From: Actinokineospora baliensis
GTDB lineage: Bacteria > Actinomycetota > Actinomycetes > Mycobacteriales > Pseudonocardiaceae
Assembly: GCF_016907695.1 (NCBI RefSeq)
Contig: NZ_JAFBCK010000001.1
Span: 6,870,001-6,934,000, forward strand
Direction: 5' to 3'
Length of the DNA stretch: 64,000 nt
Positions 1 through 64,000 of this stretch are shown here, in pieces. The first letter of the stretch is position 1, and every line of letters begins with the position of its first letter. The notes beneath the pieces are model-generated. The model ran no database searches and had not been told where the DNA came from. It saw nothing but the letters and a program-made list of their open reading frames with translations. The position numbers and the translations under genes are program-made.

Positions 1-569
1 AGGAACCGCATGGTGCGCATGTTGTGCAGCCGGTCGGCGAGCTTGATCACCAGCACCCGGGGGTCGCGGGCCATGGCGATGACCATCTTGCGGATGGTCT
101 CGGCCTCGGCGGCGGTGCCCAGCTGCACCTTGTCCAGCTTGGTGACCCCGTCGACCAGGTGCGCCACCTCGTCGCCGAAGTCCGCGCGCAGCCGCTCGAT
201 GGAGTACTCGGTGTCCTCGACGGTGTCGTGCAGCAGCGCCGCGACCAGCGTCGTGGTGTCCATGCCCAGCTCGGCCAGGATCGTGGCGACGGCGAGCGGG
301 TGGGTGATGTAGGGGTCGCCGGACTTGCGCCGCTGGCTGCGGTGCATCTCCTCGGCGACGTCGTAGGCGTGCTGCAGCAGCGCGAGGTCGGCCTTGGGGT
401 GCAGTTCGCGGTGCACCGCGGCCAGCGGTTCGAGGACCTGCTTGACCGGGGCGGCGCGCTGCGCGGTGATCCGCCTGGCCAGCCGCGACCGCACCCGGCG
501 GGTCGCCGACCGCTCGCCATCGGGCGGCGGCGGTACGGCCTCCACCTGCGTCCTCGCGTCGTGGCTCAC
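1..569 (-). CDS. relA: RelA/SpoT bifunctional (p)ppGpp synthetase/hydrolase, N-terminal part
   Basis: The gene runs off the left edge, so only about 189 N-terminal residues are visible. They hold the metal-dependent HD hydrolase domain that degrades (p)ppGpp in the stringent response: the motifs [20 protein letters not shown] and [12 protein letters not shown] are all readable. The synthetase, TGS and ACT domains would lie outside the window. The start is taken as GTG at 569 because it fits the HD reading frame and has a GGGAG Shine-Dalgarno 6 nt upstream; the nearby ATG at 573 is out of frame. The reading frame was derived directly from the sequence. Its position downstream of apt is the usual actinobacterial order. 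Confidence 0.93.
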
Positions 570-739
570 CCATGGCTCCCGGCGGGTCGGTCGGGTCACG
601 GTGCGACCCGGGTATCGAGAATAACTCCGAAAGCCCCCGTGACCGGGCGGTGGGGCGGCGAAGCGCCCCCCTGGGACGGTGAACGCCAGACGGCCGTACT
701 GCTCACCGCCGCCAACCGACCGCTGGTCCGATCGGGGCG

Positions 740-1261
740 CTAGACCGCGAAGACGGTGTGGACCGGCACGTCGGTGTGGTCCCGGCCGCCGAGGGCGGTG
801 ATCTCCAGGACCACCCCGGCACCGAGGACGGTCGCGCCCGCTCGGGTCGCGAGGGCGGCCGCAGCGGTAAGAGAGCCGCCGGTCGCCAGGACGTCGTCGA
901 TGAGATAAACGGCAGCACCCGGAGTTAGCACGTCCGCGGGGAGTTCGAAGGTCGCAGTGCCGTACTCGAGCGAGTAGGTCACGCTGTCGGCGACTAGAGG
1001 GAGTTTGCCGGGCTTGCGCACGGGGATCACCGCGCGGCCCAGGGCGTGGGCCACCGCGGCACCGAAGAGGAAACCGCGGGCTTCGAGGGCCACAACATGG
1101 GTGGTGTCGGCCGGGACCTGCTCGGAAAGCGCGCCGACCACGGCGCGCAGGGCGTCGTGGTCGGCGAGCAGCGTGGTGAGGTCGCGGAACAGGACGCCCG
1201 GGGTCGGGTAGTCGGGGACGGCCCGGATGAGGCCGAGCGCCCTGTCCAGCGAGGGGGTCAA
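740..1261 (-). CDS. apt: Adenine phosphoribosyltransferase
   Basis: Converts adenine and PRPP to AMP (purine salvage, cytoplasm). The 173-aa product has the type I PRTase fold: the PRPP-binding loop reads [13 protein letters not shown], and an N-terminal FRDLTTLL and a central LEARGFLFG match the Apt family. The start is a TTG that overlaps the secF stop as TTGA, so the two genes are probably translationally coupled. Length is normal for the family. It lies between secF and relA as in other actinobacteria. Longer ORFs through this frame are read-through into secF territory and were not used. Confidence 0.94.
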
Positions 1262-2526
1262 CGGCGTTTCTTGCCGGTGGGCTTGCCCGCGGGCTTGGCG
1301 CCGCGGCGGGCGTCGGTGGCCTTGGGGGTGCGGGCGGGCACGCTGGTGGCGACCGCGTAGGCCCGCTCCCGGCGCAGCTCGGCGTCGAGCGCGTCGTCGT
1401 CGGACAGGTCGGTCTCGGCCGCGGCGGACTCCTGGCGGCGGGCCAGGTTCGCCCGGCGCAGGTGCACCCGCTTGGCCTGCTCCTTGAACTTCGGCTCGGT
1501 CATCTTCAGGTCCACCAGGATCGGGGTGGCCAGGTAGATCGACGAGAGCACACCGGCGAGCATGCCAGCCAGCTGCACCAGCGCGAGGTCCTGCAGGGTG
1601 CCGACGCCCAGCAGCCAGACGCCGACGATGAGCAGGCCGATCACCGGCAGCAGCGCGATCAGCGAGGTGTTGATCGAGCGCATCAGGGTCTGGTTGACCG
1701 CGAGGTTGGCCGCCTCGCCGTAGGTGCGCCTGGTCAGCCCCAGCAGGCCCCGGGTGTTCTCCTTGACCTTGTCGAACACCACGACGGTGTCGTAGAGGGA
1801 GAAGCCGAGGATGGTGAGGAACCCGATCACCGTGGCCGGGGTGACCTCGAAGCCGACGATCGAGTAGACGCCCGCGGTGAAGATGACGTCGTGGATCAGC
1901 GCGGCCAGCGCGGCCACCGCCATCCACTTCTCGAAGTACAGCGCCAGGAAGATGGTCACCAGCACCAGGAACACCAGCAGCGCCCACAGCGCCTTGCTGG
2001 AGATCTCCCCGCCCCAGGTGCCCGACACGGCGCTGTCGCTGATCTGCGCCGCGCTGGACTCACCGGACGGCGACTGCGGCTTGAGCTGCTCGAACAGCGC
2101 CTGCTTGAGCTTGGCGACCTCGGCGATGGACAGCGTCTCGGACTTGATCTGGATGCTGGAGTTGCCGCCGGTGCCGACCTTCTGCACCGCGGAGGGCTCG
2201 CGGTTGAGCGCCTCCTTGAAGACCTCCTCGACCCGCTGGACCTCGATGGTGCCGCTCGCGCTCGCCGCGGGCAGCGAGATCTTCGTGCCGCCCTCGAAGT
2301 CGATGCCGAGGTTGAAGCCGCGGAAGACCACCGACCCGATGCAGATGAGCATCAGGATGCCGAAGATGACGTACCAGCGCTTGCGCTTGCCGACGATGTC
2401 GAAGGCGCCGGTGCCGGTGTAGAGCCGTTCGAAGACGCTGTGCTTGCCGGTGAGGGCCACGTCGCCGGTCGCGCTGACGGCGGGCTTCTTCTCGGCGGGG
2501 GACTCGTTGGTGGACACGGTCGTCAC
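1258..2526 (-). CDS. secF: Protein translocase subunit SecF
   Basis: Inner-membrane partner of SecD; the two use the proton gradient to help pull exported proteins out of SecYEG. The 422-aa product has one N-terminal transmembrane segment, the periplasmic domain beginning at the conserved GIDFEGGT, and about five C-terminal transmembrane segments including [13 protein letters not shown] long charged cytoplasmic tail (about 60 residues, ending [12 protein letters not shown]) extends beyond the usual bacterial SecF. The GTG start overlaps the secD stop by 4 bp (GTGA), and the stop overlaps the apt TTG start. Confidence 0.96.
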
Positions 2527-4385
2527 ACTTCCTTCGCGGCGCTCGCGGGCACCCTGGCGGCGCGCTGGGCGACCGCGGAGCGCTGCGTGGAGCCGAGGCC
2601 GGACAGCTTCGGGCTGGAGAGGAACTTCGACTTCGAGGCGAGCGCGACCAGCGGGTGCGTCACCAGGAACACCACGATCAGGTCGAGCACGGTGGAGATG
2701 CCCAGGGTGAAGGCGAAGCCGCGGACTTGGCCGACGGCCAGCAGGTAGAGCACCGCGGCGGCCAGGAACAGCACCGCGTCGGCGGACAGGATCGTGCGCC
2801 GACCGCGGACCCAGGCCCTCGGCACCGCGGAGCGGAACGAGCGGCCCTCGCGGATCTCGTCCTTGAGGCGTTCGAAGAAGATGACGAACGAGTCCGCGGT
2901 GAACCCGACCGCCACGATCAGACCGGCGACGCCCGGCAGGTCGAGGCTGTAGCCGATCCACCGGCCGAGCAGCACCAGCACCGCGTAGACGATCGCGCCG
3001 GAGAGCACCAGCGACAGGATCGTCAGCAGCCCGAGCAGCCGGTAGTAGATCAGGCAGTAGAGGAAGACCAGGGCCAGGCCGATGGCGCCCGCGATGAGGC
3101 CCGCCTCCAGCGAGGCCAGGCCGAGGGTCGCCGAGACGGTCTCGGCCTCGGAGGGCTCGAACGACAGCGGCAGCGAGCCGAACTTCAGCACGTTGGCCAG
3201 CTTGGTGGCCTCGGCCTGCTTGAAGCCGCCCTGGCCGCCGGTGATCTGGGTGTCGCCGTTGATGGCGCCCTGGATGGTCGGCGCGGACACCACGGCGGTG
3301 TCGAGCACGAACGCGGCGCGCTCCTGCACGTGCGAGGCGGTGTACTCGGACCAGATCTTGGAGCCGGTGGCCTTGAAGCTGACGCTGACCACGTAGCCGA
3401 CGCCCGCCGGGTCGAGCTGCGCGGAGGCGTTGCTGATCTCGGTGCCCTCCAGGAACGACGGGCCGAGGATGAACTTCTCCACGCCGTCCTGGTCGCACGC
3501 GGCGATCGGCAGCTTCGGGTCGTCGTTGCCGACCAGCGGGTCGACCTTGCCGGGGGTGCAGTCGATCACGGCCAGCGCGGCCTGCTGGGCGGCCTGGTCG
3601 GCGGGCACCTCGGCGCCGTCGGCACCCTTGCTCGGGGCGAGCTTGGGGTCCTGGCGGCACTTCTTGCCCGACGAGATCAGGCCTGCGGCCTCGGCCTTGG
3701 GGTCGGCCAGCAGGGTCGCGTACTGCACGCACGGGTTGTCCGCCGCGGGCGGGGCCGCCGCCGTGGTGGTCGCGGGCGGGGCCGCTGTGGTCGTCGCGGC
3801 GGGAGCGCCCGAGGTGGGCTGCTGCGCCAACGCGGGTGCGGGCCTGCCCTGCGGCGCGCCGCTACTGGGCGCAGCGCCACTACTGGGCGCGGCGCCGGAA
3901 CTGGGGGCGGCACCCGAGGTGGGGGCCGCACCGGAGGTGGGCGTCGGCGTGGCCGAGCCGGTGGCCGAGGGGTCCGGCTGGGTGGAGGGCTGCGGCTGGG
4001 CCTGCGCGGCCACCGAGCCGATCACCGGGCGGAACCGCAGCTGGGCGGTCTGACCCAGGTCCTTGGCCTTCTCGCCGTTCTCGCCGGGGACGGTGATGAC
4101 GATGGTGTTGCCGTCGAGCACCACCTCCGCGCCGCTGACGCCGGTGTTGTTGACGCGCTTGTCGATGATCTCGCGGGAGAGGCTCAGCGACTCCTTCGAC
4201 GGCGGCTCGCCGGTCTCCGTGCGCGCGGTCAGCGCGACTCGGGTGCCCCCCTGCAGGTCGATGCCCAGCTTGGGCTTCGCCTGGTGGTCGCCGGTCGCGA
4301 AGACCAGGGCGTAGAGGGCTGCGACGATTGCTACGAAGAACGCCAGATAGCGTCCTGGGCGGATCTGCCCAACCGGTGGTGCCAC
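2523..4385 (-). CDS. secD: Protein translocase subunit SecD
   Basis: Membrane component of SecDF. The 620-aa product has a first transmembrane segment near residues 11-30, the family motif GIDLQGGTRV at about 40, a large extracytoplasmic P1 region, and five C-terminal transmembrane segments (about 420-600) carrying GLIVAVGFTADSFVIFFERLKDE. The extracytoplasmic region contains a Pro/Ala/Ser/Thr-rich insert at about 140-225, with five tandem SGAAP-type pentapeptides, which is typical of actinobacterial SecD but long here. GTG start with a GAGGAG ribosome-binding site. Its stop overlaps secF by 4 bp; yajC is 191 bp upstream. Confidence 0.96.
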   Translation of the reverse strand: MAPPVGQIRPGRYLAFFVAIVAALYALVFATGDHQAKPKLGIDLQGGTRVALTARTETGEPPSKESLSLSREIIDKRVNNTGVSGAEVVLDGNTIVITVPGENGEKAKDLGQTAQLRFRPVIGSVAAQAQPQPSTQPDPSATGSATPTPTSGAAPTSGAAPSSGAAPSSGAAPSSGAPQGRPAPALAQQPTSGAPAATTTAAPPATTTAAAPPAADNPCVQYATLLADPKAEAAGLISSGKKCRQDPKLAPSKGADGAEVPADQAAQQAALAVIDCTPGKVDPLVGNDDPKLPIAACDQDGVEKFILGPSFLEGTEISNASAQLDPAGVGYVVSVSFKATGSKIWSEYTASHVQERAAFVLDTAVVSAPTIQGAINGDTQITGGQGGFKQAEATKLANVLKFGSLPLSFEPSEAETVSATLGLASLEAGLIAGAIGLALVFLYCLIYYRLLGLLTILSLVLSGAIVYAVLVLLGRWIGYSLDLPGVAGLIVAVGFTADSFVIFFERLKDEIREGRSFRSAVPRAWVRGRRTILSADAVLFLAAAVLYLLAVGQVRGFAFTLGISTVLDLIVVFLVTHPLVALASKSKFLSSPKLSGLGSTQRSAVAQRAARVPASAAKEV

Positions 4386-4576
4386 GGTCGGTCCGTCTCC
4401 TCGAGTCGCGCGGGCCGCGCACGGTTCTGGGGACGTGCGCGCCGCGATAGGTGGTCATGACACTGCGCCCGCACCCGTTCGCTCTGGCGGGTGAGGGCGC
4501 AGCGTAGCGCCTGCGGGGTCAACTCAGTGTTGCATGCCTCACGTGGGGCCCTTCACCTCGGGCGCGGCAGGTGGGG

Positions 4577-4936
4577 CTAGTTCTTCGGCTTGCCGGTCTC
4601 CGAGGCGTCGTCGGCCGGGATCGACTCGTGCTCGCCGGTCAGGTCGCCGGGCTCGTCGTCCTCGTCGAGCACGTCGGGGCCGACCTTCTCGCGGACCGCC
4701 TGGCGCAGCCAGGTGGTCTCGACGCCGGGGGCGATCTCGATGCCGATGGTGGCGTCGTCGGAGATGTCGGAGACGGTGCCGTAGAGGCCGGAGGTGGTCA
4801 TCACCCGGTCGCCGACGGTCAGCGAGTTCTGCAGTTCCTGCTGCTGCGCCACCATCTTCTTCTGGCGGCGGGAGCCCAGGATCAGCGGGATCGCCAGCAC
4901 GGCGATGAGCAGCAGGGGAAGCAGGGCAGAGTTCAT
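4577..4936 (-). CDS. yajC: Preprotein translocase subunit YajC
   Basis: Small (119 aa) membrane protein associated with SecDF. One N-terminal transmembrane segment (residues 3-20) is followed by the family sequence RRQKKMVAQQQELQNSL and GDRVMTTSGLYGTV, then an acidic C-terminal tail. Its position between ruvB and secD, on the same strand, is the standard bacterial arrangement. The 191-bp gap to secD is longer than usual and could hold a second promoter, but no clear one was seen. Confidence 0.95.
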   Translation of the reverse strand: MNSALLPLLLIAVLAIPLILGSRRQKKMVAQQQELQNSLTVGDRVMTTSGLYGTVSDISDDATIGIEIAPGVETTWLRQAVREKVGPDVLDEDDEPGDLTGEHESIPADDASETGKPKN

Positions 4937-5062
4937 GTCACTCCATCCACGGGGCGGCGCGCCACCCGGTGCGATACGTCCGTTTGTTCGGGTTGTCGTG
5001 TTCGAGTCTGCCAGGTCACGGCGACCGGGTGCGGCTCGGCCGAGGCACCCGTGTGCGTGTGG

Positions 5063-6115
5063 TCACTCGTCGAACAGGGTAGGCGCAGCCCAGCCCGGGG
5101 CGTCGGTGGGGGCGGTGAGGCCCAGGTGGGACCAGGCGAGGGCGGTGGCGACGCGGCCGCGCGGGGTCCTGGCGAGCATGCCCGCCCTGACGAGGTAGGG
5201 CTCACACACCTCCTCGACGGTGGTCTGCTCCTCGCCGACCGCCACCGCCAGGGTGGCGACGCCGACGGGTCCGCCGCCGAAGGAGCGCACGAGCGCGGAG
5301 AGGACGGCCCGGTCGAGCCGGTCGAGGCCGAGCTCGTCGACGTCGTAGACCTCCAGCGCGGCGCGGGCGGTGGCCCGGTCGACGGCGCCGTCGGCGCGGA
5401 CCTCCGCGTAGTCGCGGACCCGGCGCAGCAGCCGGTTGGCGATGCGGGGGGTGCCCCTGGAGCGGCCCGCGATCTCCTCGGCGCCGTCGGGGCGCAGGTC
5501 GACGCCCAGGATCACCGCGGAGCGGCGCAGCACCAGCTCCAGGTCCTCGGGGACGTAGAACTCCATGTGCGCGGTGAAGCCGAACCGGTCGCGCAGCGGC
5601 CCGGTCAGCGATCCGGACCTGGTGGTGGCGCCGACCAGGGTGAACGGCGCGATCTCCAGCGGGATGGAGGTGGCGCCAGGTCCCTTGCCGACCACCACGT
5701 CGACCCGGAAGTCCTCCATCGCCAGGTACAGCATCTCCTCGGCGGGGCGGGCGATGCGGTGGATCTCGTCGATGAACATGACCTCGCCCTCGACGAGGTT
5801 GGACAGCATCGCGGCGAGGTCGCCCGCGCGTTCGAGCGCGGGCCCCGAGGTGATCCGGATCGGCCTGCCCAGCTCGGCGGCGATGATCATGGCGAGGCTG
5901 GTCTTGCCCAGGCCCGGCGGGCCGGAGAGCAGCACGTGGTCGGGCGGGGCGCCGCGCATGGTCGCGCCTTGGAGCACCAGCTGCAGCTGCTCGCGCACCC
6001 GGGGCTGGCCGACGAACTCGTCGAGGGTGCGCGGGCGCAGCGAGGTCTCGTCGTCGCGCTCCCCCGGCGCGACCAGCGGCGACAGGTCGCTCCACTCGTC
6101 CTCGGGTGACTCCAT
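5063..6115 (-). CDS. ruvB: Holliday junction branch migration DNA helicase RuvB
   Basis: AAA+ motor of the RuvABC resolvasome. The 350-aa product shows Walker [12 protein letters not shown], Walker [10 protein letters not shown], the sensor-1 region LVGATTRSG, the arginine finger region LRDRFG, and a C-terminal winged helix. The ATG overlaps the ruvA stop by one base (TGATG). Slightly longer than E. coli RuvB because of a C-terminal extension, as in other actinobacteria. Expected to be co-induced with ruvC and ruvA by DNA damage. Confidence 0.97.
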
Positions 6116-6711
6116 CAGCGCTTGCGCCCGAGGGTGGCCAGGGACTGGCGCAGCACGGCCGCGGTGTCGGCGCCTGCGTCGGCGGCGAGCACGGTGTCGA
6201 CGGTCTGCTCGGCCTGCTTGACCGGGAAGCCCAGCCCGACCAGCGCCTCCACGACCGAGCCGCGCACCTGGCCCGCGACCGGGGCGACGGGGGCGTCACC
6301 GGCACCCGCCAGCGCGCCGACCTTGTCGCGCAGTTCGATGCTCAGCCGCTCGGCGCCCTTGCGGCCGATGCCGGGGACCTGGGTGAGCACGGTGATGTTG
6401 CTGTCGGCCAGCGCTGCGCGCAGCTGGGCGGGCTCCAGCACGGCCAGGGTCGCCAGGGCGAGCCGGGGGCCGATGCCGGAGACGGTCTGCAGCAGCCAGA
6501 ACAGGTCTCGGGCCTCGATGTCGGCGAAGCCGAAGAGGGTCAGCGAGTCCTCGCGCACCACCAGGGCGGTGGCCAGCGCGGCCTCCTCGCCGCGGCGCAG
6601 GGTGGCCAGGGTGTGCGGGGTGGCCTGCACGGCGAACCCGACGCCGCCCACCTCCACCACCGCGTGGTCGAGTCCGATCGAGGCAACCGTGCCCCGCACC
6701 GAGGAGATCAC
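6115..6711 (-). CDS. ruvA: Holliday junction branch migration protein RuvA
   Basis: Tetrameric junction-binding protein that loads RuvB. 198 aa: an N-terminal OB fold ([12 protein letters not shown]), paired helix-hairpin-helix motifs ([16 protein letters not shown] and [15 protein letters not shown]), and a C-terminal domain III ([15 protein letters not shown]) that contacts RuvB. The GTG start overlaps the ruvC stop as GTGA and the stop overlaps the ruvB ATG, so the three ruv genes form a tightly coupled operon. Confidence 0.97.
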
Positions 6712-7316
6712 TCGTTCACCGCCCTGCCGTTGCCCGCGTCCTGCCGCTGTCCCGCGTGGAGCCTGCGGGCGGCGGCCAGCCTCGCACGGTGGTTGCGGGC
6801 CAGCTCAGCCGCCCTCGCCTCGGCCTCGGCCATCCGGTTGCGCACCGGCGCCCGCCACAGGTGGCAGATGGCCAGGGCGAGCGCGTCGGCGGCGTCGGCG
6901 GGCTTGGGTGCCTCGGCGAGCCCGAGCAGCTTGGTGACCATCAGCGTGACCTGGGCCTTGTCCGCCCGGCCCGAGCCGGTGACGGCGGCCTTGACCTCGC
7001 TGGGGGTGTGGAACATGACCGGCAGGTCCCGGCGGGCGGCGGCCAGCGCGACGACCCCGGCTGCCTGCGCGGTGGCCATGGCGGTGCGCACGTTGTGCTG
7101 GCTGAACACCCGCTCGATGGCGACCACGTCCGGGCTGTGCCTGCTCAGCCACTGCTCCAGGGCGTCGGAGACCTTGAGCAGCCGGGTGGGCAGCTCGTCC
7201 TCGACCGGCGTGCGCACCACGTCGACCGCGACCGCCCGGACCGCGCGCCCGGCGCCGCCGTCGACGACCGCGATGCCGAGCCTGGTCAGGCCAGGGTCGA
7301 CGCCCAGCACGCGCAC
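6708..7316 (-). CDS. ruvC: Crossover junction endodeoxyribonuclease RuvC
   Basis: Resolves Holliday junctions by paired nicking. The 202-aa RNase H-fold nuclease keeps its acidic residues: [12 protein letters not shown] (first Asp), VAIERVF (Glu) and [12 protein letters not shown] (C-terminal Asp pair). It has a C-terminal extension of about 30 residues rich in Arg and Ala relative to E. coli. First gene of ruvC-ruvA-ruvB; a LexA-type box lies 25-40 bp upstream of its start codon. Confidence 0.96.
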
Positions 7317-7340
7317 GGTTGGTCGCTCCCGCCTCAGGTC

Positions 7341-7356
7341 GTGAACACTCGTTCGA
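7341..7356 (-). promoter_or_regulatory. LexA (SOS) box upstream of ruvC
   Basis: The sequence GTGAACACTCGTTCGA matches 14 of 16 positions of the actinobacterial and Bacillus-type LexA operator consensus TCGAAC-N4-GTTCGA. It sits 25-40 bp upstream of the ruvC start, where a repressor would block transcription of ruvCAB. Damage-inducible control of ruvC by LexA is known in mycobacteria. Confidence 0.8.
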
Positions 7357-7383
7357 GAGCCTAGGGGGTGCGCCCGGTGGCGA

Positions 7384-9090
7384 TCACCGCGACACGCGGA
7401 CGGGGTCCTCGATCAGGTGCGCCTCGAGCGGGGTGGCCGGGGTGAACCAGGGTTGGGTGCCCTCCGCCGCAGGTTGGGGGGTCCAGGCGCGGCAGACCCG
7501 GTCGAGCCGGATGGGGTAGATGGTCAGGCCGTCGGTGTCGACGCGGATGCGCAGGAACCCCTTGTGGTCCTCGATGCTCTGGCCCGCCATGACCTCGTTG
7601 AGGTTGATCCCGGCCCGGCTGGCGAGCATGAGGTAGACGGCGACGAGTTCGGCGTCGAGGAACCCGATCAGCAGCGGTGTGCCGAGCGCGACGACGAGCA
7701 GCGTGCCCCAGTCTTGGGCGGCGCCGTCAGGGAAGACGTCCGTATAGAGCCAGATCACGACATAGGACCACCCAACGGCCAGTCCTAAGTGTCCTATCGC
7801 GTGTAGTGCGCCGAAGAGTCTGGCCAAGCCGACCTTGTGCGGGTTGCCCAACCTGGCGAAGGTCAGGCCGCTCAGGACGAGTACGAGACCTACGAGCACG
7901 GCAGGCGCCCAGCTCGCGACGAGGCCGAAGAACCCCTTGACCCCGATGTCGGTCTGCACGATGCCGTAGAGGACCGCCAACGTCATGACGGTCTGGAAAC
8001 CCCCTGTCAGGCCCCAGAAGCCGGGATTGCGCCATGGCAGACGGAGGATGCCCCTGGCGAACCGCTTCGAGGTGGCCGTGTCGGGATAGCGGGTCTCCAG
8101 GTCGTAGAACGCCGGGGGCGAGGGGGCGCGAACACGGGAGTTGGCGGGCGGCAGGCAGAGCGGACTTGGCAGTTCGTGCGTGGCAGCGAGGTAGGCGCCG
8201 CCTAGGCCGCAGGTGATCCGCTGCCTCGGCTTGTCATCCCGCTCGGCGTACCGGGCGTAGTGGTGCTTGTCGCCGGAGAGCATGACCCGGGTCTCGGCGC
8301 CCTTGGCGCGCACGATCTCGCGGTCGAAGAACTCGATGGTGTCGTAGCCCTTGGTCCTTCCCCCAGACCCCGCATCCACCCAGGCGGGCTTGGAGGCGCA
8401 GAGGATGACCCCGTCGCCTTTAGCCATCTCGGCGGTGGCCTCTCGGAAGTACTCCAACTGCGGCGCGTCCACGTAGTCGTCGAACTGGGTGTCTATAGCC
8501 AGCAGCCACCAGTTGTGTGGCAGCCGAACCGCGAAGTACGACCGCGTCTGCTCGGTGGCCCAACCCCCGAACCACCGCCCTTGCGCGAAGACCCTCAAGA
8601 ACGCGGTAAGACCGTCGTACCAGTCGTGGTTGCCTGGCAGGGCGAACAGCGTGGGCGAGCCACCCTCGGTAAGAGGCAATGCCGCCCGGTATGGCCCCTT
8701 GGTCCGGTCCTCATAGTCCGTGGTCGACGCGTAGGGGTAGACCTGGTCACCGCCCATGACCAGAACTTTGCCCCGCGGGAGGTCGTGCCCGTCAACGGAA
8801 AGCTCCGGTGCGGCGAGCAGCTGCGCGACCGAGTACGTGGCGTGGAAGCCGTCGCCGAGGTCGGCCACGAAGTCGATCCACTCGGCGTCCTCGTGGGCGT
8901 GCTCGCGGACCTTCAGGCTGCCTTGGAGCTCCCGCTTGTCGGCGTAGGACCCGAAGATCGCCGCCAACATCGACTGGATGCCCGTGGTGAGCAGCACCCG
9001 CGGCGCCAGCCACCGCACCGCCTCCCGCGGCAGGAACCCCAACTCGGCCTCGGTCAGCTCACTGGGGCGTTCGCGCTGCGCATCGGCCAC
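7384..9090 (-). CDS. Membrane-anchored calcineurin-like metallophosphoesterase
   Basis: About 568 aa. The N-terminal half carries the metallophosphoesterase signature: [11 protein letters not shown] (GD), PGNHDWYDG (GNHD), and a late [11 protein letters not shown] (GDxHxY); [10 protein letters not shown] may supply the first Asp/His pair. The C-terminal half has about five hydrophobic segments between residues 360 and 500, so the enzyme is probably tethered to the membrane. Substrate unknown. GTG at 9090 is preferred over the one at 9099 because the AAGAGG ribosome-binding site is better spaced. It lies between ruvC and the DUF4262 gene and is not part of the conserved ruv/yebC synteny. The stretch around 7740-7990 looks less GC-rich in third positions than its neighbours, possibly a later insertion. 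Confidence 0.8.
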
Positions 9091-9180
9091 GGGACCCACC
9101 TCTTCCTACCGGGGTGAAGATCGTAACCGCGGCTCAGCGCCCCCCGGCAGACCCGAACGGGCAAGCCCGCGCCCAACCCG

Positions 9181-9690
9181 TCAGGGACCGTCGATCCCCG
9201 GTCGCCAACTCTCGGGCAGCCCGCTCTCGGTGAGGACCCGCTGCCAGTCCGCGAACCCTTCGGGGGCTTGCGGGCTCCACGGGAAGTGCCCGTCGGGAGT
9301 GGCCACGATCAGCTGCAACACCGGGAACTGCCCGGACGGGTACAGCAGCAGCGCGCTGCCGAGCAACGGGTAGAAGTCCGGGTTGACCCGCTCCACCACC
9401 ACCGGCGTGCCGTCGAAGAAGTCCAAGTAGGGCAGGCCGGGGAAGAACCGCTCCCCCGCGGCCGCCCGCTTCACGTAGGCGTCGAGGAACGTCTGGTTCA
9501 TGTCGACCGGCAACCCGAGCACGATCGCCTCAGGTGCGCCGAACCGGCGCCAAGCGCCCACGGTGAACGCGTAAGGCGGGCCATGCTCGTCACCGGGAAC
9601 CTGGACGACGGCGTGGCCGTCCTCGTCCGCGGTCTTGAGCAGCCACTCGCGCAGCGCGGCCTGCTCCTCGGTGATGTCGTCCAGCGGCAC
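9181..9690 (-). CDS. DUF4262-type domain protein
   Basis: 169 aa, no signal peptide or membrane segment. The sequence resembles the DUF4262 family (actinobacterial cytoplasmic proteins of unknown function): HAVVQVPGDEHGPPYAFTVG near the N-terminus and a central AIVLGLPVDMNQTFLDAYV. The GTG at 9690 opens the conserved frame; longer ORFs upstream run antisense into yebC. Separated from yebC by 56 bp, so it may be transcribed with it. No catalytic residues can be assigned. Confidence 0.65.
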   Translation of the reverse strand: MPLDDITEEQAALREWLLKTADEDGHAVVQVPGDEHGPPYAFTVGAWRRFGAPEAIVLGLPVDMNQTFLDAYVKRAAAGERFFPGLPYLDFFDGTPVVVERVNPDFYPLLGSALLLYPSGQFPVLQLIVATPDGHFPWSPQAPEGFADWQRVLTESGLPESWRPGIDGP

Positions 9691-9746
9691 GCCTGCTCCT
9701 CGGTGGGGACCGAAACGGGGCCCGGTTCCCCGGGCCCCGGCAACAC

Positions 9747-10496
9747 CTAGTCGACCTCGGCCATCACTTCGTCGGAGATATCGAAGTTGGCGTACACGTT
9801 CTGCACGTCGTCGCAGTCTTCGAGGGCGTCGATGAGCTTGAAGATCTTGCGGGCGCCGTCGGCCTCGAGGGCGACGGTGAGCGAGGGCAGGAACGAGGCG
9901 TCCGCGGAGTCGTAGTCGTAGCCCGCGCCCTGCAGGGCGGTGCGGACGGCGACCAGGTCGGTGGCCTCGGAGACGATCTCGTAGGTGTCGCCGAGGTCGT
10001 TGACCTCCTCGGCGCCCGCGTCGAGGACCGCGCCGAGCACGTCGTCCTCCGAGAGGCCGTTCTTGGCCAGGACCACCACGCCCTTGCGGTTGAACATGTA
10101 CGCCACCGAGCCGGGGTCGGCCATGTTGCCGCCGTTGCGGGTCATGGCGGTGCGGACCTCGCCAGCGGCCCGGTTGCGGTTGTCGGTGAGGCACTCGATG
10201 AGCACCGCGACGCCGTTGGGGCCGTAGCCCTCGTACATGATCGTCTGCCAGTCGGCGCCGCCCGCCTCCTCGCCGCCGCCGCGCTTGCGGGCGCGCTCGA
10301 TGTTGTCCTGCGGGACGGAGTTCTTCTTCGCCTTCTGGATCGCGTCGTAGAGCGTGGGGTTGCCGTCGGGGTCACCGCCGCCGGTGCGCGCGGCCACCTC
10401 CACGTTCTTGATCAGCTTGGCGAACAGTTTGCCCCGCTTGGCGTCCAGGGCGGCCTTCTTGTGCTTGGTCGTCGCCCACTTTGAATGGCCGCTCAT
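9747..10496 (-). CDS. yebC: YebC/PmpR-family regulatory/translation factor
   Basis: 249-aa YebC-family protein, beginning [24 protein letters not shown] in pieces typical of the family and containing [14 protein letters not shown] and the acidic C-terminus. Members have been described as DNA-binding regulators and more recently as factors that help ribosomes through difficult (for example polyproline) sequences. Located between pdxT and the ruv block, as in other actinobacteria. ATG start; 18 bp downstream of pdxT. Confidence 0.94.
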
Positions 10497-10514
10497 CGGT
10501 CCTCCGTCAATGGC

Positions 10515-11162
10515 TCAGCTGTCGGTTGTGCGCCCGCGGCCACGGCCCCCACGGACCATGTCCACGAACAGGCGGTGCACCCGCGCGTCACCGGTCAGCT
10601 CGGGGTGGAACGAGGTGGCCAGCACGGTGCCCTGCCGAACGGCGACGATCCTACCGGCGGCGGCTCCGGCGGCGGGGGTGTCGGGCACCCTGGCCAGGAC
10701 CTCGACGGTCGGCCCGCAGGACTCTACCCAGGGCGCCCGGATGAACACCGCGTGCACCGGCCCGCCGTCGACCCCGGTGACCTGGAGGTCCTCCTCGAAC
10801 GAGTCGACCTGCCTGCCGAAGGCGTTGCGCCGGACGATGACGTCGAGCGCGCGGAGCTGGTGCTGGTCGGGCCGGGCGTCGAGGGCCTTCTCGGCGAGCA
10901 GGATCAGCCCGGCGCAGGAGCCGTAGGCGGGCATCCCGGCGGCGAGGCGCTCGCGCAGCGGGTCGAGCAGCTCGAAGGTCTCCAGCAGCCGGGAGATGGT
11001 GGTGGACTCGCCGCCGGGCAGCACGAGGCCGTCGACCTCGGCGAGCTCGCGCTGCCTGCGGACGGTGATCACGTCGGCGCCACCGGCTTCGAGCGCGGCG
11101 GCGTGCTCGCGGACATCGCCCTGCAGGGCCAGGACGCCGATGAGCGGACGATCTGCGGACAC
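10515..11162 (-). CDS. pdxT: Pyridoxal 5'-phosphate synthase glutaminase subunit PdxT
   Basis: Hydrolyses glutamine and channels ammonia to PdxS for PLP synthesis. The class I glutamine amidotransferase triad is visible: nucleophile Cys in [10 protein letters not shown] and the His/Glu pair in SFHPELTGD, together with LPGGEST. 215 aa from the GTG at 11162; slightly longer than the usual 190-200 because of a basic C-terminus ([12 protein letters not shown]). In most genomes it is next to pdxS; here azlCD and a regulator separate them. Confidence 0.95.
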
Positions 11163-11215
11163 GGTGTGGGTCCTCCCTCTGGTGACCAGGGTAAACAGCC
11201 CGGTCGGGGGGTGGT

Positions 11216-11524
11216 TCAGGCCACCCCGACCAGGCGGAGCACTGCGGTGGTCGCCGCGGCGGCGACCACGACGACGACGAACGGGGCCTTGCGCCAGGCC
11301 AGCAGGCCGCCGACGGCGACCCCGGCGGGCAGCGCCCACCCGGCGAACGCGGGCCCCTTGGTGAGCGTGCTGGTGGCGACCAGGGCCACCAGCAGGACGA
11401 TGGCCGCGGTGGACAGCAGCTCCTTCACCCGTTCGGGCAGGTGCAGCCGGTCGCGCAGCACGGTCCCGCTGACCCGGAAGGCGAAGGTGCCCAGGGCGAG
11501 CACCAGGATCGGCACGATGGTCAT
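11216..11524 (-). CDS. azlD: Branched-chain amino acid transport protein AzlD
   Basis: 102-aa small membrane protein with about four hydrophobic segments and the conserved [11 protein letters not shown] near the N-terminus. It works with AzlC as a two-part exporter of branched-chain amino acids or analogues. ATG start overlaps the azlC stop by 4 bp. Confidence 0.9.
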
Positions 11525-12210
11525 GCCGCCACCTCCCGGTCAGCGCCGCGGCGGGGCACGGCCAGCAGCCCGAGCAGGGCCAGCAGCACGGGGACGCCCG
11601 GCGGCAGGAACGGCGTGGTGGCCAGCGCGATCGCCGCGCCGAGCAGGGCGGGCCGCAGCTTGCCCGCGTCCTTGAGGGCCGGGAGGACCAGGGCGAGCAT
11701 CACGGCGGGGAACACCGCGTCCAGGCCGAGGGCGTTGGGATCCTCGATCAGGGTCCCGGCCAGCGAGCCGCCGAGCACGCCCAGGTTCCACGCCACGAAC
11801 AGCGACGCCCCGCAGGCCCAGTAGGCGGCGCGGGCGCGCACCGGGTCCTTCTGGGCCATGGCGAAGGCCACGGACTCGTCGACCAGCAGGTGGCTGCCCA
11901 GCAGCCTGGCGGGCCAACTCCGGCCGATGACCTCGCCGACCGCCAGGCCGAACGGCAGGTGCCGGGAGTTGAGCACCAGTCCCCCGACGACCGCCGCGAC
12001 CGGTCCGCCACCGGCCGCGACCACGCCGACCGCCATGTACTGCGAGCCGCCCGCGAAGACCAGCACCGACATCACCACCGGCACCCACAGCGGGTTCCCG
12101 GCGGCGACCGCGATCGCCCCGAAGGAGGCCCCGTTGACGGCCGCGGCCAGGGCGATGGCCAGCACGCCCCGCCACAGCGCGGCATCCAGGGTTCGCCATA
12201 TCGAACGCAT
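11521..12210 (-). CDS. azlC: Branched-chain amino acid transport protein AzlC
   Basis: 229-aa polytopic membrane protein with the AzlC signatures [31 protein letters not shown] and [14 protein letters not shown]. Forms an export pair with AzlD, encoded directly downstream. Codons 2-7 contain one of the palindromes of the divergent operator region (12191-12206), so a bound repressor would sit on the translation start. Transcribed divergently from the XRE-cupin regulator at 12284. Confidence 0.92.
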
Positions 12211-12275
12211 GGTCCAGTAGCATGAACACCTCGGGTGCGTTCGTCAAGGGAAACGCATTGTTCGTCATACCGAAC
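12191..12275. promoter_or_regulatory. Palindromic operators between azlC and its XRE-cupin regulator
   Basis: Two 16-bp palindromes share the form GTTCG-N6-CGAAC: GTTCGCCATATCGAAC at 12191-12206 and GTTCGTCATACCGAAC at 12260-12275. A third, imperfect copy (GTTCGTCAAGGGAAAC) lies at 12239-12254, 21 bp (two helical turns) from the second. They cover the azlC start and the region just upstream of the regulator start at 12284. This suggests binding by the XRE-cupin protein with autoregulation. The binding itself is inference; the repeats are visible. Confidence 0.6.
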
Positions 12276-12283
12276 GGAGAGCC

Positions 12284-12844
12284 GTGGCAGAGCAGCGCGG
12301 AGCACCGCTGGAGGTCATCGCCCGGTCGCTGCGCCGGGAGCGCGAGCGGGTCGGGCTCTCGCTCAGCGAGCTGGCCAAGCGCGCGGGCGTGGCCAAGTCG
12401 ACGCTCTCGCAGCTGGAGTCCGGCTCCGGCAACCCCAGCGTGGAGACGCTGTGGGCGCTGAGCGTGGCGCTCGACGTGCCCTTCAGCAGGCTCGTCGAAC
12501 CGCCGCAGCCCAGGGTCCAGGTGATCCGGGCCGGTGAGGGCCCCGCGGTGTTCTCCGAGCGGGCGAACTACGTCGCCACGCTGCTGGCGTCCTGCCCGCC
12601 GCACGCCCGCCGCGACATCTACCTGATCACCGCGGAACCGGGCAGCAGGCGGGCGTCGGAACCGCACTCCCCCGGCGTGGTCGAGCACGTGGTGCTGTGC
12701 TCGGGCCGGGCGCTGATCGGGCTGACCGACGACCCGGTCACCGTCGACCCCGGCGACTACCTGTCCTACCCCGGCGACCTGCCGCACGTGTTCGAGGCGC
12801 TGGCCCCGGGCACGGTGGCGTGCATGGTCTCCGAGCACGTCTGA
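12284..12844 (+). CDS. XRE-family regulator with C-terminal cupin, probable azlCD regulator
   Basis: 186 aa from a GTG with CGGAGA upstream. Residues about 10-65 form a helix-turn-helix (LSLSELAKRAGVAKSTLSQLE), and residues 100-186 form a cupin barrel (VVEHVVLCSGRALIG, VDPGDYLSYPGDLPHVFEAL) expected to sense a small ligand. Divergent from azlCD with shared palindromes, so the likely job is ligand-responsive control of amino acid export. The classical Bacillus AzlB is an Lrp-type protein, but XRE-cupin regulators are frequent beside azlCD in actinobacteria. Confidence 0.88.
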   Translation: MAEQRGAPLEVIARSLRRERERVGLSLSELAKRAGVAKSTLSQLESGSGNPSVETLWALSVALDVPFSRLVEPPQPRVQVIRAGEGPAVFSERANYVATLLASCPPHARRDIYLITAEPGSRRASEPHSPGVVEHVVLCSGRALIGLTDDPVTVDPGDYLSYPGDLPHVFEALAPGTVACMVSEHV

Positions 12845-12858
12845 GCGGGCGGGTGGGC

Positions 12859-12885
12859 GCTGGACCGGGCCGGGCCCGGTCCAGC
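12859..12885. terminator. GC-rich hairpin between the XRE-cupin gene and pdxS
   Basis: A perfect 13-bp inverted repeat (GCTGGACCGGGCC and its complement around a single G) lies between two convergent genes. No T-run follows, as is usual in high-GC actinomycetes. Likely a bidirectional terminator. Confidence 0.65.
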
Positions 12886-12896
12886 ACACCCCCCGG

Positions 12897-13811
12897 TCAC
12901 CAGCCGCGCTCGGCCAGCCGGTGCGGCTCGGCGATGCCCTCGACGTTGATGCCGACCATGGCCTCGCCCAGACCCCGGCTGACCTTGGCGACCACGTCCG
13001 GGTCGTCGTGGAAGGTGGTGGCCTTGACGATGGCCTCGGCCCGCTGCTCGGGGTTGCCGGACTTGAAGATGCCGGAGCCGACGAACACGCCCTCGGCGCC
13101 CAGCTGCATCATCATCGCCGCGTCCGCCGGGGTGGCGATGCCGCCCGCGGTGAACAGCACGACCGGCAGCTTGCCGGTGCGGGCCACCTCGGCCACCAGG
13201 TCGTAGGGCGCCTGCAGCTCCTTGGCCGCGACGTAGAGCTCGTCGGCGGGCAGCGACGACAGCCGCTTGATCTCGCCGCGGATCTTGCGCATGTGGGTGG
13301 TGGCGTTGGAGACGTCGCCGGTGCCCGCCTCGCCCTTGGAGCGGATCATCGCCGCGCCCTCGGTGATCCGGCGCAGCGCCTCGCCCAGGTTCGTCGCGCC
13401 GCAGACGAAGGGCACGGTGAAGGCCCACTTGTCGATGTGGTTGGCGTAGTCGGCCGGGGTGAGCACCTCGGACTCGTCGATGTAGTCCACGCCCAGCGAC
13501 TGCAGGACCTGGGCCTCGACGAAGTGCCCGATGCGGGCCTTGGCCATGACCGGGATGGAGACGGCCTCGATGATGCCGTCGATCAGGTCCGGGTCGCTCA
13601 TCCTGGCGACGCCGCCCTGGGTGCGGATGTCGGCGGGGACGCGCTCGAGCGCCATCACCGCGACCGCGCCCGCGTTCTCGGCGATCTTGGCCTGGGCGGC
13701 GTCGACCACGTCCATGATCACGCCGCCCTTGAGCATCTCGGCCATGCCGCGCTTGACCCGGGTGGTGCCGGTCTCGGGGGTGGTGCTGGCGTTCTGCGTG
13801 GCTTCGGGCAC
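12897..13811 (-). CDS. pdxS: Pyridoxal 5'-phosphate synthase subunit PdxS
   Basis: Condenses ribose 5-phosphate, glyceraldehyde 3-phosphate and ammonia to PLP in a dodecameric complex with PdxT. The 304-aa TIM barrel shows [31 protein letters not shown] (Lys for imine chemistry), and [21 protein letters not shown] split across the phosphate-binding loop. The GTG start at 13811 gives the expected length. A longer frame upstream (to about 14048) is not supported because it runs into the promoter region of the divergent gene. Confidence 0.96.
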
Positions 13812-14037
13812 GGTGCGGCCTTTCGGGTCGAGTCGGCGCGCCGGGGAGGGCGCTGACCACAGGCTACGTCCCAGGTGGTCCGATCGGGGCGGCCAATCGA
13901 GGGCTATCTCGGCAGACCACTTCCGGCGCGGGGTTGTCCACCCGCCGATATCGGTGTGAGATCGAACACACGGGCGGGTCCGCCCGGTCAGCCAAGGGGG
14001 AGCCCCGGCGGCTTCCCGACCGAGGGAGGTGGGCGCC

Positions 14038-16137
14038 GTGGGGTCCAAGCACTCCGAGCACGGTCAACCCGAGTCCGGCGTCGCGGTCAGCGACCCGGCG
14101 CGGGTGCGCAACATCGTGCTGGTCGGGCCGTCCGGGTCCGGGAAGACGACGCTGGCCGAGGCGCTGCTGGCCGCCGCGGGTGTGCTCAGCAGGGCCGGGT
14201 CGGTCACCGAGGGGACGACGGTGTGCGACCACGACCCGGCCGCGGTGCGCCAGCAGCGGTCGGTGGGGCTGTCGGTGGCGCCGCTGCTGCACGACGGGGT
14301 GAAGGTGAACCTGATCGACACCCCCGGGTACGCGGACTTCGTCGGCGAGCTGCGGGCGGGTCTGCGCGCCGCCGACGCGGCGCTGTTCGTGGTCAGCGCC
14401 GCGGAGGGGGTGGACGCGGCGACCACGGCGCTGTGGGCGGAGTGCGCCGCGGTGGGCATGCCCCGGGCGCTGGTGATCGCCCGGCTCGACCACGCCAGGG
14501 CCGATTTCACCGCCGAGCTGGCCGCCTGTCGGGCGGCGTTCGGCGCCACCGTGCTGCCGGTGTACCTGCCGACCGCCGACGGCCTGCTCGGCCTGATCAC
14601 CCAGCGGCGGATCACCGGTGCCGACGCGGTGGACGCGAACGCCGAGGAGGTCGCCGAGATGGCGGCGGCGCGGGCGGAGCTGCTGGAGGGGATCATCGCC
14701 GAGAGCGAGGACGAGACCCTCATGGACCGCTACCTGGCGGGTGAGGAGATCGACCCGACGACGATCGTCGCGGACCTGGAGACGGCGGTCGCGCGGGGGT
14801 CCTTCCACCCGGTGTTCCCGGTCTGCGCGGGTACAGGTCTCGGGCTCTCGGCACTGCTGGATGCGCTGACCAGGGCTTTCCCGTCACCGCTCGAGCACCC
14901 GCTGCCCGAGGTGACCGATCCGGGTGGCCGCGCGCACGCCGCGCTGAGCGCCGATCCGGACGGTCCGCTGGTCGCCGAGGTGGTGCGCACCGCGGTGGAC
15001 TCCTACGTCGGTCGGGTGTCGCTGGTCCGGGTGTTCTCCGGGACGTTGCGGCCGGAGCGGGCGGTGCACGTGTCCGGCCACGGCCTGGCCGACCGCGGCC
15101 ACGAGGACCACGACGCCGACGAGCGGGTGGCGCACATCTATTCGCCGCTGGGAGCAGCGCTGCGCGAAGTGCCTTACTGCGTCGCCGGTGACCTCTGCGC
15201 GCTGACCAAGGTTGGGTCCGCGGAGACCGGGGACACTGTGTCGGCGCCTGAAGACCCGGTGCTGATGGCGCCATGGGCGATGCCAGAGCCACTGCTCCCC
15301 GTCGCGGTGACGGCTAAGACCCGCAGCGACGAAGACGTGTTGGCGCGCAACCTGTCCAGGCTTGTCGCCGGTGACCCAACGCTGCGGTTGGAGCGCAACG
15401 CCGAGACACACCAAATGGTGCTGTGGTGCATGGGTGAGGCGCACGCGGACGTGGTGCTCGACCGGCTGCGCGCCGGTGGTGCCGAGGTGGCGACAGAGCC
15501 GGTGCGGGTGTCGCTGCGGGAGACGTTCGCTGCACCCGCGCGCGGGCACGGGCGGCACGTGAAGCAGTCCGGTGGGCACGGCCAGTACGCGGTGTGCGAC
15601 ATCGAGGTCGAGCCGCTGCCCACCGGGTCGGGCTTCGAGTTCGTGGACCGCGTCGTGGGCGGCTCGGTCCCCCACCAGTTCATCGGCAGCGTCGAGAAGG
15701 GTGTGCGCGCCCAACTGGAACGCGGCCTGCAGGACGGCCACCCCGTCGTCGACATCCGGGTCACCCTCACCGACGGCAAGGCCCACAGCGTCGACTCCTC
15801 CGACGCCGCCTTCCAGACCGCGGGATCCCTCGCCCTGCGCGACGCCGCCGAGAAGGCCAGGATCTCCCTGCTCGAACCGGTCGACGAGGTCACCATCACC
15901 ATCCCGGACGAGCACCTGGGCTCGGTGCTGGGCGACCTGTCCGCCCGCCGCGGCAGAGTCCTCGGCACCACTACCGACGCAAACGGCAAGACAACGATCC
16001 AGGCCGAGATCCCCGCCGCGACCCTCTTGCGCTACGCGATCGACCTGCGGTCCCTGACCTCCGGCGCGGGCACCTTCACCCGCGAGTTCAGCCGGTTCGA
16101 CCCCCTGCCCAGCGCGCTCGCCTCGCAGTACGCCTGA
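14038..16137 (+). CDS. EF-G-like GTPase (EF-G2 / FusA2 type)
   Basis: 699 aa with the five-domain plan of elongation factor G. G1 is [11 protein letters not shown] and G3 is [14 protein letters not shown]. The G4 motif that normally reads NKxD is ARLD here ([12 protein letters not shown]), so nucleotide specificity or rate may differ. C-terminal domains IV and V are present ([29 protein letters not shown]). Actinobacterial EF-G2 paralogues are reported to bind GTP but not to support translocation; the true fusA would be elsewhere. GTG at 14038 is chosen because GAGGGAGG sits 7-14 nt upstream. Its stop directly abuts that of the convergent Nudix gene (TGATCA). Confidence 0.9.
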
Positions 16138-17103
16138 TCAGCGCACGGTGCGCAGGGTCCCGTCCCAGGTCCGCAGGTCCGCCAGGAGTTCGGCCAGTTG
16201 CCCGGGGTAGACGGTGTCGCCGGTGGTCCGCAGGTCCGGTTCGGACCACCAGCGGTGTTCGGCGATGGTGGCCGCCTCCAGCTCGGTGAACCCCGAGGTG
16301 TCCACTGTGGAGCCTTCGGGGACGTGCGCGAGGTAGAACCACTCCTCGCCGTCGTAGCTGCGGCCGCCGAAGCTGAACGCGACCCGGCGCCGCCACACGG
16401 GACCGGCGAGCGAGTCGGGCGGCAGCGCCATCCCGGTTTCTTCGCGCAGCTCCCGCAGTGCCGCCGACCGCAGGTCCTCCCCCGGTTCCACGCCGCCGCC
16501 GGGGGTGAACCAGTAGTGCTCATCGGCCCTGGCCGGGTCGTGCCCGTGGAAGAGCAGGACTTGGCCGTCGGCGTTGAGGAGCACCACCCGGGCGGCGGGA
16601 CGCGGCACGTCCTCGGTGAGCGAGGGTTCCGCGATCTCCAGGTACTCCGGGGTGGGTGCGGTGCCCGCCAGCTTGAACCAGCGGACCGGGCGGCGGCGGC
16701 GCAACGCCAGGGTGTCGCGGACGGCGTCGCCGTGGACCCGGCGGGCGATCACCACCCGGTGTTCGGCGTCGCCGAGTTCGGCGACGAGGGTGAGCGGCAG
16801 ACCGCGGCGGTCCACGGCGGCGAGTTCCCTGGTCAGGGCGTTCTCGGCGGGTTCGCGGTCGGGGCGGGCGGCGCGCTCGGCGCGGTCGGCCAGCACCCGG
16901 AGCCGGTCGCCGGGGGTCGGGTCGATGCCGCCGGACACCGCGCGCGCGACCACCGCCCGCCTGGCGAGCGCCGCGTCCAGAGCGGCCCAGGCGGCGTCGG
17001 TGCGCACGTGCAGCCGGTCGAGCCGGTTGGCCACCCCGACCAGCCAGATGCCGACGAGCACCAGCAGCGCCATGCCCGCCAACAACACCAGCCAGGTGGT
17101 CAT
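16138..17103 (-). CDS. Membrane-anchored Nudix hydrolase downstream of pimA
   Basis: 321 aa: an N-terminal transmembrane helix (residues 4-26) and a helical LemA-like stretch to about 60, then a Nudix domain in the C-terminal half with a complete Nudix box, GGVEPGEDLRSAALRELREETG taken in two parts around residues 210-232. Nudix enzymes cleave nucleoside diphosphate derivatives; the substrate is unknown. The ATG overlaps the pimA stop (ATGA). The same gene follows pimA in mycobacteria (Rv2609c), so a link to mannoside or lipid precursor metabolism is plausible but unproven. Confidence 0.85.
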   Translation of the reverse strand: MTTWLVLLAGMALLVLVGIWLVGVANRLDRLHVRTDAAWAALDAALARRAVVARAVSGGIDPTPGDRLRVLADRAERAARPDREPAENALTRELAAVDRRGLPLTLVAELGDAEHRVVIARRVHGDAVRDTLALRRRRPVRWFKLAGTAPTPEYLEIAEPSLTEDVPRPAARVVLLNADGQVLLFHGHDPARADEHYWFTPGGGVEPGEDLRSAALRELREETGMALPPDSLAGPVWRRRVAFSFGGRSYDGEEWFYLAHVPEGSTVDTSGFTELEAATIAEHRWWSEPDLRTTGDTVYPGQLAELLADLRTWDGTLRTVR

Positions 17104-18230
17104 GGCACCTCCCCCACCGCGCGTGGGACCGCGGCGACCGCCTGTTCGTAGACCCGCAGAACCTGAGCGGCGACAACGGACCAGTCGTAGTTCGCGACCC
17201 GGCGCTCCCCCTCTGCGACCAGGGTGGCGCGGTGCCGCGCGTCGGCCAGCACCGCGCGCAGCCCGTCGGCGAGACCGGTGGGGTCGCCCACGGGGGTCAG
17301 CACGCCCGCGCGGCCGTCGTCGAGCACCCGGCGGAACGCGTCGAGGTCGCTGGCCACCACCGCGGCGCCCGCGGACATGGCCTCGGTCAGGATGATCCCG
17401 AAGCTCTCGCCGCCGAGGTTGGGCGCGCAGTAGACGTCCACGCTGCTGAGCATGCGGGCCTTCTCGACGTCGTCCACCTGCCCGAGCAAGTCGATCCGCG
17501 GCGCGACGCGGGGCCCGGCCGCCCGGAGCAGGTCGGCCTCGTCACCGCGCCCCACAACGAGAAGCCGCAGGTCCGGGTGGTCGTCGACGAGCCGGTCCAC
17601 GGCGTCGAGCAGGACAGGCATGCCCTTGCGGGGTTCGTCGTAGCGGCCGACGAACCCGATGGTGCCGCCCGCCCGGGGGTAACCGGGCAGCGGTTCGGCG
17701 TCGCGGAAGAAGTCGACGTCAACGCCGTTGGGGATCTCGACCGCGTCGCCGCCGAGGTGTTCCACCTGGACCCGCCTGGCCAACGCCGACACGGCGATCC
17801 GCGCGGTGATCTTCTCCAGGAACGGCTGCAGCACAGCTTGGAAGGCGCTGAGCGTGCGCGAGCGCGGCGTGGAGGTGTGGAACGTGGCGACGATAGGTCC
17901 GTCGGCGACCATAAGAGCCAACATGGACAGACTGGGCGCAGTGGGCTCGTGTAGGTGCAAGACGTCGAAGTCGTGCTCGCGGACCCAGCGACGCACTCGC
18001 GCGTAAGAGACCGGCCCGAACGACAGGCGCGCTACGGAACCGTTGTAGGGAATGCCAAGCGCTTTGCCCGCGGGGCGCACGTAGTCCGGTAGCGGAGTGT
18101 CCTCATCGGCCGGGGCGAGCACATCGACGTCGTGGCCGAGCCCGCGCAAGGCCTTGGCCAGGTCCAGGACGTGCGCCTGTACCCCGCCGGGAACGTCGAG
18201 GGAATACGGGCAGACGATGCCGACCTTCAT
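17100..18230 (-). CDS. pimA: Phosphatidyl-myo-inositol alpha-mannosyltransferase PimA
   Basis: GT4 glycosyltransferase that moves mannose from GDP-mannose to phosphatidylinositol, the first step of PIM, LM and LAM synthesis at the inner face of the membrane. 376 aa: GVQAHVLDLAKALRGLGHDV, HLHEPTAPS, FVGRYDEPRKGMPVLLDAV and the nucleotide-binding APNLGGESFGIILTEAMSAG. Part of the pgsA-patA-pimA-Nudix run. Confidence 0.95.
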   Translation of the reverse strand: MKVGIVCPYSLDVPGGVQAHVLDLAKALRGLGHDVDVLAPADEDTPLPDYVRPAGKALGIPYNGSVARLSFGPVSYARVRRWVREHDFDVLHLHEPTAPSLSMLALMVADGPIVATFHTSTPRSRTLSAFQAVLQPFLEKITARIAVSALARRVQVEHLGGDAVEIPNGVDVDFFRDAEPLPGYPRAGGTIGFVGRYDEPRKGMPVLLDAVDRLVDDHPDLRLLVVGRGDEADLLRAAGPRVAPRIDLLGQVDDVEKARMLSSVDVYCAPNLGGESFGIILTEAMSAGAAVVASDLDAFRRVLDDGRAGVLTPVGDPTGLADGLRAVLADARHRATLVAEGERRVANYDWSVVAAQVLRVYEQAVAAVPRAVGEVP

Positions 18231-18246
18231 CGGTGTCCCCGCCCGC

Positions 18247-19185
18247 TCACCGACGGCGTCCTCGGGGCGCGTCCTCCACCGCCAACTCCCGCTGCCCTTG
18301 TTCGGTCAGGTCGGAGATCCACAGCTTCTGCAGCATGTGCCAGTCGGCGGGGTGCGCCGCGATGTCGGCGGCTAAGACGTCCGCGAGTGCTTGCGTGGCG
18401 GCCGGGACCCCTCGCACACCGTCCACCTTGACCGGTGGGTGCATCCGCAGCCCCCAGCCGTGGTCGGTGAACCAGCAGCCGACGGGGATAAGAGGTGCGC
18501 CGGTGCGCGCAGCGAGGTAGGCGGGGCCACCTGGCATCCGGGTCTTCTCGCCGAAGAAGTTGACCGGGATGCCCGCGGGGGTCAGATCACGGTCCGCGAG
18601 TAGGCAGATCAGCTTGTTCTGGCGCAGTCGTTCGACCAACACGGCGGCCGGGTTCTTGTCGCCGCCGGTCGCGGGGATGATCTCGAAGCCGAGGGACTCC
18701 CGGTAGTTGACGAACCGGTTATAGAGGGATTCCGGCTTGAGGCGTTCCGCGACGGTGGTGAACTTGCCGTGCTCGCGCGCCATCCAGACGCCTGCGGCAT
18801 CCCAGTTGCCCGAGTGCGCCAGAGCCATGACCGCGCCATTGCCCTCGGCGAGCGCGGCGACGATGTACTCGTTGCCGGTCATAGTGGCGCCGATCTCCGC
18901 GTGCAGGGCCGCGTGATCCATTGTGGGTAGGCGGAACGCCTCCATCCAGTACCGCGCGTAAGAGCGCAGAGACTGCCTCACGAGGTCGTCCAACTCCGCG
19001 GGCCCTGCCTTGGGCACTACGCGCGCGAGGTTGGCCCTTAGTTGCCGCGCACCCGGCCCCTCCCTGCGAGCAGCGAGGTCGGCGGCCCCACGGAAGAGCC
19101 CGGCCGCGACCCCCTCAGGCAAAGTCCGAACCAACCGCCAGCCCGCGCCATAGCCGAAGTCGGCAAGGCGCTCACCCCAGCTCAT
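18247..19185 (-). CDS. patA: Phosphatidylinositol mannoside acyltransferase (PatA-type)
   Basis: 312 aa, LpxL/HtrB-family acyltransferase that acylates the mannose of PIM. The HX4D catalytic motif is visible as HSGNWD, with LLADRDLTPAGIPVNFFG and GAPLIPVGCWF downstream. No strong transmembrane helix; probably a peripheral membrane enzyme. The first 14 bp overlap the pgsA 3' end, and pimA starts 16 bp after its stop. Confidence 0.93.
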   Translation of the reverse strand: MSWGERLADFGYGAGWRLVRTLPEGVAAGLFRGAADLAARREGPGARQLRANLARVVPKAGPAELDDLVRQSLRSYARYWMEAFRLPTMDHAALHAEIGATMTGNEYIVAALAEGNGAVMALAHSGNWDAAGVWMAREHGKFTTVAERLKPESLYNRFVNYRESLGFEIIPATGGDKNPAAVLVERLRQNKLICLLADRDLTPAGIPVNFFGEKTRMPGGPAYLAARTGAPLIPVGCWFTDHGWGLRMHPPVKVDGVRGVPAATQALADVLAADIAAHPADWHMLQKLWISDLTEQGQRELAVEDAPRGRRR

Positions 19186-19801
19186 GGGCCTTCTCCTCCG
19201 TGCGCTCCAAGGCGCTGCGGCGCACCGCGAGCAGACGCTGCCCCACGGTGATCACGCACCCCACGGCGAGCAGCCACAGCGCGACCTCCAGCGCGTAAGG
19301 CACACCGAAGCCGGTGAGCCCGGCGCCGACTAGGGTGATGATCAACCGTTCCGCCCGCTCCACCAGACCGCCGTCGGCGTCGAGGCCGCTGGCCTCCGCG
19401 CGCGCCTTGACGTAAGAGATCACCTGGGCCAAGACGAGGCAGATGAGGGCGGCGATGGCAGTGGTCCGGTCACCGATGTCGAACAGGTACCAGGTGATGC
19501 CGCAGAAGAGGGCGCCGTCGACCAGGCGGTCACAAGTGGCGTCGAGCACCGCGCCGTAGCGCGTGCCGCCCCCCAGGGCGCGCGCCATCGCGCCGTCCAA
19601 GAGGTCGAACATGGCGAAGCCCCAGACCACGAAGGTCCCGGCGAGCAGGTGCCCGGTGGGGAACAGCCACAACGCGCCCGCGATGGCAGCGGCGGTGCCG
19701 AGGAGGGTGACGGCGTTCGGCGTGAGGCCGAGGCGGACCAACCGCGCCCCGATCGGATCGGTGACGCGGGAGACGGAGGCACGGGCGAAGATGTTGAGCA
19801 T
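19172..19801 (-). CDS. pgsA: Phosphatidylinositol phosphate synthase (CDP-alcohol phosphatidyltransferase)
   Basis: Makes phosphatidylinositol phosphate from CDP-diacylglycerol and inositol phosphate. 209 aa with about six membrane helices and a complete family motif D-x2-DG-x2-AR-x8-G-x3-D-x3-D (from FDLLDGAMAR to GAVLDATCDR, about residues 66-92). Heads the PIM operon. Gene order with patA and pimA is the evidence for the inositol rather than glycerol acceptor. Confidence 0.93.
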   Translation of the reverse strand: MLNIFARASVSRVTDPIGARLVRLGLTPNAVTLLGTAAAIAGALWLFPTGHLLAGTFVVWGFAMFDLLDGAMARALGGGTRYGAVLDATCDRLVDGALFCGITWYLFDIGDRTTAIAALICLVLAQVISYVKARAEASGLDADGGLVERAERLIITLVGAGLTGFGVPYALEVALWLLAVGCVITVGQRLLAVRRSALERTEEKAHELG

Positions 19802-19886
19802 GGGGCTGTGAGACGCACCTAACCGCGGGACGACCTGGCCCGGGCAGCGTAACCGCCGCCGGTCCCCGCCGGTGCGCCCGGGCTGG

Positions 19887-20375
19887 TCAGCCCAGCTCCC
19901 GACCGACGGGCAAGGTCTTCTCCGGGTCTATGGCTTCGAGGATCGCGACGCTGATGGCGCCGAGGGCCTGGACCTGCTCGGGTGTGAGCCGGTCGAAGAC
20001 CGCTTCACGGACCGTGGTCACGTGGCCGGGCGCGGCTGCCTCCAGCACGGCGAAACCGGCGTCGGTGAGGACCGCGAAGGATCCGCGCTTGTCGGTCGGG
20101 CACTCCTGCCGCTCGACCCAGCCGTGGGCCTCCAGCCGGGCCACCGCGTGCGAGAGCCTGCTGCGACTCGACCCGCGCAACCCGGCCAACTCGCTCATCC
20201 GCAGCGCGCGGCCGGGCGCGTGGGACAGCACGACCAGGATCTCGTAGTAGGTGTAGGGCATCGAGGAGTCGCGCTGCAGCTGGCGGTCCATGTGCTCGCC
20301 GAGCGCGCCGAACATGGTCACGAACGTCCGCCACACCTCGAGTTCGGCCGCGGAGAGCCACCGGGTGTCGTCCAT
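19887..20375 (-). CDS. MarR-family transcriptional regulator
   Basis: 162 aa with the winged-helix core of MarR proteins: LRMSELAGLRGSSRSRLSHAV as recognition region and RQECPTDKRGSFAVLTDAG as the wing. The N-terminal segment resembles actinobacterial members (WRTFVTMFGALGEHMDRQL). Divergent from yceI; two matching palindromes in the 84-bp gap indicate autoregulation and control of yceI. Ligand unknown. Confidence 0.92.
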   Translation of the reverse strand: MDDTRWLSAAELEVWRTFVTMFGALGEHMDRQLQRDSSMPYTYYEILVVLSHAPGRALRMSELAGLRGSSRSRLSHAVARLEAHGWVERQECPTDKRGSFAVLTDAGFAVLEAAAPGHVTTVREAVFDRLTPEQVQALGAISVAILEAIDPEKTLPVGRELG

Positions 20376-20390
20376 GCCACCAGACTACTG

Positions 20391-20438
20391 GTTGAGCTCT
20401 CAACTTGCAGCGGGTAGGGTTCCAGTTGAGAGCTCAAT
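20391..20438. promoter_or_regulatory. Twin MarR-type operators between marR and yceI
   Basis: GTTGAGCTCTCAAC (20391-20404) is a 6-2-6 inverted repeat. GTTGAGAGCTCAAT (20425-20438) is its reverse complement with one change. The centres are 34 bp apart. One lies 16 bp from the marR start, the other 22 bp from the yceI start, so each covers one of the divergent promoters. Confidence 0.7.
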
Positions 20439-20459
20439 CAACTGATGGAGAGAACCGCC

Positions 20460-21011
20460 ATGACCCTCGCCCAGCTCCCCGGGTTCGTCGCAGGCACCTG
20501 GGACATCGACCCGGTCCACTCCGACGTCGGCTTCACCGTGCGGCACATGGTCGTCAGCAAGGTCCGGGGCCGCTTCGACGGCGTCAGCGGCGAGATCGTC
20601 ACCACCGACGACCCGACCGCGGCCTCGGTGCGCGTCGCCATCGACCTGAACACGATCAACACCCACAACGAGCAGCGCGACGGGCACCTGCGCTCGGCCG
20701 ACTTCTTCGAGGTGGAGACCTACCCGGAGCTCACCTACACCGCCACCGGTGTGCGCGCCGACGGCGACGAGTACGTCCTCGACGGCGAGCTGACGCTCAA
20801 GGGCGTCACCAAGACCGTGCCGCTGCGCTTCGAGCTCAACGGCTTCGGCCCGGACCCCTACGGCGGCACCCGCGTCGGGTTCTCCGGCAACACCGAGATC
20901 AACCGCCGCGAGTTCGGCGTGAACTTCGAGGGCATCCAGGACGGCATCGCCGTGGTCGGCGACAAGATCTCCATCCACATCGAGCTCGAGGCCGTGCTGC
21001 GCCAGGGCTAG
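20460..21011 (+). CDS. YceI-family lipid-binding-fold protein
   Basis: 183 aa YceI domain (lipocalin-like barrel that binds isoprenoid chains in studied members): GTWDIDPVHSDVGFTVRHMVVSKVRG split over the N-terminus, and LTLKGVTKTVPLRFEL. No signal peptide, so cytoplasmic, as in many actinobacterial homologues. The ATG at 20460 is preferred to the in-frame ATG at 20445 because GGAGAG lies 8 nt upstream of it. Presumed target of the divergent MarR protein. Confidence 0.9.
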   Translation: MTLAQLPGFVAGTWDIDPVHSDVGFTVRHMVVSKVRGRFDGVSGEIVTTDDPTAASVRVAIDLNTINTHNEQRDGHLRSADFFEVETYPELTYTATGVRADGDEYVLDGELTLKGVTKTVPLRFELNGFGPDPYGGTRVGFSGNTEINRREFGVNFEGIQDGIAVVGDKISIHIELEAVLRQG

Positions 21012-21367
21012 ACCGCCACGACGCAGGGCACCGGTGGGGTCGGGCGCAGTACCGCGACCCCACCGGTGACCAGCGCGAACACGACCAGGACGGCGCCTGC
21101 CCGGAGCAGGAACCGGGTGGCGCCGCCCTGGTCGACCGCGAAGCCCGCCCCGTCACGCAGGTTGCGCACGACCGCGCCGACGACCATCGCCAGACCCACC
21201 ACGGCGAAACCGACCGCGGTCCAGGTCAGCACCTGCTCGTCCGGGTCGGCCAGCAGGTTGTACCCGGCGGCGTTGGCCACGATGACCGCGAAGCCGGTGA
21301 CCGCGCCCGCCACCGCGAGCACGTCGGCGAGCCTGCCGACCGCCGTCCACGCGGGGCCGTCGCTCAC
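21008..21367 (-). CDS. Small integral membrane protein of the P-loop operon
   Basis: Unrecognised 119-aa protein with three predicted membrane segments (about residues 12-32, 45-68 and 90-110) and a short polar loop containing VRNLRDGAGFAVDQGGATRF. The GTG start overlaps the stop of the preceding gene as GTGA, so it is the third gene of a coupled operon with the 135-aa membrane protein and the 317-aa P-loop protein. No function can be assigned. Confidence 0.7.
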   Translation of the reverse strand: MSDGPAWTAVGRLADVLAVAGAVTGFAVIVANAAGYNLLADPDEQVLTWTAVGFAVVGLAMVVGAVVRNLRDGAGFAVDQGGATRFLLRAGAVLVVFALVTGGVAVLRPTPPVPCVVAV

Positions 21368-21771
21368 CGGGAGCGCTCGGAGATCGGGAACCGCGCGATC
21401 CTGGCCCGGGTAGTCACGATCCGCAGTTCGCTCCAGCGCTCCTGCTCCACCACCACCGGCAACAGGTCGCGCACGATCCGCGAGAGCTGCACGACTGTGC
21501 GCAGCTCCCGATCCCTGGTCGAGCGCCACCGCCCGTGCTCCATCACCAGCGCCGCGATCGCTCCGATGCCGATCATCGCGACCAAGATCCCGACAAACGG
21601 TTCGCGCACGTTCAGCACGGCGACGGTCGCGGTGATGGCGAAAACCCCCACGATGGTCAGCCGCACCACCTGCATGCGGCTGGTGACGCGGTCCAGGGCG
21701 TCGAGGGCGCGCTCGGCGTGGACCAGGGCGTCCTCCAGCTCGTCGCCCACCCGGCCCGACTCATCCGCCAT
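21364..21771 (-). CDS. Two-helix membrane protein with coiled N-terminus, P-loop operon
   Basis: 135 aa of unknown family. The N-terminal 40 residues are acidic and helical (VGDELEDALVHAERALDALD), followed by two adjacent membrane segments (about 38-55 and 60-80) and a basic, Arg-rich cytoplasmic tail. It overlaps the 3' end of the P-loop gene by 11 bp and the next gene by 4 bp. The arrangement suggests a membrane platform for the P-loop protein; this is inference. Confidence 0.7.
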   Translation of the reverse strand: MADESGRVGDELEDALVHAERALDALDRVTSRMQVVRLTIVGVFAITATVAVLNVREPFVGILVAMIGIGAIAALVMEHGRWRSTRDRELRTVVQLSRIVRDLLPVVVEQERWSELRIVTTRARIARFPISERSR

Positions 21772-22714
21772 CGCCGTACACCCCGATCCGGTTCGAGAAC
21801 CTGCTCATCAACCTGGCCCGCAGATCATCCCCGCCCAGCGGCGGGAGGGACACACCGCGGAAGGTGAACGGCAGGCGGTAGGAGATCACCGGCATCAGCG
21901 CGATCCGGGTACCGAACCGGTTCTCCCCCGCGTAGTTGACCAGCGCGCGCACCTCCGCGGCGAACCCGCTGTCGTGCGCGGGGTGCGCGGCGGGCAGGTA
22001 GTGGGCGGCGACGGCGGCGAAGGTCGCCTCGTCGGCCCGCCGGGCCGCTGCGCCGTCGACCAGCCTGCTCAGCAGCAGGTCGGGCATGGTGAGCGCGATG
22101 ATCAGCCACAGCGGACCGGTGCTCGCGTCCCAGGCGCCGCGCAGCCAGGTGCAGGTGGTGGCGAGGTCGTCGAGTTCGCGCTGGAAGGTGAACGCGCGGG
22201 CTTGCTCCACGACCTCCGGTAACTGCGGCATGGCCCTGGGGTCTGCCGGGTCGAGCGGGCCGCTGATGCCGCGGACGACGTCCTGGGTGTTCTCGTCCCA
22301 GATCTTGCTGAACCCCCAGGACACCACGTGCACCACACCGGTCGGCGCGCGGCCGTTGGCGAAGTACCGCTCCCTGGTGCGTTCGGCGGGGTCCGAGAAC
22401 TTCTGGCCGGGCACCACTACCAGCTCGATGTGCCGCTTGCCCTGGTCGGTCGCGGTGACGAACCGGTCCTTCTCGTAGTTCGGGCTCTCCCTGGGCGTGA
22501 TGGGGTCGTCGCCTTCGAGCCGCCTGCGCAGCGCCTGGTGCAGGAAGGACTTGCCGGTGCCGGGCATGCCGGTGATGGCCATCCCGGTCTGCCGCCGCGG
22601 CAGCGGGTTCCACCGCCGCTTGATCACCAACCGGTCGCGGGCGGGTGCGTCTCGGCCCAGCAGCGGCGCGCAGTCCTCGGGCCACTTGCCGCGCACCGCG
22701 TCCCAGTAGTCCAC
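21761..22714 (-). CDS. P-loop NTPase (GTPase-like) heading a three-gene membrane operon
   Basis: 317 aa. Walker A reads ITGMPGTGKSFLHQAL at about residue 48, and a strand followed by VVVPGQKF resembles the switch II region of small GTPases (normally DxxG). No clear NKxD motif was found. The middle contains VVHVVSWGFSKIWDENT and the C-terminal third LVNYAGENRFGTRIALMPVISY. GTG start with GGGAGGG 6 nt upstream. Role unknown; it could act as a membrane-associated switch for the two small membrane proteins downstream. Confidence 0.7.
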   Translation of the reverse strand: MDYWDAVRGKWPEDCAPLLGRDAPARDRLVIKRRWNPLPRRQTGMAITGMPGTGKSFLHQALRRRLEGDDPITPRESPNYEKDRFVTATDQGKRHIELVVVPGQKFSDPAERTRERYFANGRAPTGVVHVVSWGFSKIWDENTQDVVRGISGPLDPADPRAMPQLPEVVEQARAFTFQRELDDLATTCTWLRGAWDASTGPLWLIIALTMPDLLLSRLVDGAAARRADEATFAAVAAHYLPAAHPAHDSGFAAEVRALVNYAGENRFGTRIALMPVISYRLPFTFRGVSLPPLGGDDLRARLMSRFSNRIGVYGDGG

Positions 22715-22784
22715 CGCACCCTCCCGGCCGTGATCACCGGGTGGATCGCCCCCAGGTCGGCAGGCGTTACCGGACCTCGGTCCG

Positions 22785-22816
22785 GGTCAGCCGGTCAGTC
22801 GGTCAGTCGGTCAGTC
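22785..22816. repeat. Short tandem repeat, four 8-bp units
   Basis: Four consecutive 8-bp units, the first GGTCAGCC and the next three GGTCAGTC, followed by a degenerate GGTCCAGG. The stop codon of the HIT-family gene (22811-22813) lies inside the array; because every unit read on the minus strand supplies GACTGACC, stops recur. Probably replication slippage at a gene end. Confidence 0.8.
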
Positions 22817-23374
22817 GGTCCAGGCGTCGGCGAGCAGGGCGCGGGTGTCGCCGAGCAGTTGCGGGAGGACCTTGGTGTGGCCGATGACCGGCATGAAGTT
22901 GGCGTCCCCGCCCCACCGGGGCACCAGGTGCTGGTGCAGGTGGGCGGCGATCCCGGCGCCCGCGACGACGCCCTGGTTCATGCCGATGTTGAACCCGTGG
23001 GGGGCGGCGACCTTGCGGGCCACGCGCATCGCCTGCTGGGTGAACCTGGCCAGCTCGTCGGTCTCGGCTTCGGTCAGGTCGGTGTAGTCGGCGACGTGCC
23101 TATAGGGCACGACCATGAGGTGACCGGGGTTGTACGGGTACAGGTTGAGCACCGCGTACACCGTCTCGCCACGCGCCACGACCAGCGCTTCGGCGTCGTC
23201 GAGGTGCACCAAGGCGCAGAAGGGGCAGCCCGCGCTGCTGTCGCCCTCGGGCTTGTTCTCCCCCTTTATGTACGCCATCCGGTGGGGGGTCCACAGCCGC
23301 TGGAGGGCATCGGGGACTCCCACCCCCTCTTGGGGAACGAGCTCAGGCCCCTCGGTGGGGATGGATCCAGCCAT
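22811..23374 (-). CDS. HIT-family nucleotide phosphorylase/hydrolase (Ap4A phosphorylase type)
   Basis: 187 aa with the histidine triad HLHQHLVPRWGGD at about residue 143 and a Cys pair in AGCPFCALV. The mycobacterial homologue Rv2613c, also located between thrS and pgsA, is an Ap4A phosphorylase. On that basis this enzyme likely degrades diadenosine tetraphosphate made by aminoacyl-tRNA synthetases such as the nearby ThrRS. Here thrS is on the opposite strand with two unrelated genes between. Confidence 0.9.
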   Translation of the reverse strand: MAGSIPTEGPELVPQEGVGVPDALQRLWTPHRMAYIKGENKPEGDSSAGCPFCALVHLDDAEALVVARGETVYAVLNLYPYNPGHLMVVPYRHVADYTDLTEAETDELARFTQQAMRVARKVAAPHGFNIGMNQGVVAGAGIAAHLHQHLVPRWGGDANFMPVIGHTKVLPQLLGDTRALLADAWTD

Positions 23375-23449
23375 GCCCTGATCCTAGTAGCGCCCCTCGG
23401 CGACGCATCGCCCCTGGACAGCGACATCGCATTGCGACAGACAGCGTAA

Positions 23450-23475
23450 GAGGCCCCACCAGGAGGTGAGGCCCC
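23450..23475. terminator. Hairpin after the LVIVD-repeat gene
   Basis: An 11-bp stem with two mismatches (GAGGCCCCACC and GGTGAGGCCCC around AGGA) lies just beyond the minus-strand stop at 23489 and upstream of the HIT gene start. Likely transcription terminator. Confidence 0.5.
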
Positions 23476-23488
23476 TTAGGCGTGTCCG

Positions 23489-24922
23489 CTAGCTGCCGTA
23501 CGTCGTCTGCGTCTGGGCGTTGAGCTCGGTCCAGCGGTAGGACTTCGCCGGGTCCGTGGCGGGGTCGTTGATCTCGAGGACGTCGAAGCCCTTGCCGAGG
23601 CCGTTCGCGTAGATGTAGCCGTTGTAGTAGTACGCCGACCACACGCCGCCGCCCTCACCGGCGACGGCCGCGGGGCCGCGCTCGAAGAAGCCGATCTCCT
23701 TGGGCTGCGACGAGTTGGTGTAGTCGACCAGTTGGACGCCGCCGGAGTACCAGGCCTGGACCATGATGTCGCGGCCGGGCACCGGCAGCAGCGAGCCGTT
23801 GTGCGCGACGCAGTTCTCGTTCTCGGTCTGGTACCGGTCGATCTTGTAGAAGCTGCGGAACTCCAGCGCCCGCTGGTCGCCGCGGCCGGTGATGTCGTAG
23901 ATGCCGTTGGCGCCGCGGGTCGGGCCGATCTTGGCGTTGCAGGTCGCGCCGCCGCCCCCGCCGAGCTCGTCGGTGAAGATGACCTTGGTGCCCGCGTTGT
24001 TGAAGGTCGCCGAGTGCCAGAACGCGAAGTGGTCGTCGTCCTGCACCCGGTTGATCACCCGCGGCTTCTCCCGGTCGGAGATGTCCATCAGCACGCCGTC
24101 GCCCATGCAGGCGCCCGCGGCCAGGTTCTTCGACGCGAACACGGTGATGTCGTGGCAGCCCGAGGTGGGCACCACGTACGGGACGTAGATGTCGGCCGAG
24201 CTGCCCCGGCCCGCGTTGCCGCCGTCGGGGAACAGGTTCGGCGTGGCGACGATCTCGGCCGCGCCCGGGTTGCGCAGCGGCACCTTGATGATGGTGATCT
24301 TGTCGTGCGGCGGCAGGCACTTGCTGATGTTGCTCGCCGGGCTGTAGGACGACACGTAGATGTAGACGTCGCGGCCGCGCTTGTCGGGCACCAGCGTGTG
24401 GGTGTGCGAGCCGCAGTCGGTCTCCACGGCCTTGATGTAGCGCGGGTTGCGCTTGTCGCTGATGTCGAAGATCTTCATGCCCTCCCAGTACGGCTTGGTA
24501 CCGTCGTTCTGGGCGACCGAGGAGCAGGAGTTGTCGCTGCGCCGCGAGTCGGTGGACAGGAACAGCAGGTTCCCGGTGACCGAGACGTCGTTCTGCGAGC
24601 CGGGGCACAGCACCTGGCTGGCGATGGTGGGCGCCTTGGGGTTCTTGATGTCGTAGATGGTGAAGCCCAGGTAGTTGCCCGCGATGGCGTAGTCGCCGCT
24701 GAACGCGAGGTCGGACCCGGTGGCGCCGGAGCCCTTGAGCGGCGCGGTCGCCGGGATGTTGGCGAGGTGCTTGACGTTGGGGCTGGTCACGATCTCGTCC
24801 GGCCCGGGGAACTGGTTCTGCGCCGCGGCCGAGGGCACGCCGAGCAGCGCCGAGAGCGTCAGCGCCGCCGCGCCGACGACCGCCACGGACGCCCTTCGTC
24901 TGCCGCGATGGGAAAGAGCCAC
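23489..24922 (-). CDS. Secreted LVIVD-repeat (beta-propeller-like) protein
   Basis: 477 aa with a Sec signal: basic start (HRGRRRASV), hydrophobic core and PSAAAQNQ cleavage region. The mature part has repeats of the LVIVD type (FTIYDIKNPKAPTIAS, MKIFDISDKRNPRYI, VLMDISDREKPRVI, VQLVDYTNSSQPKEI), which build propeller-like extracellular domains. Several Cys (for example SCSSV, SGCHD, GACMG) suggest disulphides. GTG at 24922 is chosen for spacing to GAGAGG. Divergent from a DUF305 lipoprotein gene across 167 bp. Function unknown. Confidence 0.82.
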   Translation of the reverse strand: MALSHRGRRRASVAVVGAAALTLSALLGVPSAAAQNQFPGPDEIVTSPNVKHLANIPATAPLKGSGATGSDLAFSGDYAIAGNYLGFTIYDIKNPKAPTIASQVLCPGSQNDVSVTGNLLFLSTDSRRSDNSCSSVAQNDGTKPYWEGMKIFDISDKRNPRYIKAVETDCGSHTHTLVPDKRGRDVYIYVSSYSPASNISKCLPPHDKITIIKVPLRNPGAAEIVATPNLFPDGGNAGRGSSADIYVPYVVPTSGCHDITVFASKNLAAGACMGDGVLMDISDREKPRVINRVQDDDHFAFWHSATFNNAGTKVIFTDELGGGGGATCNAKIGPTRGANGIYDITGRGDQRALEFRSFYKIDRYQTENENCVAHNGSLLPVPGRDIMVQAWYSGGVQLVDYTNSSQPKEIGFFERGPAAVAGEGGGVWSAYYYNGYIYANGLGKGFDVLEINDPATDPAKSYRWTELNAQTQTTYGS

Positions 24923-25089
24923 CCTGCGCACCCCTCTCGTGAAGACCCTGGAACCGGCAGTATGACCCGGGCGCAAGATCGCAACCAGCCCTCTTTGTTG
25001 CTACTTTTCACCATTTGGGCGAGGTCTGTTGCCACTCGATCCGGTCGGGTACGTTCGGCGGTCGGACACGGGGCGAGGGGAGTCGGAGC

Positions 25090-25719
25090 ATGCCGGTAAG
25101 GGTCGCCGCGGCGGTGCTCGCGGTCCTGGTCGCGGCGGGGGTGGGGGCCTGCTCGGCCGACCAGGCGCCGTCGAACCCGGTCCTGCAGCCCGGTGCGCCC
25201 GGCGAGGCCAACCACACGCTCTCCCCCGAGGAGATCGAGTCCGGGGTGCCCGCCGTCCCGCCCAACGCCGCCGACTTCGCCTACGCGCAGATGATGATCG
25301 CCCACCACCAGCAGGCCATCGAGATGTCGGAACTGGCGCCGGAGCGGGCCGCGAACACCTCCCTCAAGGGACTGGCCAGCCGCATCGCCGACACCCAGGG
25401 CCCCGAGATCGGGGCGATGAACAACTGGCTGCGCGACAACGGCAAACCCGCGGTCGACCCCGCGCACGCGGGCCACTCGGGGCACACGATGCCCGGCATG
25501 GCGACCGCCGAGGAGTTGGCGGCGCTGCGCGCGGCCAAGGGCGCCGAGTTCGACGCGCAGTACGTCCGGTTGATGACCCGCCACCACGAGGGCGCCATCC
25601 AGATGGCCAACGCGGTGCGCAAGGACGGCTCAGACGGCAAGGTGCAGGAGATGGCCGACAACATCGTCGCCGAGCAGTCCGACGAGATCCAGCGGATGCG
25701 CACCATCCTCGGACCATGA
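25090..25719 (+). CDS. DUF305 lipoprotein
   Basis: 209 aa lipoprotein: hydrophobic signal followed by lipobox VGAC (Cys about residue 20). Two ferritin-like DUF305 halves are seen with the metal-ligand patterns MMIAHHQQAIEM and LMTRHHEGAIQMA; HSGHTMPGM lies between them. DUF305 proteins are often linked to copper or other metal handling. ATG at 25090 is the only start giving a proper signal peptide. Confidence 0.88.
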   Translation: MPVRVAAAVLAVLVAAGVGACSADQAPSNPVLQPGAPGEANHTLSPEEIESGVPAVPPNAADFAYAQMMIAHHQQAIEMSELAPERAANTSLKGLASRIADTQGPEIGAMNNWLRDNGKPAVDPAHAGHSGHTMPGMATAEELAALRAAKGAEFDAQYVRLMTRHHEGAIQMANAVRKDGSDGKVQEMADNIVAEQSDEIQRMRTILGP

Positions 25720-25832
25720 TCCGGAGTTGTCCACAGGCGGGGGAAACCGGGCGGCGGGGCTCGCGGACGGCTCGCTAGCATCCTTGTGTCGAGGTCACAG
25801 CCGTTGTGACCGGCGAGCACCGAGGAGCACCC

Positions 25833-27887
25833 GTGTCCCAGCCACAGTCCCCAGCCGTCGCACCCGCCGCGAGCGTGGTGGTGCAGGCGGGCACTACGGC
25901 TGGCGCGGCCGTGCGCGAGGCCGGGCTCCCCGGCAAGGGCCCGGACGCGGTCGTGGTGGTGCGCGAGGCCGACGGCAGGCTGCGCGACCTGTCGTGGACC
26001 CCTGACGTCGACGTCGAGGTCACCGCGGTCGCGGCGAACTCCGACGAGGGCCGGTCGGTGATCAGGCACTCGTGCGCGCACGTGCTGGCGCAGGCGGTGC
26101 AGCAGCAGTTCCCGGACGCCAAGCTGGGCATCGGCCCGCCGGTGCGCGACGGGTTCTACTACGACTTCGCCGTGGACACCCCGTTCACCCCGGAGGACCT
26201 GCAGGCGCTGGAGAAGCGCATGAAGCAGATCATCAAGGGCGCGCAGCGGTTCTCCCGCCGGGTGTTCGACTCGCTGGAGTCCGCGAAGGCGGAGCTGGCA
26301 GCGGAGCCGTTCAAGCTGGAGCTGGTCGACATCAAGGGTGATGTCGACACCGGCGAGGTGATGGAGGTCGGCGGCGGCGAGCTGACCATCTACGACAACC
26401 TCGACCCGCGCTCCGGCGAGCAGGTGTGGGGCGACCTGTGCCGCGGCCCGCACGTGCCGACCACCAAGCACATCCCGGCGTTCAAGCTGACCAGGGTCGC
26501 GGCGGCGTACTGGCGCGGCAACGACAAGAACCCGCAGCTGCAGCGGATCTACGGCACGGCGTGGGAGTCGCAGGAGGCGCTCGACGCGCACCTGGAGCTC
26601 ATCGCCGAGGCCGAGCGGCGCGACCACCGCAAGCTGGGCACCGAGCTGGACCTGTTCAGCTTCCCCGACGAGATCGGCTCCGGCCTGGCGGTGTTCCACC
26701 CCAAGGGCGGCATCGTGCGGCGCGCGATGGAGGACTACTCGCGGCGCCGCCACGAGGAAGAGGGCTACGAGTTCGTCTACTCGCCGCACATCACCAAGGG
26801 CACCCTGTTCGAGACCTCCGGGCACCTCGACTGGTACCGCGACGGCATGTACCCGGCGATGCACCTCGACGCCGAGTACGACGAGGACGGCAAGGTCCGC
26901 AAGCCGGGCCAGGACTACTACCTCAAGCCGATGAACTGCCCGTTCCACGACCTGATCTTCCGCTCCCGCGGCCGCTCGTACCGGGAGCTGCCGCTGCGCA
27001 TGTTCGAGTTCGGCTCGGTCTACCGCTACGAGAAGTCCGGCGTCATCCACGGCCTCACCCGCGTGCGCGGCATGACCCAGGACGACGCGCACATCTTCTG
27101 CACCCCCGAGCAGGTGCAGGACGAGCTGAAGTCGCTGCTGTCGTTCGTGCTGAACCTGCTGCGCGACTACGGCCTCGACGACTTCTACCTCGAGCTGTCC
27201 ACCCGCAACGACGAGAAGTACGTCGGCTCCGACGAGGTCTGGGAGAAGGCCACCGAGGCACTGCGGGTCGCCGCCACCGACTCCGGCCTCGACCTCGTCC
27301 CCGACCCCGGCGGCGCCGCCTTCTACGGCCCCAAGATCTCCGTCCAGGCCCGCGACGCCCTCGGCCGCACCTGGCAGATGTCCACCATCCAGGTCGACTT
27401 CAACCTCCCCGAGCGCTTCGAACTCGAGTACACCGCGGGCGACGGCACCCGCCAGCGCCCGGTGATGATCCACCGCGCCCTCTTCGGCTCCATCGAACGC
27501 TTCTTCGGCGTCCTCACCGAGCACTACGCGGGCGCCTTCCCCGCCTGGCTCGCCCCGGTCCAGGTGGTCGGCATCCCCATCGCCGAAGACCACGTCGACC
27601 ACCTCCTCCAGGTCTCGAAGTCGTTGCGCGCCAAGGCGATCCGAGTGGACGTCGACGCCTCGGACGACCGGATGCAGAAGAAGATCCGCAACCACACGCT
27701 GCAGAAGGTCCCGTTCATGCTGATGGCGGGCGCGAAGGACGTGGAGTCGGGAGCGGTGTCGTTCCGGTTCCGGGACGGGTCGCAGCTGAACGGGGTTCCG
27801 GTGGACCGGGCGGTGGAGGCCATCGAGGGCTGGATCGCTCGGCGCGAGAACGGGTCGCCTTCCGCGGAGACGTTCGTGGTGGGGTAG
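25833..27887 (+). CDS. thrS: Threonine--tRNA ligase
   Basis: 684 aa class II aminoacyl-tRNA synthetase. Order: N-terminal TGS domain, editing domain ([19 protein letters not shown] in part), catalytic core with the zinc-binding [21 protein letters not shown] and the motif 2 region [20 protein letters not shown], motif 3 [17 protein letters not shown], then anticodon-binding domain. GTG at 25833 with GAGGAG 5 nt upstream is preferred over the in-frame GTG at 25806. Its stop is 5 bp before a structured repeat. Confidence 0.97.
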
Positions 27888-27892
27888 GCGCT

Positions 27893-28143
27893 CGGCTCGC
27901 CTGCGGCATTGCGCTGGATCCGTGGTGGGTTGGGTGTGCTCGATGGGGCGAACCTGTTTTGCGCGGGGCCCCTGCGCTGCCCGTGGCAGGACCGCAAAGC
28001 TGGGGCCGAAAAGCATGGCCCTGCAGCGCACAACGCTACGGACACCGCCACCCCACGCAAAACAGGTCCGCCCCATCGAGCATTTGGGTGGGCGGCTTCC
28101 TGGGAGCGGTGGTGGGGCTGGCGGGGCTGGCTCGGTGGGTTGG
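27893..28143. repeat. Structured repeat, copy A (146-bp palindrome plus flanking modules)
   Basis: This copy fills most of the 369-bp gap between thrS and the convergent gene at 28257. Parts: a 28-bp leader module (27893-27920), a 146-bp palindromic core (27937-28082) whose 27-bp outer arms begin TGCTCGATGGGGCG, and a 61-bp GC-rich tail (28083-28143). The core is, as far as I can read, the exact reverse complement of copy C at 55425-55570, and tail and leader are also shared. Inner segments TGCGCTGC and GCAGCGCA can pair as a second stem. On the minus strand the two arm mismatches become G-U pairs. ORFs through it are not considered coding. Function unknown; RNA hairpin, terminator or mobile remnant are options. 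Confidence 0.9.
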
Positions 28144-28256
28144 GGTGGCACAGCGGCTTCTGGCTTCTTGCTTCTGGCAGGGAAGGTGCCACCGGGACGG
28201 CGGAGGGGGGTGGCCGCGGTCCCGGTGGCGGGTCTGTAGGGGGCGGTTCTACAGGA

Positions 28257-28640
28257 CTAGTCGACGGGTAGGACGTGGTGGAGTTGTTGGCTGCCTTCGA
28301 TGGGGACGCAGCCTTCGCCTTCGAAGACGAGCCTGCTCGGGTCGGTGATGAGGTCGGTTTCGAGGGCGAGTTTGAAGCCCGCGATGCTCGCGGCGGCCCG
28401 CATGGTCGGGTTGTCGGCGTTGACCGTGTACTGGAAGAGGCGGATGCCGACCGCGTAGGCGGTGATGAGGGCGGTGACGCCGTCGCCGGTGGAGATTTGG
28501 GCGTCTATTTTGAACGCGCCCATGAAGGTGAAGCTGTGGTCCTGGGTGTTGCGGGCGGAGGGGTGGATCAGGGTCTCGGGCAGTGCCCTGGCCGACAGCG
28601 TCAACGCGGCGTTCGCACCTGAGAGGTTGGTGGCCGACAT
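28257..28640 (-). CDS. Conserved-looking 127-aa protein of unknown function
   Basis: No family recognised. Good ribosome-binding site (AGGAGG) before the ATG at 28640. The sequence has no signal peptide or membrane helix. It looks like a small beta-rich domain (DHSFTFMGAFKIDAQIS, FQYTVNADNPTMRA, GFKLALETDLITDPSRLVFE). It ends 114 bp before repeat copy A, so a read-through transcript would contain the stable form of that hairpin. The 283 bp upstream (28641-28923) separates it from the divergent two-component system; I see no clear site there. Confidence 0.7.
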   Translation of the reverse strand: MSATNLSGANAALTLSARALPETLIHPSARNTQDHSFTFMGAFKIDAQISTGDGVTALITAYAVGIRLFQYTVNADNPTMRAAASIAGFKLALETDLITDPSRLVFEGEGCVPIEGSQQLHHVLPVD

Positions 28641-28923
28641 GGTTCCTCCTGCGCTGAATGGGGTCCCCCGACCGACGGATACCGTCACACCGAGTCTCAG
28701 CACTGAGCGTGGTCCACTCAATGGCACTCGCCCGACCGGGGAACCACTGCCCACCTGTGGGTGACCGCGGACGCCCACCACCTCCCACCTCCGCGCACGG
28801 GAGAGTCCACACTGCACCCGACCGGGGTCGGTCAACCCCCCGCAAGGCCGGTCTTCGCCACCCCCGGGTGGGTGTACAACAGCGGAGCGCTGCCGTCCAC
28901 CGAAGGTGTGCGACCGTAGTGGG

Positions 28924-29613
28924 GTGCACCTGGTGATCGTCGACGACGAGGCGGCTGTGCGGGATTCGCTGTCGCGGACCCTGCGGTTCGAGGGGTACAC
29001 CGTCTCGACCGCCGCCGACGGGGCCGCGGCGCTGGGGGTGATCCGCGCCGAGCGGCCGGACGGGGTGATCCTGGACGTGATGATGCCGGTGCTCGGGGGG
29101 CTCGACGCGTGCCGGGTGCTGCGGGCCGAGGGCAACTACGTGCCGATCCTCATGCTCACCGCGCGCACCGGGGTCGACGACCGGGTGGCCGGGCTGGAGG
29201 CGGGCGCCGACGACTACCTGGTCAAGCCGTTCGCGCTGCAGGAACTGCTGGCCAGGGTGCGCGCCCTGCTGCGCCGCGCCGAGTACCACGCCGACACCGC
29301 CACGGACACCTCCTTGCGCTTCGCCGACGTCGTGCTCGACCCGGTCACCAGGGAGGTCGGCCGGGGCGGGCGGTCGCTGCGGCTGACCAGGACCGAGTTC
29401 GCGATCTTGGAGGTCTTCCTGCGCCACCCCCGCGTGGTGCTGACCCGCACCGCCATGTTCGACCACGTGTGGGGCTACGACTTCGGCGCGGCGTCCAACG
29501 GCCTGGACGTCTACGTCGGGTACTTGCGGCGCAAGCTGGAGGCCGAGGGTGAGCCGCGACTGCTGCACACCGTGCGCGGGGTCGGCTACGTGCTGCGGGA
29601 GGACCCGCTGTGA
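28924..29613 (+). CDS. OmpR-family response regulator (MprA-like)
   Basis: 229 aa. The receiver domain begins [13 protein letters not shown], the phospho-acceptor Asp is in [11 protein letters not shown] (about residue 50) and the switch Lys in YLVKPF. A C-terminal winged helix follows ([34 protein letters not shown]). GTG at 28924 fits the receiver start best, although no strong ribosome-binding site is seen. Overlaps the kinase gene by 4 bp. Confidence 0.93.
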
Positions 29614-30989
29614 GGTTGTCGCTGCGGTCCCGGTTGACCGTCCTGGCCGTCGGCGCGGTCGCCGTCGCCGTGCTCGGGGTGGCGTTGACCTCGTGGTTGC
29701 TGGTGCGCGGCAAGCTCAACCGGGACTTCGACGACCGGCTGCAGTCCGCGGCCAAGGTCGCCGTCGCCGCCCGCTCGCCCGAGGCGGCACTCGGGTTCCT
29801 GAGCACAACACCGGCCCGCGACGAGCGCCGGGGGCCGCCGCGCCGTGACCCGTACGGGGTGATCGTGCAGTTCCTCGACGCCGATGGCCGGGTCACGGGT
29901 ACCGCGGGCGGTCCGGCGATCCCGGTCACCGGTCGCGCGATGCAGGCCGCCGCGGGGGTGGTGCCCAGGGCCCCCGAGGAGGTCTTGGTCAACGACGAGC
30001 GCTACCGGGTCCTGACGTTGCCGCGCGCCGACGGTGCCGCGCAGGTCGCGCTGGACGCCGAGGACATCGAGCGCACGCTGGCCGAGTTGGGCGCCTGGCA
30101 CGGGCTGGTCGGGCTGATCGGGGTCGCGCTGGCCGCCGTGGTGGGGTGGTTGGTGGCGCGCACGGCGCTGCGGCCGGTCGACGAGCTCACCGCCGCCGCG
30201 GAGGACGTGGCCAGGACGCAGGACCTCTCGGCCGGGATCGCGGTGCGCGGCACCGACGAGATCGCCCGTCTCGGTGGCGCGCTCAACGCCATGCTCGCCG
30301 CCCTCGCGAGCTCCCGCGAGGCGCAGCGCCGCCTGGTCCAGGACGCCGGGCACGAGTTGCGGACCCCGCTGACCAGCCTGCGCAACAACGTCGAACTGCT
30401 CGTGCACGCCGCCGGGAACGCCCGTGACCTGCCGGAAGAGGACCGCACCCGGCTGCTGGCCGACCTGCGCTCGCAGGCCGAGGAACTGACCACGCTGATC
30501 GGCGAGCTCGTCGAACTGTCCACAGGAGACCGGTCCCCGGAGGCCGAGGAGGTCGTCGACCTCGCCGACGTCGTCGGCCCGGCGGTGGAGCGGGCGCGGG
30601 CCAGGGCGCCCAGGGTGCGCTACACCGCGCAGTTCGAGCCCGCGGTGGTCCGGGCGCGGCCGGTGTCGCTGGAGCGGGCCGTGCTGAACCTGCTGGACAA
30701 CGCCGCCAAGTGGAGCCCGGACGGGGCGACGGTCACCGCCAGGGTCACCGCGGTCGACGGCTGGGCCAGGGTGGACGTCGACGACGAGGGGCCGGGGATC
30801 GCCGAGCAGGACCGGCCGCACGTCTTCGAGCGCTTCTACCGCGCCGAGGCCGCCCGCGCGCTGCCCGGGTCCGGCCTGGGGTTGGCCATCGTGGCCCAGG
30901 TCGCCGCCCAGCACGGGGGCGGCACGGACGTGGGCACCGCCCCGACCGGCGGCGCCAGGGTGTCGATCCTGCTGCCGCTGGTTTCTTAA
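29610..30989 (+). CDS. Sensor histidine kinase (MprB-like)
   Basis: 459 aa: transmembrane helices at about 8-30 and 150-175 enclose a short extracellular sensor. A HAMP linker follows, then the H-box [14 protein letters not shown] (His about 247), the N-box [12 protein letters not shown], and ATP-lid motifs [10 protein letters not shown] and [11 protein letters not shown]. Signals through the adjacent response regulator. Resembles the mycobacterial MprAB envelope-stress pair, but the stimulus cannot be read from the sequence. Confidence 0.94.
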
Positions 30990-31098
30990 CCAAGCGCGAC
31001 CGGGTTCTCATCGAACCTTCATGATCGTCAGCCATCGTCTCTGGTGTGCTGACCACCCACCTGCCCGCTGACGGCGCCGTCCACTGTGGAGGTGCCCG

Positions 31099-31923
31099 GT
31101 GCTGACGCTGGTCGCGGTCCTGTGCGCGGTCGCGGCGGCCTGTTGCTTCGCCGCGGGTGTCCGCGCCCAGCACCGGGCCGTGCGGGCGGCGGTGCCTATA
31201 GGCGCGTTGGGCTGGCGCGGGCTGGGCGAGGTCGTGCGCAGCCCGGGTTGGCTGGTCGGCGTCGGGATCGGCGTCGTGGGCAGCGGGTTGCACATCGTCG
31301 CGTTGGCGCTGGCCCCGGTGTCGATCGTGCAGCCGATCGGTGTGCTGGGGTTCGTGCTGGTCGTGCTCCTCGGCCGGGGCGCGGTCGACGCGCGGACCCG
31401 CAACGCGGTGCTGGCGGTCTGCGTCGGGGTCGGCGGGTTCGTCCTGATCGCGGCCGGGTCGCAGGTGGCGCAGGTGATCCCGGTCTGGCAAGCGCAGCTG
31501 CTGGTGGGTGTGGCCGTGGTGGTCGCGTTGCGGGCCAAGGGCGGGTGCACGCGGCTGAGCACGTCGGCTGCTGTGGTCTCCGGGCTCGGCTCGACCGTCA
31601 TGCACACCGCGGCGGGGTACTGGGGCACGACCGCGGGTCCGGTGCTGGCCGTCCAAGCGGTCGGGTTGCTGGTCGCAGGCGGCTTGCTGCTGCAGCGGGC
31701 GTACGCGCGGGGAACGGCCACCACCGCCATCGGCACCACCACCATCGTCGACCCCGTCACCGCGGTCACCGTGACCCTCCTGTTGGGAACCGCGCTCCCG
31801 AGCGCCACCGCCCTCGGCGCCCAGGTCGTCCTCGCCCTGGTCGCCGTCGCGGGCGTGCGCGCGCTGACCACACCGGACAGCACCCCCCTGCCCACCCGCC
31901 AACGCGACGCCGTCGCGGCGTGA
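31099..31923 (+). CDS. DMT-superfamily-like integral membrane protein
   Basis: 274 aa with about nine hydrophobic segments and the pattern of EamA/DMT-type proteins common in actinobacteria (LALAPVSIVQPIGVLGFVLV). GTG start with GGAGG 6 nt upstream. Substrate unknown. Downstream of the two-component pair by 109 bp, so it might belong to its regulon. Confidence 0.75.
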   Translation: MLTLVAVLCAVAAACCFAAGVRAQHRAVRAAVPIGALGWRGLGEVVRSPGWLVGVGIGVVGSGLHIVALALAPVSIVQPIGVLGFVLVVLLGRGAVDARTRNAVLAVCVGVGGFVLIAAGSQVAQVIPVWQAQLLVGVAVVVALRAKGGCTRLSTSAAVVSGLGSTVMHTAAGYWGTTAGPVLAVQAVGLLVAGGLLLQRAYARGTATTAIGTTTIVDPVTAVTVTLLLGTALPSATALGAQVVLALVAVAGVRALTTPDSTPLPTRQRDAVAA

Positions 31924-31945
31924 TCCCGAACGAAAGGCTCAGTAG

Positions 31946-32479
31946 ATGACCACACCGCAGGACCCGGACACCCCGCGGCCGGAGCCGGAGCAGCCCACCG
32001 CCCGCCTCGAGCACCCGACGGCCCAGCCCGCGGTGGAGCAGCCGGACGCCGATCAGCCCACGGTCGAGCAACCCGGTCCCGACCAGCACGGCACCGAACC
32101 GCCTCCCGTCGAGCCGCAGCACACCGCCGCGTTCGCCGCGCCCGCGCCTGTGGTCACCCGGTCCCGCTGGCGGCGCGCCGGTGCGGGAGTTGGACGGGTC
32201 GCCCGGCACCGCGCCACCCTCCTGGTCGCCGTGCTCCTCCTCGGGGCCGTGCTCGGCGCCGGGACGATGGCGCTGGTCCAGCACGGCAACCGCGACAGCC
32301 GCCCCGCCGTGGGCGACGCCCGCGAGCGCGTGGGCCCAGGCGGCCCGGGCGGCCGGTTCGAGCGCCGCGATGACCGCCGAGTGGGCCCGGGTGAGCGCGG
32401 GGATGACCGGCGCGGCGGTGACCAGCGTGGTGGTGACCGCGGCCGGGGCGACGACCGGCCTGGACCCGGGCACGGCTGA
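31946..32479 (+). CDS. Single-pass membrane protein with disordered, charged ends
   Basis: 177 aa, unknown. Residues 1-70 are Pro/Glu/Gln-rich, one transmembrane helix lies at about 90-112 (LLVAVLLLGAVLGAGTMALV), and the extracellular tail is Gly/Arg/Asp-rich (RRDDRRVGPGERGDDRRGGD). ATG with GAAAGG upstream, 22 bp after the DMT-like gene, probably one operon. Low-complexity composition prevents any function call. Confidence 0.65.
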   Translation: MTTPQDPDTPRPEPEQPTARLEHPTAQPAVEQPDADQPTVEQPGPDQHGTEPPPVEPQHTAAFAAPAPVVTRSRWRRAGAGVGRVARHRATLLVAVLLLGAVLGAGTMALVQHGNRDSRPAVGDARERVGPGGPGGRFERRDDRRVGPGERGDDRRGGDQRGGDRGRGDDRPGPGHG

Positions 32480-32725
32480 GCCGTCGCCCACTCCGCGGGT
32501 CCCCAGGACGTGTACCCCCAGGCGTCCGGGGACCCGCGGCCCCCACCCTGACCCACTGTCCGCTGTGGACACCAACCCCATCACGCCTGTGGGTTAACCC
32601 CTATCCGCTGAGGCAGGTCCCGCAGCGCGACCACTGCCACATCGCGTGACGATTGCGCGCCCAGTCTCCTCAGAACGAAGGCCCCCGCGCCGATTCCTTC
32701 ACCAGTGCTGAGGGAAGGGGCTTCG

Positions 32726-34348
32726 GTGAGCGAGCACGGAACCGGCCGACCGGTGCGCAACCCGGTCGCGCGCTGGCTGGCCAACCGCAAGGTCGGGACC
32801 AAGGTGCTGGGCACGGTGGGGTTGCTCGCCGTCGTCGCCGCCGGGGTCGGGGTGCTCGCCGTCGTGCGCATGGGGTCGATGGACTCCTCCGCGGAGAGCC
32901 TCTACAAGCAGGGCCTGCTGCCGGTCGAGCAGATCTACGAGGTCCGCGTCGACATGGAGAGCACCCGGCGCAACGTGCTCAACCACGCGCTGTCGACCAC
33001 CCCGGAGACGCTGGCCAAGTACGAGCAGGCGCTGCGCGACGACGACGCCGCCTTCACCGAGGACCTCGACGCCTACGCCAAGCACACCACCGACCCGTCG
33101 CTGGTCGAGCAGGTCCGCACGAAGTGGGCCGAGTACCAGCGCATCCGCGACGAGCAGGTGCTGCCCGCGGGCCGCGCGCACGACGTGGAGAAGGTCGGCA
33201 ACCTGCGCGACACGCTGCTGGTTCCCGCCGCCAAGGCCGCTGAGGACCTGGTCGTGCAGATGGTCAACCACGAGGTCGCGACCGCGGAGCAGCGCCGCCA
33301 GCAGGTCACCGACGACTACGAGTCGTCCCGCACCACGATCATCGTCGTCCTGGTCGTCGGCATCCTGCTGTCGCTTGGCGTGGGCTACTACGTCGTGCGC
33401 GGCATCCTGGGCGGCCTGCGCAAGGTCGGCACCGCCATCGCCGCGCTGGCCGACAAGGACCTCACCGGGCACGCGGGCCTGCGCGGCCGCGACGAGCTCG
33501 CCGTGATGGGCCGCGACCTCGACACCGCCATGGCCACCGTCCGCGCGACCGTGTCCGAGCTCGCCGGGACCGCGATCGCGCTGTCGTCGGCGTCCGTGCG
33601 GCTCTCGGAGGTCAGCGGCACGCTGAGCACCGGGTCGGGGCAGGCCGCCGAGCGCGCCGGGACGGCGGCCGACACCGCGGGACGGGTGAGCGAGAGCGTC
33701 CGGTCGATGTCGGTCGGCGCGCAGGAGATGACCTCGTCGATCGCCGAGATCGCCAGCAGCGCGGGCAAGGCGGCCGACGTCGCGCAGCAGTCGCTGGAGG
33801 CGGCCACCGATACCGGCACCCAGATCGCCGCGCTGGCCCAGGCCAGCTCCGAGATCGGCGAGGTGGTCAAGATGATCAGTGCCATCGCCGGTCAGACCAA
33901 CCTGCTCGCGCTCAACGCCACCATCGAGGCCGCCCGCGCGGGCGAGGCGGGCAAGGGCTTCGCCGTCGTCGCCAGCGAGGTCAAGGACCTGGCCCAGGAA
34001 ACGGCCAAGGCCACCGACGACATCTCCCGCCGGGTCGAGGCGATCCAGGCGGGCACCGCGGGCGCCGCCCGCTCGGTCCAGCAGATCCAGGAGGTCGTCG
34101 GCCAGATCACCGACCACTCCACCACGGTCGCCTCGGCGGTGGAGCAGCAGTCGGCGACCACGGCCGAGATGAGCCGCGCCATCGACGAGGCCGCCAAGGG
34201 CAGCGGCGAGCTCTCCGCCACCTTCGGCGCGGTCGCCGAGGTCACCACCGCGACCACCGACAGCGCCCGAGCCAGCCAGTCCGCCGCGGACGACCTGTCG
34301 ACGCTGGCCACCAAGCTCAACGCCCTAGTCCGCGTCTTCCACTACTGA
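32726..34348 (+). CDS. Methyl-accepting chemotaxis protein
   Basis: 540 aa chemoreceptor: transmembrane helix about 23-45, a four-helix-bundle sensor (about 50-205) of the 4HB_MCP kind, second transmembrane helix about 208-230, HAMP, then the coiled-coil signalling domain with the hairpin tip [23 protein letters not shown] at 32726 with GAAGGGG is preferred to the upstream start at 32705. No che genes lie in the window. A chemoreceptor suggests an organism with a motile stage, as known for some Pseudonocardiaceae; that is inference. Confidence 0.93.
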
Positions 34349-34356
34349 GACCCGAG

Positions 34357-34635
34357 ATGACCGCCCCCTACGCCTTCCCCCGCCCCACCCTCACCGACGC
34401 CGAGCGGGCGGTGCACCGCCTCTACCCCAACACCGGCGCCCAGGTGTGGTCCGCCCTGCTCGCCCGAACCCCCCTGACCGGCACCGAAACCGACGACCAG
34501 GCCCTCCTGGACCTCATCACCACCATGACCCGCTCGGACGAGGTCCTGTCCCTCTACGCCCAAGCCCTGCGCATCCGCGTCGACACCCACACCGCCCTCA
34601 CCGCCGCCCACGCCCTCGTCCGCGGCGCCGAATAG
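34357..34635 (+). CDS. Small protein of unknown function after the chemoreceptor gene
   Basis: 92 aa, helical, no membrane segment; contains TLTDAERAVHRLYPNTGAQVW in its first third. Starts 8 bp after the chemoreceptor stop and is probably co-transcribed. Ends 4 bp from the convergent Cys-rich gene. No family recognised. Confidence 0.6.
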   Translation: MTAPYAFPRPTLTDAERAVHRLYPNTGAQVWSALLARTPLTGTETDDQALLDLITTMTRSDEVLSLYAQALRIRVDTHTALTAAHALVRGAE

Positions 34636-34639
34636 CCGA

Positions 34640-34930
34640 TCAGGGCATGTCCTCCGGGATGGTCCACGTCCCCGAGGCGTCGAACGCCTCGCAACCGTCG
34701 TGTTCGAACTGGACCGTGCGGTCGAACGGCGATTCTGCGTTGGCGCAGGCACCGTGGTCGGATCCGAGGGTCCCTGCGAGGGGGAACCAGTAGCGGCAGG
34801 CACCGCATTGCTGCTGGTACCACTCGTCCTGGTACGCCACGTCGTCCACGTTTCGGTTGAGCCCGCTCACCCACCGGTCGTGTATCGCGTCGAGAGCACC
34901 CGGCTGCCGGGATACGTGATGGCTCACCAC
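34640..34930 (-). CDS. Cys-rich DUF3027-like protein, candidate immunity protein of the Rhs toxin
   Basis: 96 aa. The C-terminal part carries a Cys pattern (QCGACRYWFPL, DHGACANAESPFD, FEHDGCEAFD) that resembles the C-terminal module of DUF3027 proteins. The GTG start (34930) overlaps the Rhs stop by one base (TAGTGG), so translation is likely coupled. A small gene placed directly after a polymorphic toxin is the expected location of its immunity protein, but this family is not, to my knowledge, an established immunity family. The call is positional. Confidence 0.65.
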   Translation of the reverse strand: MVSHHVSRQPGALDAIHDRWVSGLNRNVDDVAYQDEWYQQQCGACRYWFPLAGTLGSDHGACANAESPFDRTVQFEHDGCEAFDASGTWTIPEDMP

Positions 34931-37900
34931 TACTTGCCCTCCAGGAGGCGTGCGATCCCGGCGGGTGTGGACACCCTGTTGTCGATGGTCACCGCGAGCT
35001 CGAAGAACCCGCCGTCCATCTGGCGCCCGCGGTCGTGTGTGATCACCTTCGCGCCGAGCTGCTTGGCGAGGTCATAGATCGCGGGGTCCTTCGTGCTGCC
35101 CGGAACTCCCATCTCACCCAACGATCGCACATTGTAACCGAGCCCGCGCAACCCCTCGGCCAAACGGGGGGACAGGTTCGCGTCGAGGATGTAGCGCTGC
35201 CCGGCGCCGCTGAAACCCGCTCGCTTGGCCATCTCGTTGCGGACAGCGTTGATCACCTGGTTGCGCAGGTTGGTAGCCGACCCGTTGATGATGTTGGACG
35301 TCACGGTCGCCATCCGGCTCGACGACGAGGCGGCCCACTTGCCCACGCCGGTCGAGACGAGCTTGCCCAGGACGCTGAAGCCGCCACCGAGGGCGCCGCC
35401 CATCACGGCACCCGCCACCGGGTCACCACCGGTCGACCCGGCGGACACAGCTCCGCCGGACGCGCCCGCCGCGACACCGCACCCGAACCACCCGATCGGG
35501 GTTGTCCCGCACACCGCGCCGACAGCCACCGCTGCCACGGTGCCCCGGATGACGCCGCACACGGTGCCGCAGCCGGGTTCGCGGTAGCCGGGGATCGGCT
35601 CAAGCATCCGCTTGCCCGCTTCGCCCACCGGACGCAGCTCGGCGTCGAAGTAGCGTTTGGACAGCTGCGCACCACCCGGCTTGGACACATCCGCGACGGG
35701 CTGTCCCTGCCAGTTCAGCTTGCTGGGGACATAGCCGTTGACCGTGGGCCAGCCGCTGGCCAACTGCCCCGTGGGTTGGTAGCCACAGCCATCACACCAC
35801 AGTCCGGTCGGGTCCCAGAAAGTCGCCGGGCTGTTGTTGGCGTAGGCGTACCCCGTCCACGACTGCGGGTCGGTGAAATCCTGCACCGGGTCGACCGAGA
35901 CGAAGCGACCGGTTGCGGGGTCGTAGTTGCGGGCGCCGATGTCCACCAGTCCAGTGGTGGTGTTGGCGGGCATGTTCAGGAAGCCGTGGTTGTCCGCCCA
36001 CGTCCCGCCCTGGGTCGCGCCGACCTGGTTGCCGTAGGGGTCCATCTCCCGGCGGGTCACCGAGAAGCCGACCGCGCTGACCGAGACCGACGTGGTGTTG
36101 TGGTGGTCGGACTGCAGGTACTCAGGGTTCGCGCCGCCGACCCGGCGGGCGACCACGGTGCCGTTGTGGGTGTAGTACCTGGTCCCGGTGATGACTCCCG
36201 TCGCGGTGTCGCGGGACCACTCCTGCCCTGGCAGGTAGAGGATGACCTTGCCAGGCTCCCGACGAATCAATTGGTTGCCGTCGGCGTCGTACACGTAGCC
36301 GGTGGTCCCCGTCGGGGACTGGACCTGCGTGAGTCGGTTCTCCTCGTTCCAGGTAAGCGTGTGCTGGGCCCCGCCGATGGTGCGGGTCGAGGTGTTGCCC
36401 GCGTTGTCGTAGCCGTGGGCGGTAGTGGTCGCCCCCGGACCGGTCGTGGTCGTAGACGTCAACGAGTGCGGCCGCGTGCCTCCTGCCGCCGGGTAGGTGT
36501 AGTTGGTGATGGTGTCGGCTTGACCGATGCCGTGCTTGGTCTGATTGGTGCGCAGGCCAATCTGGTTGATCGTCCACGACGTCCAGTACGGATCGGGTCC
36601 GCCAACGGTGCTCGTGCTCGGCGCCGCCACGCAGTTGTCCGTTGAGGTCCACGCCTCCGACAGCCGAGCGAGGCTGTCGTAGCCGAAGCACTGGGTGCGG
36701 GTGTTGCTCGCGGGGGCGCCCCGGTAGTTGACGATCTTCGTGAGGTTGCCCGCGGCGTCGTAGGTGTAGTTGAGGTCGTCAACCAGGGGGTCCGCGCGTT
36801 GAACCGACAGGTGCGAACGGGACAACCGGTGGGTGCGCGGATCGCGTTCGAACGAGAACTTGCCTGCGTTGCCCAGGGAACTCAGCTGGTACTCGACCGC
36901 CTCGCCCGAGGCGTTGTAGACGGATCCGGACACGTAGTCGAACGCGGCGCTGGTGCTCTTGAGCCGATTGCCGTACTTGTCGACGGTGAAGCTGAGGGCC
37001 TCGCCGGGCAAGCCCCCCTTCGTCGGCAATGCCATGCCGGTCAACTGGCCGGTCGTGGTGTACGAGAACGTCGTGGTCTGGAATCCGGCGAACCCGGTTT
37101 CCGACGTGGGCAGTTGGATGACCTGGTTCTGCGGCAGCCCCTGGCTGTTGTACCCGCCGACACCGACGAGGTAGTTGCCGTTGGCGGTATACCGCGTGCT
37201 GGAGGTGAGCTTGCCGACACCACCGGTCGCCGTGTCGTAGACCCACGTCGCCAACGTTGTCTTGCCCACCCCGCTCCCGCTGTACTGCGCGGTGCGGCGC
37301 CCGAGCACGTCGTAGTCGTAGCTAAGCACCTGTCCGCGCGCGTCGGTCGTCGTGGTGACCTGGCCTACCAGGTCGTATGTGTCGGTGGTCTGCCCCGCGT
37401 CGGGGTCGGTGGTGACCGTCTTCCTCCCGAGGAAGTCGAACTGGTACTCCCACTTGTTGCCTGCCGCGTCGGTGACCCGGTCGAGTTGACCCCGGTCGTT
37501 GTAGCGGAAGGTCGAGGTCGCCGCCGTCCCACCGGAGACAACGTTGCCGGTCACGGTCGGCTGCGTCAGGTATTGCCGGACCTCCACCTCGCGGCCCAGG
37601 GCATCGGTGACGGTCGCCTTGGTCACACCGCCCACGGCCGGGAACGTGGTGACCCGGTCTCCGCCGTACACGGTCGTCGTGGTGGCCTTGGCCGTGGTGC
37701 CTTGGTACGAGACGACGGTGGTTGGGCGACCGCTCGGGTCGTAGGTGGTCACGGTCCGGTCGTCAACGCTGGCGTCGGGGACGGTGATGAGGGTCGTGCT
37801 GGGCACTCCGGTCGTCACATAGCGGTTGTTGGACCTGATGGCCCATCCGTGCGAGTCATACGTGACCTCGTTAACAACTCGCTTCGTCACACCCGCGGGA

Positions 37901-40900
37901 TCGCTGACGTCGTCCTTCTGCACCTGTCGCGTCCTACCGAACGCATCGGTGAGGGTGACGGAGGTGACGTAGTTTGTACCGGTGCTGTAGTCGACGAGGT
38001 TGCGTTCGGTGAGCGCGAGCGGGCCGTTGTCCCGAACCAGGTAGGTGTACTCGGTGTTCGGGGTGTCGCCTGCGGACTTGGACCGACCTGGTCGCCACAC
38101 AGCCGTGACCCTGCCGAACACGTCGAGCGTCGACTCGGTGATCCGGTTGGCGATGTCCACCACGCGCACCGACGTGCCACGGGCGGGCTCGAATGTTGTG
38201 GTCGTGTTCTGGTTCTTGGCGTTCGTCATCACGACCTGCGCGAGCACCCCGCCATCAGCAGGTGTGTACGCGTTCTTGGTCTCCTGGTTGAGCGCGTCCT
38301 TCTGCGACAGAACGCGACCGGAGGCGTCGTAGGTCGTCGTGCTCGTGGTCGCCCAAGTGGGTTGCCCCGCGTAGGCGGTGGCCTTCTCGACCTTGGTGGT
38401 GTCGCCAACCGTGGCGACCACACCCGCAGTGGCTTGCGAGTCGAAGTAGCTGCGCTCTGACGAGACGATGGGTGCGGGCGCGATGACCTGTCCCGTTGTC
38501 GGGCACGCCGCAGTGGACTTCCAGACCTGGGCGACCCTGTCGCGGATCCACAGTGTTGTGTTGTCCGCGTAGCTCGTGGTCGTGCAGCCGTCGGTGATGC
38601 CGTCGGCGGAGTCGGTGACCGATACCGGACGCCCAACGGTGTCGTACCGGGTCAGCTGGGTGTTGGTCTGAACGCCGCCCGCGGCGAGGTTGTTGACCTT
38701 CTTGGTGCGCGTAATCCGGACGATGTCCGCCGTAGCAGCCGGCAGTCCCGCCCTAACACGTGTTCCCGTTGTCGCGAGTTTGGTCGGGGTATTGGTGCTG
38801 GAGCCGAGCTGCGCACCGCTGGTACCGAGGAACGTCTGCGATTCGTAGGCCATGCCCGCGAAGGCGTTGTCATCGGTGGTCGACTCCCCGAGGGAGTTGG
38901 TGACCGATGCGGTTCGCTGCTGGTTGCCGGGCAGGGTGTCGCCGTGCATGCCGCGGAAGTAGGTGGTGCGGACGAGGGTCTGCTTGTCGTACGCACCACC
39001 GATGCCGTTGACGGTGTTGCCTGTGCGGACCTCGACCTGCTTGTACCCGCGGAACTGCCCGTAGGTGCGGTAGGCGGGCTTCGTCACCTCGGCGTCGTCG
39101 TAATGCCAGGCGGGCGGATCCAAGTAGGTGTAGTCGGTGTTCTGCGTCGGGGAGATCCCGTTGGCGTCCTGCAGTTCGACACGGCTAACCGGGTACACGT
39201 GGAAGTAGTCCAGCGTGGGGTTCGCGTTGAGCGGCAGCCGCCAGTAGACCGGGTAGCAACGTTTGCCGTTGTTGGCGTTGTCAGTGGGTACCGATGTGGC
39301 CGTGCATTCGACGGGCAGGTATGTGACCCGGTAGCGACCACCAGTGGGCGTCGCGACCTCTTGGAGCCGCCAGTGCGCCATGGCGGGCTGGGAGTTGTAA
39401 CCGGAGACGCGGTTGTCCAGGAGTTGGCTGTTGAACACGACCGGTCCGGTCGAGGTGCCAACACCCGTTTCGGTGTACGCGGTGCGCACGATCTGGTCGA
39501 GGCGCAGGGATGGATCACCGAGACCGGGGAAACTCTGGGTCAGCGTGTGCGACTCCACGCGCACCGGAAGGGATCCAGTGCGATACCACGTGGAGATCTC
39601 GGTCAGCCGCTTGGTCGACCAGAAGCTGGGCGAGTGGTTGGCGCAACTGGTGGCGGGCAGGCACTGCTGGTCCTGCGGGGTGTCGGGCCAACTGGCCGCG
39701 TTGGCCGCGGTGAACTGGGCCGAGTCGCACGTGATCGCGCCCGCGGGCACACAGCGTTCGGACACGGCGAACCGCACCTCGGCGGGGGCGGGTGAGCCGT
39801 AGACGGAGCCGCTGATCTTGCGCAGGCCGTACTCGATCCGCTTGAGGGTGCCACCCCGGGTGTAGACCACACCGGAGTTGCCGTTGTTGGCGCCGTAGTA
39901 GTTGGTCTCAGGCGTGTAGTAGTAGATGGCGGCGTTGCCGTGTGGGTCTTCGACGTAGTCGAGGTTCCAACGCCAGCCCTGCGTGCAGGACGATTGCGCG
40001 AAGCCCGCGGCGTTGTAGCAGGGGTTGCCGACACGGGGCCCGTAGACGGGCACTGTCCAGGTGGAGTTGGTGGCGTCCTGCGTGGTGCGACCGGGTGCCG
40101 AGTTGAGCCCGAAGTAGAACTTGGAACCATCGGTGGTGGTGATACGCCAGTGCTCGCCGTTGAGCGCGCCGTTGGCCGCCGAGTAAACCTGCTCGACCCG
40201 GGTCCCGTCGTCGTTGGCTTGCCTCCAAGTGCCGGTTGCGTCATCACGGACCAGCGAGGTCGCCCGACCACCGAGGCTCATGCTGACGATCTCACCCGCC
40301 CAGCACAGGTCAGCCGTCTGCTGCGCCTGCGGCAGGGTCGTGTCATCCGCACACGTGCGATAGGTCCGCTCAATGAAGCCCGGGGTGTAAGACCAACCCT
40401 GCCCCACCCAGGAACTCTGGTTGTTGGTCGCCGCGGTGCGCCCGTCGACCGTGGCCGAGTTGTACGTCAGGGACACCTGGGGGGCCACATCGTTTCCGCT
40501 GGCGGTCGGGGGGACCGCAACAGGGTAGGACCAGGTGAAGGCGCCGGTGTTGCCCGAAACGGCCCAGCTCTCGGCCGGGGCGAGGGAGCTCGCGGAGAAC
40601 GCCCCGTTGGTCCCATCGGCCGCGCCGGTCGCGGCCAAGACGGTTGTGCCGCGGCGCAGGGCGAGGTCGGTGGACACCGATTGCGCGGTGGCGTCGTTCT
40701 GTGTCTTGACCGGAGTCTGGACCTGGCAGGTGGGCAGCTGCGGGGTGGTCAGGACGCACTCGGGGAGTCGGACGAGGCGCAGTCTGCTGCCCAGGTCGGC
40801 GCCGGAGGCGTATCGGAAGGTGGCGTAGTCGAGCAGCACCTTGGCGTTGTCGAGCTCCCCCCCGTTCGGCTGCAGCGCGATGACGACCGCCGTGCCCGAT

Positions 40901-41346
40901 AGTTGCGCAATCGACCGCGGCGCGAGCTGGACCCGCACGGACGCCCGGCTCGCGCGAACGGGGGTGGATACGCGAACGGGGAGCGTCCCCGCCTGACTCG
41001 GCGCGGGTGTTCCCGTCGCCCGGTCGGCCGAGTTGGCCCGCTCGGCGCCGACCGGCGGAACGGCGGCTGCCAGCACGACGTCGGCCGCTCCCGGCGCGGG
41101 CCACGACGTTCCGTACCGCGTTCCGTCAAGTTTTTCCGCGATCGGACTGGCGGTCAGTGGAAATGTGGCGTGCGAGATCACCTTGTCCAGGACCGGCGCC
41201 GGGAGCCGAGCGGGAGCCGCCGTTGAACTTGGCGCCGAAACGACGGCGACCACGCTCGAGAGCAATGCGGACAATATGATCAACAGGACCGACCGTCCGC
41301 GCCATGATCGTTCAAGGGCAGCATTGGGCAGCACTTTGACCTGCAT
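34930..41346 (-). CDS. Secreted Rhs/YD-repeat polymorphic toxin with C-terminal PIN-like domain
   Basis: 2138 aa. N-terminal signal (RGRSVLLIILSALLSSVVAV then SAPSSTAAP), a SpvB-like region (about 250-420, SLTYNSATVDGRTA), and a long array of YD repeats (for example YDASGRVLSQKDALNQ, FDFLGRKTVTTD). The Rhs core ends near residue 1850 (YDPATGRFVSVDP to FWDPTGLW), followed by a Gly/Ala-rich hydrophobic segment (about 1929-1992) of the type seen before translocated toxins. The last 90 residues form a DUF5615/Mut7-C-like PIN domain: YILDANLSPRLAEGLRGLGY, STKDPAIYDLAKQLG and VITHDRG supply the acidic site of an RNase. Probably a contact-dependent antibacterial effector. Confidence 0.88.
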   Translation of the reverse strand: MQVKVLPNAALERSWRGRSVLLIILSALLSSVVAVVSAPSSTAAPARLPAPVLDKVISHATFPLTASPIAEKLDGTRYGTSWPAPGAADVVLAAAVPPVGAERANSADRATGTPAPSQAGTLPVRVSTPVRASRASVRVQLAPRSIAQLSGTAVVIALQPNGGELDNAKVLLDYATFRYASGADLGSRLRLVRLPECVLTTPQLPTCQVQTPVKTQNDATAQSVSTDLALRRGTTVLAATGAADGTNGAFSASSLAPAESWAVSGNTGAFTWSYPVAVPPTASGNDVAPQVSLTYNSATVDGRTAATNNQSSWVGQGWSYTPGFIERTYRTCADDTTLPQAQQTADLCWAGEIVSMSLGGRATSLVRDDATGTWRQANDDGTRVEQVYSAANGALNGEHWRITTTDGSKFYFGLNSAPGRTTQDATNSTWTVPVYGPRVGNPCYNAAGFAQSSCTQGWRWNLDYVEDPHGNAAIYYYTPETNYYGANNGNSGVVYTRGGTLKRIEYGLRKISGSVYGSPAPAEVRFAVSERCVPAGAITCDSAQFTAANAASWPDTPQDQQCLPATSCANHSPSFWSTKRLTEISTWYRTGSLPVRVESHTLTQSFPGLGDPSLRLDQIVRTAYTETGVGTSTGPVVFNSQLLDNRVSGYNSQPAMAHWRLQEVATPTGGRYRVTYLPVECTATSVPTDNANNGKRCYPVYWRLPLNANPTLDYFHVYPVSRVELQDANGISPTQNTDYTYLDPPAWHYDDAEVTKPAYRTYGQFRGYKQVEVRTGNTVNGIGGAYDKQTLVRTTYFRGMHGDTLPGNQQRTASVTNSLGESTTDDNAFAGMAYESQTFLGTSGAQLGSSTNTPTKLATTGTRVRAGLPAATADIVRITRTKKVNNLAAGGVQTNTQLTRYDTVGRPVSVTDSADGITDGCTTTSYADNTTLWIRDRVAQVWKSTAACPTTGQVIAPAPIVSSERSYFDSQATAGVVATVGDTTKVEKATAYAGQPTWATTSTTTYDASGRVLSQKDALNQETKNAYTPADGGVLAQVVMTNAKNQNTTTTFEPARGTSVRVVDIANRITESTLDVFGRVTAVWRPGRSKSAGDTPNTEYTYLVRDNGPLALTERNLVDYSTGTNYVTSVTLTDAFGRTRQVQKDDVSDPAGVTKRVVNEVTYDSHGWAIRSNNRYVTTGVPSTTLITVPDASVDDRTVTTYDPSGRPTTVVSYQGTTAKATTTTVYGGDRVTTFPAVGGVTKATVTDALGREVEVRQYLTQPTVTGNVVSGGTAATSTFRYNDRGQLDRVTDAAGNKWEYQFDFLGRKTVTTDPDAGQTTDTYDLVGQVTTTTDARGQVLSYDYDVLGRRTAQYSGSGVGKTTLATWVYDTATGGVGKLTSSTRYTANGNYLVGVGGYNSQGLPQNQVIQLPTSETGFAGFQTTTFSYTTTGQLTGMALPTKGGLPGEALSFTVDKYGNRLKSTSAAFDYVSGSVYNASGEAVEYQLSSLGNAGKFSFERDPRTHRLSRSHLSVQRADPLVDDLNYTYDAAGNLTKIVNYRGAPASNTRTQCFGYDSLARLSEAWTSTDNCVAAPSTSTVGGPDPYWTSWTINQIGLRTNQTKHGIGQADTITNYTYPAAGGTRPHSLTSTTTTGPGATTTAHGYDNAGNTSTRTIGGAQHTLTWNEENRLTQVQSPTGTTGYVYDADGNQLIRREPGKVILYLPGQEWSRDTATGVITGTRYYTHNGTVVARRVGGANPEYLQSDHHNTTSVSVSAVGFSVTRREMDPYGNQVGATQGGTWADNHGFLNMPANTTTGLVDIGARNYDPATGRFVSVDPVQDFTDPQSWTGYAYANNSPATFWDPTGLWCDGCGYQPTGQLASGWPTVNGYVPSKLNWQGQPVADVSKPGGAQLSKRYFDAELRPVGEAGKRMLEPIPGYREPGCGTVCGVIRGTVAAVAVGAVCGTTPIGWFGCGVAAGASGGAVSAGSTGGDPVAGAVMGGALGGGFSVLGKLVSTGVGKWAASSSSRMATVTSNIINGSATNLRNQVINAVRNEMAKRAGFSGAGQRYILDANLSPRLAEGLRGLGYNVRSLGEMGVPGSTKDPAIYDLAKQLGAKVITHDRGRQMDGGFFELAVTIDNRVSTPAGIARLLEGK

Positions 41347-41562
41347 TGATCCACATCCCCAGTACGCGTCAAACCCCAGTTAATGGCACTGCGGGAAACT
41401 AAAGCACGGCGACTCAACGGCCCGGAAGCCCCTTCTCCCCAGGCGCCGAAAGTTGCTCCGAACGGTCCACCCGGAATGTTTCTGTGGCCTTCAACTCCCT
41501 TCCCCCGGCCGGATTCGGCGGCTATCGTCCTCGGGTCCACGCGCTTTCCTGGGGGTTAGACC

Positions 41563-44500
41563 ATGCGCCGAAGTTCCCGCTTGTCCTCATCCGGTCCGGT
41601 CACGCGCACAGCCGCGTTGGCCGGGCAGGCGTTGCTCGTCGCCGGGCTCGTGATCACCGGGTTGTCGGTGCCCGCCGCGGCGGCTCCGGCGAAGCCGTCC
41701 GCTGAGCCCGCGCCGCTGTCGGCCGCCGAGAAGAGCGCCTTCTCGGCGGCCCGCAAGACCGGCAAGCCCGTCGCGATCGCCGATCAGGTGACCGAGTCGA
41801 CGCAGGTCTTGGCGCGGCCGGACGGGTCGTTCGTGTTCGAGTCCAGCGCGGCGCCGCAGCGGGTCAAGCGCGGGGACCACTGGGTGGGGATCGACCCGGC
41901 GCTGCGCGCCAACGCCGACGGGTCGCTCTCGCCCGCGGCCACCCCGCTCGACGTGTCGTTCTCCGGTGGCGGCACGGCCCCTTACATCACGCTGAAGTCC
42001 GCCGAGGGCCAGGTCGCGCTGCACTGGCCGACCCCGCTGCCCGCGCCGCGGGTCGAGGGCTCCAAGGTCACCTACGCGGGCGTGCTGCCCGGCGTCGACC
42101 TGGTGCTGATCGCCTCCGCGCTGAGCTACCAGCAGGTCCTCGTCGTGCACGACGAGGCCGCGGCGGCGAACCCCTCGTTGCGGCAGGTCAAGGTCACCGC
42201 GCGCACGACCGGTCTGGAGTTGCGCACCGGCGCCGACGGCGCTCTCTCGGCGGTCGACAGCGCGGGCAAGGCCGTGTTCACCGGCTCCACCCCGACCATG
42301 TGGGATTCGAGCAAGCCCGCCGCCACCGACGCCACCCCGACCGCGGCGGACCCCAAGGCGGGGCGGGTGGACAAGGTAGCCATCACCGCCCGCGCGGTCG
42401 CCGTCGAACAGCCCGCGGGCAAGCTGACCGCTGCGGCGCGGACCACGGTCAAGGCCGCCGAGGTCGCGATCGCGCCGGATGTCGCCGCGCTGACCAGGCC
42501 CGGCGTGAAGTACCCGGTCTACGTGGACCCGTCGCTGACCGGCAACCAGCTGGCCTGGGGCGAGACCACCGCGAACGGTTACAGCTACTTCAACGCCAAC
42601 ATGGACGCCCAGGTCGGCCGCTGCTACAACGGCGCGGGCGCCTGCGGTTCGCTGACCACCGCGCGGTCGTTCTTCCGGCTCAACACCGAGCCCATCAAGC
42701 CCCGCTCCGGCTGGGCTGCCGTGGTGTGGACCGCTGGCGTGTACACCACCCAGACCCACGGCGCGCACCTGTGCACCGCGGAGCCCGTGCGGCTGTGGAG
42801 CGCCCCGCCGATCTTCTCGGGCATGTCGTGGAACAACCCCGGCTTGTCCGGTCTCCTGGACACCAAGTACTCCGGCGCGGGCGACCAGTGCGGCGGTGCC
42901 GGTGGTGTCGCGTTCGACGCGGCCCCGGTCAAGGACTTCGTGCAGACCGCGGCCAACGGCGGCTGGAACGACATCACCGTCGCGCTCGCGGCCGCGGACG
43001 AGAACCAGCAGCTGCAGTGGAAGAAGTTCGCCACCTCCGGCGCCGCCGCGCCGAAGCTGGTCGCCGAGTTCAGCTACCGCCCCAACCAGCCGACCGGCTT
43101 GAACATCCCGGCCGCGGCCAAGTGCACCCCGTACCCGCAGGTCGTCGGCACGTCGACGCCCGCGTTGCAGGCGAGCGCGACCGACAACAACGACCCGCCG
43201 CTGCCCATCGTGCTGCGCTACGAGATCTACAACCGCGCCACGAACGCGCTGGTGACCCACTCCGGCGATGCCGCGCAGATCTCCTCCGGGACCGTGGGGA
43301 CGTGGACCACCCCCGTCCTGCCCGACGGTGACTACCGGTACCAGGTGGGCGCCATCGGCCTGTACCCCGGCTACCCCGCCCGTTACCTGTGGGGTCCCGC
43401 GTACTCGTCGGTGCTCGACTTCAACGTCCGGTCAGCGCCGCTGACGCAGACGCCGACCATCAGGCCGAGCGCCGATTACCCCAAGCTCGCGTGGGGTGCT
43501 CCGGCGAACGCCCCCGGTTCCGTGATGCTCAACGACCCGGGCAACGCCGAGGTCGAGGGCTTCACCTACACCTTCAACGGCCCGGGTACCGAGGTTGTCC
43601 CTGGCCCGACCGACTGCGTCTACGACCGCGTGTTCGGCACTACGGGCGGCTGGGTCTCCGGTAGGTCCAATGTGAACGTGCGGCTGCCCGCGGGTCTTAG
43701 CCCGGGCTACCACACCATGTACGTCCGCAGTTTCGACCGCGCGCACAAGCTGTCGCCCGAGTCTCAGGCGTACGAGTTCTACGTCGCACCGAACGTCGCC
43801 TCGCCGTCGACGCTGATCGAGGCCGAGACGATGACGATCTCGCAGCCGAACGGCCAGAACTCGACCGTCGGCGTCCAGGCGGACTGCTGCGGTGTCGACT
43901 GGTCGGGCACCGGGCAGGTCCACTTCGTCGGCAACGCGGTGAACCAGACGTTCACGCTGGCCTTCACCGTGGGCACCGAGCGGGACTACGACCTCGGCGT
44001 CGGCATCACGAAGTCTTACGACTACGGCATCGTGTCGTACAAGATCGACGGGCAGTCTGTGGGACAACCGTCGCCGAACGGTCCTGCGGGCTCTTACGAC
44101 ACCTACGACGTTGTTGTCCGGTACGGACAGGTGTCACTAGGCACTCGTAGGTTGACGGCAGGCACGCACACGCTCACGGTCACCATGACCGGCACCAACC
44201 CCGCCAGCGTCGGTAGCCGCTACCACGCCGGGGTCGACTACCTCGTCTTGGCGCCTACTGGCCGCTTCGAGGCGGAGCAGGCCAGTCAGGTCACGGTCAC
44301 CGCGTCCGCGGGGGTGACCTTCGGGCGACAGGACCAGGCCGCGGGTACCGCCAGCTGGTCCGAGGGCGCGCAGCTGGCCATCGACACCACCGCCGCGGGT
44401 CAGTCGGCGGAGCTGGCCTTCCGCATCCCCACCGAAGCGGACTACGCGATCGGGCTCAACCTCACCACCGGGCCCCAGCAGGGCATCGTGAACGTCCTGC

Positions 44501-47100
44501 TGGACGACACCCAGCTCGGTGAAGCCAAGAGCACACCGCTGGACACCTACACCGCGGCGGTGGGCACGACCTACTACCGCTTGGGCGGCGCCCACCTCAC
44601 TGCGGGAATCCACAAGGTGAAGCTGGTCGTCGTCGGCAGGAACAGCGGCTCGTCCGGCTTCAAGGTGGGCGTCGACCACCTCAACGCCATCGCGTTCGCC
44701 AACTCGACCGTCACCGACTTCACCTCGGCGATGAACAACAACGGCATCGCACCGGACGGCACCGCCGCGGACCTGGACACCAACGGCATCGCGGGTATCT
44801 CGGCACAGACGCTCGCCGCGGCGGGCATGGCACCGGGTCAGTCCGTGGCCGTCGAGGGCGCCACCTTCGTGATGCCCGCGCACCGCGCGGACGGCAACGA
44901 CAACGTCATCGCGTTCGGCCAGACGATCTCGCTGCCGGTGTCGCAGCAGGTCAAGGCGAGCGCGGTGGGCTTCCTCGTGGTCGACACCTGCTACCAGATC
45001 CCTGAGCGCACCGGCGCGGTGACCTACCAGGACAACACCGTCGACAAGCCGCGCTTCCCCTCGGTTCCGGACTGGTTCGACGGCCCCAAGGGGTCCGCGC
45101 AGGTCGTGCTGCCCTACGTCACGTGGGGCACCTCGACCAACAACGCCTACCAGCCGAGGATCTACGCGATCTTCGTGCCGACCGACCCGACCAAGGCGCT
45201 CAAGAACGTCACGCTGCCCAACTACGGCACCCCGTTCCTGCCTGGCTGCAACGGCGGGTCCGCCCTGCACGTGCTCGCCATGGCACCGCGACCGGTCCAG
45301 GCGGGGTGGCTGGGTGCGTGGGCCTCGCAGCCGGACACGGTCACAGTGCCGCCCGCGGGGGCTGGTTTCGCCAACCAGACCGTGCGCACCGTCGTACACC
45401 CGAGCGTGACCGGCTCACAGGTGCGGATCACCTTGACCAACGCGGGCAATCCGTCGCCTCTTACCGTCAACAAGGCCTCTGTCGGCGCTCAGCAGGGCAC
45501 CGGGGTTGACTCTGTCGCGGCACCGGTCGCGCTCGCCTTCGGTGGTAGTGCGTCGGTGACGATCCCGGTGGGCGGTGAGGTCACGAGTGACGCTGTCGCG
45601 TTCCCGTCGACCTCCGGTGGCTCGGGCAACCTCGTTGTCAGCGTCTACCACTCCGCTGCGGCAAGCCGAGTGCCCGCGCACTCCGGTGCCACAGCCGCAG
45701 TAAGGCTGGGCGCTGGTGACCTAACCACGACAGCCTCCGGCAGCGGGTTCACCACGACTCTTACCGGTACCTACGTTCTGTCCGGTCTTCAGGTCTCTAC
45801 CTCGGACAGCTCGCTAGGCACCGTTGTCGTCCTAGGCGACCAGCAGTCCGCAGCGGCGGACAGCGATGTCAGTGCCGGACACCGCAAGACGTGGGTGGAC
45901 AAGCTTCCTGACGCCTTGAACACCGCAGGGATGCCTCTGCCGGGCAGCATCGTGAACGCCAGCCGGTCTGGGCTCTCGACCTCTGCCTCTTGGCGGATGA
46001 ACGAGGCCAGTGGCACCACGCTGATCGACGCGAATGGGTCGAACGCGGGGACGCTGACCGGCGGCTACACCCGCAGCACCGAGCGCGGAGGCGCCGTCGA
46101 CTTCAACGGCAGCACTGGACACGCCACCATGGCGGGCAGCCCGATCAGCACCACGCAGAGCTACACGGTGTCGGCGTGGGTGAAGCTGGAGTCGACCGCC
46201 GCGTCGGCCACGGTCTTCAGCCGCGGCGACAGCTCCACCGGGTCGCTGCAGTTGCTCTACTCGAAGCCGCAGAACGCCTGGGCACTCACCAACCCCGCTG
46301 GTGGCGCGTCTGCCGTGGTCGTCGGCTCCGCGCCTGAGCTCAACGTGTGGACGCACCTGGTCGGCACCTACGACGCCGCTGCCAAGGAGATGAGGCTCTA
46401 CGTCAACGGCGTGTCCGCCGGAGGCTCCAGGAGCGTCGTCGACGGTGCTGGACCGTTCGTCATCGGGGCGGGCAAGTCCGCAGGCGGCACCGTGTCCGGC
46501 TACTTCAACGGGCTCATCAGCGAGCTCCGCGTGTTCCAGGGCCTCGCAACCGACACCGACGCGGGTGTGCTGTTCCAGGGCAACGCGGTCACCGGCCAGC
46601 AGGCGGGGGTGAGCGCGCCGTCGCTGTTCGACGCGGCGGCCACGCTCGGCAGGAACGTCTACGACGAGCCCAACCTGCGTACGGTCGTCGTCGCCCTCGG
46701 CGCCAACGACGTGCTGGCAGGCAAGAACAAGTCCGACATCCTGGCGGGCTTCAAGAGCGTGATGCTCCAGAGCAACGCGGGGGCGCTGCGCAACACGCGC
46801 CGCTCGGACGGCGACCTCACCCACGTCATCGTGTCGACCATCCCCGCGTTGGGCTTGGCCGCCAACGACCCGAGGGAAATCACCCGACAGCAGGTCAACA
46901 ACGACCTGCTGGTCAACTTCACCGACCAAGGGGCCGACGAGATCATCAACATCGCGGGCACCGTGGCCGACCCGAGCAACGTGAACCTGGTGAACCCGAG
47001 CTACCTGACCGGTGGGCTGCTCAACGACGCCTACTTCACCGCGGTGGCCGACGCCATCGCGCTGGCAGCGTCGAGCTTCCCGCCGACCGCGCAGTTCTGA
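41563..47100 (+). CDS. Giant secreted multidomain protein with carbohydrate-binding, LamG and degenerate SGNH domains
   Basis: 1845 aa. Signal peptide with VPAAAAPAKP cleavage region. Residues about 60-480 resemble the N-terminal part of Rhs-associated secreted proteins (VYVDPSLTGNQLAWGET, SFFRLNTEP). Two CBM6/35-like sandwich domains follow at about 745-895 (IEAETMTISQPNG) and 905-1045 (FEAEQASQVTV). From about 1240 a GDSL/SGNH-esterase-like domain begins (WLGAWASQPDTV, GFANQTVRTVVHPSV). Block I reads VVLGDQQSA (about 1420; Gln where the catalytic Ser normally is), a LamG domain is inserted at about 1470-1655, block III ALGANDVL follows at 1710, and the final Asp-His pair is not recognisable. 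Likely a binding rather than catalytic protein. Divergent from the Rhs gene by 216 bp. Confidence 0.82.
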   Translation: MRRSSRLSSSGPVTRTAALAGQALLVAGLVITGLSVPAAAAPAKPSAEPAPLSAAEKSAFSAARKTGKPVAIADQVTESTQVLARPDGSFVFESSAAPQRVKRGDHWVGIDPALRANADGSLSPAATPLDVSFSGGGTAPYITLKSAEGQVALHWPTPLPAPRVEGSKVTYAGVLPGVDLVLIASALSYQQVLVVHDEAAAANPSLRQVKVTARTTGLELRTGADGALSAVDSAGKAVFTGSTPTMWDSSKPAATDATPTAADPKAGRVDKVAITARAVAVEQPAGKLTAAARTTVKAAEVAIAPDVAALTRPGVKYPVYVDPSLTGNQLAWGETTANGYSYFNANMDAQVGRCYNGAGACGSLTTARSFFRLNTEPIKPRSGWAAVVWTAGVYTTQTHGAHLCTAEPVRLWSAPPIFSGMSWNNPGLSGLLDTKYSGAGDQCGGAGGVAFDAAPVKDFVQTAANGGWNDITVALAAADENQQLQWKKFATSGAAAPKLVAEFSYRPNQPTGLNIPAAAKCTPYPQVVGTSTPALQASATDNNDPPLPIVLRYEIYNRATNALVTHSGDAAQISSGTVGTWTTPVLPDGDYRYQVGAIGLYPGYPARYLWGPAYSSVLDFNVRSAPLTQTPTIRPSADYPKLAWGAPANAPGSVMLNDPGNAEVEGFTYTFNGPGTEVVPGPTDCVYDRVFGTTGGWVSGRSNVNVRLPAGLSPGYHTMYVRSFDRAHKLSPESQAYEFYVAPNVASPSTLIEAETMTISQPNGQNSTVGVQADCCGVDWSGTGQVHFVGNAVNQTFTLAFTVGTERDYDLGVGITKSYDYGIVSYKIDGQSVGQPSPNGPAGSYDTYDVVVRYGQVSLGTRRLTAGTHTLTVTMTGTNPASVGSRYHAGVDYLVLAPTGRFEAEQASQVTVTASAGVTFGRQDQAAGTASWSEGAQLAIDTTAAGQSAELAFRIPTEADYAIGLNLTTGPQQGIVNVLLDDTQLGEAKSTPLDTYTAAVGTTYYRLGGAHLTAGIHKVKLVVVGRNSGSSGFKVGVDHLNAIAFANSTVTDFTSAMNNNGIAPDGTAADLDTNGIAGISAQTLAAAGMAPGQSVAVEGATFVMPAHRADGNDNVIAFGQTISLPVSQQVKASAVGFLVVDTCYQIPERTGAVTYQDNTVDKPRFPSVPDWFDGPKGSAQVVLPYVTWGTSTNNAYQPRIYAIFVPTDPTKALKNVTLPNYGTPFLPGCNGGSALHVLAMAPRPVQAGWLGAWASQPDTVTVPPAGAGFANQTVRTVVHPSVTGSQVRITLTNAGNPSPLTVNKASVGAQQGTGVDSVAAPVALAFGGSASVTIPVGGEVTSDAVAFPSTSGGSGNLVVSVYHSAAASRVPAHSGATAAVRLGAGDLTTTASGSGFTTTLTGTYVLSGLQVSTSDSSLGTVVVLGDQQSAAADSDVSAGHRKTWVDKLPDALNTAGMPLPGSIVNASRSGLSTSASWRMNEASGTTLIDANGSNAGTLTGGYTRSTERGGAVDFNGSTGHATMAGSPISTTQSYTVSAWVKLESTAASATVFSRGDSSTGSLQLLYSKPQNAWALTNPAGGASAVVVGSAPELNVWTHLVGTYDAAAKEMRLYVNGVSAGGSRSVVDGAGPFVIGAGKSAGGTVSGYFNGLISELRVFQGLATDTDAGVLFQGNAVTGQQAGVSAPSLFDAAATLGRNVYDEPNLRTVVVALGANDVLAGKNKSDILAGFKSVMLQSNAGALRNTRRSDGDLTHVIVSTIPALGLAANDPREITRQQVNNDLLVNFTDQGADEIINIAGTVADPSNVNLVNPSYLTGGLLNDAYFTAVADAIALAASSFPPTAQF

Positions 47101-47110
47101 TCAGCTAGCC

Positions 47111-47156
47111 CCCAGTGCCCGCCGTAGTGGCTCTTACCGCTACGGCGGGCACTGGG
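47111..47156. terminator. Perfect 17-bp-stem hairpin between convergent genes
   Basis: CCCAGTGCCCGCCGTAG (47111-47127) and its exact complement (47140-47156) enclose a 12-nt loop. Located 10 bp after the giant secreted-protein stop and 12 bp before the MFS stop, so it should terminate both transcripts. Confidence 0.85.
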
Positions 47157-47168
47157 CTGTCCGGGGTT

Positions 47169-48443
47169 CTATCGGAGTTCAGCGCCCTTCGTCTCCGGCA
47201 ACGTAAGGATCACGACGAAAGCGATTGCGGCTGCTGCCGAGAGGTACCAGAAGAAGACTGTTGAAGCGCCTATGTCCGCCAAGGCCGTCACTACGAGCGG
47301 AGCGGTGCCACCAAAGAGCGCAACTGTGAGGTTGTACCAGGCGCCGATGCCGAGGCCGCGTAGCTCTGTGGGGAACAGCTCGCTCATGATGGCTGGCGCG
47401 ATCGACGTCATCGCGGTGTATAGGCCCAGGCCAACGCAGAACACTACGACCAGGTTGCCGAGCCCAGGGCGCACCAGTGTGGACAGTGGGTAGCTGAGAA
47501 CTGCCATCGCGGCCGCCCAGACCAACAGCTGTGGCTTGCGCCCGAACCTGTCCGCGACCGCCCCCATCGGGTACTGCAGGAGAACGAACAGCGCGGTGCC
47601 GATGGACAACGCCAGGAACACATCGCTGTCGTCGACTTTCCTGGTGTTGATGGCGAACGGGGTTAGGGCGCTGAAGAACGTGTAGTAGCACAGCGTGGAC
47701 AGCATCGTGAACCCGACAAGGTGCACGACCGCCTTGGGGTGCTGCCGCAGCGTCAAGAGCAACGGGTTGGTCAACCGCCGCGCCTTGTCCTTGTTGTGCT
47801 CGAACTGGTCCGTCTCGTCCAGCGCGCGGCGCAAGACGAGCCCGACGAGGCCCAGAGCGCCGCCGATGATGAACGGGATCCGCCAGCCGTAGTCCTGCAT
47901 GGCGGCCTTGCCCAAGCCGCTGTTGAGGAAGTAGCCCAGCAGCGACGCGATCAACACCGCCGACCCGGTCGAGATGTAGAAGAACGCCGAGTACCGCCCC
48001 CGCCTGCCCGACGGCGCGATCTCGGCGAGGTAAGCCGAGGCGTTCGACACCTCGCCGCCCATCGACAGCCCCTGGGTGATCCGGGCGAGCAGCAACAGAA
48101 CCGGCGCCAACCACCCCACCTGCCCGAACGTCGGCAACACCCCGATCGCCAACGAAGCCCCGGCCATCCCCACGATCGTCAGGATCATCGCGGGCCGCCG
48201 CCCCCGGGTGTCGGCGAACCGGCCCAGCAGGTACCCACCCAACGGCCGGAAGAAGAACGCCAACGCGTAAGTCGCGAACGTCGCGATCAGCGCCTTGCGC
48301 CCCGGTTCGAACAACGCGGTGGCGATGTAGGTGCTGAACGTCGCGTAGACAGTCCAGTCATACCACTCAACCGCGTTACCGACACTGGCGGCGACGAGCT
48401 TCCGCACGGGTAAGCGGTGCTTCTCGGTGACGACCTCAACCAC
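47169..48443 (-). CDS. MFS transporter, metabolite:H+ symporter family
   Basis: 424 aa with 12 membrane segments. Family marks: GNAVEWYDWTVYATFSTYIA, RPLGGYLLGRFADTRGRRPA, RITQGLSMGGEVSNASAYLAE in pieces, and MSELFPTELRG. These fit the MHS group that imports small carboxylates or osmolytes. The start is GTG at 48443 with AGGAGG upstream; the longer frame to 48485 starts inside the ribosome-binding region. It lies 94 bp downstream of the NB-ARC/TPR gene on the same strand. A role in lanthipeptide export is not supported. Confidence 0.88.
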   Translation of the reverse strand: MVEVVTEKHRLPVRKLVAASVGNAVEWYDWTVYATFSTYIATALFEPGRKALIATFATYALAFFFRPLGGYLLGRFADTRGRRPAMILTIVGMAGASLAIGVLPTFGQVGWLAPVLLLLARITQGLSMGGEVSNASAYLAEIAPSGRRGRYSAFFYISTGSAVLIASLLGYFLNSGLGKAAMQDYGWRIPFIIGGALGLVGLVLRRALDETDQFEHNKDKARRLTNPLLLTLRQHPKAVVHLVGFTMLSTLCYYTFFSALTPFAINTRKVDDSDVFLALSIGTALFVLLQYPMGAVADRFGRKPQLLVWAAAMAVLSYPLSTLVRPGLGNLVVVFCVGLGLYTAMTSIAPAIMSELFPTELRGLGIGAWYNLTVALFGGTAPLVVTALADIGASTVFFWYLSAAAAIAFVVILTLPETKGAELR

Positions 48444-48537
48444 GACCCACCTCCTGGCGCGCGCACTGCCGTTGGACAGTGCCACAGTAGAGGCTAGATG
48501 TGCAGGGTTGTTTCCACCTTGCTATGTGCGTATTCGG

Positions 48538-50622
48538 TTATCCCAGCTTCCGCTGGACCGTGTCCGTGTCGGGGTCGGCGAGCTTCTGGAGGAGGACGAG
48601 CGCGGCCTCCCAGTGCTCCCGAGCCTCAGCCACCCTGTCGAGCTTCGCCAGCGCGTCTCCGAGGGCATCATGGGCGCGAGCTTCGGTGTGCCAGTCGTCC
48701 AGGGTTTCGGCGATGGGGAGCGCCTGGGTCGCGTAGTCGAGCGCCGTAGTGGGGTCATCCATGCTGTTGTGGACGCCGCTCAGCGCCGTGTAGACCATCG
48801 CGACGTTGCGCTGGTCTCCGTGCTCCTTGCGGATCTCCAGAGACCGCTGGAGGCTCGCCAGTGCGGCCTCGTAGTCGCCGAGGCTGTCCTGAGCCGCACC
48901 GAGCAGCCTCAACGCGGTGGCCTCGCCGAACGAATCTCCCTCGGCGATGTGCAGCTCCAACGCCTCCGAGAGCGTCGCTACGGCAGAGGTGACATCGCCG
49001 AGCAGATGTTGAACGTCGCCGATGTCGCGTAGTGCCCACGCTTGCGCCCAACGCTCACCCAACTCTTGCCAGCCCTCGCGAGCCAGGTTGAAGTGCTCTA
49101 GCGCGGTGGTGTAGTCACGCAAGCCCCTATAGGCGAGCGCGATGCTGGTGTGTAGCCATGCCAGCGCTAGGGGTTGCTCGGCCGCCTCCGCCGCGCGCAA
49201 TGCGACCAAGTGCGTCTCCACCCAGTCGTTCAGCGGACGGCGGACCAGGAAGTCGCCGAACATGGTCACGGGCAACTGCCAGGCCAGCGTCAACTCACCC
49301 GCACGCTCAGCTTGCCCTACCGCGTCCACCAGGTTGGCCCGCTCCAGGTCGCACCAGTGCAGAGCCTCCGCCCTACCGGCAAACGTCGGTAGCGGCCTTC
49401 TCGGCCCGGGGAGCCCGATGTCGATGCGGGTGAAGTTGGGCGCGAACACCCGAGCAGCAGCGTCGGCCACTTGCGCGTACCAGGTCAGCAAACGTCGTAG
49501 CGCTTCGGCGCGCTCTTGGTCCTCGGCAGCCCGTTCGGCGGCGTACACGCGAAGAAGGTCGTGGAACCGGTAGCGCTTAGGCGAGTCTTCGCGAACCAGG
49601 TGAGCGTTCACCAACGCGTCTAGCAACCGCCGGGCCGCAGCCACTGGGAGGTCCGCCAACGCGGCGACAGCATCGAGGCCGATGTCCGCCCCCGGTGCTA
49701 CACCAAGAAGGCGGAACAACCGAGCCACGTCAGGCTGCAAGGTTCGGTAAGACAACGAGAACACCACCCGTACGGCTGCGGTGGGGTCCTCATCGTCGGT
49801 AAGAGCGTCCAACCGCTCTTGGCGCAACTCTTCAGCGAATTCGGACAGGCTCAACGACTCGTTCGCGGCAAGCCTGCTGCCAACGATGCGTAAGGCCAAC
49901 GGGAGGTAGCCGCAACTGTGCGCCAAATCCGCCGCCGCACCGGGTTCGGCCGCGACCCGTTCAGCACCCGCGATTCGGGCAAGCACCTCCACTGCCCGCT
50001 GCGGGGGCAGCACGTCCAAGGCCATCCGTTGAGCCCCCTCCCTGGTCGCCAATCCAGTCAGTCTACTGCGACTGGTGATCAGCACACGGCACGTGGGCGA
50101 GCCGGGGAGCAGCGGCCGCACCTGCTGCGGCGTGGCCGCGTTGTCCAGGACGATCAGGATTCGCTTGCCGTAGACCAGGGATCGGTACAGAGCCGCCCTC
50201 GGCTCGGTGCCAACCGGGATGCGCTCTCCCGGGATGTCCAAAGACCGCAGAATCTGCTCTAAGGCGTCCTCGGCGGGCACTGCTTCGTCCGCGTGGTAGC
50301 CGCGCAGGTCCAGATAGAGGTCTCCATCGGGGAAGTTGTCACGCACCCGATGGGCCCAATGCGTCGCCAGCGAGGTCTTGCCGACTCCGCCGATCCCCAC
50401 AATCATCGTTGGTACAACCGGAGCAGGGCTGTCCAGCCAATCGCCCAACGAGGCCAGGTACTTCTCCCGATCGTTGAAGTGGGCGGTGTCGGCGGGCAGT
50501 TGCCGCGGGACCGGCAGGGCCACCGGTGTCGTCGAGAAGTGGACGCCACCCACCACCGTGTGCGCCTGCACGACGTTCGACGACGTTGCCGCCAAACGGT
50601 TCTGGGTCGGTTGGTCGGCCAC
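48538..50622 (-). CDS. NB-ARC ATPase with TPR repeats (signalling/regulatory protein)
   Basis: 694 aa. An N-terminal segment (VVQAHTVVGGVHFS) is followed by an NB-ARC domain: Walker A MIVGIGGVGKTSLATHWA (about residue 75), Walker B RILIVLDNAATPQQV (about 155), VLITSRSRL, and the GLPL-like CGYLPLALRIVG. About six TPR repeats fill residues 450-690 (ALEHFNLAREGWQELG, LASLQRSLEIRKEHGDQRN). No DNA-binding domain is visible, so it is not a SARP but a STAND-type switch. Divergent from the lanthipeptide synthetase across 294 bp, which makes it a candidate pathway regulator. Confidence 0.85.
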   Translation of the reverse strand: MADQPTQNRLAATSSNVVQAHTVVGGVHFSTTPVALPVPRQLPADTAHFNDREKYLASLGDWLDSPAPVVPTMIVGIGGVGKTSLATHWAHRVRDNFPDGDLYLDLRGYHADEAVPAEDALEQILRSLDIPGERIPVGTEPRAALYRSLVYGKRILIVLDNAATPQQVRPLLPGSPTCRVLITSRSRLTGLATREGAQRMALDVLPPQRAVEVLARIAGAERVAAEPGAAADLAHSCGYLPLALRIVGSRLAANESLSLSEFAEELRQERLDALTDDEDPTAAVRVVFSLSYRTLQPDVARLFRLLGVAPGADIGLDAVAALADLPVAAARRLLDALVNAHLVREDSPKRYRFHDLLRVYAAERAAEDQERAEALRRLLTWYAQVADAAARVFAPNFTRIDIGLPGPRRPLPTFAGRAEALHWCDLERANLVDAVGQAERAGELTLAWQLPVTMFGDFLVRRPLNDWVETHLVALRAAEAAEQPLALAWLHTSIALAYRGLRDYTTALEHFNLAREGWQELGERWAQAWALRDIGDVQHLLGDVTSAVATLSEALELHIAEGDSFGEATALRLLGAAQDSLGDYEAALASLQRSLEIRKEHGDQRNVAMVYTALSGVHNSMDDPTTALDYATQALPIAETLDDWHTEARAHDALGDALAKLDRVAEAREHWEAALVLLQKLADPDTDTVQRKLG

Positions 50623-50840
50623 GGCGCCCTCAGCAGGTGATCAACGGATCGGCAGGCGGCCACTGTAGCGACCGCGACCGGGCGGCGGAGCGGATTCGCT
50701 GGCACTGGGCGGGAACCTGCGCCGTCGCCCAGGCAGCCCGTTCGGGCAAGCGGGGCCTGCGGCCGTTCACCGGCGGTCACCCTCGGCAATCCTATTGATG
50801 GAATCCGCTGCACCTACCGTGTTATCCCACGATGAACGGC

Positions 50841-50869
50841 TTGTTTCACAGCCAGCACAGGAGTCTAGT
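50841..50869 (+). promoter_or_regulatory. Possible promoter of the lanthipeptide operon
   Basis: TTGTTT (50841-50846) and TCTAGT (50864-50869) are spaced 17 bp apart and resemble vegetative -35 and -10 elements. They lie about 48 bp before the lanL start in the 294-bp gap between divergent genes. No other feature was recognised in that gap (50623-50916). Confidence 0.3.
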
Positions 50870-50916
50870 TTGCGGACGGGCTCTCTTTCGGGGCCCAGAT
50901 CTCGGGGGAAGTCGCG

Positions 50917-53532
50917 ATGATGTTCGAGGACAACACTTTGCTCGCCGACTGCGCCGCGGCGGTGCTCGCCCGCCACGAGCCGAAGCGCTGGCGGCACGCC
51001 GTCGACGAGCGTTGGCACTACGTGCTGCCCGCCGACCACCAGCGCCGCGACCAGGGGTGGAAGCTGCACGTCCCGGCGACACCGCTGTCGGCGTGCCTCG
51101 TGCTGTCGCGCGCGGTGGAGGTCCTCGCCCGCAACCGGTGCGCCTTCAAGTTCGCCGCCACCCTGCGCCACCTGCACGAGCTCGTCGGCCCCAACGCCGA
51201 CCGCAACGCGGCGGGCAAGTTCATCACCGTCTATCCCGACGACGACACCCATGCGCGCGTGGTGGCCGAACAGCTCCACGAGGCCACCCTCGGCCTCCCG
51301 GGTCAGTGGATCCTCACCGACCGCCGGTTTCGCCCGCATTCCCAGGTTTTCTACCGCTATGGCGGCTTCACCCCGCCGCTGGTGCTGACCGACGACGGCG
51401 AGTACCGCGCGGTGCTGCGCACACCGGACGGAACGGTCATCCCGGACCAGCGGGGTGTTGGCCGCGTGGCCCCGGCCTGGGCGGTCGACCCGTTCCTCGA
51501 CCCAGACGCGCAACCGTCCACTGTGGCCCCCTCGGTCCTCGTCGGCGGGAGGTTCACCGTCCGCACGGCGATCCGGCAGAACAACCGGGGTGGCGTGTAC
51601 CTGGCCGAAGACCAGGCGGGGTCGCGGGTGGTGCTCAAGCGCTTCCGCGAGCACACCGGCGCCACGGTCGACGGCGGCGACTCGCGCACCAGGGCCCGCG
51701 CCGAGGCGCGCATGCTGTCACTGCTCGGTCCGCAGGGCGCCTCGCCGCGGTTCATCGACATCTTCACCTCCGGCACCGACATCTTCGTGGCCCAGCAGTG
51801 GGTCGACGGCGTGCCGCTGCGCCGGTTCGTCGCCCGTGAACTGCGGCCGAGCGCCACCGCGCTCGCACTGGACGTCGACCTCGCCGTGGACCTGACCGGG
51901 CAACTGCTCGACCTGCTGGCGAAGGTGCACGCCGCCGGGTACGTGCTCGGTGACCTCACCCCGAACAACGTGCTCGTCACCCCCGAACGCAGGCTCGTGC
52001 TGATCGACCTGGAGTCGGCCCTGCGACCAGACGACATCGCACCCCGGCTGCTGACGCCCGGCTACGCCGCCCCGGAAGAGGAGGGGCGGGCCCGGATGAT
52101 CGTCGCGGCACCCGACAGGGCCACGGACCTCTACGGGCTCGGCGCCACCCTGTTCCACCTCGCCTCCGGCGCGCACCCGCCCGCGGCCAAGGGCACCCGG
52201 GTGCGCGAGATGGTCCGGTCGATGGCGCCGCGCAACCCGGTTGTGGCCAGACTGGCCCCGGCCATCACGGGTCTGCTCTCGCCGGATCCCGCGCAGCGCC
52301 CGGACATCGAGGATGTTCGCGCGATGCTGACCGCCCCGGTCACGGCCGCCGAGCCCCCGGCCCAGCCGGACATCGCCGAGCTCATCGACGGGATGCTGGC
52401 CGATGTCGTCGCCACCGCGGACCCGGCTGGCGCCTCACTGTGGCGCAACTCGGAAACGGCCAGCCGGTACGACCCGTGCTCGGTGCACGTGGGCGCCCCC
52501 GGCGTGATGCTGGTGCTGTGCCAAGCGGTCCGGGCGGGCTACACCGGGCTGCTCGACACCATCGACACCGCGGCCCGGTGGACCATGCGCACACTTCCCC
52601 GCGAACCACGGATACTGCCCGGCTTGATGTTCGGACGCGCGGGCACCGCTGTCAGCCTCTATGAGGCGGGCGTGGTGTTAGGCGCGGAAGACGTCACTGC
52701 CGCGGGCTTGGACCTCGCGCTGACGCTACCCACGCAGTGGCATGTGCCAGATGTGTTCCACGGTGTCGCGGGTGCGGGCCTGGCGTTGGTGCGGCTGTGG
52801 CGGCACACCGGCGACGACGACCTGCTCGTACGGGCACGGCAGTGCGCGGACGGCCTGCTCGCCAGCGCGACTGAGGGTCCACAGTGGACCGCGACCGGGA
52901 GCTTCCTGTTGGCGGGTACCCGGCACTGGGGCTTCGCCCACGGGGTCGCGGGCATCGCCGCGTTCCTGCTCGACGTCGGCGAGGCCACCGGAGACGACCG
53001 CTACCTCGACATGGCCCGCGCCGCCGCCGAGGCCCTGGGGCGAGTCGCGATCATCGACGGCGACGCCGCGTTCTGGCCCAGCGGCGAGGACGACGAGCAC
53101 GCCGACACCGTTCGCCTCACCGGTTTCTGCAGCGGCGCCACCGGTGTCGGGACGTTCTTGCTGCGGCTGCACCAGTTGACCGGCGACCACGCCGCGCTGG
53201 ACCTGGCCGACCGCGCGGCCACCGCCGTCCACCACGCCAACTGGACGTCCCCGCCCCTGTGGTGCCACGGCCTGGCCACCGACGGCGACTTCCTCCTCGA
53301 CTGCGCCGACCTGTCCCCCACCTACCGCGACCACGCCGCCGACACCGCCCGGGCCATCACCGCCCGAGCCGTCCGCCGCCGATCCCACCTCCTCACCCCC
53401 GACGACACCGGCGACGTGGTCGCCTCCTTCGCCAACGGCTACGTCGGCACCCTCTCCTTCCTCCTCCGCCTCCACCACGGCGGCCCCCGCCCCCTCCTCC
53501 CCACCTACGCCAGGGACGTCGTCCCAGCCTGA
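50917..53532 (+). CDS. lanL: Class IV lanthipeptide synthetase LanL
   Basis: 871 aa three-domain enzyme that dehydrates Ser/Thr and forms lanthionine rings. Residues 1-205: phospho-Ser/Thr lyase. Residues about 210-490: protein kinase with a VVLKRFREH Lys, catalytic loop LGDLTPNNVLV and IDLES metal site. Residues 510-871: LanC-like cyclase with WGFAHGVAGIA, TGFCSGATGVG and LWCHGLATDG. The Cys and Cys-His there are the zinc ligands that distinguish class IV (LanL) from class III (LanKC). A TTA codon occurs at 52678-52680 (Leu 588). ATG with GGGGGAAG upstream. The precursor gene follows 22 bp downstream. Confidence 0.9.
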   Translation: MMFEDNTLLADCAAAVLARHEPKRWRHAVDERWHYVLPADHQRRDQGWKLHVPATPLSACLVLSRAVEVLARNRCAFKFAATLRHLHELVGPNADRNAAGKFITVYPDDDTHARVVAEQLHEATLGLPGQWILTDRRFRPHSQVFYRYGGFTPPLVLTDDGEYRAVLRTPDGTVIPDQRGVGRVAPAWAVDPFLDPDAQPSTVAPSVLVGGRFTVRTAIRQNNRGGVYLAEDQAGSRVVLKRFREHTGATVDGGDSRTRARAEARMLSLLGPQGASPRFIDIFTSGTDIFVAQQWVDGVPLRRFVARELRPSATALALDVDLAVDLTGQLLDLLAKVHAAGYVLGDLTPNNVLVTPERRLVLIDLESALRPDDIAPRLLTPGYAAPEEEGRARMIVAAPDRATDLYGLGATLFHLASGAHPPAAKGTRVREMVRSMAPRNPVVARLAPAITGLLSPDPAQRPDIEDVRAMLTAPVTAAEPPAQPDIAELIDGMLADVVATADPAGASLWRNSETASRYDPCSVHVGAPGVMLVLCQAVRAGYTGLLDTIDTAARWTMRTLPREPRILPGLMFGRAGTAVSLYEAGVVLGAEDVTAAGLDLALTLPTQWHVPDVFHGVAGAGLALVRLWRHTGDDDLLVRARQCADGLLASATEGPQWTATGSFLLAGTRHWGFAHGVAGIAAFLLDVGEATGDDRYLDMARAAAEALGRVAIIDGDAAFWPSGEDDEHADTVRLTGFCSGATGVGTFLLRLHQLTGDHAALDLADRAATAVHHANWTSPPLWCHGLATDGDFLLDCADLSPTYRDHAADTARAITARAVRRRSHLLTPDDTGDVVASFANGYVGTLSFLLRLHHGGPRPLLPTYARDVVPA

Positions 53533-53554
53533 GCCAACGAAAGGAGGTGCCCCA

Positions 53555-53689
53555 ATGGACCTGACCGTGAACCCCCTCGACCTCCTACCCGCCGTCGAGC
53601 AAACCGGTGACGAGCCCCAGCTGCTCTCCAGCTGCTGCAGCCACTGCTTCTCCTCCATGATGCTCGTCACCAACGGCTGCGAGTGGTAA
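53555..53689 (+). CDS. lanA: Lanthipeptide precursor peptide
   Basis: A 44-residue ORF behind an ideal ribosome-binding site (AAAGGAGGTG at 53540-53549, 5 nt before ATG). The leader, residues 1 to about 22, has an amphipathic NPLDLLPAVEQ motif recalling the helical recognition motifs of class III and IV leaders. The core (about 23-44) begins LLSSCCSHCFSS and ends TNGCEW, with Cys at 27, 28, 31 and 42 and Ser/Thr at 25, 26, 29, 33, 34 and 39 as possible ring partners. No protease or ABC transporter gene is adjacent. Ring topology and bioactivity are unknown. Confidence 0.85.
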   Translation: MDLTVNPLDLLPAVEQTGDEPQLLSSCCSHCFSSMMLVTNGCEW

Positions 53690-53817
53690 CCCCCACGGTC
53701 GGTGGTCGCCCCCTTCACCGGACCGACCACCGACCTCACCACCGGCCTCCGGCTGCATCACCAACCACCGCCCCCCCCCGAAGCAGGAGTGTTAGCCCCC
53801 GAGCCTGCCCACGCACT

Positions 53818-53882
53818 CCAACCCACCGAGTCAGCCCCGCCAGCCCGACCACCGCTCCCAGGAAGCCGCCCACCTAAATGCT
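53818..53882. repeat. Tail module and first bases of repeat copy B, cut off by the IS
   Basis: The 61 bp at 53818-53878 match the tail module of copies A and C with a few changes. They are followed by TGCT, the first bases of the palindromic core. The rest of that core resumes at 55187 after the IS. The IS target duplication GCT lies at 53880-53882 and 55187-55189. The stretch 53690-53817 between the precursor gene and this module shows no feature I can support. Confidence 0.85.
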
Positions 53883-53951
53883 TGAGGGGCCTCGAGGTTT
53901 CCGGACAGGAACCCAGTAAGATTGTCCTGTCGGGAAGTTGAGGGAGTGCAC

Positions 53952-54254
53952 GTGGCCCATCGGAGTCCGTACTCGCCGGAGTTTCGTGAGGAAGCAGTTC
54001 AGATGGCGTTGCGGTCGAAACGGCCGATCGCCGAGACGGCGCGAGAGTTGAATATGAACTCGGAGACACTGCGTGTATGGGTGCGGAGCTATGAGCGGGA
54101 ACAAGGTGCGGACTCGGCCGTCGCCGTGTCGGAGCCGTTGGCAACGGACGAACGAGCGCGACTACGAGAGTTGGAACGCCGTAACCGCGAACTCGAGATG
54201 GAAGTGTCTTTCCTGAAAAAAGCCGCAGCGTACTTCGCGAAGGATGCCGAGTAG
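53952..54254 (+). CDS. IS3-family transposase OrfA
   Basis: 100 aa from the GTG at 53952: helix-turn-helix (YSPEFREEAVQMALRS, IAETARELNMNSETLRVWV) and a C-terminal leucine-zipper-like coil (RELERRNRELEMEVSFLKKA). A run of six A followed by G (54216-54222) near its 3' end is a probable -1 frameshift site; orfB is in the -1 frame and open from there, giving an OrfAB fusion. The in-frame run reads AAA AAA G, slightly different in phase from the classical A AAA AAG. Confidence 0.92.
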   Translation: MAHRSPYSPEFREEAVQMALRSKRPIAETARELNMNSETLRVWVRSYEREQGADSAVAVSEPLATDERARLRELERRNRELEMEVSFLKKAAAYFAKDAE

Positions 54255-54280
54255 TCAGCAAGTACGAGTTCATCGAAACG

Positions 54281-55144
54281 ATGCGACTTGAACCTGCGAA
54301 GTACGCGTATCCCGTCCTGTTCATGTGCCGACTGCTCGACGTTTCCAGGTCCGGCTACTACGAATGGCGCGGCCGGGCGGAATCGGCCACCGCGCGACGG
54401 CGAGAGGAGCTGAAAGCGTTTATCCGGGACGCGTTCGAGGCCTCGGACTCGACTTACGGCCACCGGCGGGTCCATGCCCAGTTGCGGCGGGCAGGCGTGT
54501 GCGTGGGTGTTGAACTGGTCCGGCACCTCATGCGTGAACTGGGGCTGGTTCCCTGCCAGCCAAGGCCCCGGCGGTTCGGGCTGACCACCGCGGCGGCCGC
54601 GCCGGTGGGCGACCTGGTCGGCCGTGACTTCACCGCGCCCGCGCCGGGACGCAAGCTGGTCGGCGACATCACCTACGTTCCCACGATGGAAGGCTGGCTT
54701 TACCTGGCCACCGTGCTGGATTGCTGCACGAAAGAAGTGATCGGCTACGCGATGGACGACAACTACCAGACACCGCTCATCAGCCGCGCTATCCGCAACG
54801 CGGCCCGAAACCGCCCACTCGCCGACGGTGCGATATTTCACAGCGACCGCGGCAGCAATTACATGTCCACCGAGTACCACAACGTCCTCACCAGCCTCCG
54901 GTTGAAGCAATCAGCAGGGCGAACCGGAATCTGTTTCGACAACGCGATGGCCGAATCGTTCTTCGGCACACTCAAAAACGAATGCGTCAACCGGATGGCT
55001 TACTCCACCCGAGACGAAGCCCGGCAGCACATCACTCGCTACATCGAGTTCTGGTATAATCGCCGACGACTTCACTCAGCGATAGGCTACCGCCCACCGC
55101 ACGAGGTATACATCGAACACAAGAACCAACAAATCGCCGCTTGA
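54281..55144 (+). CDS. IS3-family transposase OrfB (DDE integrase core)
   Basis: 287 aa rve-type catalytic subunit. The DDE residues are in LVGDITYVPT, FHSDRGSNY and FDNAMAESFFGTLKNE. An upstream helical HTH_21 region (DSTYGHRRVHAQLRR) is present, and the C-terminus YIEFWYNRRRLHSAIGY is complete. Likely made mainly as OrfAB by frameshifting, since the frame is open upstream of its ATG into orfA. Confidence 0.94.
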   Translation: MRLEPAKYAYPVLFMCRLLDVSRSGYYEWRGRAESATARRREELKAFIRDAFEASDSTYGHRRVHAQLRRAGVCVGVELVRHLMRELGLVPCQPRPRRFGLTTAAAAPVGDLVGRDFTAPAPGRKLVGDITYVPTMEGWLYLATVLDCCTKEVIGYAMDDNYQTPLISRAIRNAARNRPLADGAIFHSDRGSNYMSTEYHNVLTSLRLKQSAGRTGICFDNAMAESFFGTLKNECVNRMAYSTRDEARQHITRYIEFWYNRRRLHSAIGYRPPHEVYIEHKNQQIAA

Positions 55145-55186
55145 ATAGACAGTTGATCCCCTGTCCGGAAACCGCGCGGCTCCTCA

Positions 55187-55331
55187 GCTCGATGGGGCGG
55201 ACTTGGTTTGTGTGGGGGAGCGGTGCCCGTAGCGTTGTGCGCGGACAGGGCCATGCTTTTCGGCCCCAGCTTTGCGGTCCTGCCACGGGTGGCGCAGGGG
55301 CCCCGCGCAAACCAAGTTCGCCCCATCGAGC
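55187..55331. repeat. Structured repeat, copy B core (145 bp)
   Basis: Palindromic core in the same orientation as copy C, 93 bp before it. The outer arms read GCTCGATGGGGCGGACTTGG and, from the other end, GCTCGATGGGGCGAACTTGG. Relative to copies A and C two positions in the stem differ (CTTGG for CCTGT), and both arms carry the change, so pairing is kept. All arm-to-arm differences fall on G-U pairs when read as plus-strand RNA. Its tail module is at 53818-53878, left of the IS. Confidence 0.9.
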
Positions 55332-55367
55332 CCACCCAGCCACCACGAACCGACCCCGCCAACCCAG

Positions 55368-55612
55368 CCCACCGAGCCAGCCCCGCCAGCCCCACCACCG
55401 CTCCCAGGAAGCCGCCCACCCAAATGCTCGATGGGGCGGACCTGTTTTGCGTGGGGTGGCGGTGTCCGTAGCGTTGTGCGCTGCAGGGCCATGCTTTTCG
55501 GCCCCAGCTTTGCGGTCCTGCCACGGGCAGCGCAGGGGCCCCGCGCAAAACAGGTTCGCCCCATCGAGCACCCCGTACCACCGCGATCCAGCGCAATGCC
55601 GAAGGCGAGCCG
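55368..55612. repeat. Structured repeat, copy C (tail, 146-bp core, leader)
   Basis: Tail module 55368-55424, palindromic core 55425-55570, leader module 55585-55612. Core identical by eye to the reverse complement of copy A, 27 kb away. The leader ends 13 bp from the stop of the minus-strand HAD gene, mirroring copy A, whose leader starts 6 bp after the thrS stop. The whole 480-bp stretch 55145-55624 holds the IS end and these repeats and no gene. Confidence 0.9.
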
Positions 55613-55624
55613 AAACAAGCAACT

Positions 55625-56104
55625 TCACCCGCGCAAGCACTCCCGCAGCACCGCCAAGTGCTCCTCCCCCATCCCCCTCCGCGGATCCACCGCGATCAAC
55701 TCCGTCACCACCCCCTCCCGACCAGCCAAGAACTCCTCCCGCGCAGCCGGATACACATCAAAGTCATCGTCCAACCACACCAACGGCCGACGACCGGCGA
55801 ACGCCGCAACAGGCCCGTACTTCCACGAAGCCCCCGTGTCCGCACAGTCGACCACCGCGAGCGGCGGTAGCCCGATAGCCGGACCGACCAGCGTGTTCGC
55901 CTGGTGGTTCCACGTAGTCGCCCACACCAGCTGAGCAGGACCAGCGTCCAAGAGCGCAGCCCCGTGCCCAGGGTTGAGCCACATCCGCAGCGGGTGCTTC
56001 CTGCTCCACCCCCGCAGCCGGAACCGGTGTTCAACGAAACCCGGCGGCTTCTCTTCGGCCGCGAAAGGGTTGAGCGGCCCGTCGACATCGAGGAAGACAA
56101 GCAT
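55625..56104 (-). CDS. HAD-like phosphatase-fold protein
   Basis: 159 aa. The N-terminal FLDVDGPLNPF holds the DxDG nucleophile motif of the HAD superfamily, QLVWATTWNHQAN corresponds to motif II (a Thr in place of Ser is common), and LVWLDDDFDVY supplies the C-terminal acidic pair. Substrate unknown; resembles small actinobacterial HAD proteins acting on secondary substrates. The ATG overlaps the stop of the DinB-like gene (ATGA). Confidence 0.82.
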   Translation of the reverse strand: MLVFLDVDGPLNPFAAEEKPPGFVEHRFRLRGWSRKHPLRMWLNPGHGAALLDAGPAQLVWATTWNHQANTLVGPAIGLPPLAVVDCADTGASWKYGPVAAFAGRRPLVWLDDDFDVYPAAREEFLAGREGVVTELIAVDPRRGMGEEHLAVLRECLRG

Positions 56105-56631
56105 CAGGACTCGGCGCGCCAGCCAGGGGGCGGGTCCTCGCCCACTCGCCCGTCAATGGCTTCCCGCAAGAGGTCCGCGTGGCCGGCGTGGCGCCCGTAC
56201 TCCTCGATCAAGTCGCACACCAGACGCCGGAGGCTGACGTGGTTGCCGTCCCCATCGGAGAGATGAACCAGCTGGTCCAAGCCCCCGTCGGCCAGCGCCG
56301 CAGCAAGGCGTGTTCGAGCGCGGGCGACAGCCTGGTCCCACTGGGCGTAGTGCTCGGCGGGTGTGGCGTCGGTCGGGCCGAATCCCCAGTGCGGGTCGCC
56401 GGTCCAGGGGGTGCCGGTGAGGCGGACGGTGAAGATGTGGTCTTCGACGACGGCCAGGTGGCGTAGCAGGGTGCCGATGGTCAGGGTCGACGCGCCGATC
56501 CGGGTGGACAGGCCGTCGGCGGAGAGGCCGTCGGCTTTCCAGCGGAACGTGGTGCGCAGGCGGTCGAGTGCGCCGGTGAGGTGTTCGGCCTCGGTGCCCG
56601 CGAGCGGGGGCTCCCAGGGGGTGTCGGTCAT
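56104..56631 (-). CDS. DinB/DUF664-family protein
   Basis: 175 aa four-helix-bundle protein of the DinB_2/DUF664 type: GASTLTIGTLLRHLAVVEDHIF contains one His of the presumed metal triad, and LRRLVCDLIEEYGRHAGHADLLREAIDG the others (HxxHxD-like). Members include thiol transferases using mycothiol or bacillithiol, often for detoxification. First gene of a two-gene operon with the HAD protein. Confidence 0.85.
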   Translation of the reverse strand: MTDTPWEPPLAGTEAEHLTGALDRLRTTFRWKADGLSADGLSTRIGASTLTIGTLLRHLAVVEDHIFTVRLTGTPWTGDPHWGFGPTDATPAEHYAQWDQAVARARTRLAAALADGGLDQLVHLSDGDGNHVSLRRLVCDLIEEYGRHAGHADLLREAIDGRVGEDPPPGWRAES

Positions 56632-56654
56632 GAGTCCACTGTAGACGAATCCCG

Positions 56655-57233
56655 TCACTCGCCTCGGGGCTTGGCGCGCACGTGCATGCGTTCGCCTTGC
56701 GGGCCGAAGAGGCTGAGGATCTCCACGGGCGCGGTGCCGGTCGAGCCGAACCAGTGCGGGAGGCGGGTGTCGAACTCGGCGGCTTCGCCGGTTTTGACGA
56801 GGATGTCGTGTTCGGCGAGGACGAGCCGCAGGGTGCCGCTGAGCACGTAGAGCCACTCGTAGCCGGAGTGGGTGCGCGGGTCGGGTTCGCTGCGGGTGGT
56901 CGGGATGACCATCTTGAACGCCTGCAGTCCGCCGGGGTGTTGGGTGAGCGGCACGATCACCGCGTCGGCGTGTTTGATCGGCTTGAGCCGCACCCTGGGG
57001 TCGCCGACCGGTGGCGCGCCGACGAGGTCGTCGAGCGGGACCTGGTAGGCGCGGGCGAGCGGGAGCAGCAGCTCCAGGTTGGGCTTGCGCTCGCCGGACT
57101 CCAGCCGGGACAGGGTGCTGACCGAGATGCCGGTGGTCTCGGCCAGCTGGGTCAGCGTGGTGCCCCGGCTCTTGCGCAGCGCCCGCAGCCGGGGGCCCAC
57201 GGCGGCCAGCACCGCGTCGTCGTCGGTAACCAT
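56655..57233 (-). CDS. XRE-family regulator with cupin, divergent from an MFS gene
   Basis: 192 aa: HTH at about 15-70 (TLTQLAETTGISVSTLSRLESGE) and a C-terminal cupin (HSGYEWLYVLSGTLRLVL, TGEAAEFDTRLPHWF). ATG at 57233 chosen; the longer frame begins in the operator region. The palindrome TTGCCATAGCGGCAA is 10 bp upstream, suggesting autoregulation and control of the divergent MFS exporter. Confidence 0.9.
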   Translation of the reverse strand: MVTDDDAVLAAVGPRLRALRKSRGTTLTQLAETTGISVSTLSRLESGERKPNLELLLPLARAYQVPLDDLVGAPPVGDPRVRLKPIKHADAVIVPLTQHPGGLQAFKMVIPTTRSEPDPRTHSGYEWLYVLSGTLRLVLAEHDILVKTGEAAEFDTRLPHWFGSTGTAPVEILSLFGPQGERMHVRAKPRGE

Positions 57234-57242
57234 GACCCCAGT

Positions 57243-57300
57243 TTGCCATAGCGGCAAGAGTGGTAGGAGAAATTTGCCGCCAGATCGCACCATGGCGGCA
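57243..57300. promoter_or_regulatory. Operators between the XRE-cupin and MFS genes
   Basis: TTGCCATAGCGGCAA (57243-57257) is a 5-5-5 palindrome. TGCCGCC (57275-57281) and GGCGGCA (57294-57300) form a second, wider inverted repeat using the same TGCCGC half-site, the last bases touching the MFS start. The MFS gene lacks a good ribosome-binding site, so its message may be leaderless or start within this region. Confidence 0.5.
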
Positions 57301-58547
57301 TGACGAAGCGCTGGGCGTTGGCCGCCCTCTCCCTGACCATCCTGTTGCCGTCGTTGGGCACCAGCGTCGCCAGCGTGGCCGCACCGGCGCTGGCCCGGGT
57401 GTTCGGCGCCACCTTCGCCGAGGTCCAGTGGGTGGTGCTCGGCTACCTGGTCGCCATCACGGCGCTGACCGTGGTCGCCGGGTTCCTCGGTGACGCGACC
57501 GGCCGCAGACGGCTGTTCCTCGCCGGGATCGTCCTGTTCACGGCGATGTCCGCGGCCTGCGCGGCGGCACCGGCGCTAGGGGTGCTGGTGGCGGCGCGGG
57601 CCGGGCAGGGCGCCGGGGCGGCGATCATGATGGCGCTGTCGATGGCCTTCGTCAGCGAGACCGTGCCGAAGGAGCGGATCGGTACCGCGATGGGCCTGCT
57701 GGGGACGGCGTCGGCGGTGGGCACGGCGCTCGGGCCGCCGCTGGGCGGGCTGCTGATCGCCACCCTGGGCTGGCAGTCGATCTTCCTGGTCATCACCGCG
57801 CTCGGCGCGGTCGCGTACGGCCTCGCGCGGCGGCACCTGCCGGACCAGCCCCAGGCGCCGCGCGCCAAGCTGACCACCGCGGTCCTGCGCGACCGCAAGC
57901 TCGTCGCGAACCTGACCATCAGCTCCCTGGCCACGACCGTGCTGATGTCGACGCTGGTCGTCGGGCCGTTCTACCTGTCGGGCGCGCTCGGCCTCGACGC
58001 GGCGCTCATCGGCGCGGTGCTCGCGGCGGGTCCGACCGTGGCGGCCCTCAGCGGCTTGCCCGCGGGCCGCGTCGTCGACGCGCTCGGCACCCACCGGACG
58101 ACGGTGCTGGGACTGACCGGGATGGCGGTGGGGTGCGTGGCCCTGGCCGCGCTGCCCGCGAGCCTCGGGATCCCCGGCTACCTCGGACCGATCGTGGTGA
58201 TCACCGCGAGCTTCGCCCAGTTCCAGGCCGCCAACAGCACCGCGGTCATGACCAACGCCCCCGCGAGCGGTCGGGGCGCGACCTCCGGGGTGCTGGCCCT
58301 GTCCCGCCAGATCGGCTTCATCCTGGGCACCTCCGCGATGGGCACCGTCTTCACCCTGGCCGCGGGCACGTCCGACATCACCGCCGCGGGTCCCGCGACC
58401 GTCGCGACCGCCCTGCACGTCACCTTCGCGACCGGTGCCGCCGTCATCGCTGTGGCGGTCGCCCTCGCCCACCTCCGGCAGGGCTGGGCCCGAAGGCTCG
58501 AGCCGGGCGCCCAGAAGACGACACCCACCGTGACGAGCCGCGCGTAG
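57300..58547 (+). CDS. MFS drug-efflux-like transporter
   Basis: 415 aa, about 12 membrane segments. Conserved motifs: VQWVVLGYLVAITALTVVAG, GFLGDATGRRRLFLAG (motif A), ARAGQGAGAAIMMALSM and the antiporter motif C-like GTALGPPLGGLL. Typical proton-coupled exporter; substrate unknown. Divergently regulated by the XRE-cupin protein, whose ligand may be the exported compound. Confidence 0.9.
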   Translation: MTKRWALAALSLTILLPSLGTSVASVAAPALARVFGATFAEVQWVVLGYLVAITALTVVAGFLGDATGRRRLFLAGIVLFTAMSAACAAAPALGVLVAARAGQGAGAAIMMALSMAFVSETVPKERIGTAMGLLGTASAVGTALGPPLGGLLIATLGWQSIFLVITALGAVAYGLARRHLPDQPQAPRAKLTTAVLRDRKLVANLTISSLATTVLMSTLVVGPFYLSGALGLDAALIGAVLAAGPTVAALSGLPAGRVVDALGTHRTTVLGLTGMAVGCVALAALPASLGIPGYLGPIVVITASFAQFQAANSTAVMTNAPASGRGATSGVLALSRQIGFILGTSAMGTVFTLAAGTSDITAAGPATVATALHVTFATGAAVIAVAVALAHLRQGWARRLEPGAQKTTPTVTSRA

Positions 58548-58596
58548 CGCCACCCAATCGGGTAAATTGCGCTAAACCGGACGAATGGAACACGGC

Positions 58597-58628
58597 CGGT
58601 CGGGGTGCGCGTCGGAGCGCCCCGATCG
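58597..58628 (+). other. Stable hairpin in front of the terC ribosome-binding site
   Basis: A 13-bp stem with one bulge and one G-U pair closes a 6-nt loop (GTCGGA, 58611-58616). It ends 6 nt before the GGGAGG ribosome-binding site of the TerC gene and 50 bp after the MFS stop. Could be the MFS terminator or a 5'-UTR element; it lacks the conserved sequences of the yybP-ykoY manganese riboswitch that often precedes terC genes. Confidence 0.5.
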
Positions 58629-58652
58629 CCGCGCGGGAGGACGATTCAGCGC

Positions 58653-59432
58653 ATGGACTGGATGCTCAGCCCCGAACTCTGGATCGCCTTCGGCACGTTG
58701 CTGCTGCTGGAGGTCGTGCTCGGGATCGACAACATCGTGTTCATCTCGATCCTGGCCGACCGGCTACCGGCCCACCAGCGGCAGCGCGCCAGGATCGTCG
58801 GCCTGTCGCTGGCGCTGATCACGCGGTTGCTGCTGCTGGCATCGCTGTCGTGGGTGGTCGGCCTGACCGCGCCGCTGTTCACCGCGCTCGGCCAGGAGAT
58901 CTCCGGGCGCGACCTGATCCTGCTGCTCGGCGGGCTGTTCCTGCTGGGCAAGGCCACCTACGAGATCCACGAGCAGCTCGAGGGCGCCGAGCACTCGGGC
59001 ACCCGCAAGGCCGCCTCGTTCGCGGCGGTCATCGCGCAGATCCTGGTGCTGGACGTGGTGTTCTCGCTGGACTCGGTGATCACCGCGGTCGGCATGGTGG
59101 ACGAGCTGGCGATCATGGTGACCGCCGTGGTGGTCGCGATGATCATCATGCTGGTGTCGGCGCGGGCGATCAGCGAGTTCGTCAACCGGCACCCGACGGT
59201 GAAGATGCTGGCCCTGTCGTTCCTGCTGCTCATCGGCGGCAGCCTGATCGCCGAGGGGTTCGACCAGCACATCCCCAAGGGCTACGTGTACGGGCCGATC
59301 GCGTTCTCGATCTTCGTCGAGTTCCTCAACCTGCGCGCCAGGGCCAAGCGCGCCGCGCCGGTGCACCTGCACCCGACCTACGTCAAGAAGGACGACGGCG
59401 AGCAGGAGGACGGCGAGGTCAAGGACGGCTGA
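58653..59432 (+). CDS. TerC-family integral membrane protein
   Basis: 259 aa with seven membrane segments and the family signatures [20 protein letters not shown] and [14 protein letters not shown], whose Asp residues are thought to bind metal. TerC proteins are implicated in manganese export or metal loading of exported proteins and in tellurite resistance. ATG at 58653 follows GGGAGG. The stop overlaps the convergent STAS gene by 14 bp. Confidence 0.93.
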
Positions 59433-59805
59433 GCGCGGCCAGCGAGCGCTCGATCGCCTCGTCCGCGCTGCTCACGCTCGGGAACGTCGGCACCCGCTCG
59501 CTGACCCCGGCGATCCGCAGCACCCGGTGCGCGATCCCGTCCACGTCGGCCACCAGGCACACCCGCACCTGACCGCGCGCGCACGCCCCGACGAACCGGG
59601 TCAGCACCCGCGCGCCGTGCGCCGACAGCAGCGCGACCCGCGTCAGGTCCACCACGACCACCCTGGGCTCCGGCGCGGCCGAACACGCCGCGAGCAGCCG
59701 GTCGCGCAGCGGGGCCACGTCCACGGCGGCGACGTCGCCGACGACCCGCACCACCGCGGCCCGCTCGGTCACCGCCAGATCGATCTCGACGCCGTCCACC
59801 AACAC
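59419..59805 (-). CDS. STAS-domain protein (anti-sigma factor antagonist-like)
   Basis: 128 aa single STAS domain: [40 protein letters not shown]. The position after DLTRVALL is where antagonists such as SpoIIAA carry a phosphorylatable Ser; here LLSAHG provides one. No kinase partner is adjacent. 3' ends of this gene and terC overlap by 14 bp on opposite strands. Confidence 0.85.
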
Positions 59806-59986
59806 CTCGTCACACCACAGGGAGCCACAACCGGCGCCCCATCATGCTCCACGGCGCCCGAACGGGCCACGCGGCACCCGGGAACCACCCGATCGGCCCA
59901 GACCGGACCGGTACTGTTCTGAATGGACAATCCCTAGTGGACTCGGCGCGCCGCGGCCGACCGACCACGGCGCGCCGGGACCCGAC

Positions 59987-61405
59987 CTACCGGATGCGCT
60001 TGATCTCGCCCCTGGCGCGGTAGAACGACCCGCTGGCCGAGGTGATGACCTCGGTGACCACGTAGCGGGCACCGGGCACGCGGATGTTCTTGGGGAACTG
60101 GACGCCCCAGCTGGAGTCGTAGCCCTCGGAGACCACGTGCACCCGGACGCGGCCGTTGTGCTGGACGCACTCGACGATGACGCCGTCGGTCGGCGCGGTG
60201 ATGACCTCGACCTCGGCGGTGGCCTCGACGCGGTCCAGGCTGCCCGCCTTGATGTCGTGGCGGGTGGGCAGCTGCCCCTGCTCCGCGGCGTGCACCGCGG
60301 CCGGGCTGGCGTCCACACAGGCCAGTGAGCCGTCGGTGGTCACCAGGTACAGCCGCTCGTCGCGGTACTGCATGGAGTACGCCGAACCGCAGCCGGTACC
60401 CAGTTTCCACAGCCGGGTGCCGTCGGCGGCGAAGCAGTACACAGAGGACTGGTTGTCGCCCGCGAAGACGAACTCGCCGTCCGGGGAGGTGGCGCAGGAG
60501 AACACGGCGGCGTCGCAGCGGTAGGCGGCCCGCTCGCGGCCGTCGGACTTGGCGAAGCGGTGCACCCAGCCCCGGCTGGTCCCGGCGAAGACCTCGGCGC
60601 GCTCCTGCCAGCCGAACAGCACGCTGCCGGAGGTGTCGGTGTGCCACACGCGGTCGCCGCGGCCGGAGTAGTGCGTGACGCCGCTGGAGTCGCCGTGGAA
60701 GACGCCCTCGGCCGAGTTGCGGACCATCCACGCGCTGTCGCCGGTGCTGGGCCGCGACCACTGGAACTCGTCCTCGTGGTCGACGACGGTGACGCCGCCG
60801 TGCCGGTCGGACACGCCGAGCACGCCGTCGTGGATGTCGAGCCAGTAGATGTCGACATCGCCCGCGATCTCGTAGGCCACCCGGGGCACCTTCGCGCCCA
60901 GGTCGTAGACGTTGCCGTCGTCGCACCCGGCGTAGACCCAGAAGTCGTCGGCGACGATGCACTTGACCGAGTCCGGCAGGCCGAACCGGCCGGTGACCTG
61001 GCCGTCGTGGGTCAGCGTGTAGACGTCGCCGTTCTCGTTGCCGACCCAGGCGCGGTCCTCGCCGATGAAGATCCCGAACGCCGGCGCGCCGGAGGCGAAG
61101 CGCCACAGCACCGGGGCCTGCCGCGCGGTGGAGCGGGTGGAGACGATCTCGCGCCTGCTGACCGGCCTGCGCTGGCGCTCGCCCTTGACCGCGGGTGCGT
61201 AGCCCTTGCGGACCTTCTCGCCGACCTTCTTCGCCGCCGCCGCGAGCGCCTTGGCGTGGTCGGCGAAGGCGGCGGTCCTGACCTGGCCCTGCTCCCCGAT
61301 CCGCCCGTAGGTGATGGTCACCTCGGTGTCCTCGACGCGCACCTCGTAGAACTTGTGCGCACCGCCGCCGGTCTCGGACAACTCCAGGTAGGTCGTGGCC
61401 GACAT
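59987..61405 (-). CDS. WGR-domain protein with beta-propeller
   Basis: 472 aa. Residues about 4-75 form a WGR domain (YLELSETGGGAHKFYEVRVE, TITYGRIGEQGQ), known from poly(ADP-ribose) polymerases and bacterial MolR-type proteins as a nucleic-acid-binding module. The remainder is a PQQ/WD-like propeller of six to seven blades (AWVGNENGDVYTLTHDG, FWVYAGCDDGNVYDLG, YLVTTDGSLACVDAS). No catalytic domain. GAGAGGGG precedes the ATG. The 181 bp between this gene and the STAS gene holds nothing I recognise. Confidence 0.82.
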   Translation of the reverse strand: MSATTYLELSETGGGAHKFYEVRVEDTEVTITYGRIGEQGQVRTAAFADHAKALAAAAKKVGEKVRKGYAPAVKGERQRRPVSRREIVSTRSTARQAPVLWRFASGAPAFGIFIGEDRAWVGNENGDVYTLTHDGQVTGRFGLPDSVKCIVADDFWVYAGCDDGNVYDLGAKVPRVAYEIAGDVDIYWLDIHDGVLGVSDRHGGVTVVDHEDEFQWSRPSTGDSAWMVRNSAEGVFHGDSSGVTHYSGRGDRVWHTDTSGSVLFGWQERAEVFAGTSRGWVHRFAKSDGRERAAYRCDAAVFSCATSPDGEFVFAGDNQSSVYCFAADGTRLWKLGTGCGSAYSMQYRDERLYLVTTDGSLACVDASPAAVHAAEQGQLPTRHDIKAGSLDRVEATAEVEVITAPTDGVIVECVQHNGRVRVHVVSEGYDSSWGVQFPKNIRVPGARYVVTEVITSASGSFYRARGEIKRIR

Positions 61406-61519
61406 CAACGTCTGTTCCCCTCTCCGTGAACTGTGGATCACCCTATAGAGGGACTCCGACAGTTCTTGACCGTCCATTGCGCACCCCGGGGAGAGGTCCG
61501 GGGTGCGCTGCGCCGCCGT

Positions 61520-62473
61520 CTACTCCGCTGGGGCGACCGTCAGCCGGGCCAACCGGCGCTCGTCCGGCCAGCGCACGTTGCGCGCCCAACCCGCCTTCTC
61601 GAACAGCCAGATCACCCGGGCGGAGATGTCGAACTGGCCGCGGCGCACCCCGTGCCGCGCCGAGGTCGGGTCGGCGTGGTGCAGGTTGTGCCAGGACTCG
61701 CCGAAGGACAGGATCGCCAGCGGCCAGAAGTTCGCCGACTTGTCGCGGCTGGTGAACGGCCGGTCGCCGACCATGTGGCAGATCGAATTGACCGACCAGG
61801 TGATGTGGTGCAGGAACGCGACCCTGGCCAGCCCGGCCCACAGGAACCCGGTCAGCAGCCCCCACCAGGACCAGGTGATCAGCCCGACCAGCACGCCGGG
61901 CAGGCCGACGCTGAGCACGACCCACAGCGGGAACAGCCGGTCGACCGCGCGGATGTCGGGGTCGGCGGCCAGGTCGGGGGCGAACCGCTCGACGTTGGTG
62001 CGGTCGCTGCCGAACAGCCAGCCCATGTGCGCGTGCCAGAACCCCTTGGCCAGCGCCAGCGGCGAGGTGCCGAACAGCCACGGCGAGTGCGGGTCGCCCT
62101 CCCGGTCGGAGAACGCGTGGTGGCGCCGGTGGTCGGCCACCCAGGTGATCACCGACCCCTGCGCGGCCAGCCCACCGGCCACCGCCAGGGCCACCCGCAG
62201 CGCGCGGTTGGCCTTGAACGCGCCGTGGGTGAAGTAGCGGTGGTAACCCACCGTGATGCCCAACCCGGACACGACGTAGAACCCGGCACCGACGGCGATC
62301 TCCGTCCAGCCGATCCCCCACCCCCACACCGCGGGGACCACGGCGACCAGGGCGAGGAACGGGATGATCAGGAAGAGCCGGATGGTCACCAGTTCCGCGC
62401 GCCCCGCCGGGGCGCCGAGGACCGGTTTGGCCGCCGGGCGGGGCTCGTCGACGGTGGGTGTGATCGTGGTCAT
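61520..62473 (-). CDS. Acyl-CoA desaturase (membrane fatty acid desaturase, Delta9-type)
   Basis: 317 aa di-iron membrane enzyme introducing a double bond into fatty acyl chains. Histidine boxes: HRYFTH (HX4H), HRRHH (HXXHH) and HNLHH, plus HHITWSVNSICH; four membrane segments between them. Length and spacing fit stearoyl-CoA desaturase-type actinobacterial enzymes. Upstream GGTGACC repeats may be an operator. Confidence 0.92.
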   Translation of the reverse strand: MTTITPTVDEPRPAAKPVLGAPAGRAELVTIRLFLIIPFLALVAVVPAVWGWGIGWTEIAVGAGFYVVSGLGITVGYHRYFTHGAFKANRALRVALAVAGGLAAQGSVITWVADHRRHHAFSDREGDPHSPWLFGTSPLALAKGFWHAHMGWLFGSDRTNVERFAPDLAADPDIRAVDRLFPLWVVLSVGLPGVLVGLITWSWWGLLTGFLWAGLARVAFLHHITWSVNSICHMVGDRPFTSRDKSANFWPLAILSFGESWHNLHHADPTSARHGVRRGQFDISARVIWLFEKAGWARNVRWPDERRLARLTVAPAE

Positions 62474-62782
62474 GTCCTGCCTTCACTCCTGCGTACATGG
62501 GGGGCGGCCGCCATGGCCGGGCCCGCGGTTCGGGTGCGTCCGGGATCGCCCGACGCGGCCGTCCGCGGCCAACTCGATCGAACCGGGCAGCAGCCGGGCA
62601 CCGCCGGGCTCCACCCGACCGGTGTCGCGCCTGGGGCCACCGCCTCTTGTCCCCCCCGACGGTACGCGGCCCCAGGAGAGGTGACCGTGTGGTGACCCCG
62701 CCCTGCGGCTGAGCTCACCATTAGCCCAGGTCACCGCCCCGCTCAGGACAACGGCCGCACGATCGGCGCCCAACCCACGCTG
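62474..62782. promoter_or_regulatory. 309-bp gap upstream of the desaturase, with GGTGACC repeats
   Basis: Two direct GGTGACC copies (62680-62686 and 62691-62697, 11 bp apart) and one inverted copy GGTCACC (62729-62735) lie near the far end of this gap. A one-turn spacing suggests a binding site for a regulator, either of the desaturase (about 210 bp away) or of something reading the other way. The rest holds no recognised feature. Confidence 0.3.
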
Positions 62783-63739
62783 TCAAGCGCCCGCATGCCC
62801 GCGCGGCGGGACGACCAGTCCGTGCTCGATGGCGTAGAGCGCCATCTGCACTCGGTTGCGCGTCCCGGTTTTGCGGGCGATCGCGGCGTTGTGCGAATCG
62901 AGCGTGCGCACGCTGATGTTCAACCTCTTGGCGATGTCCTCTCGTGACAACCCTTCCGAAACGGCCTCCAGAACCTCGCACTCCCGAGGGGTGAGGCGGT
63001 GTCGCCGCACCTCTTGCTTTGGTTCGTTGGCAGCCCGCCGCGCGGCTGGATGACCCCAGTGGGTCTGGCCGTTCGCGATGGCGCCGACCGCTTGGACGAG
63101 TTCGTCGCCGCTGACGTCCTTGAGGAGAAAACCGCGGGCGCCCGCATGGACCGCGTCCCGCGCCGTCGGGTCATCGGAGTACGAGGTCAGGATGAGGACA
63201 CGGGCGTCCGACCGATGCGTGAGGATCTCAGCGGTGGCGTCGATGCCGTTCCCGCTCGGCATCCGCACGTCCATCACAACGACGTCCGGCTCGACCTCCA
63301 GCACCATCGCCACCGCCGCGGGCGTATCAGTGGCAGTACCCACGATCTCGAAGCCCCCGTCCTCGAGGAGCACACGCAGGCCGTCAAGGACCACTTGGTG
63401 GTCATCGACGATTGCGACGCGGAGTCGCGTGGCAGCATGTGCCGCCAAGGCAGCAGTCTTCCCAGATCCAGTACCTACCGTGACGATCACACCTGACGCC
63501 GCGGCCCACAGTTGGCGAAACCGCTCGGTGTCGCCGTCCAGCGCGGTGACGATGTCGTGCACGGTGGCCCACCTAGGTACCCGATCAGCCGTGAGCGCCC
63601 GGTGCACGGTGTCACGGCTGAGCGCGGTCCGTTCGGCGATGGCGCGCACGGTTGGCGCACCAGCGGCGACGTACAGATCCCTCAGCGCCGTGAAGAGGGC
63701 CTTTCCCGCCTCCCCCGGTGGCTCGCCGAAGGTGATCAC
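62783..63739 (-). CDS. HTH domain fused to a NarL/LuxR-type response regulator
   Basis: 318 aa. Residues 1-80 are a small HTH domain of a type frequent in Pseudonocardiaceae (APTVRAIAERTALSRDTVHRAL, DTERFRQLWAAA). A linker at about 82-105 contains GTGSGKT, a perfect Walker A, without a following ATPase. The receiver starts LRVAIVDDHQVVLDGL (about 107), the acceptor Asp is in VVVMDVRMPSG, and the switch Lys is in FLLKDVSG. The C-terminal LuxR HTH reads LTPRECEVLEAVSEGLS, then NISVRTLDSHN. Possibly a fusion created by loss of a stop or deletion of an ATPase. GTG start overlaps the preceding stop (GTGA). Confidence 0.85.
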   Translation of the reverse strand: MITFGEPPGEAGKALFTALRDLYVAAGAPTVRAIAERTALSRDTVHRALTADRVPRWATVHDIVTALDGDTERFRQLWAAASGVIVTVGTGSGKTAALAAHAATRLRVAIVDDHQVVLDGLRVLLEDGGFEIVGTATDTPAAVAMVLEVEPDVVVMDVRMPSGNGIDATAEILTHRSDARVLILTSYSDDPTARDAVHAGARGFLLKDVSGDELVQAVGAIANGQTHWGHPAARRAANEPKQEVRRHRLTPRECEVLEAVSEGLSREDIAKRLNISVRTLDSHNAAIARKTGTRNRVQMALYAIEHGLVVPPRGHAGA

Positions 63740-63990
63740 CGCGGATCAGCGGCGCGTGCGGCCACCCACAGCTCGTGGAACCGGTGAGCGTCGCCACCCA
63801 GCGCACGCACCACCAACTCGAGGTTGTGCCACCGCGGTGCTCGATCGGCAGCCAGCACCCGGTGCACGGTGTCACGGCTGATCCGGCCGCCACACCGCAA
63901 CGCTACGTCCCGCACCGTCGGCTCCCCCGCCGTGACATGCAGCAGGCGCAGTTCGGCGAGCAATGCGGCCAACACGGGGTCGGCAACCAC
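63736..63990 (-). CDS. Stand-alone HTH protein, paralogue of the downstream fusion's N-terminus
   Basis: About 84 aa from a GTG at 63990; the frame stays open to the window edge, so the true start may lie outside. The sequence aligns with residues 1-80 of the next gene (GEPTVRDVALRCGGRISRDTV, VLAADRAPRWHNLELVVRALG, HRFHELWVAA) and ends right after the LW motif. Overlaps the downstream gene by 4 bp. Appears to be a tandem duplication in which one copy remained a single HTH module. Confidence 0.7.
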   Translation of the reverse strand: MVADPVLAALLAELRLLHVTAGEPTVRDVALRCGGRISRDTVHRVLAADRAPRWHNLELVVRALGGDAHRFHELWVAARAADPR

Positions 63991-64000
63991 CGGCTTCCGT

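Follow-up and report, generated by a model that had tools for sequence, protein, structure and literature searches.

Between two convergent genes of Actinokineospora baliensis lies a repeat of about 250 nt, and the question that this locus raises is whether such a unit is mobile, terminates transcription or acts as a structured RNA, three possibilities that an earlier note on this DNA had placed side by side. We studied it in a window of 64,000 nt (the whole stretch analysed, positions 6,870,001 to 6,934,000 of contig NZ_JAFBCK010000001.1), in the complete genome and in related genomes. Our results support the mobile unit and the structured RNA jointly, but not the terminator as the main explanation. 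The repeat is, in our judgement, rather likely to be a dispersed non-autonomous mobile element of ~250 nt, consisting of a U module, a 146-nt hairpin core and a D module, with its fold under selection.

A hairpin core with two flanking modules

The three copies in the window lie where the earlier note had located them, with six matches to the arm pattern against 0.00 expected from 100 shuffles (Table 1). Cores A and C are identical in sequence, as they had appeared to be in the earlier note; since core A on the minus strand reads as core C on the plus strand, the two are also mutually inverted, core A being the reverse complement of core C, while core B is a third, differing copy. The match between copies A and C extends over 251 bp at 97%. 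The palindrome, described as 146 bp long, proved near-perfect only in its outer ~32-bp arms (in core A, 32 nt, 94% complementary, 82 nt between them); the inner ~82 nt are asymmetric and have stems of their own. Against R1, a covariance model built from 75 cores, core A scores 160.1 bits on the minus strand and 68.3 bits on the plus strand.

Table 1 Repeat copies and neighbouring features in the window.
Feature	Position	Strand	Remarks
Threonyl-tRNA synthetase-type gene	25806..27887	+	tRNA-synt_2b, HGTP_anticodon, tRNA_SAD; converges on copy A
D module of copy A	27893..27936	-	3' of core
Core A, 146-nt hairpin	27937..28082	-	P1 arms 27937-27968 and 28051-28082
U module of copy A	28083..28143	-	5' of core on hairpin strand
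Longest ORF, convergent side of copy A	28249..29568	-	No Pfam family at E<=0.001
U-type module left of IS	53825..53882	+	Read as U module of core B (by inspection)
IS with IS3-type transposase (rve, HTH_21)	53883..55186	+	Ends by inspection
Core B	55187..55331	+	
Module stretch between cores B and C	55332..55424	+	Right part (from 55364) is U module of C
Core C	55425..55570	+	Same as core A, opposite orientation
D module of core C	55571..55612	+	

The shared flanking modules are likewise real, and their order on the hairpin strand (U, core, D) is fixed in 65 of 75 copies sampled from the A. baliensis genome (hereafter own copies), five being flipped and five without a recognised module. In three relatives the order is normal in 89 of 111 copies, with 17 lacking a module, two ambiguous and three skipped at locus ends. 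Copy A does sit between convergent genes: its D module begins 5 nt past the stop of the synthetase gene (thrS), and on the other side lies the longest opposing ORF, within which the home-made codon-usage caller that defined our genes picks a shorter piece (28257-28640).

About 210 copies in one genome and relatives in other genera

The earlier note had considered that only three copies might exist, as a local duplication; the genome carries about 210. The arm pattern, which tolerates up to three mismatches, matched 209 times forward and 214 times in reverse, against 1 and 1 for a reversed-pattern control, and the estimate follows because every hairpin matches once per strand. A DNA search of the genome gave at least 215 matching pieces (among the best 40 of 199 candidate regions), and R1 at least 150 matches, RNA-model E-values being rough. 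Our own sample holds 75 cores in 1.664 Mb of the 7.68 Mb, part of it chosen around known copies; in this sequence the core-and-module composite dominates the longest assemblies of frequent 14-mers. There is no clear replication-strand bias, with 19 plus and 14 minus cores in the left half and 19 plus and 23 minus in the right, for an assumed boundary at 3.84 Mb.

Thirteen of 16 genomes of the genus match the arm pattern, five of them by one or two matches. In the family searches, which listed up to 10 matches per genome, R1 has matches in 29 of 297 genomes, including 13 of the 16. R2, a second model built from 32 diverse cores of this and other genera (alignment A3), finds the hairpin in 65 of these 297 genomes, which represent 12 of 46 genera and include 15 of the 16 from the genus, some of these matches being weak; G005 is the sole genus genome with no R2 match. 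A class-wide R2 search under strict filters (E<=1e-4) found 2 of 394 genomes, both in the genus. The earlier note knew no named family, which holds for Rfam 15: window positions 27700-28400 gave no match at E<=1, and at 19 loci of relatives none of the matches lying on hairpins attained its curated cut-off. Matches to mir-4776 at one of these loci (L159) were below cut-off and on both strands, an artefact of long hairpins. A SAM riboswitch (RF00162, 81 bits) lies near a hairpin locus of genome G043 (L174, 8-138). In a literature search of open-licence PMC papers, the repeat was named in no title or abstract opening; the 'palindromic repeats' in the part of PMC6273641 concerned are CRISPRs, not this repeat, and the relevant part of PMC10123090 treats DUF2220, which is irrelevant to the DUF222 proteins discussed below.

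The fold is maintained by compensatory change

The predicted fold stands far below shuffled sequences in energy, with z = -8.2 on one strand and -9.7 on the other and none of 200 shuffles equally stable, and for copy A it reaches -106.8 kcal/mol on the minus strand versus -93.4 kcal/mol on the plus strand. In the consensus, P1 is the outer stem (~30 bp), with the purine bulge AGGGG preceding the 3' CCCC; the stem P2 and further hairpins lie inside it. In an alignment of 75 cores from four species (A1), 98.4% of cells are paired, with 150 two-sided changes versus 38.2 after shuffling, and P2 shows such changes at 7 of its 8 pairs. The more diverse alignment A3 is 92.2% paired, with 202 two-sided changes versus 67.8, distributed over 23 of 25 pairs. 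This signal vanishes when the partner strand is slid. The fold is kept by compensatory change, and the covariation is strong.

Further structural detail was seen by inspection. Cores of other genera carry a UAAGCU-like stretch past P2, followed by a short hairpin, which suggests a three-way junction. The small hairpin of the D module (GCC-GCA-GGC in copy A) varies in its letters and retains its pairing. Several species seemed on inspection to allow a pairing between U and D, but the fold computed on an alignment of 178 units contains none.

Where the end of P1 reads GGAG/CUCC, it goes with a bulge AGAGG, not AGGGG, a mirror-like joint change present in genera g20 and g28 at loci L167, L170, L172, L173, L218, L225-L227 and L338-L357. 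This three-way change, in which AGGGG goes with GGGG/CCCC but AGAGG goes with GGAG/CUCC, is a hint of a base-triple contact. On a wider motif list, bulge and P1 agreed in every one of 40 hairpins, which came from three genomes of a single genus; the first list, of 55 further elements, was by design unable to reveal such cases. One single copy in A. terrae (L076) is discordant, with AGGGG, CUCC and a 5' GGGG.

Mismatches in P1 were counted on strands oriented by the bulge motif only. Among 70 distinct own cores they comprise 127 G.U, 4 A.C and 29 others, and among 101 distinct cores of three relatives (A. diospyrosa, G004; A. globicatena, G007; A. terrae, G014) 215, 10 and 39, respectively; most of this excess lies at three to four shared stem positions, and outside them the G.U:A.C ratio falls to 9:4 in own cores and 20:4 in the relatives. 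The 55 further elements gave 51:3, made up of 15:0 for eight own and two named-relative elements together, 35:0 for 26 elements of other genus genomes, and 1:3 for 19 elements outside the genus, where the preference is not seen. Because the counts split 35:0 versus 1:3, the preference is clear in Actinokineospora and absent beyond it, where mismatches are few. Since P1 mismatches in the genus are G.U and not A.C on one strand, the sequences point to a folded single strand as the form that is probably under selection there. G.T pairs in single-stranded DNA could yield a weaker bias of the same kind, so RNA is favoured, not proved; the recognised form may be RNA, single-stranded DNA or double-stranded DNA.

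Copies are mostly found at convergent intergenic sites

None of the 75 own cores lies inside a called gene. The 53 own sites divide into 31 convergent, 19 tandem and 3 divergent ones; the background, 1485 neighbouring gene pairs, has 257 convergent and 251 divergent (convergent enrichment, 31/53 versus 257/1485, p = 2e-11). In the relatives and the window, convergent sites hold 60 of the 97 placed cores and divergent sites hold 5, with 138 of 745 background pairs convergent; 17 further cores at locus edges fall outside the 97.

This placement, together with the very stable fold and the one-strand G.U preference within the genus, is compatible with a host structure at gene 3' ends, acting in place as a terminator, RNA-stability element or RNase III element for convergent genes. 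However, insertion tolerance would produce an equal convergent bias, and the bulge and inner stem shared across genera exceed what a terminator needs. Orientation to the preceding gene is inconsistent (own tandem sites, 11 co-directional and 19 opposite; relatives, 21 co-directional, 10 opposite and 1 unoriented), and a terminator therefore finds no support as the main explanation. Moreover, 17 clusters in relatives are testable through an orthologous place in the A. baliensis genome: an own core stands at six of these places, and none is seen at the other 11. Some of the latter may still harbour a core, since the arm pattern can miss diverged copies, and the own gaps of 668, 907, 939 and 2398 bp are the doubtful cases. 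Taken together, a host 3'-end structure acting in place is unlikely.

Cores turn over largely apart from their modules

At occupied orthologous sites, cores are 74-91% alike, while the genome of each holds another copy that matches it at 96-100%. The region past thrS shows the same locus in 16 genomes: within the first 520 bp, G000, G011, G006 and G012 have a core, each with an R1 match and each in a species-specific version, and in G001 a core lies ~500 bp farther on (L196). The latter locus also carries, downstream of thrS, direct repeats of ~110 bp in addition to the family hairpin. In G005, thrS is followed by another long palindrome, of a different type and with the motif CTAAAG (L188; R1 25.8 bits, weak).

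Among 138 own pairs that are at least 94% alike across the core, the match stops no more than 10 bp upstream of the core in 69 and no more than 10 bp downstream of it in 77; in the remaining pairs it runs past the core, mostly by 10-60 bp. Where cores are at least 97% alike (140 pairs), the mean identity of the 45-nt flanks is 69% on one side and 72% on the other, compared with 67% and 67% for random copy pairs and 56% for random 45-mers. As flank similarity is near the random-pair level, cores appear to be replaced or copied largely apart from their modules, and their sameness within a genome could reflect gene conversion without transposition.

Own sites with two copies have the orientations '-+' (four), '+-' (one), '++' (four) and '--' (two). 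The five flipped own cores (genome positions 2261891, 5876094, 6627148, 6171884 and 6172151) fit recombination between arms; they resemble each other in their unusual other flank, as if one flip had founded a sub-lineage. In A. diospyrosa, tandem ~56-bp units lie beside cores at L070, most ending like the core's 3' arm, and repeated 'ctggacactcgga..ggtgcca' or 'gcccccgatacacagcctaccg' modules lie beside cores at L094 and L120.

An IS3-type element inserts into the repeat

The insertion sequence (IS) in the foot of core B is enclosed by GCT direct repeats (53880-53882 and 55187-55189). Among the sequences analysed, six distinct right ends of the IS were seen, of which five, by inspection, adjoin the repeat. 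Its transposase genes in the own sample number five, and every one is no more than 1.5 kb away from a core, versus 180 of 1473 genes, and in a partner search of that sample the IS3-type transposase was the sole family of at least three members found wholly near copies. This suggests a target preference of the IS for the repeat; insertion into palindromic repeats is known for REPs from the part of PMC1525189 that deals with them.

Could a transposase of this kind instead be what moves the repeat? The repeat would then be an ordinary MITE of a DDE transposon, recognised through double-stranded ends, and its fold a by-product of long inverted repeats. The nearby transposase genes, the many near-identical pairs that end within 10 bp of the core, the inverted ends of the cassettes described below and the lack of a one-strand bias beyond the genus all agree with this. 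Against it stand the G.U bias within the genus, the covariation of the inner stem P2 and the conserved polarity; also, six own empty sites examined by eye show no consistent target-site duplication, in intergenic sequence that is much diverged. The IS itself lies inside or beside the repeat and has its own ends, so that it looks like an invader. We therefore hold an ordinary DDE-type MITE to be quite improbable.

In other genera, paired hairpins bracket DUF222 genes

A larger relative of the repeat was found in genus g20, where many R2 matches form inverted pairs ~1.4-1.9 kb apart. In 20 regions selected because paired (12 from G071, 5 from G121, 3 from G152), the hairpins bracket a DUF222 match in 20 of 20 cases, although at L352 the match spans only 202 aa in its best piece. 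The G071 elements are 1590-1638 bp long and 88-94% alike with both hairpins conserved; the left hairpin differs from the right, each is nearly constant over 12 copies, and similarity drops beyond ~20 bp to the left and, on the right side, beyond ~90 bp. At L172, a 380-aa ORF between two hairpins matches Pfam DUF222, and the coding-strand hairpin lies 68 nt past its stop. L171 (g31) matches Pfam DUF222 and HNH, with a weak match to an IscB entry (E 0.051) over the HNH part. DUF222 lies within ~1.5 kb of hairpins at g31, g35 and g8 loci, those of g35 and g8 having one hairpin only in view; at the g17, g28, g29 and g23 hairpin loci, there is no DUF222 tblastn match within about 1.5 kb.

Our best reading is that the repeat is related to the ends of these DUF222 cassettes and that the window copies are its gene-less form. 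The A. baliensis genome has 0 DUF222 matches, tblastn with two DUF222 proteins gave 0 matches in the 1.664 Mb of own sequence, and the family is absent from 14 of 16 genus genomes, occurring in G011 and G012 only (three genes, with no R2 match at these three loci). DUF222 is thus not the present mobiliser in A. baliensis. In the mechanism that we propose, the hairpin would be the recognition structure of a mobile unit, which in some genera may travel with a DUF222 gene as cargo or mobiliser. In Actinokineospora it would have multiplied without that gene, presumably moved or homogenised in trans by some enzyme, with recombination between cores contributing. Our data show neither a transposition event nor an excision product or a transcript, which counts against this reading, as does the lack of a consistent target-site duplication at the six own empty sites.

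A bolder version would make the hairpin both the RNA partner and the end-marker of a new mobile class with a DUF222-HNH nuclease. The nuclease transcript would run into the end hairpin and the resulting nucleoprotein would act on matching sites; gene-less hairpins would spread in trans, and Actinokineospora would host large RNA-only populations served by a nuclease yet to be recognised. We put this forward as speculation, and rather unlikely as a whole.

Comparison with known systems

Parts of three papers describe REP/REPIN repeats as high-copy intergenic palindromes with inverted doublets and IS targeting (PMC2817692, PMC3116915, PMC1525189). Our repeat resembles REPs, BIMEs and REPINs in having more than 100 intergenic copies, some of them in inverted doublets, in its proposed non-autonomous spread and in being targeted by IS elements. 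These likenesses would fit a REP/REPIN-type repeat moved by a RAYT (REP-associated tyrosine transposase). Unlike REPs, however, the repeat is long (~146 nt plus modules, versus roughly 20-37 nt in the relevant part of PMC2817692) and has a multi-stem fold with a purine bulge. The hairpin foot lacks the GT(A/G)G head that the same source gives for REP palindromes, its own flanks reading mostly ..ACT or ..AAT before GCTCG and those of other species differing again. Only two of the 16 genus genomes have a Y1_Tnp match, and A. baliensis is among the 14 that lack one (0 matches); the absence contradicts a RAYT there, unless a diverged Y1 enzyme escapes the model, and movement by a RAYT is very improbable.

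An RNA-like selected fold in a multiplying element might also recall retroposition, in which RNA is copied back by reverse transcription in the manner of a SINE. In contrast to group II introns and retrons, the A. baliensis genome has no reverse transcriptase of the RVT_1 family (0 matches); 13 of 16 genus genomes lack it and three have it, and we give retroposition hardly any credence.

MITEs are short, gene-less elements with inverted ends, related to a larger element that has the same ends. The repeat shares all of these features. It differs from a MITE of a DDE transposon in that the larger relative carries DUF222 (20/20) and no recognised transposase, and in that the U-core-D polarity is kept; the IS that encodes an IS3-type transposase close to own copies is bounded by ends of its own.

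IS200/IS605 elements and OMEGA-type nuclease-RNA elements have hairpins at their ends and a gene between them, with the TnpB guide RNA in a characteristic layout. The g20 cassettes have the same arrangement, and at L172 the hairpin past the stop recalls the guide-RNA layout of TnpB. The protein family differs, though, and the hairpins are inverted, the likeness being one of layout.

DUF222-HNH genes are numerous in actinobacteria, with, to our knowledge, no role assigned to them. Among them are the REP13E12 / DUF222-HNH repeats of mycobacteria. The g20 cassettes of G071, G121 and G152 resemble these repeats in their DUF222 gene, whereas the A. baliensis unit lacks one; in the class-wide sample, searched under strict filters, R2 matched no genome beyond the genus at E<=1e-4. 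The DIVE paper, which cites Gordon et al. (1999), lists DUF222 and HNH genes as repetitive, and the part of it that gives this account mentions no hairpin ends (PMC10589994).

The results indicate an unlisted family of structured elements whose covariation is strong and which has matches in 12 of the 46 sampled genera, in some weakly. The DUF222 genes bracketed by hairpin pairs in g20, together with the gene-less hairpins of A. baliensis, provide a concrete, testable model of a mobile element. A hairpin that occurs with and without DUF222 follows a logic resembling that of REPs and RAYTs, or of introns with and without endonuclease genes.
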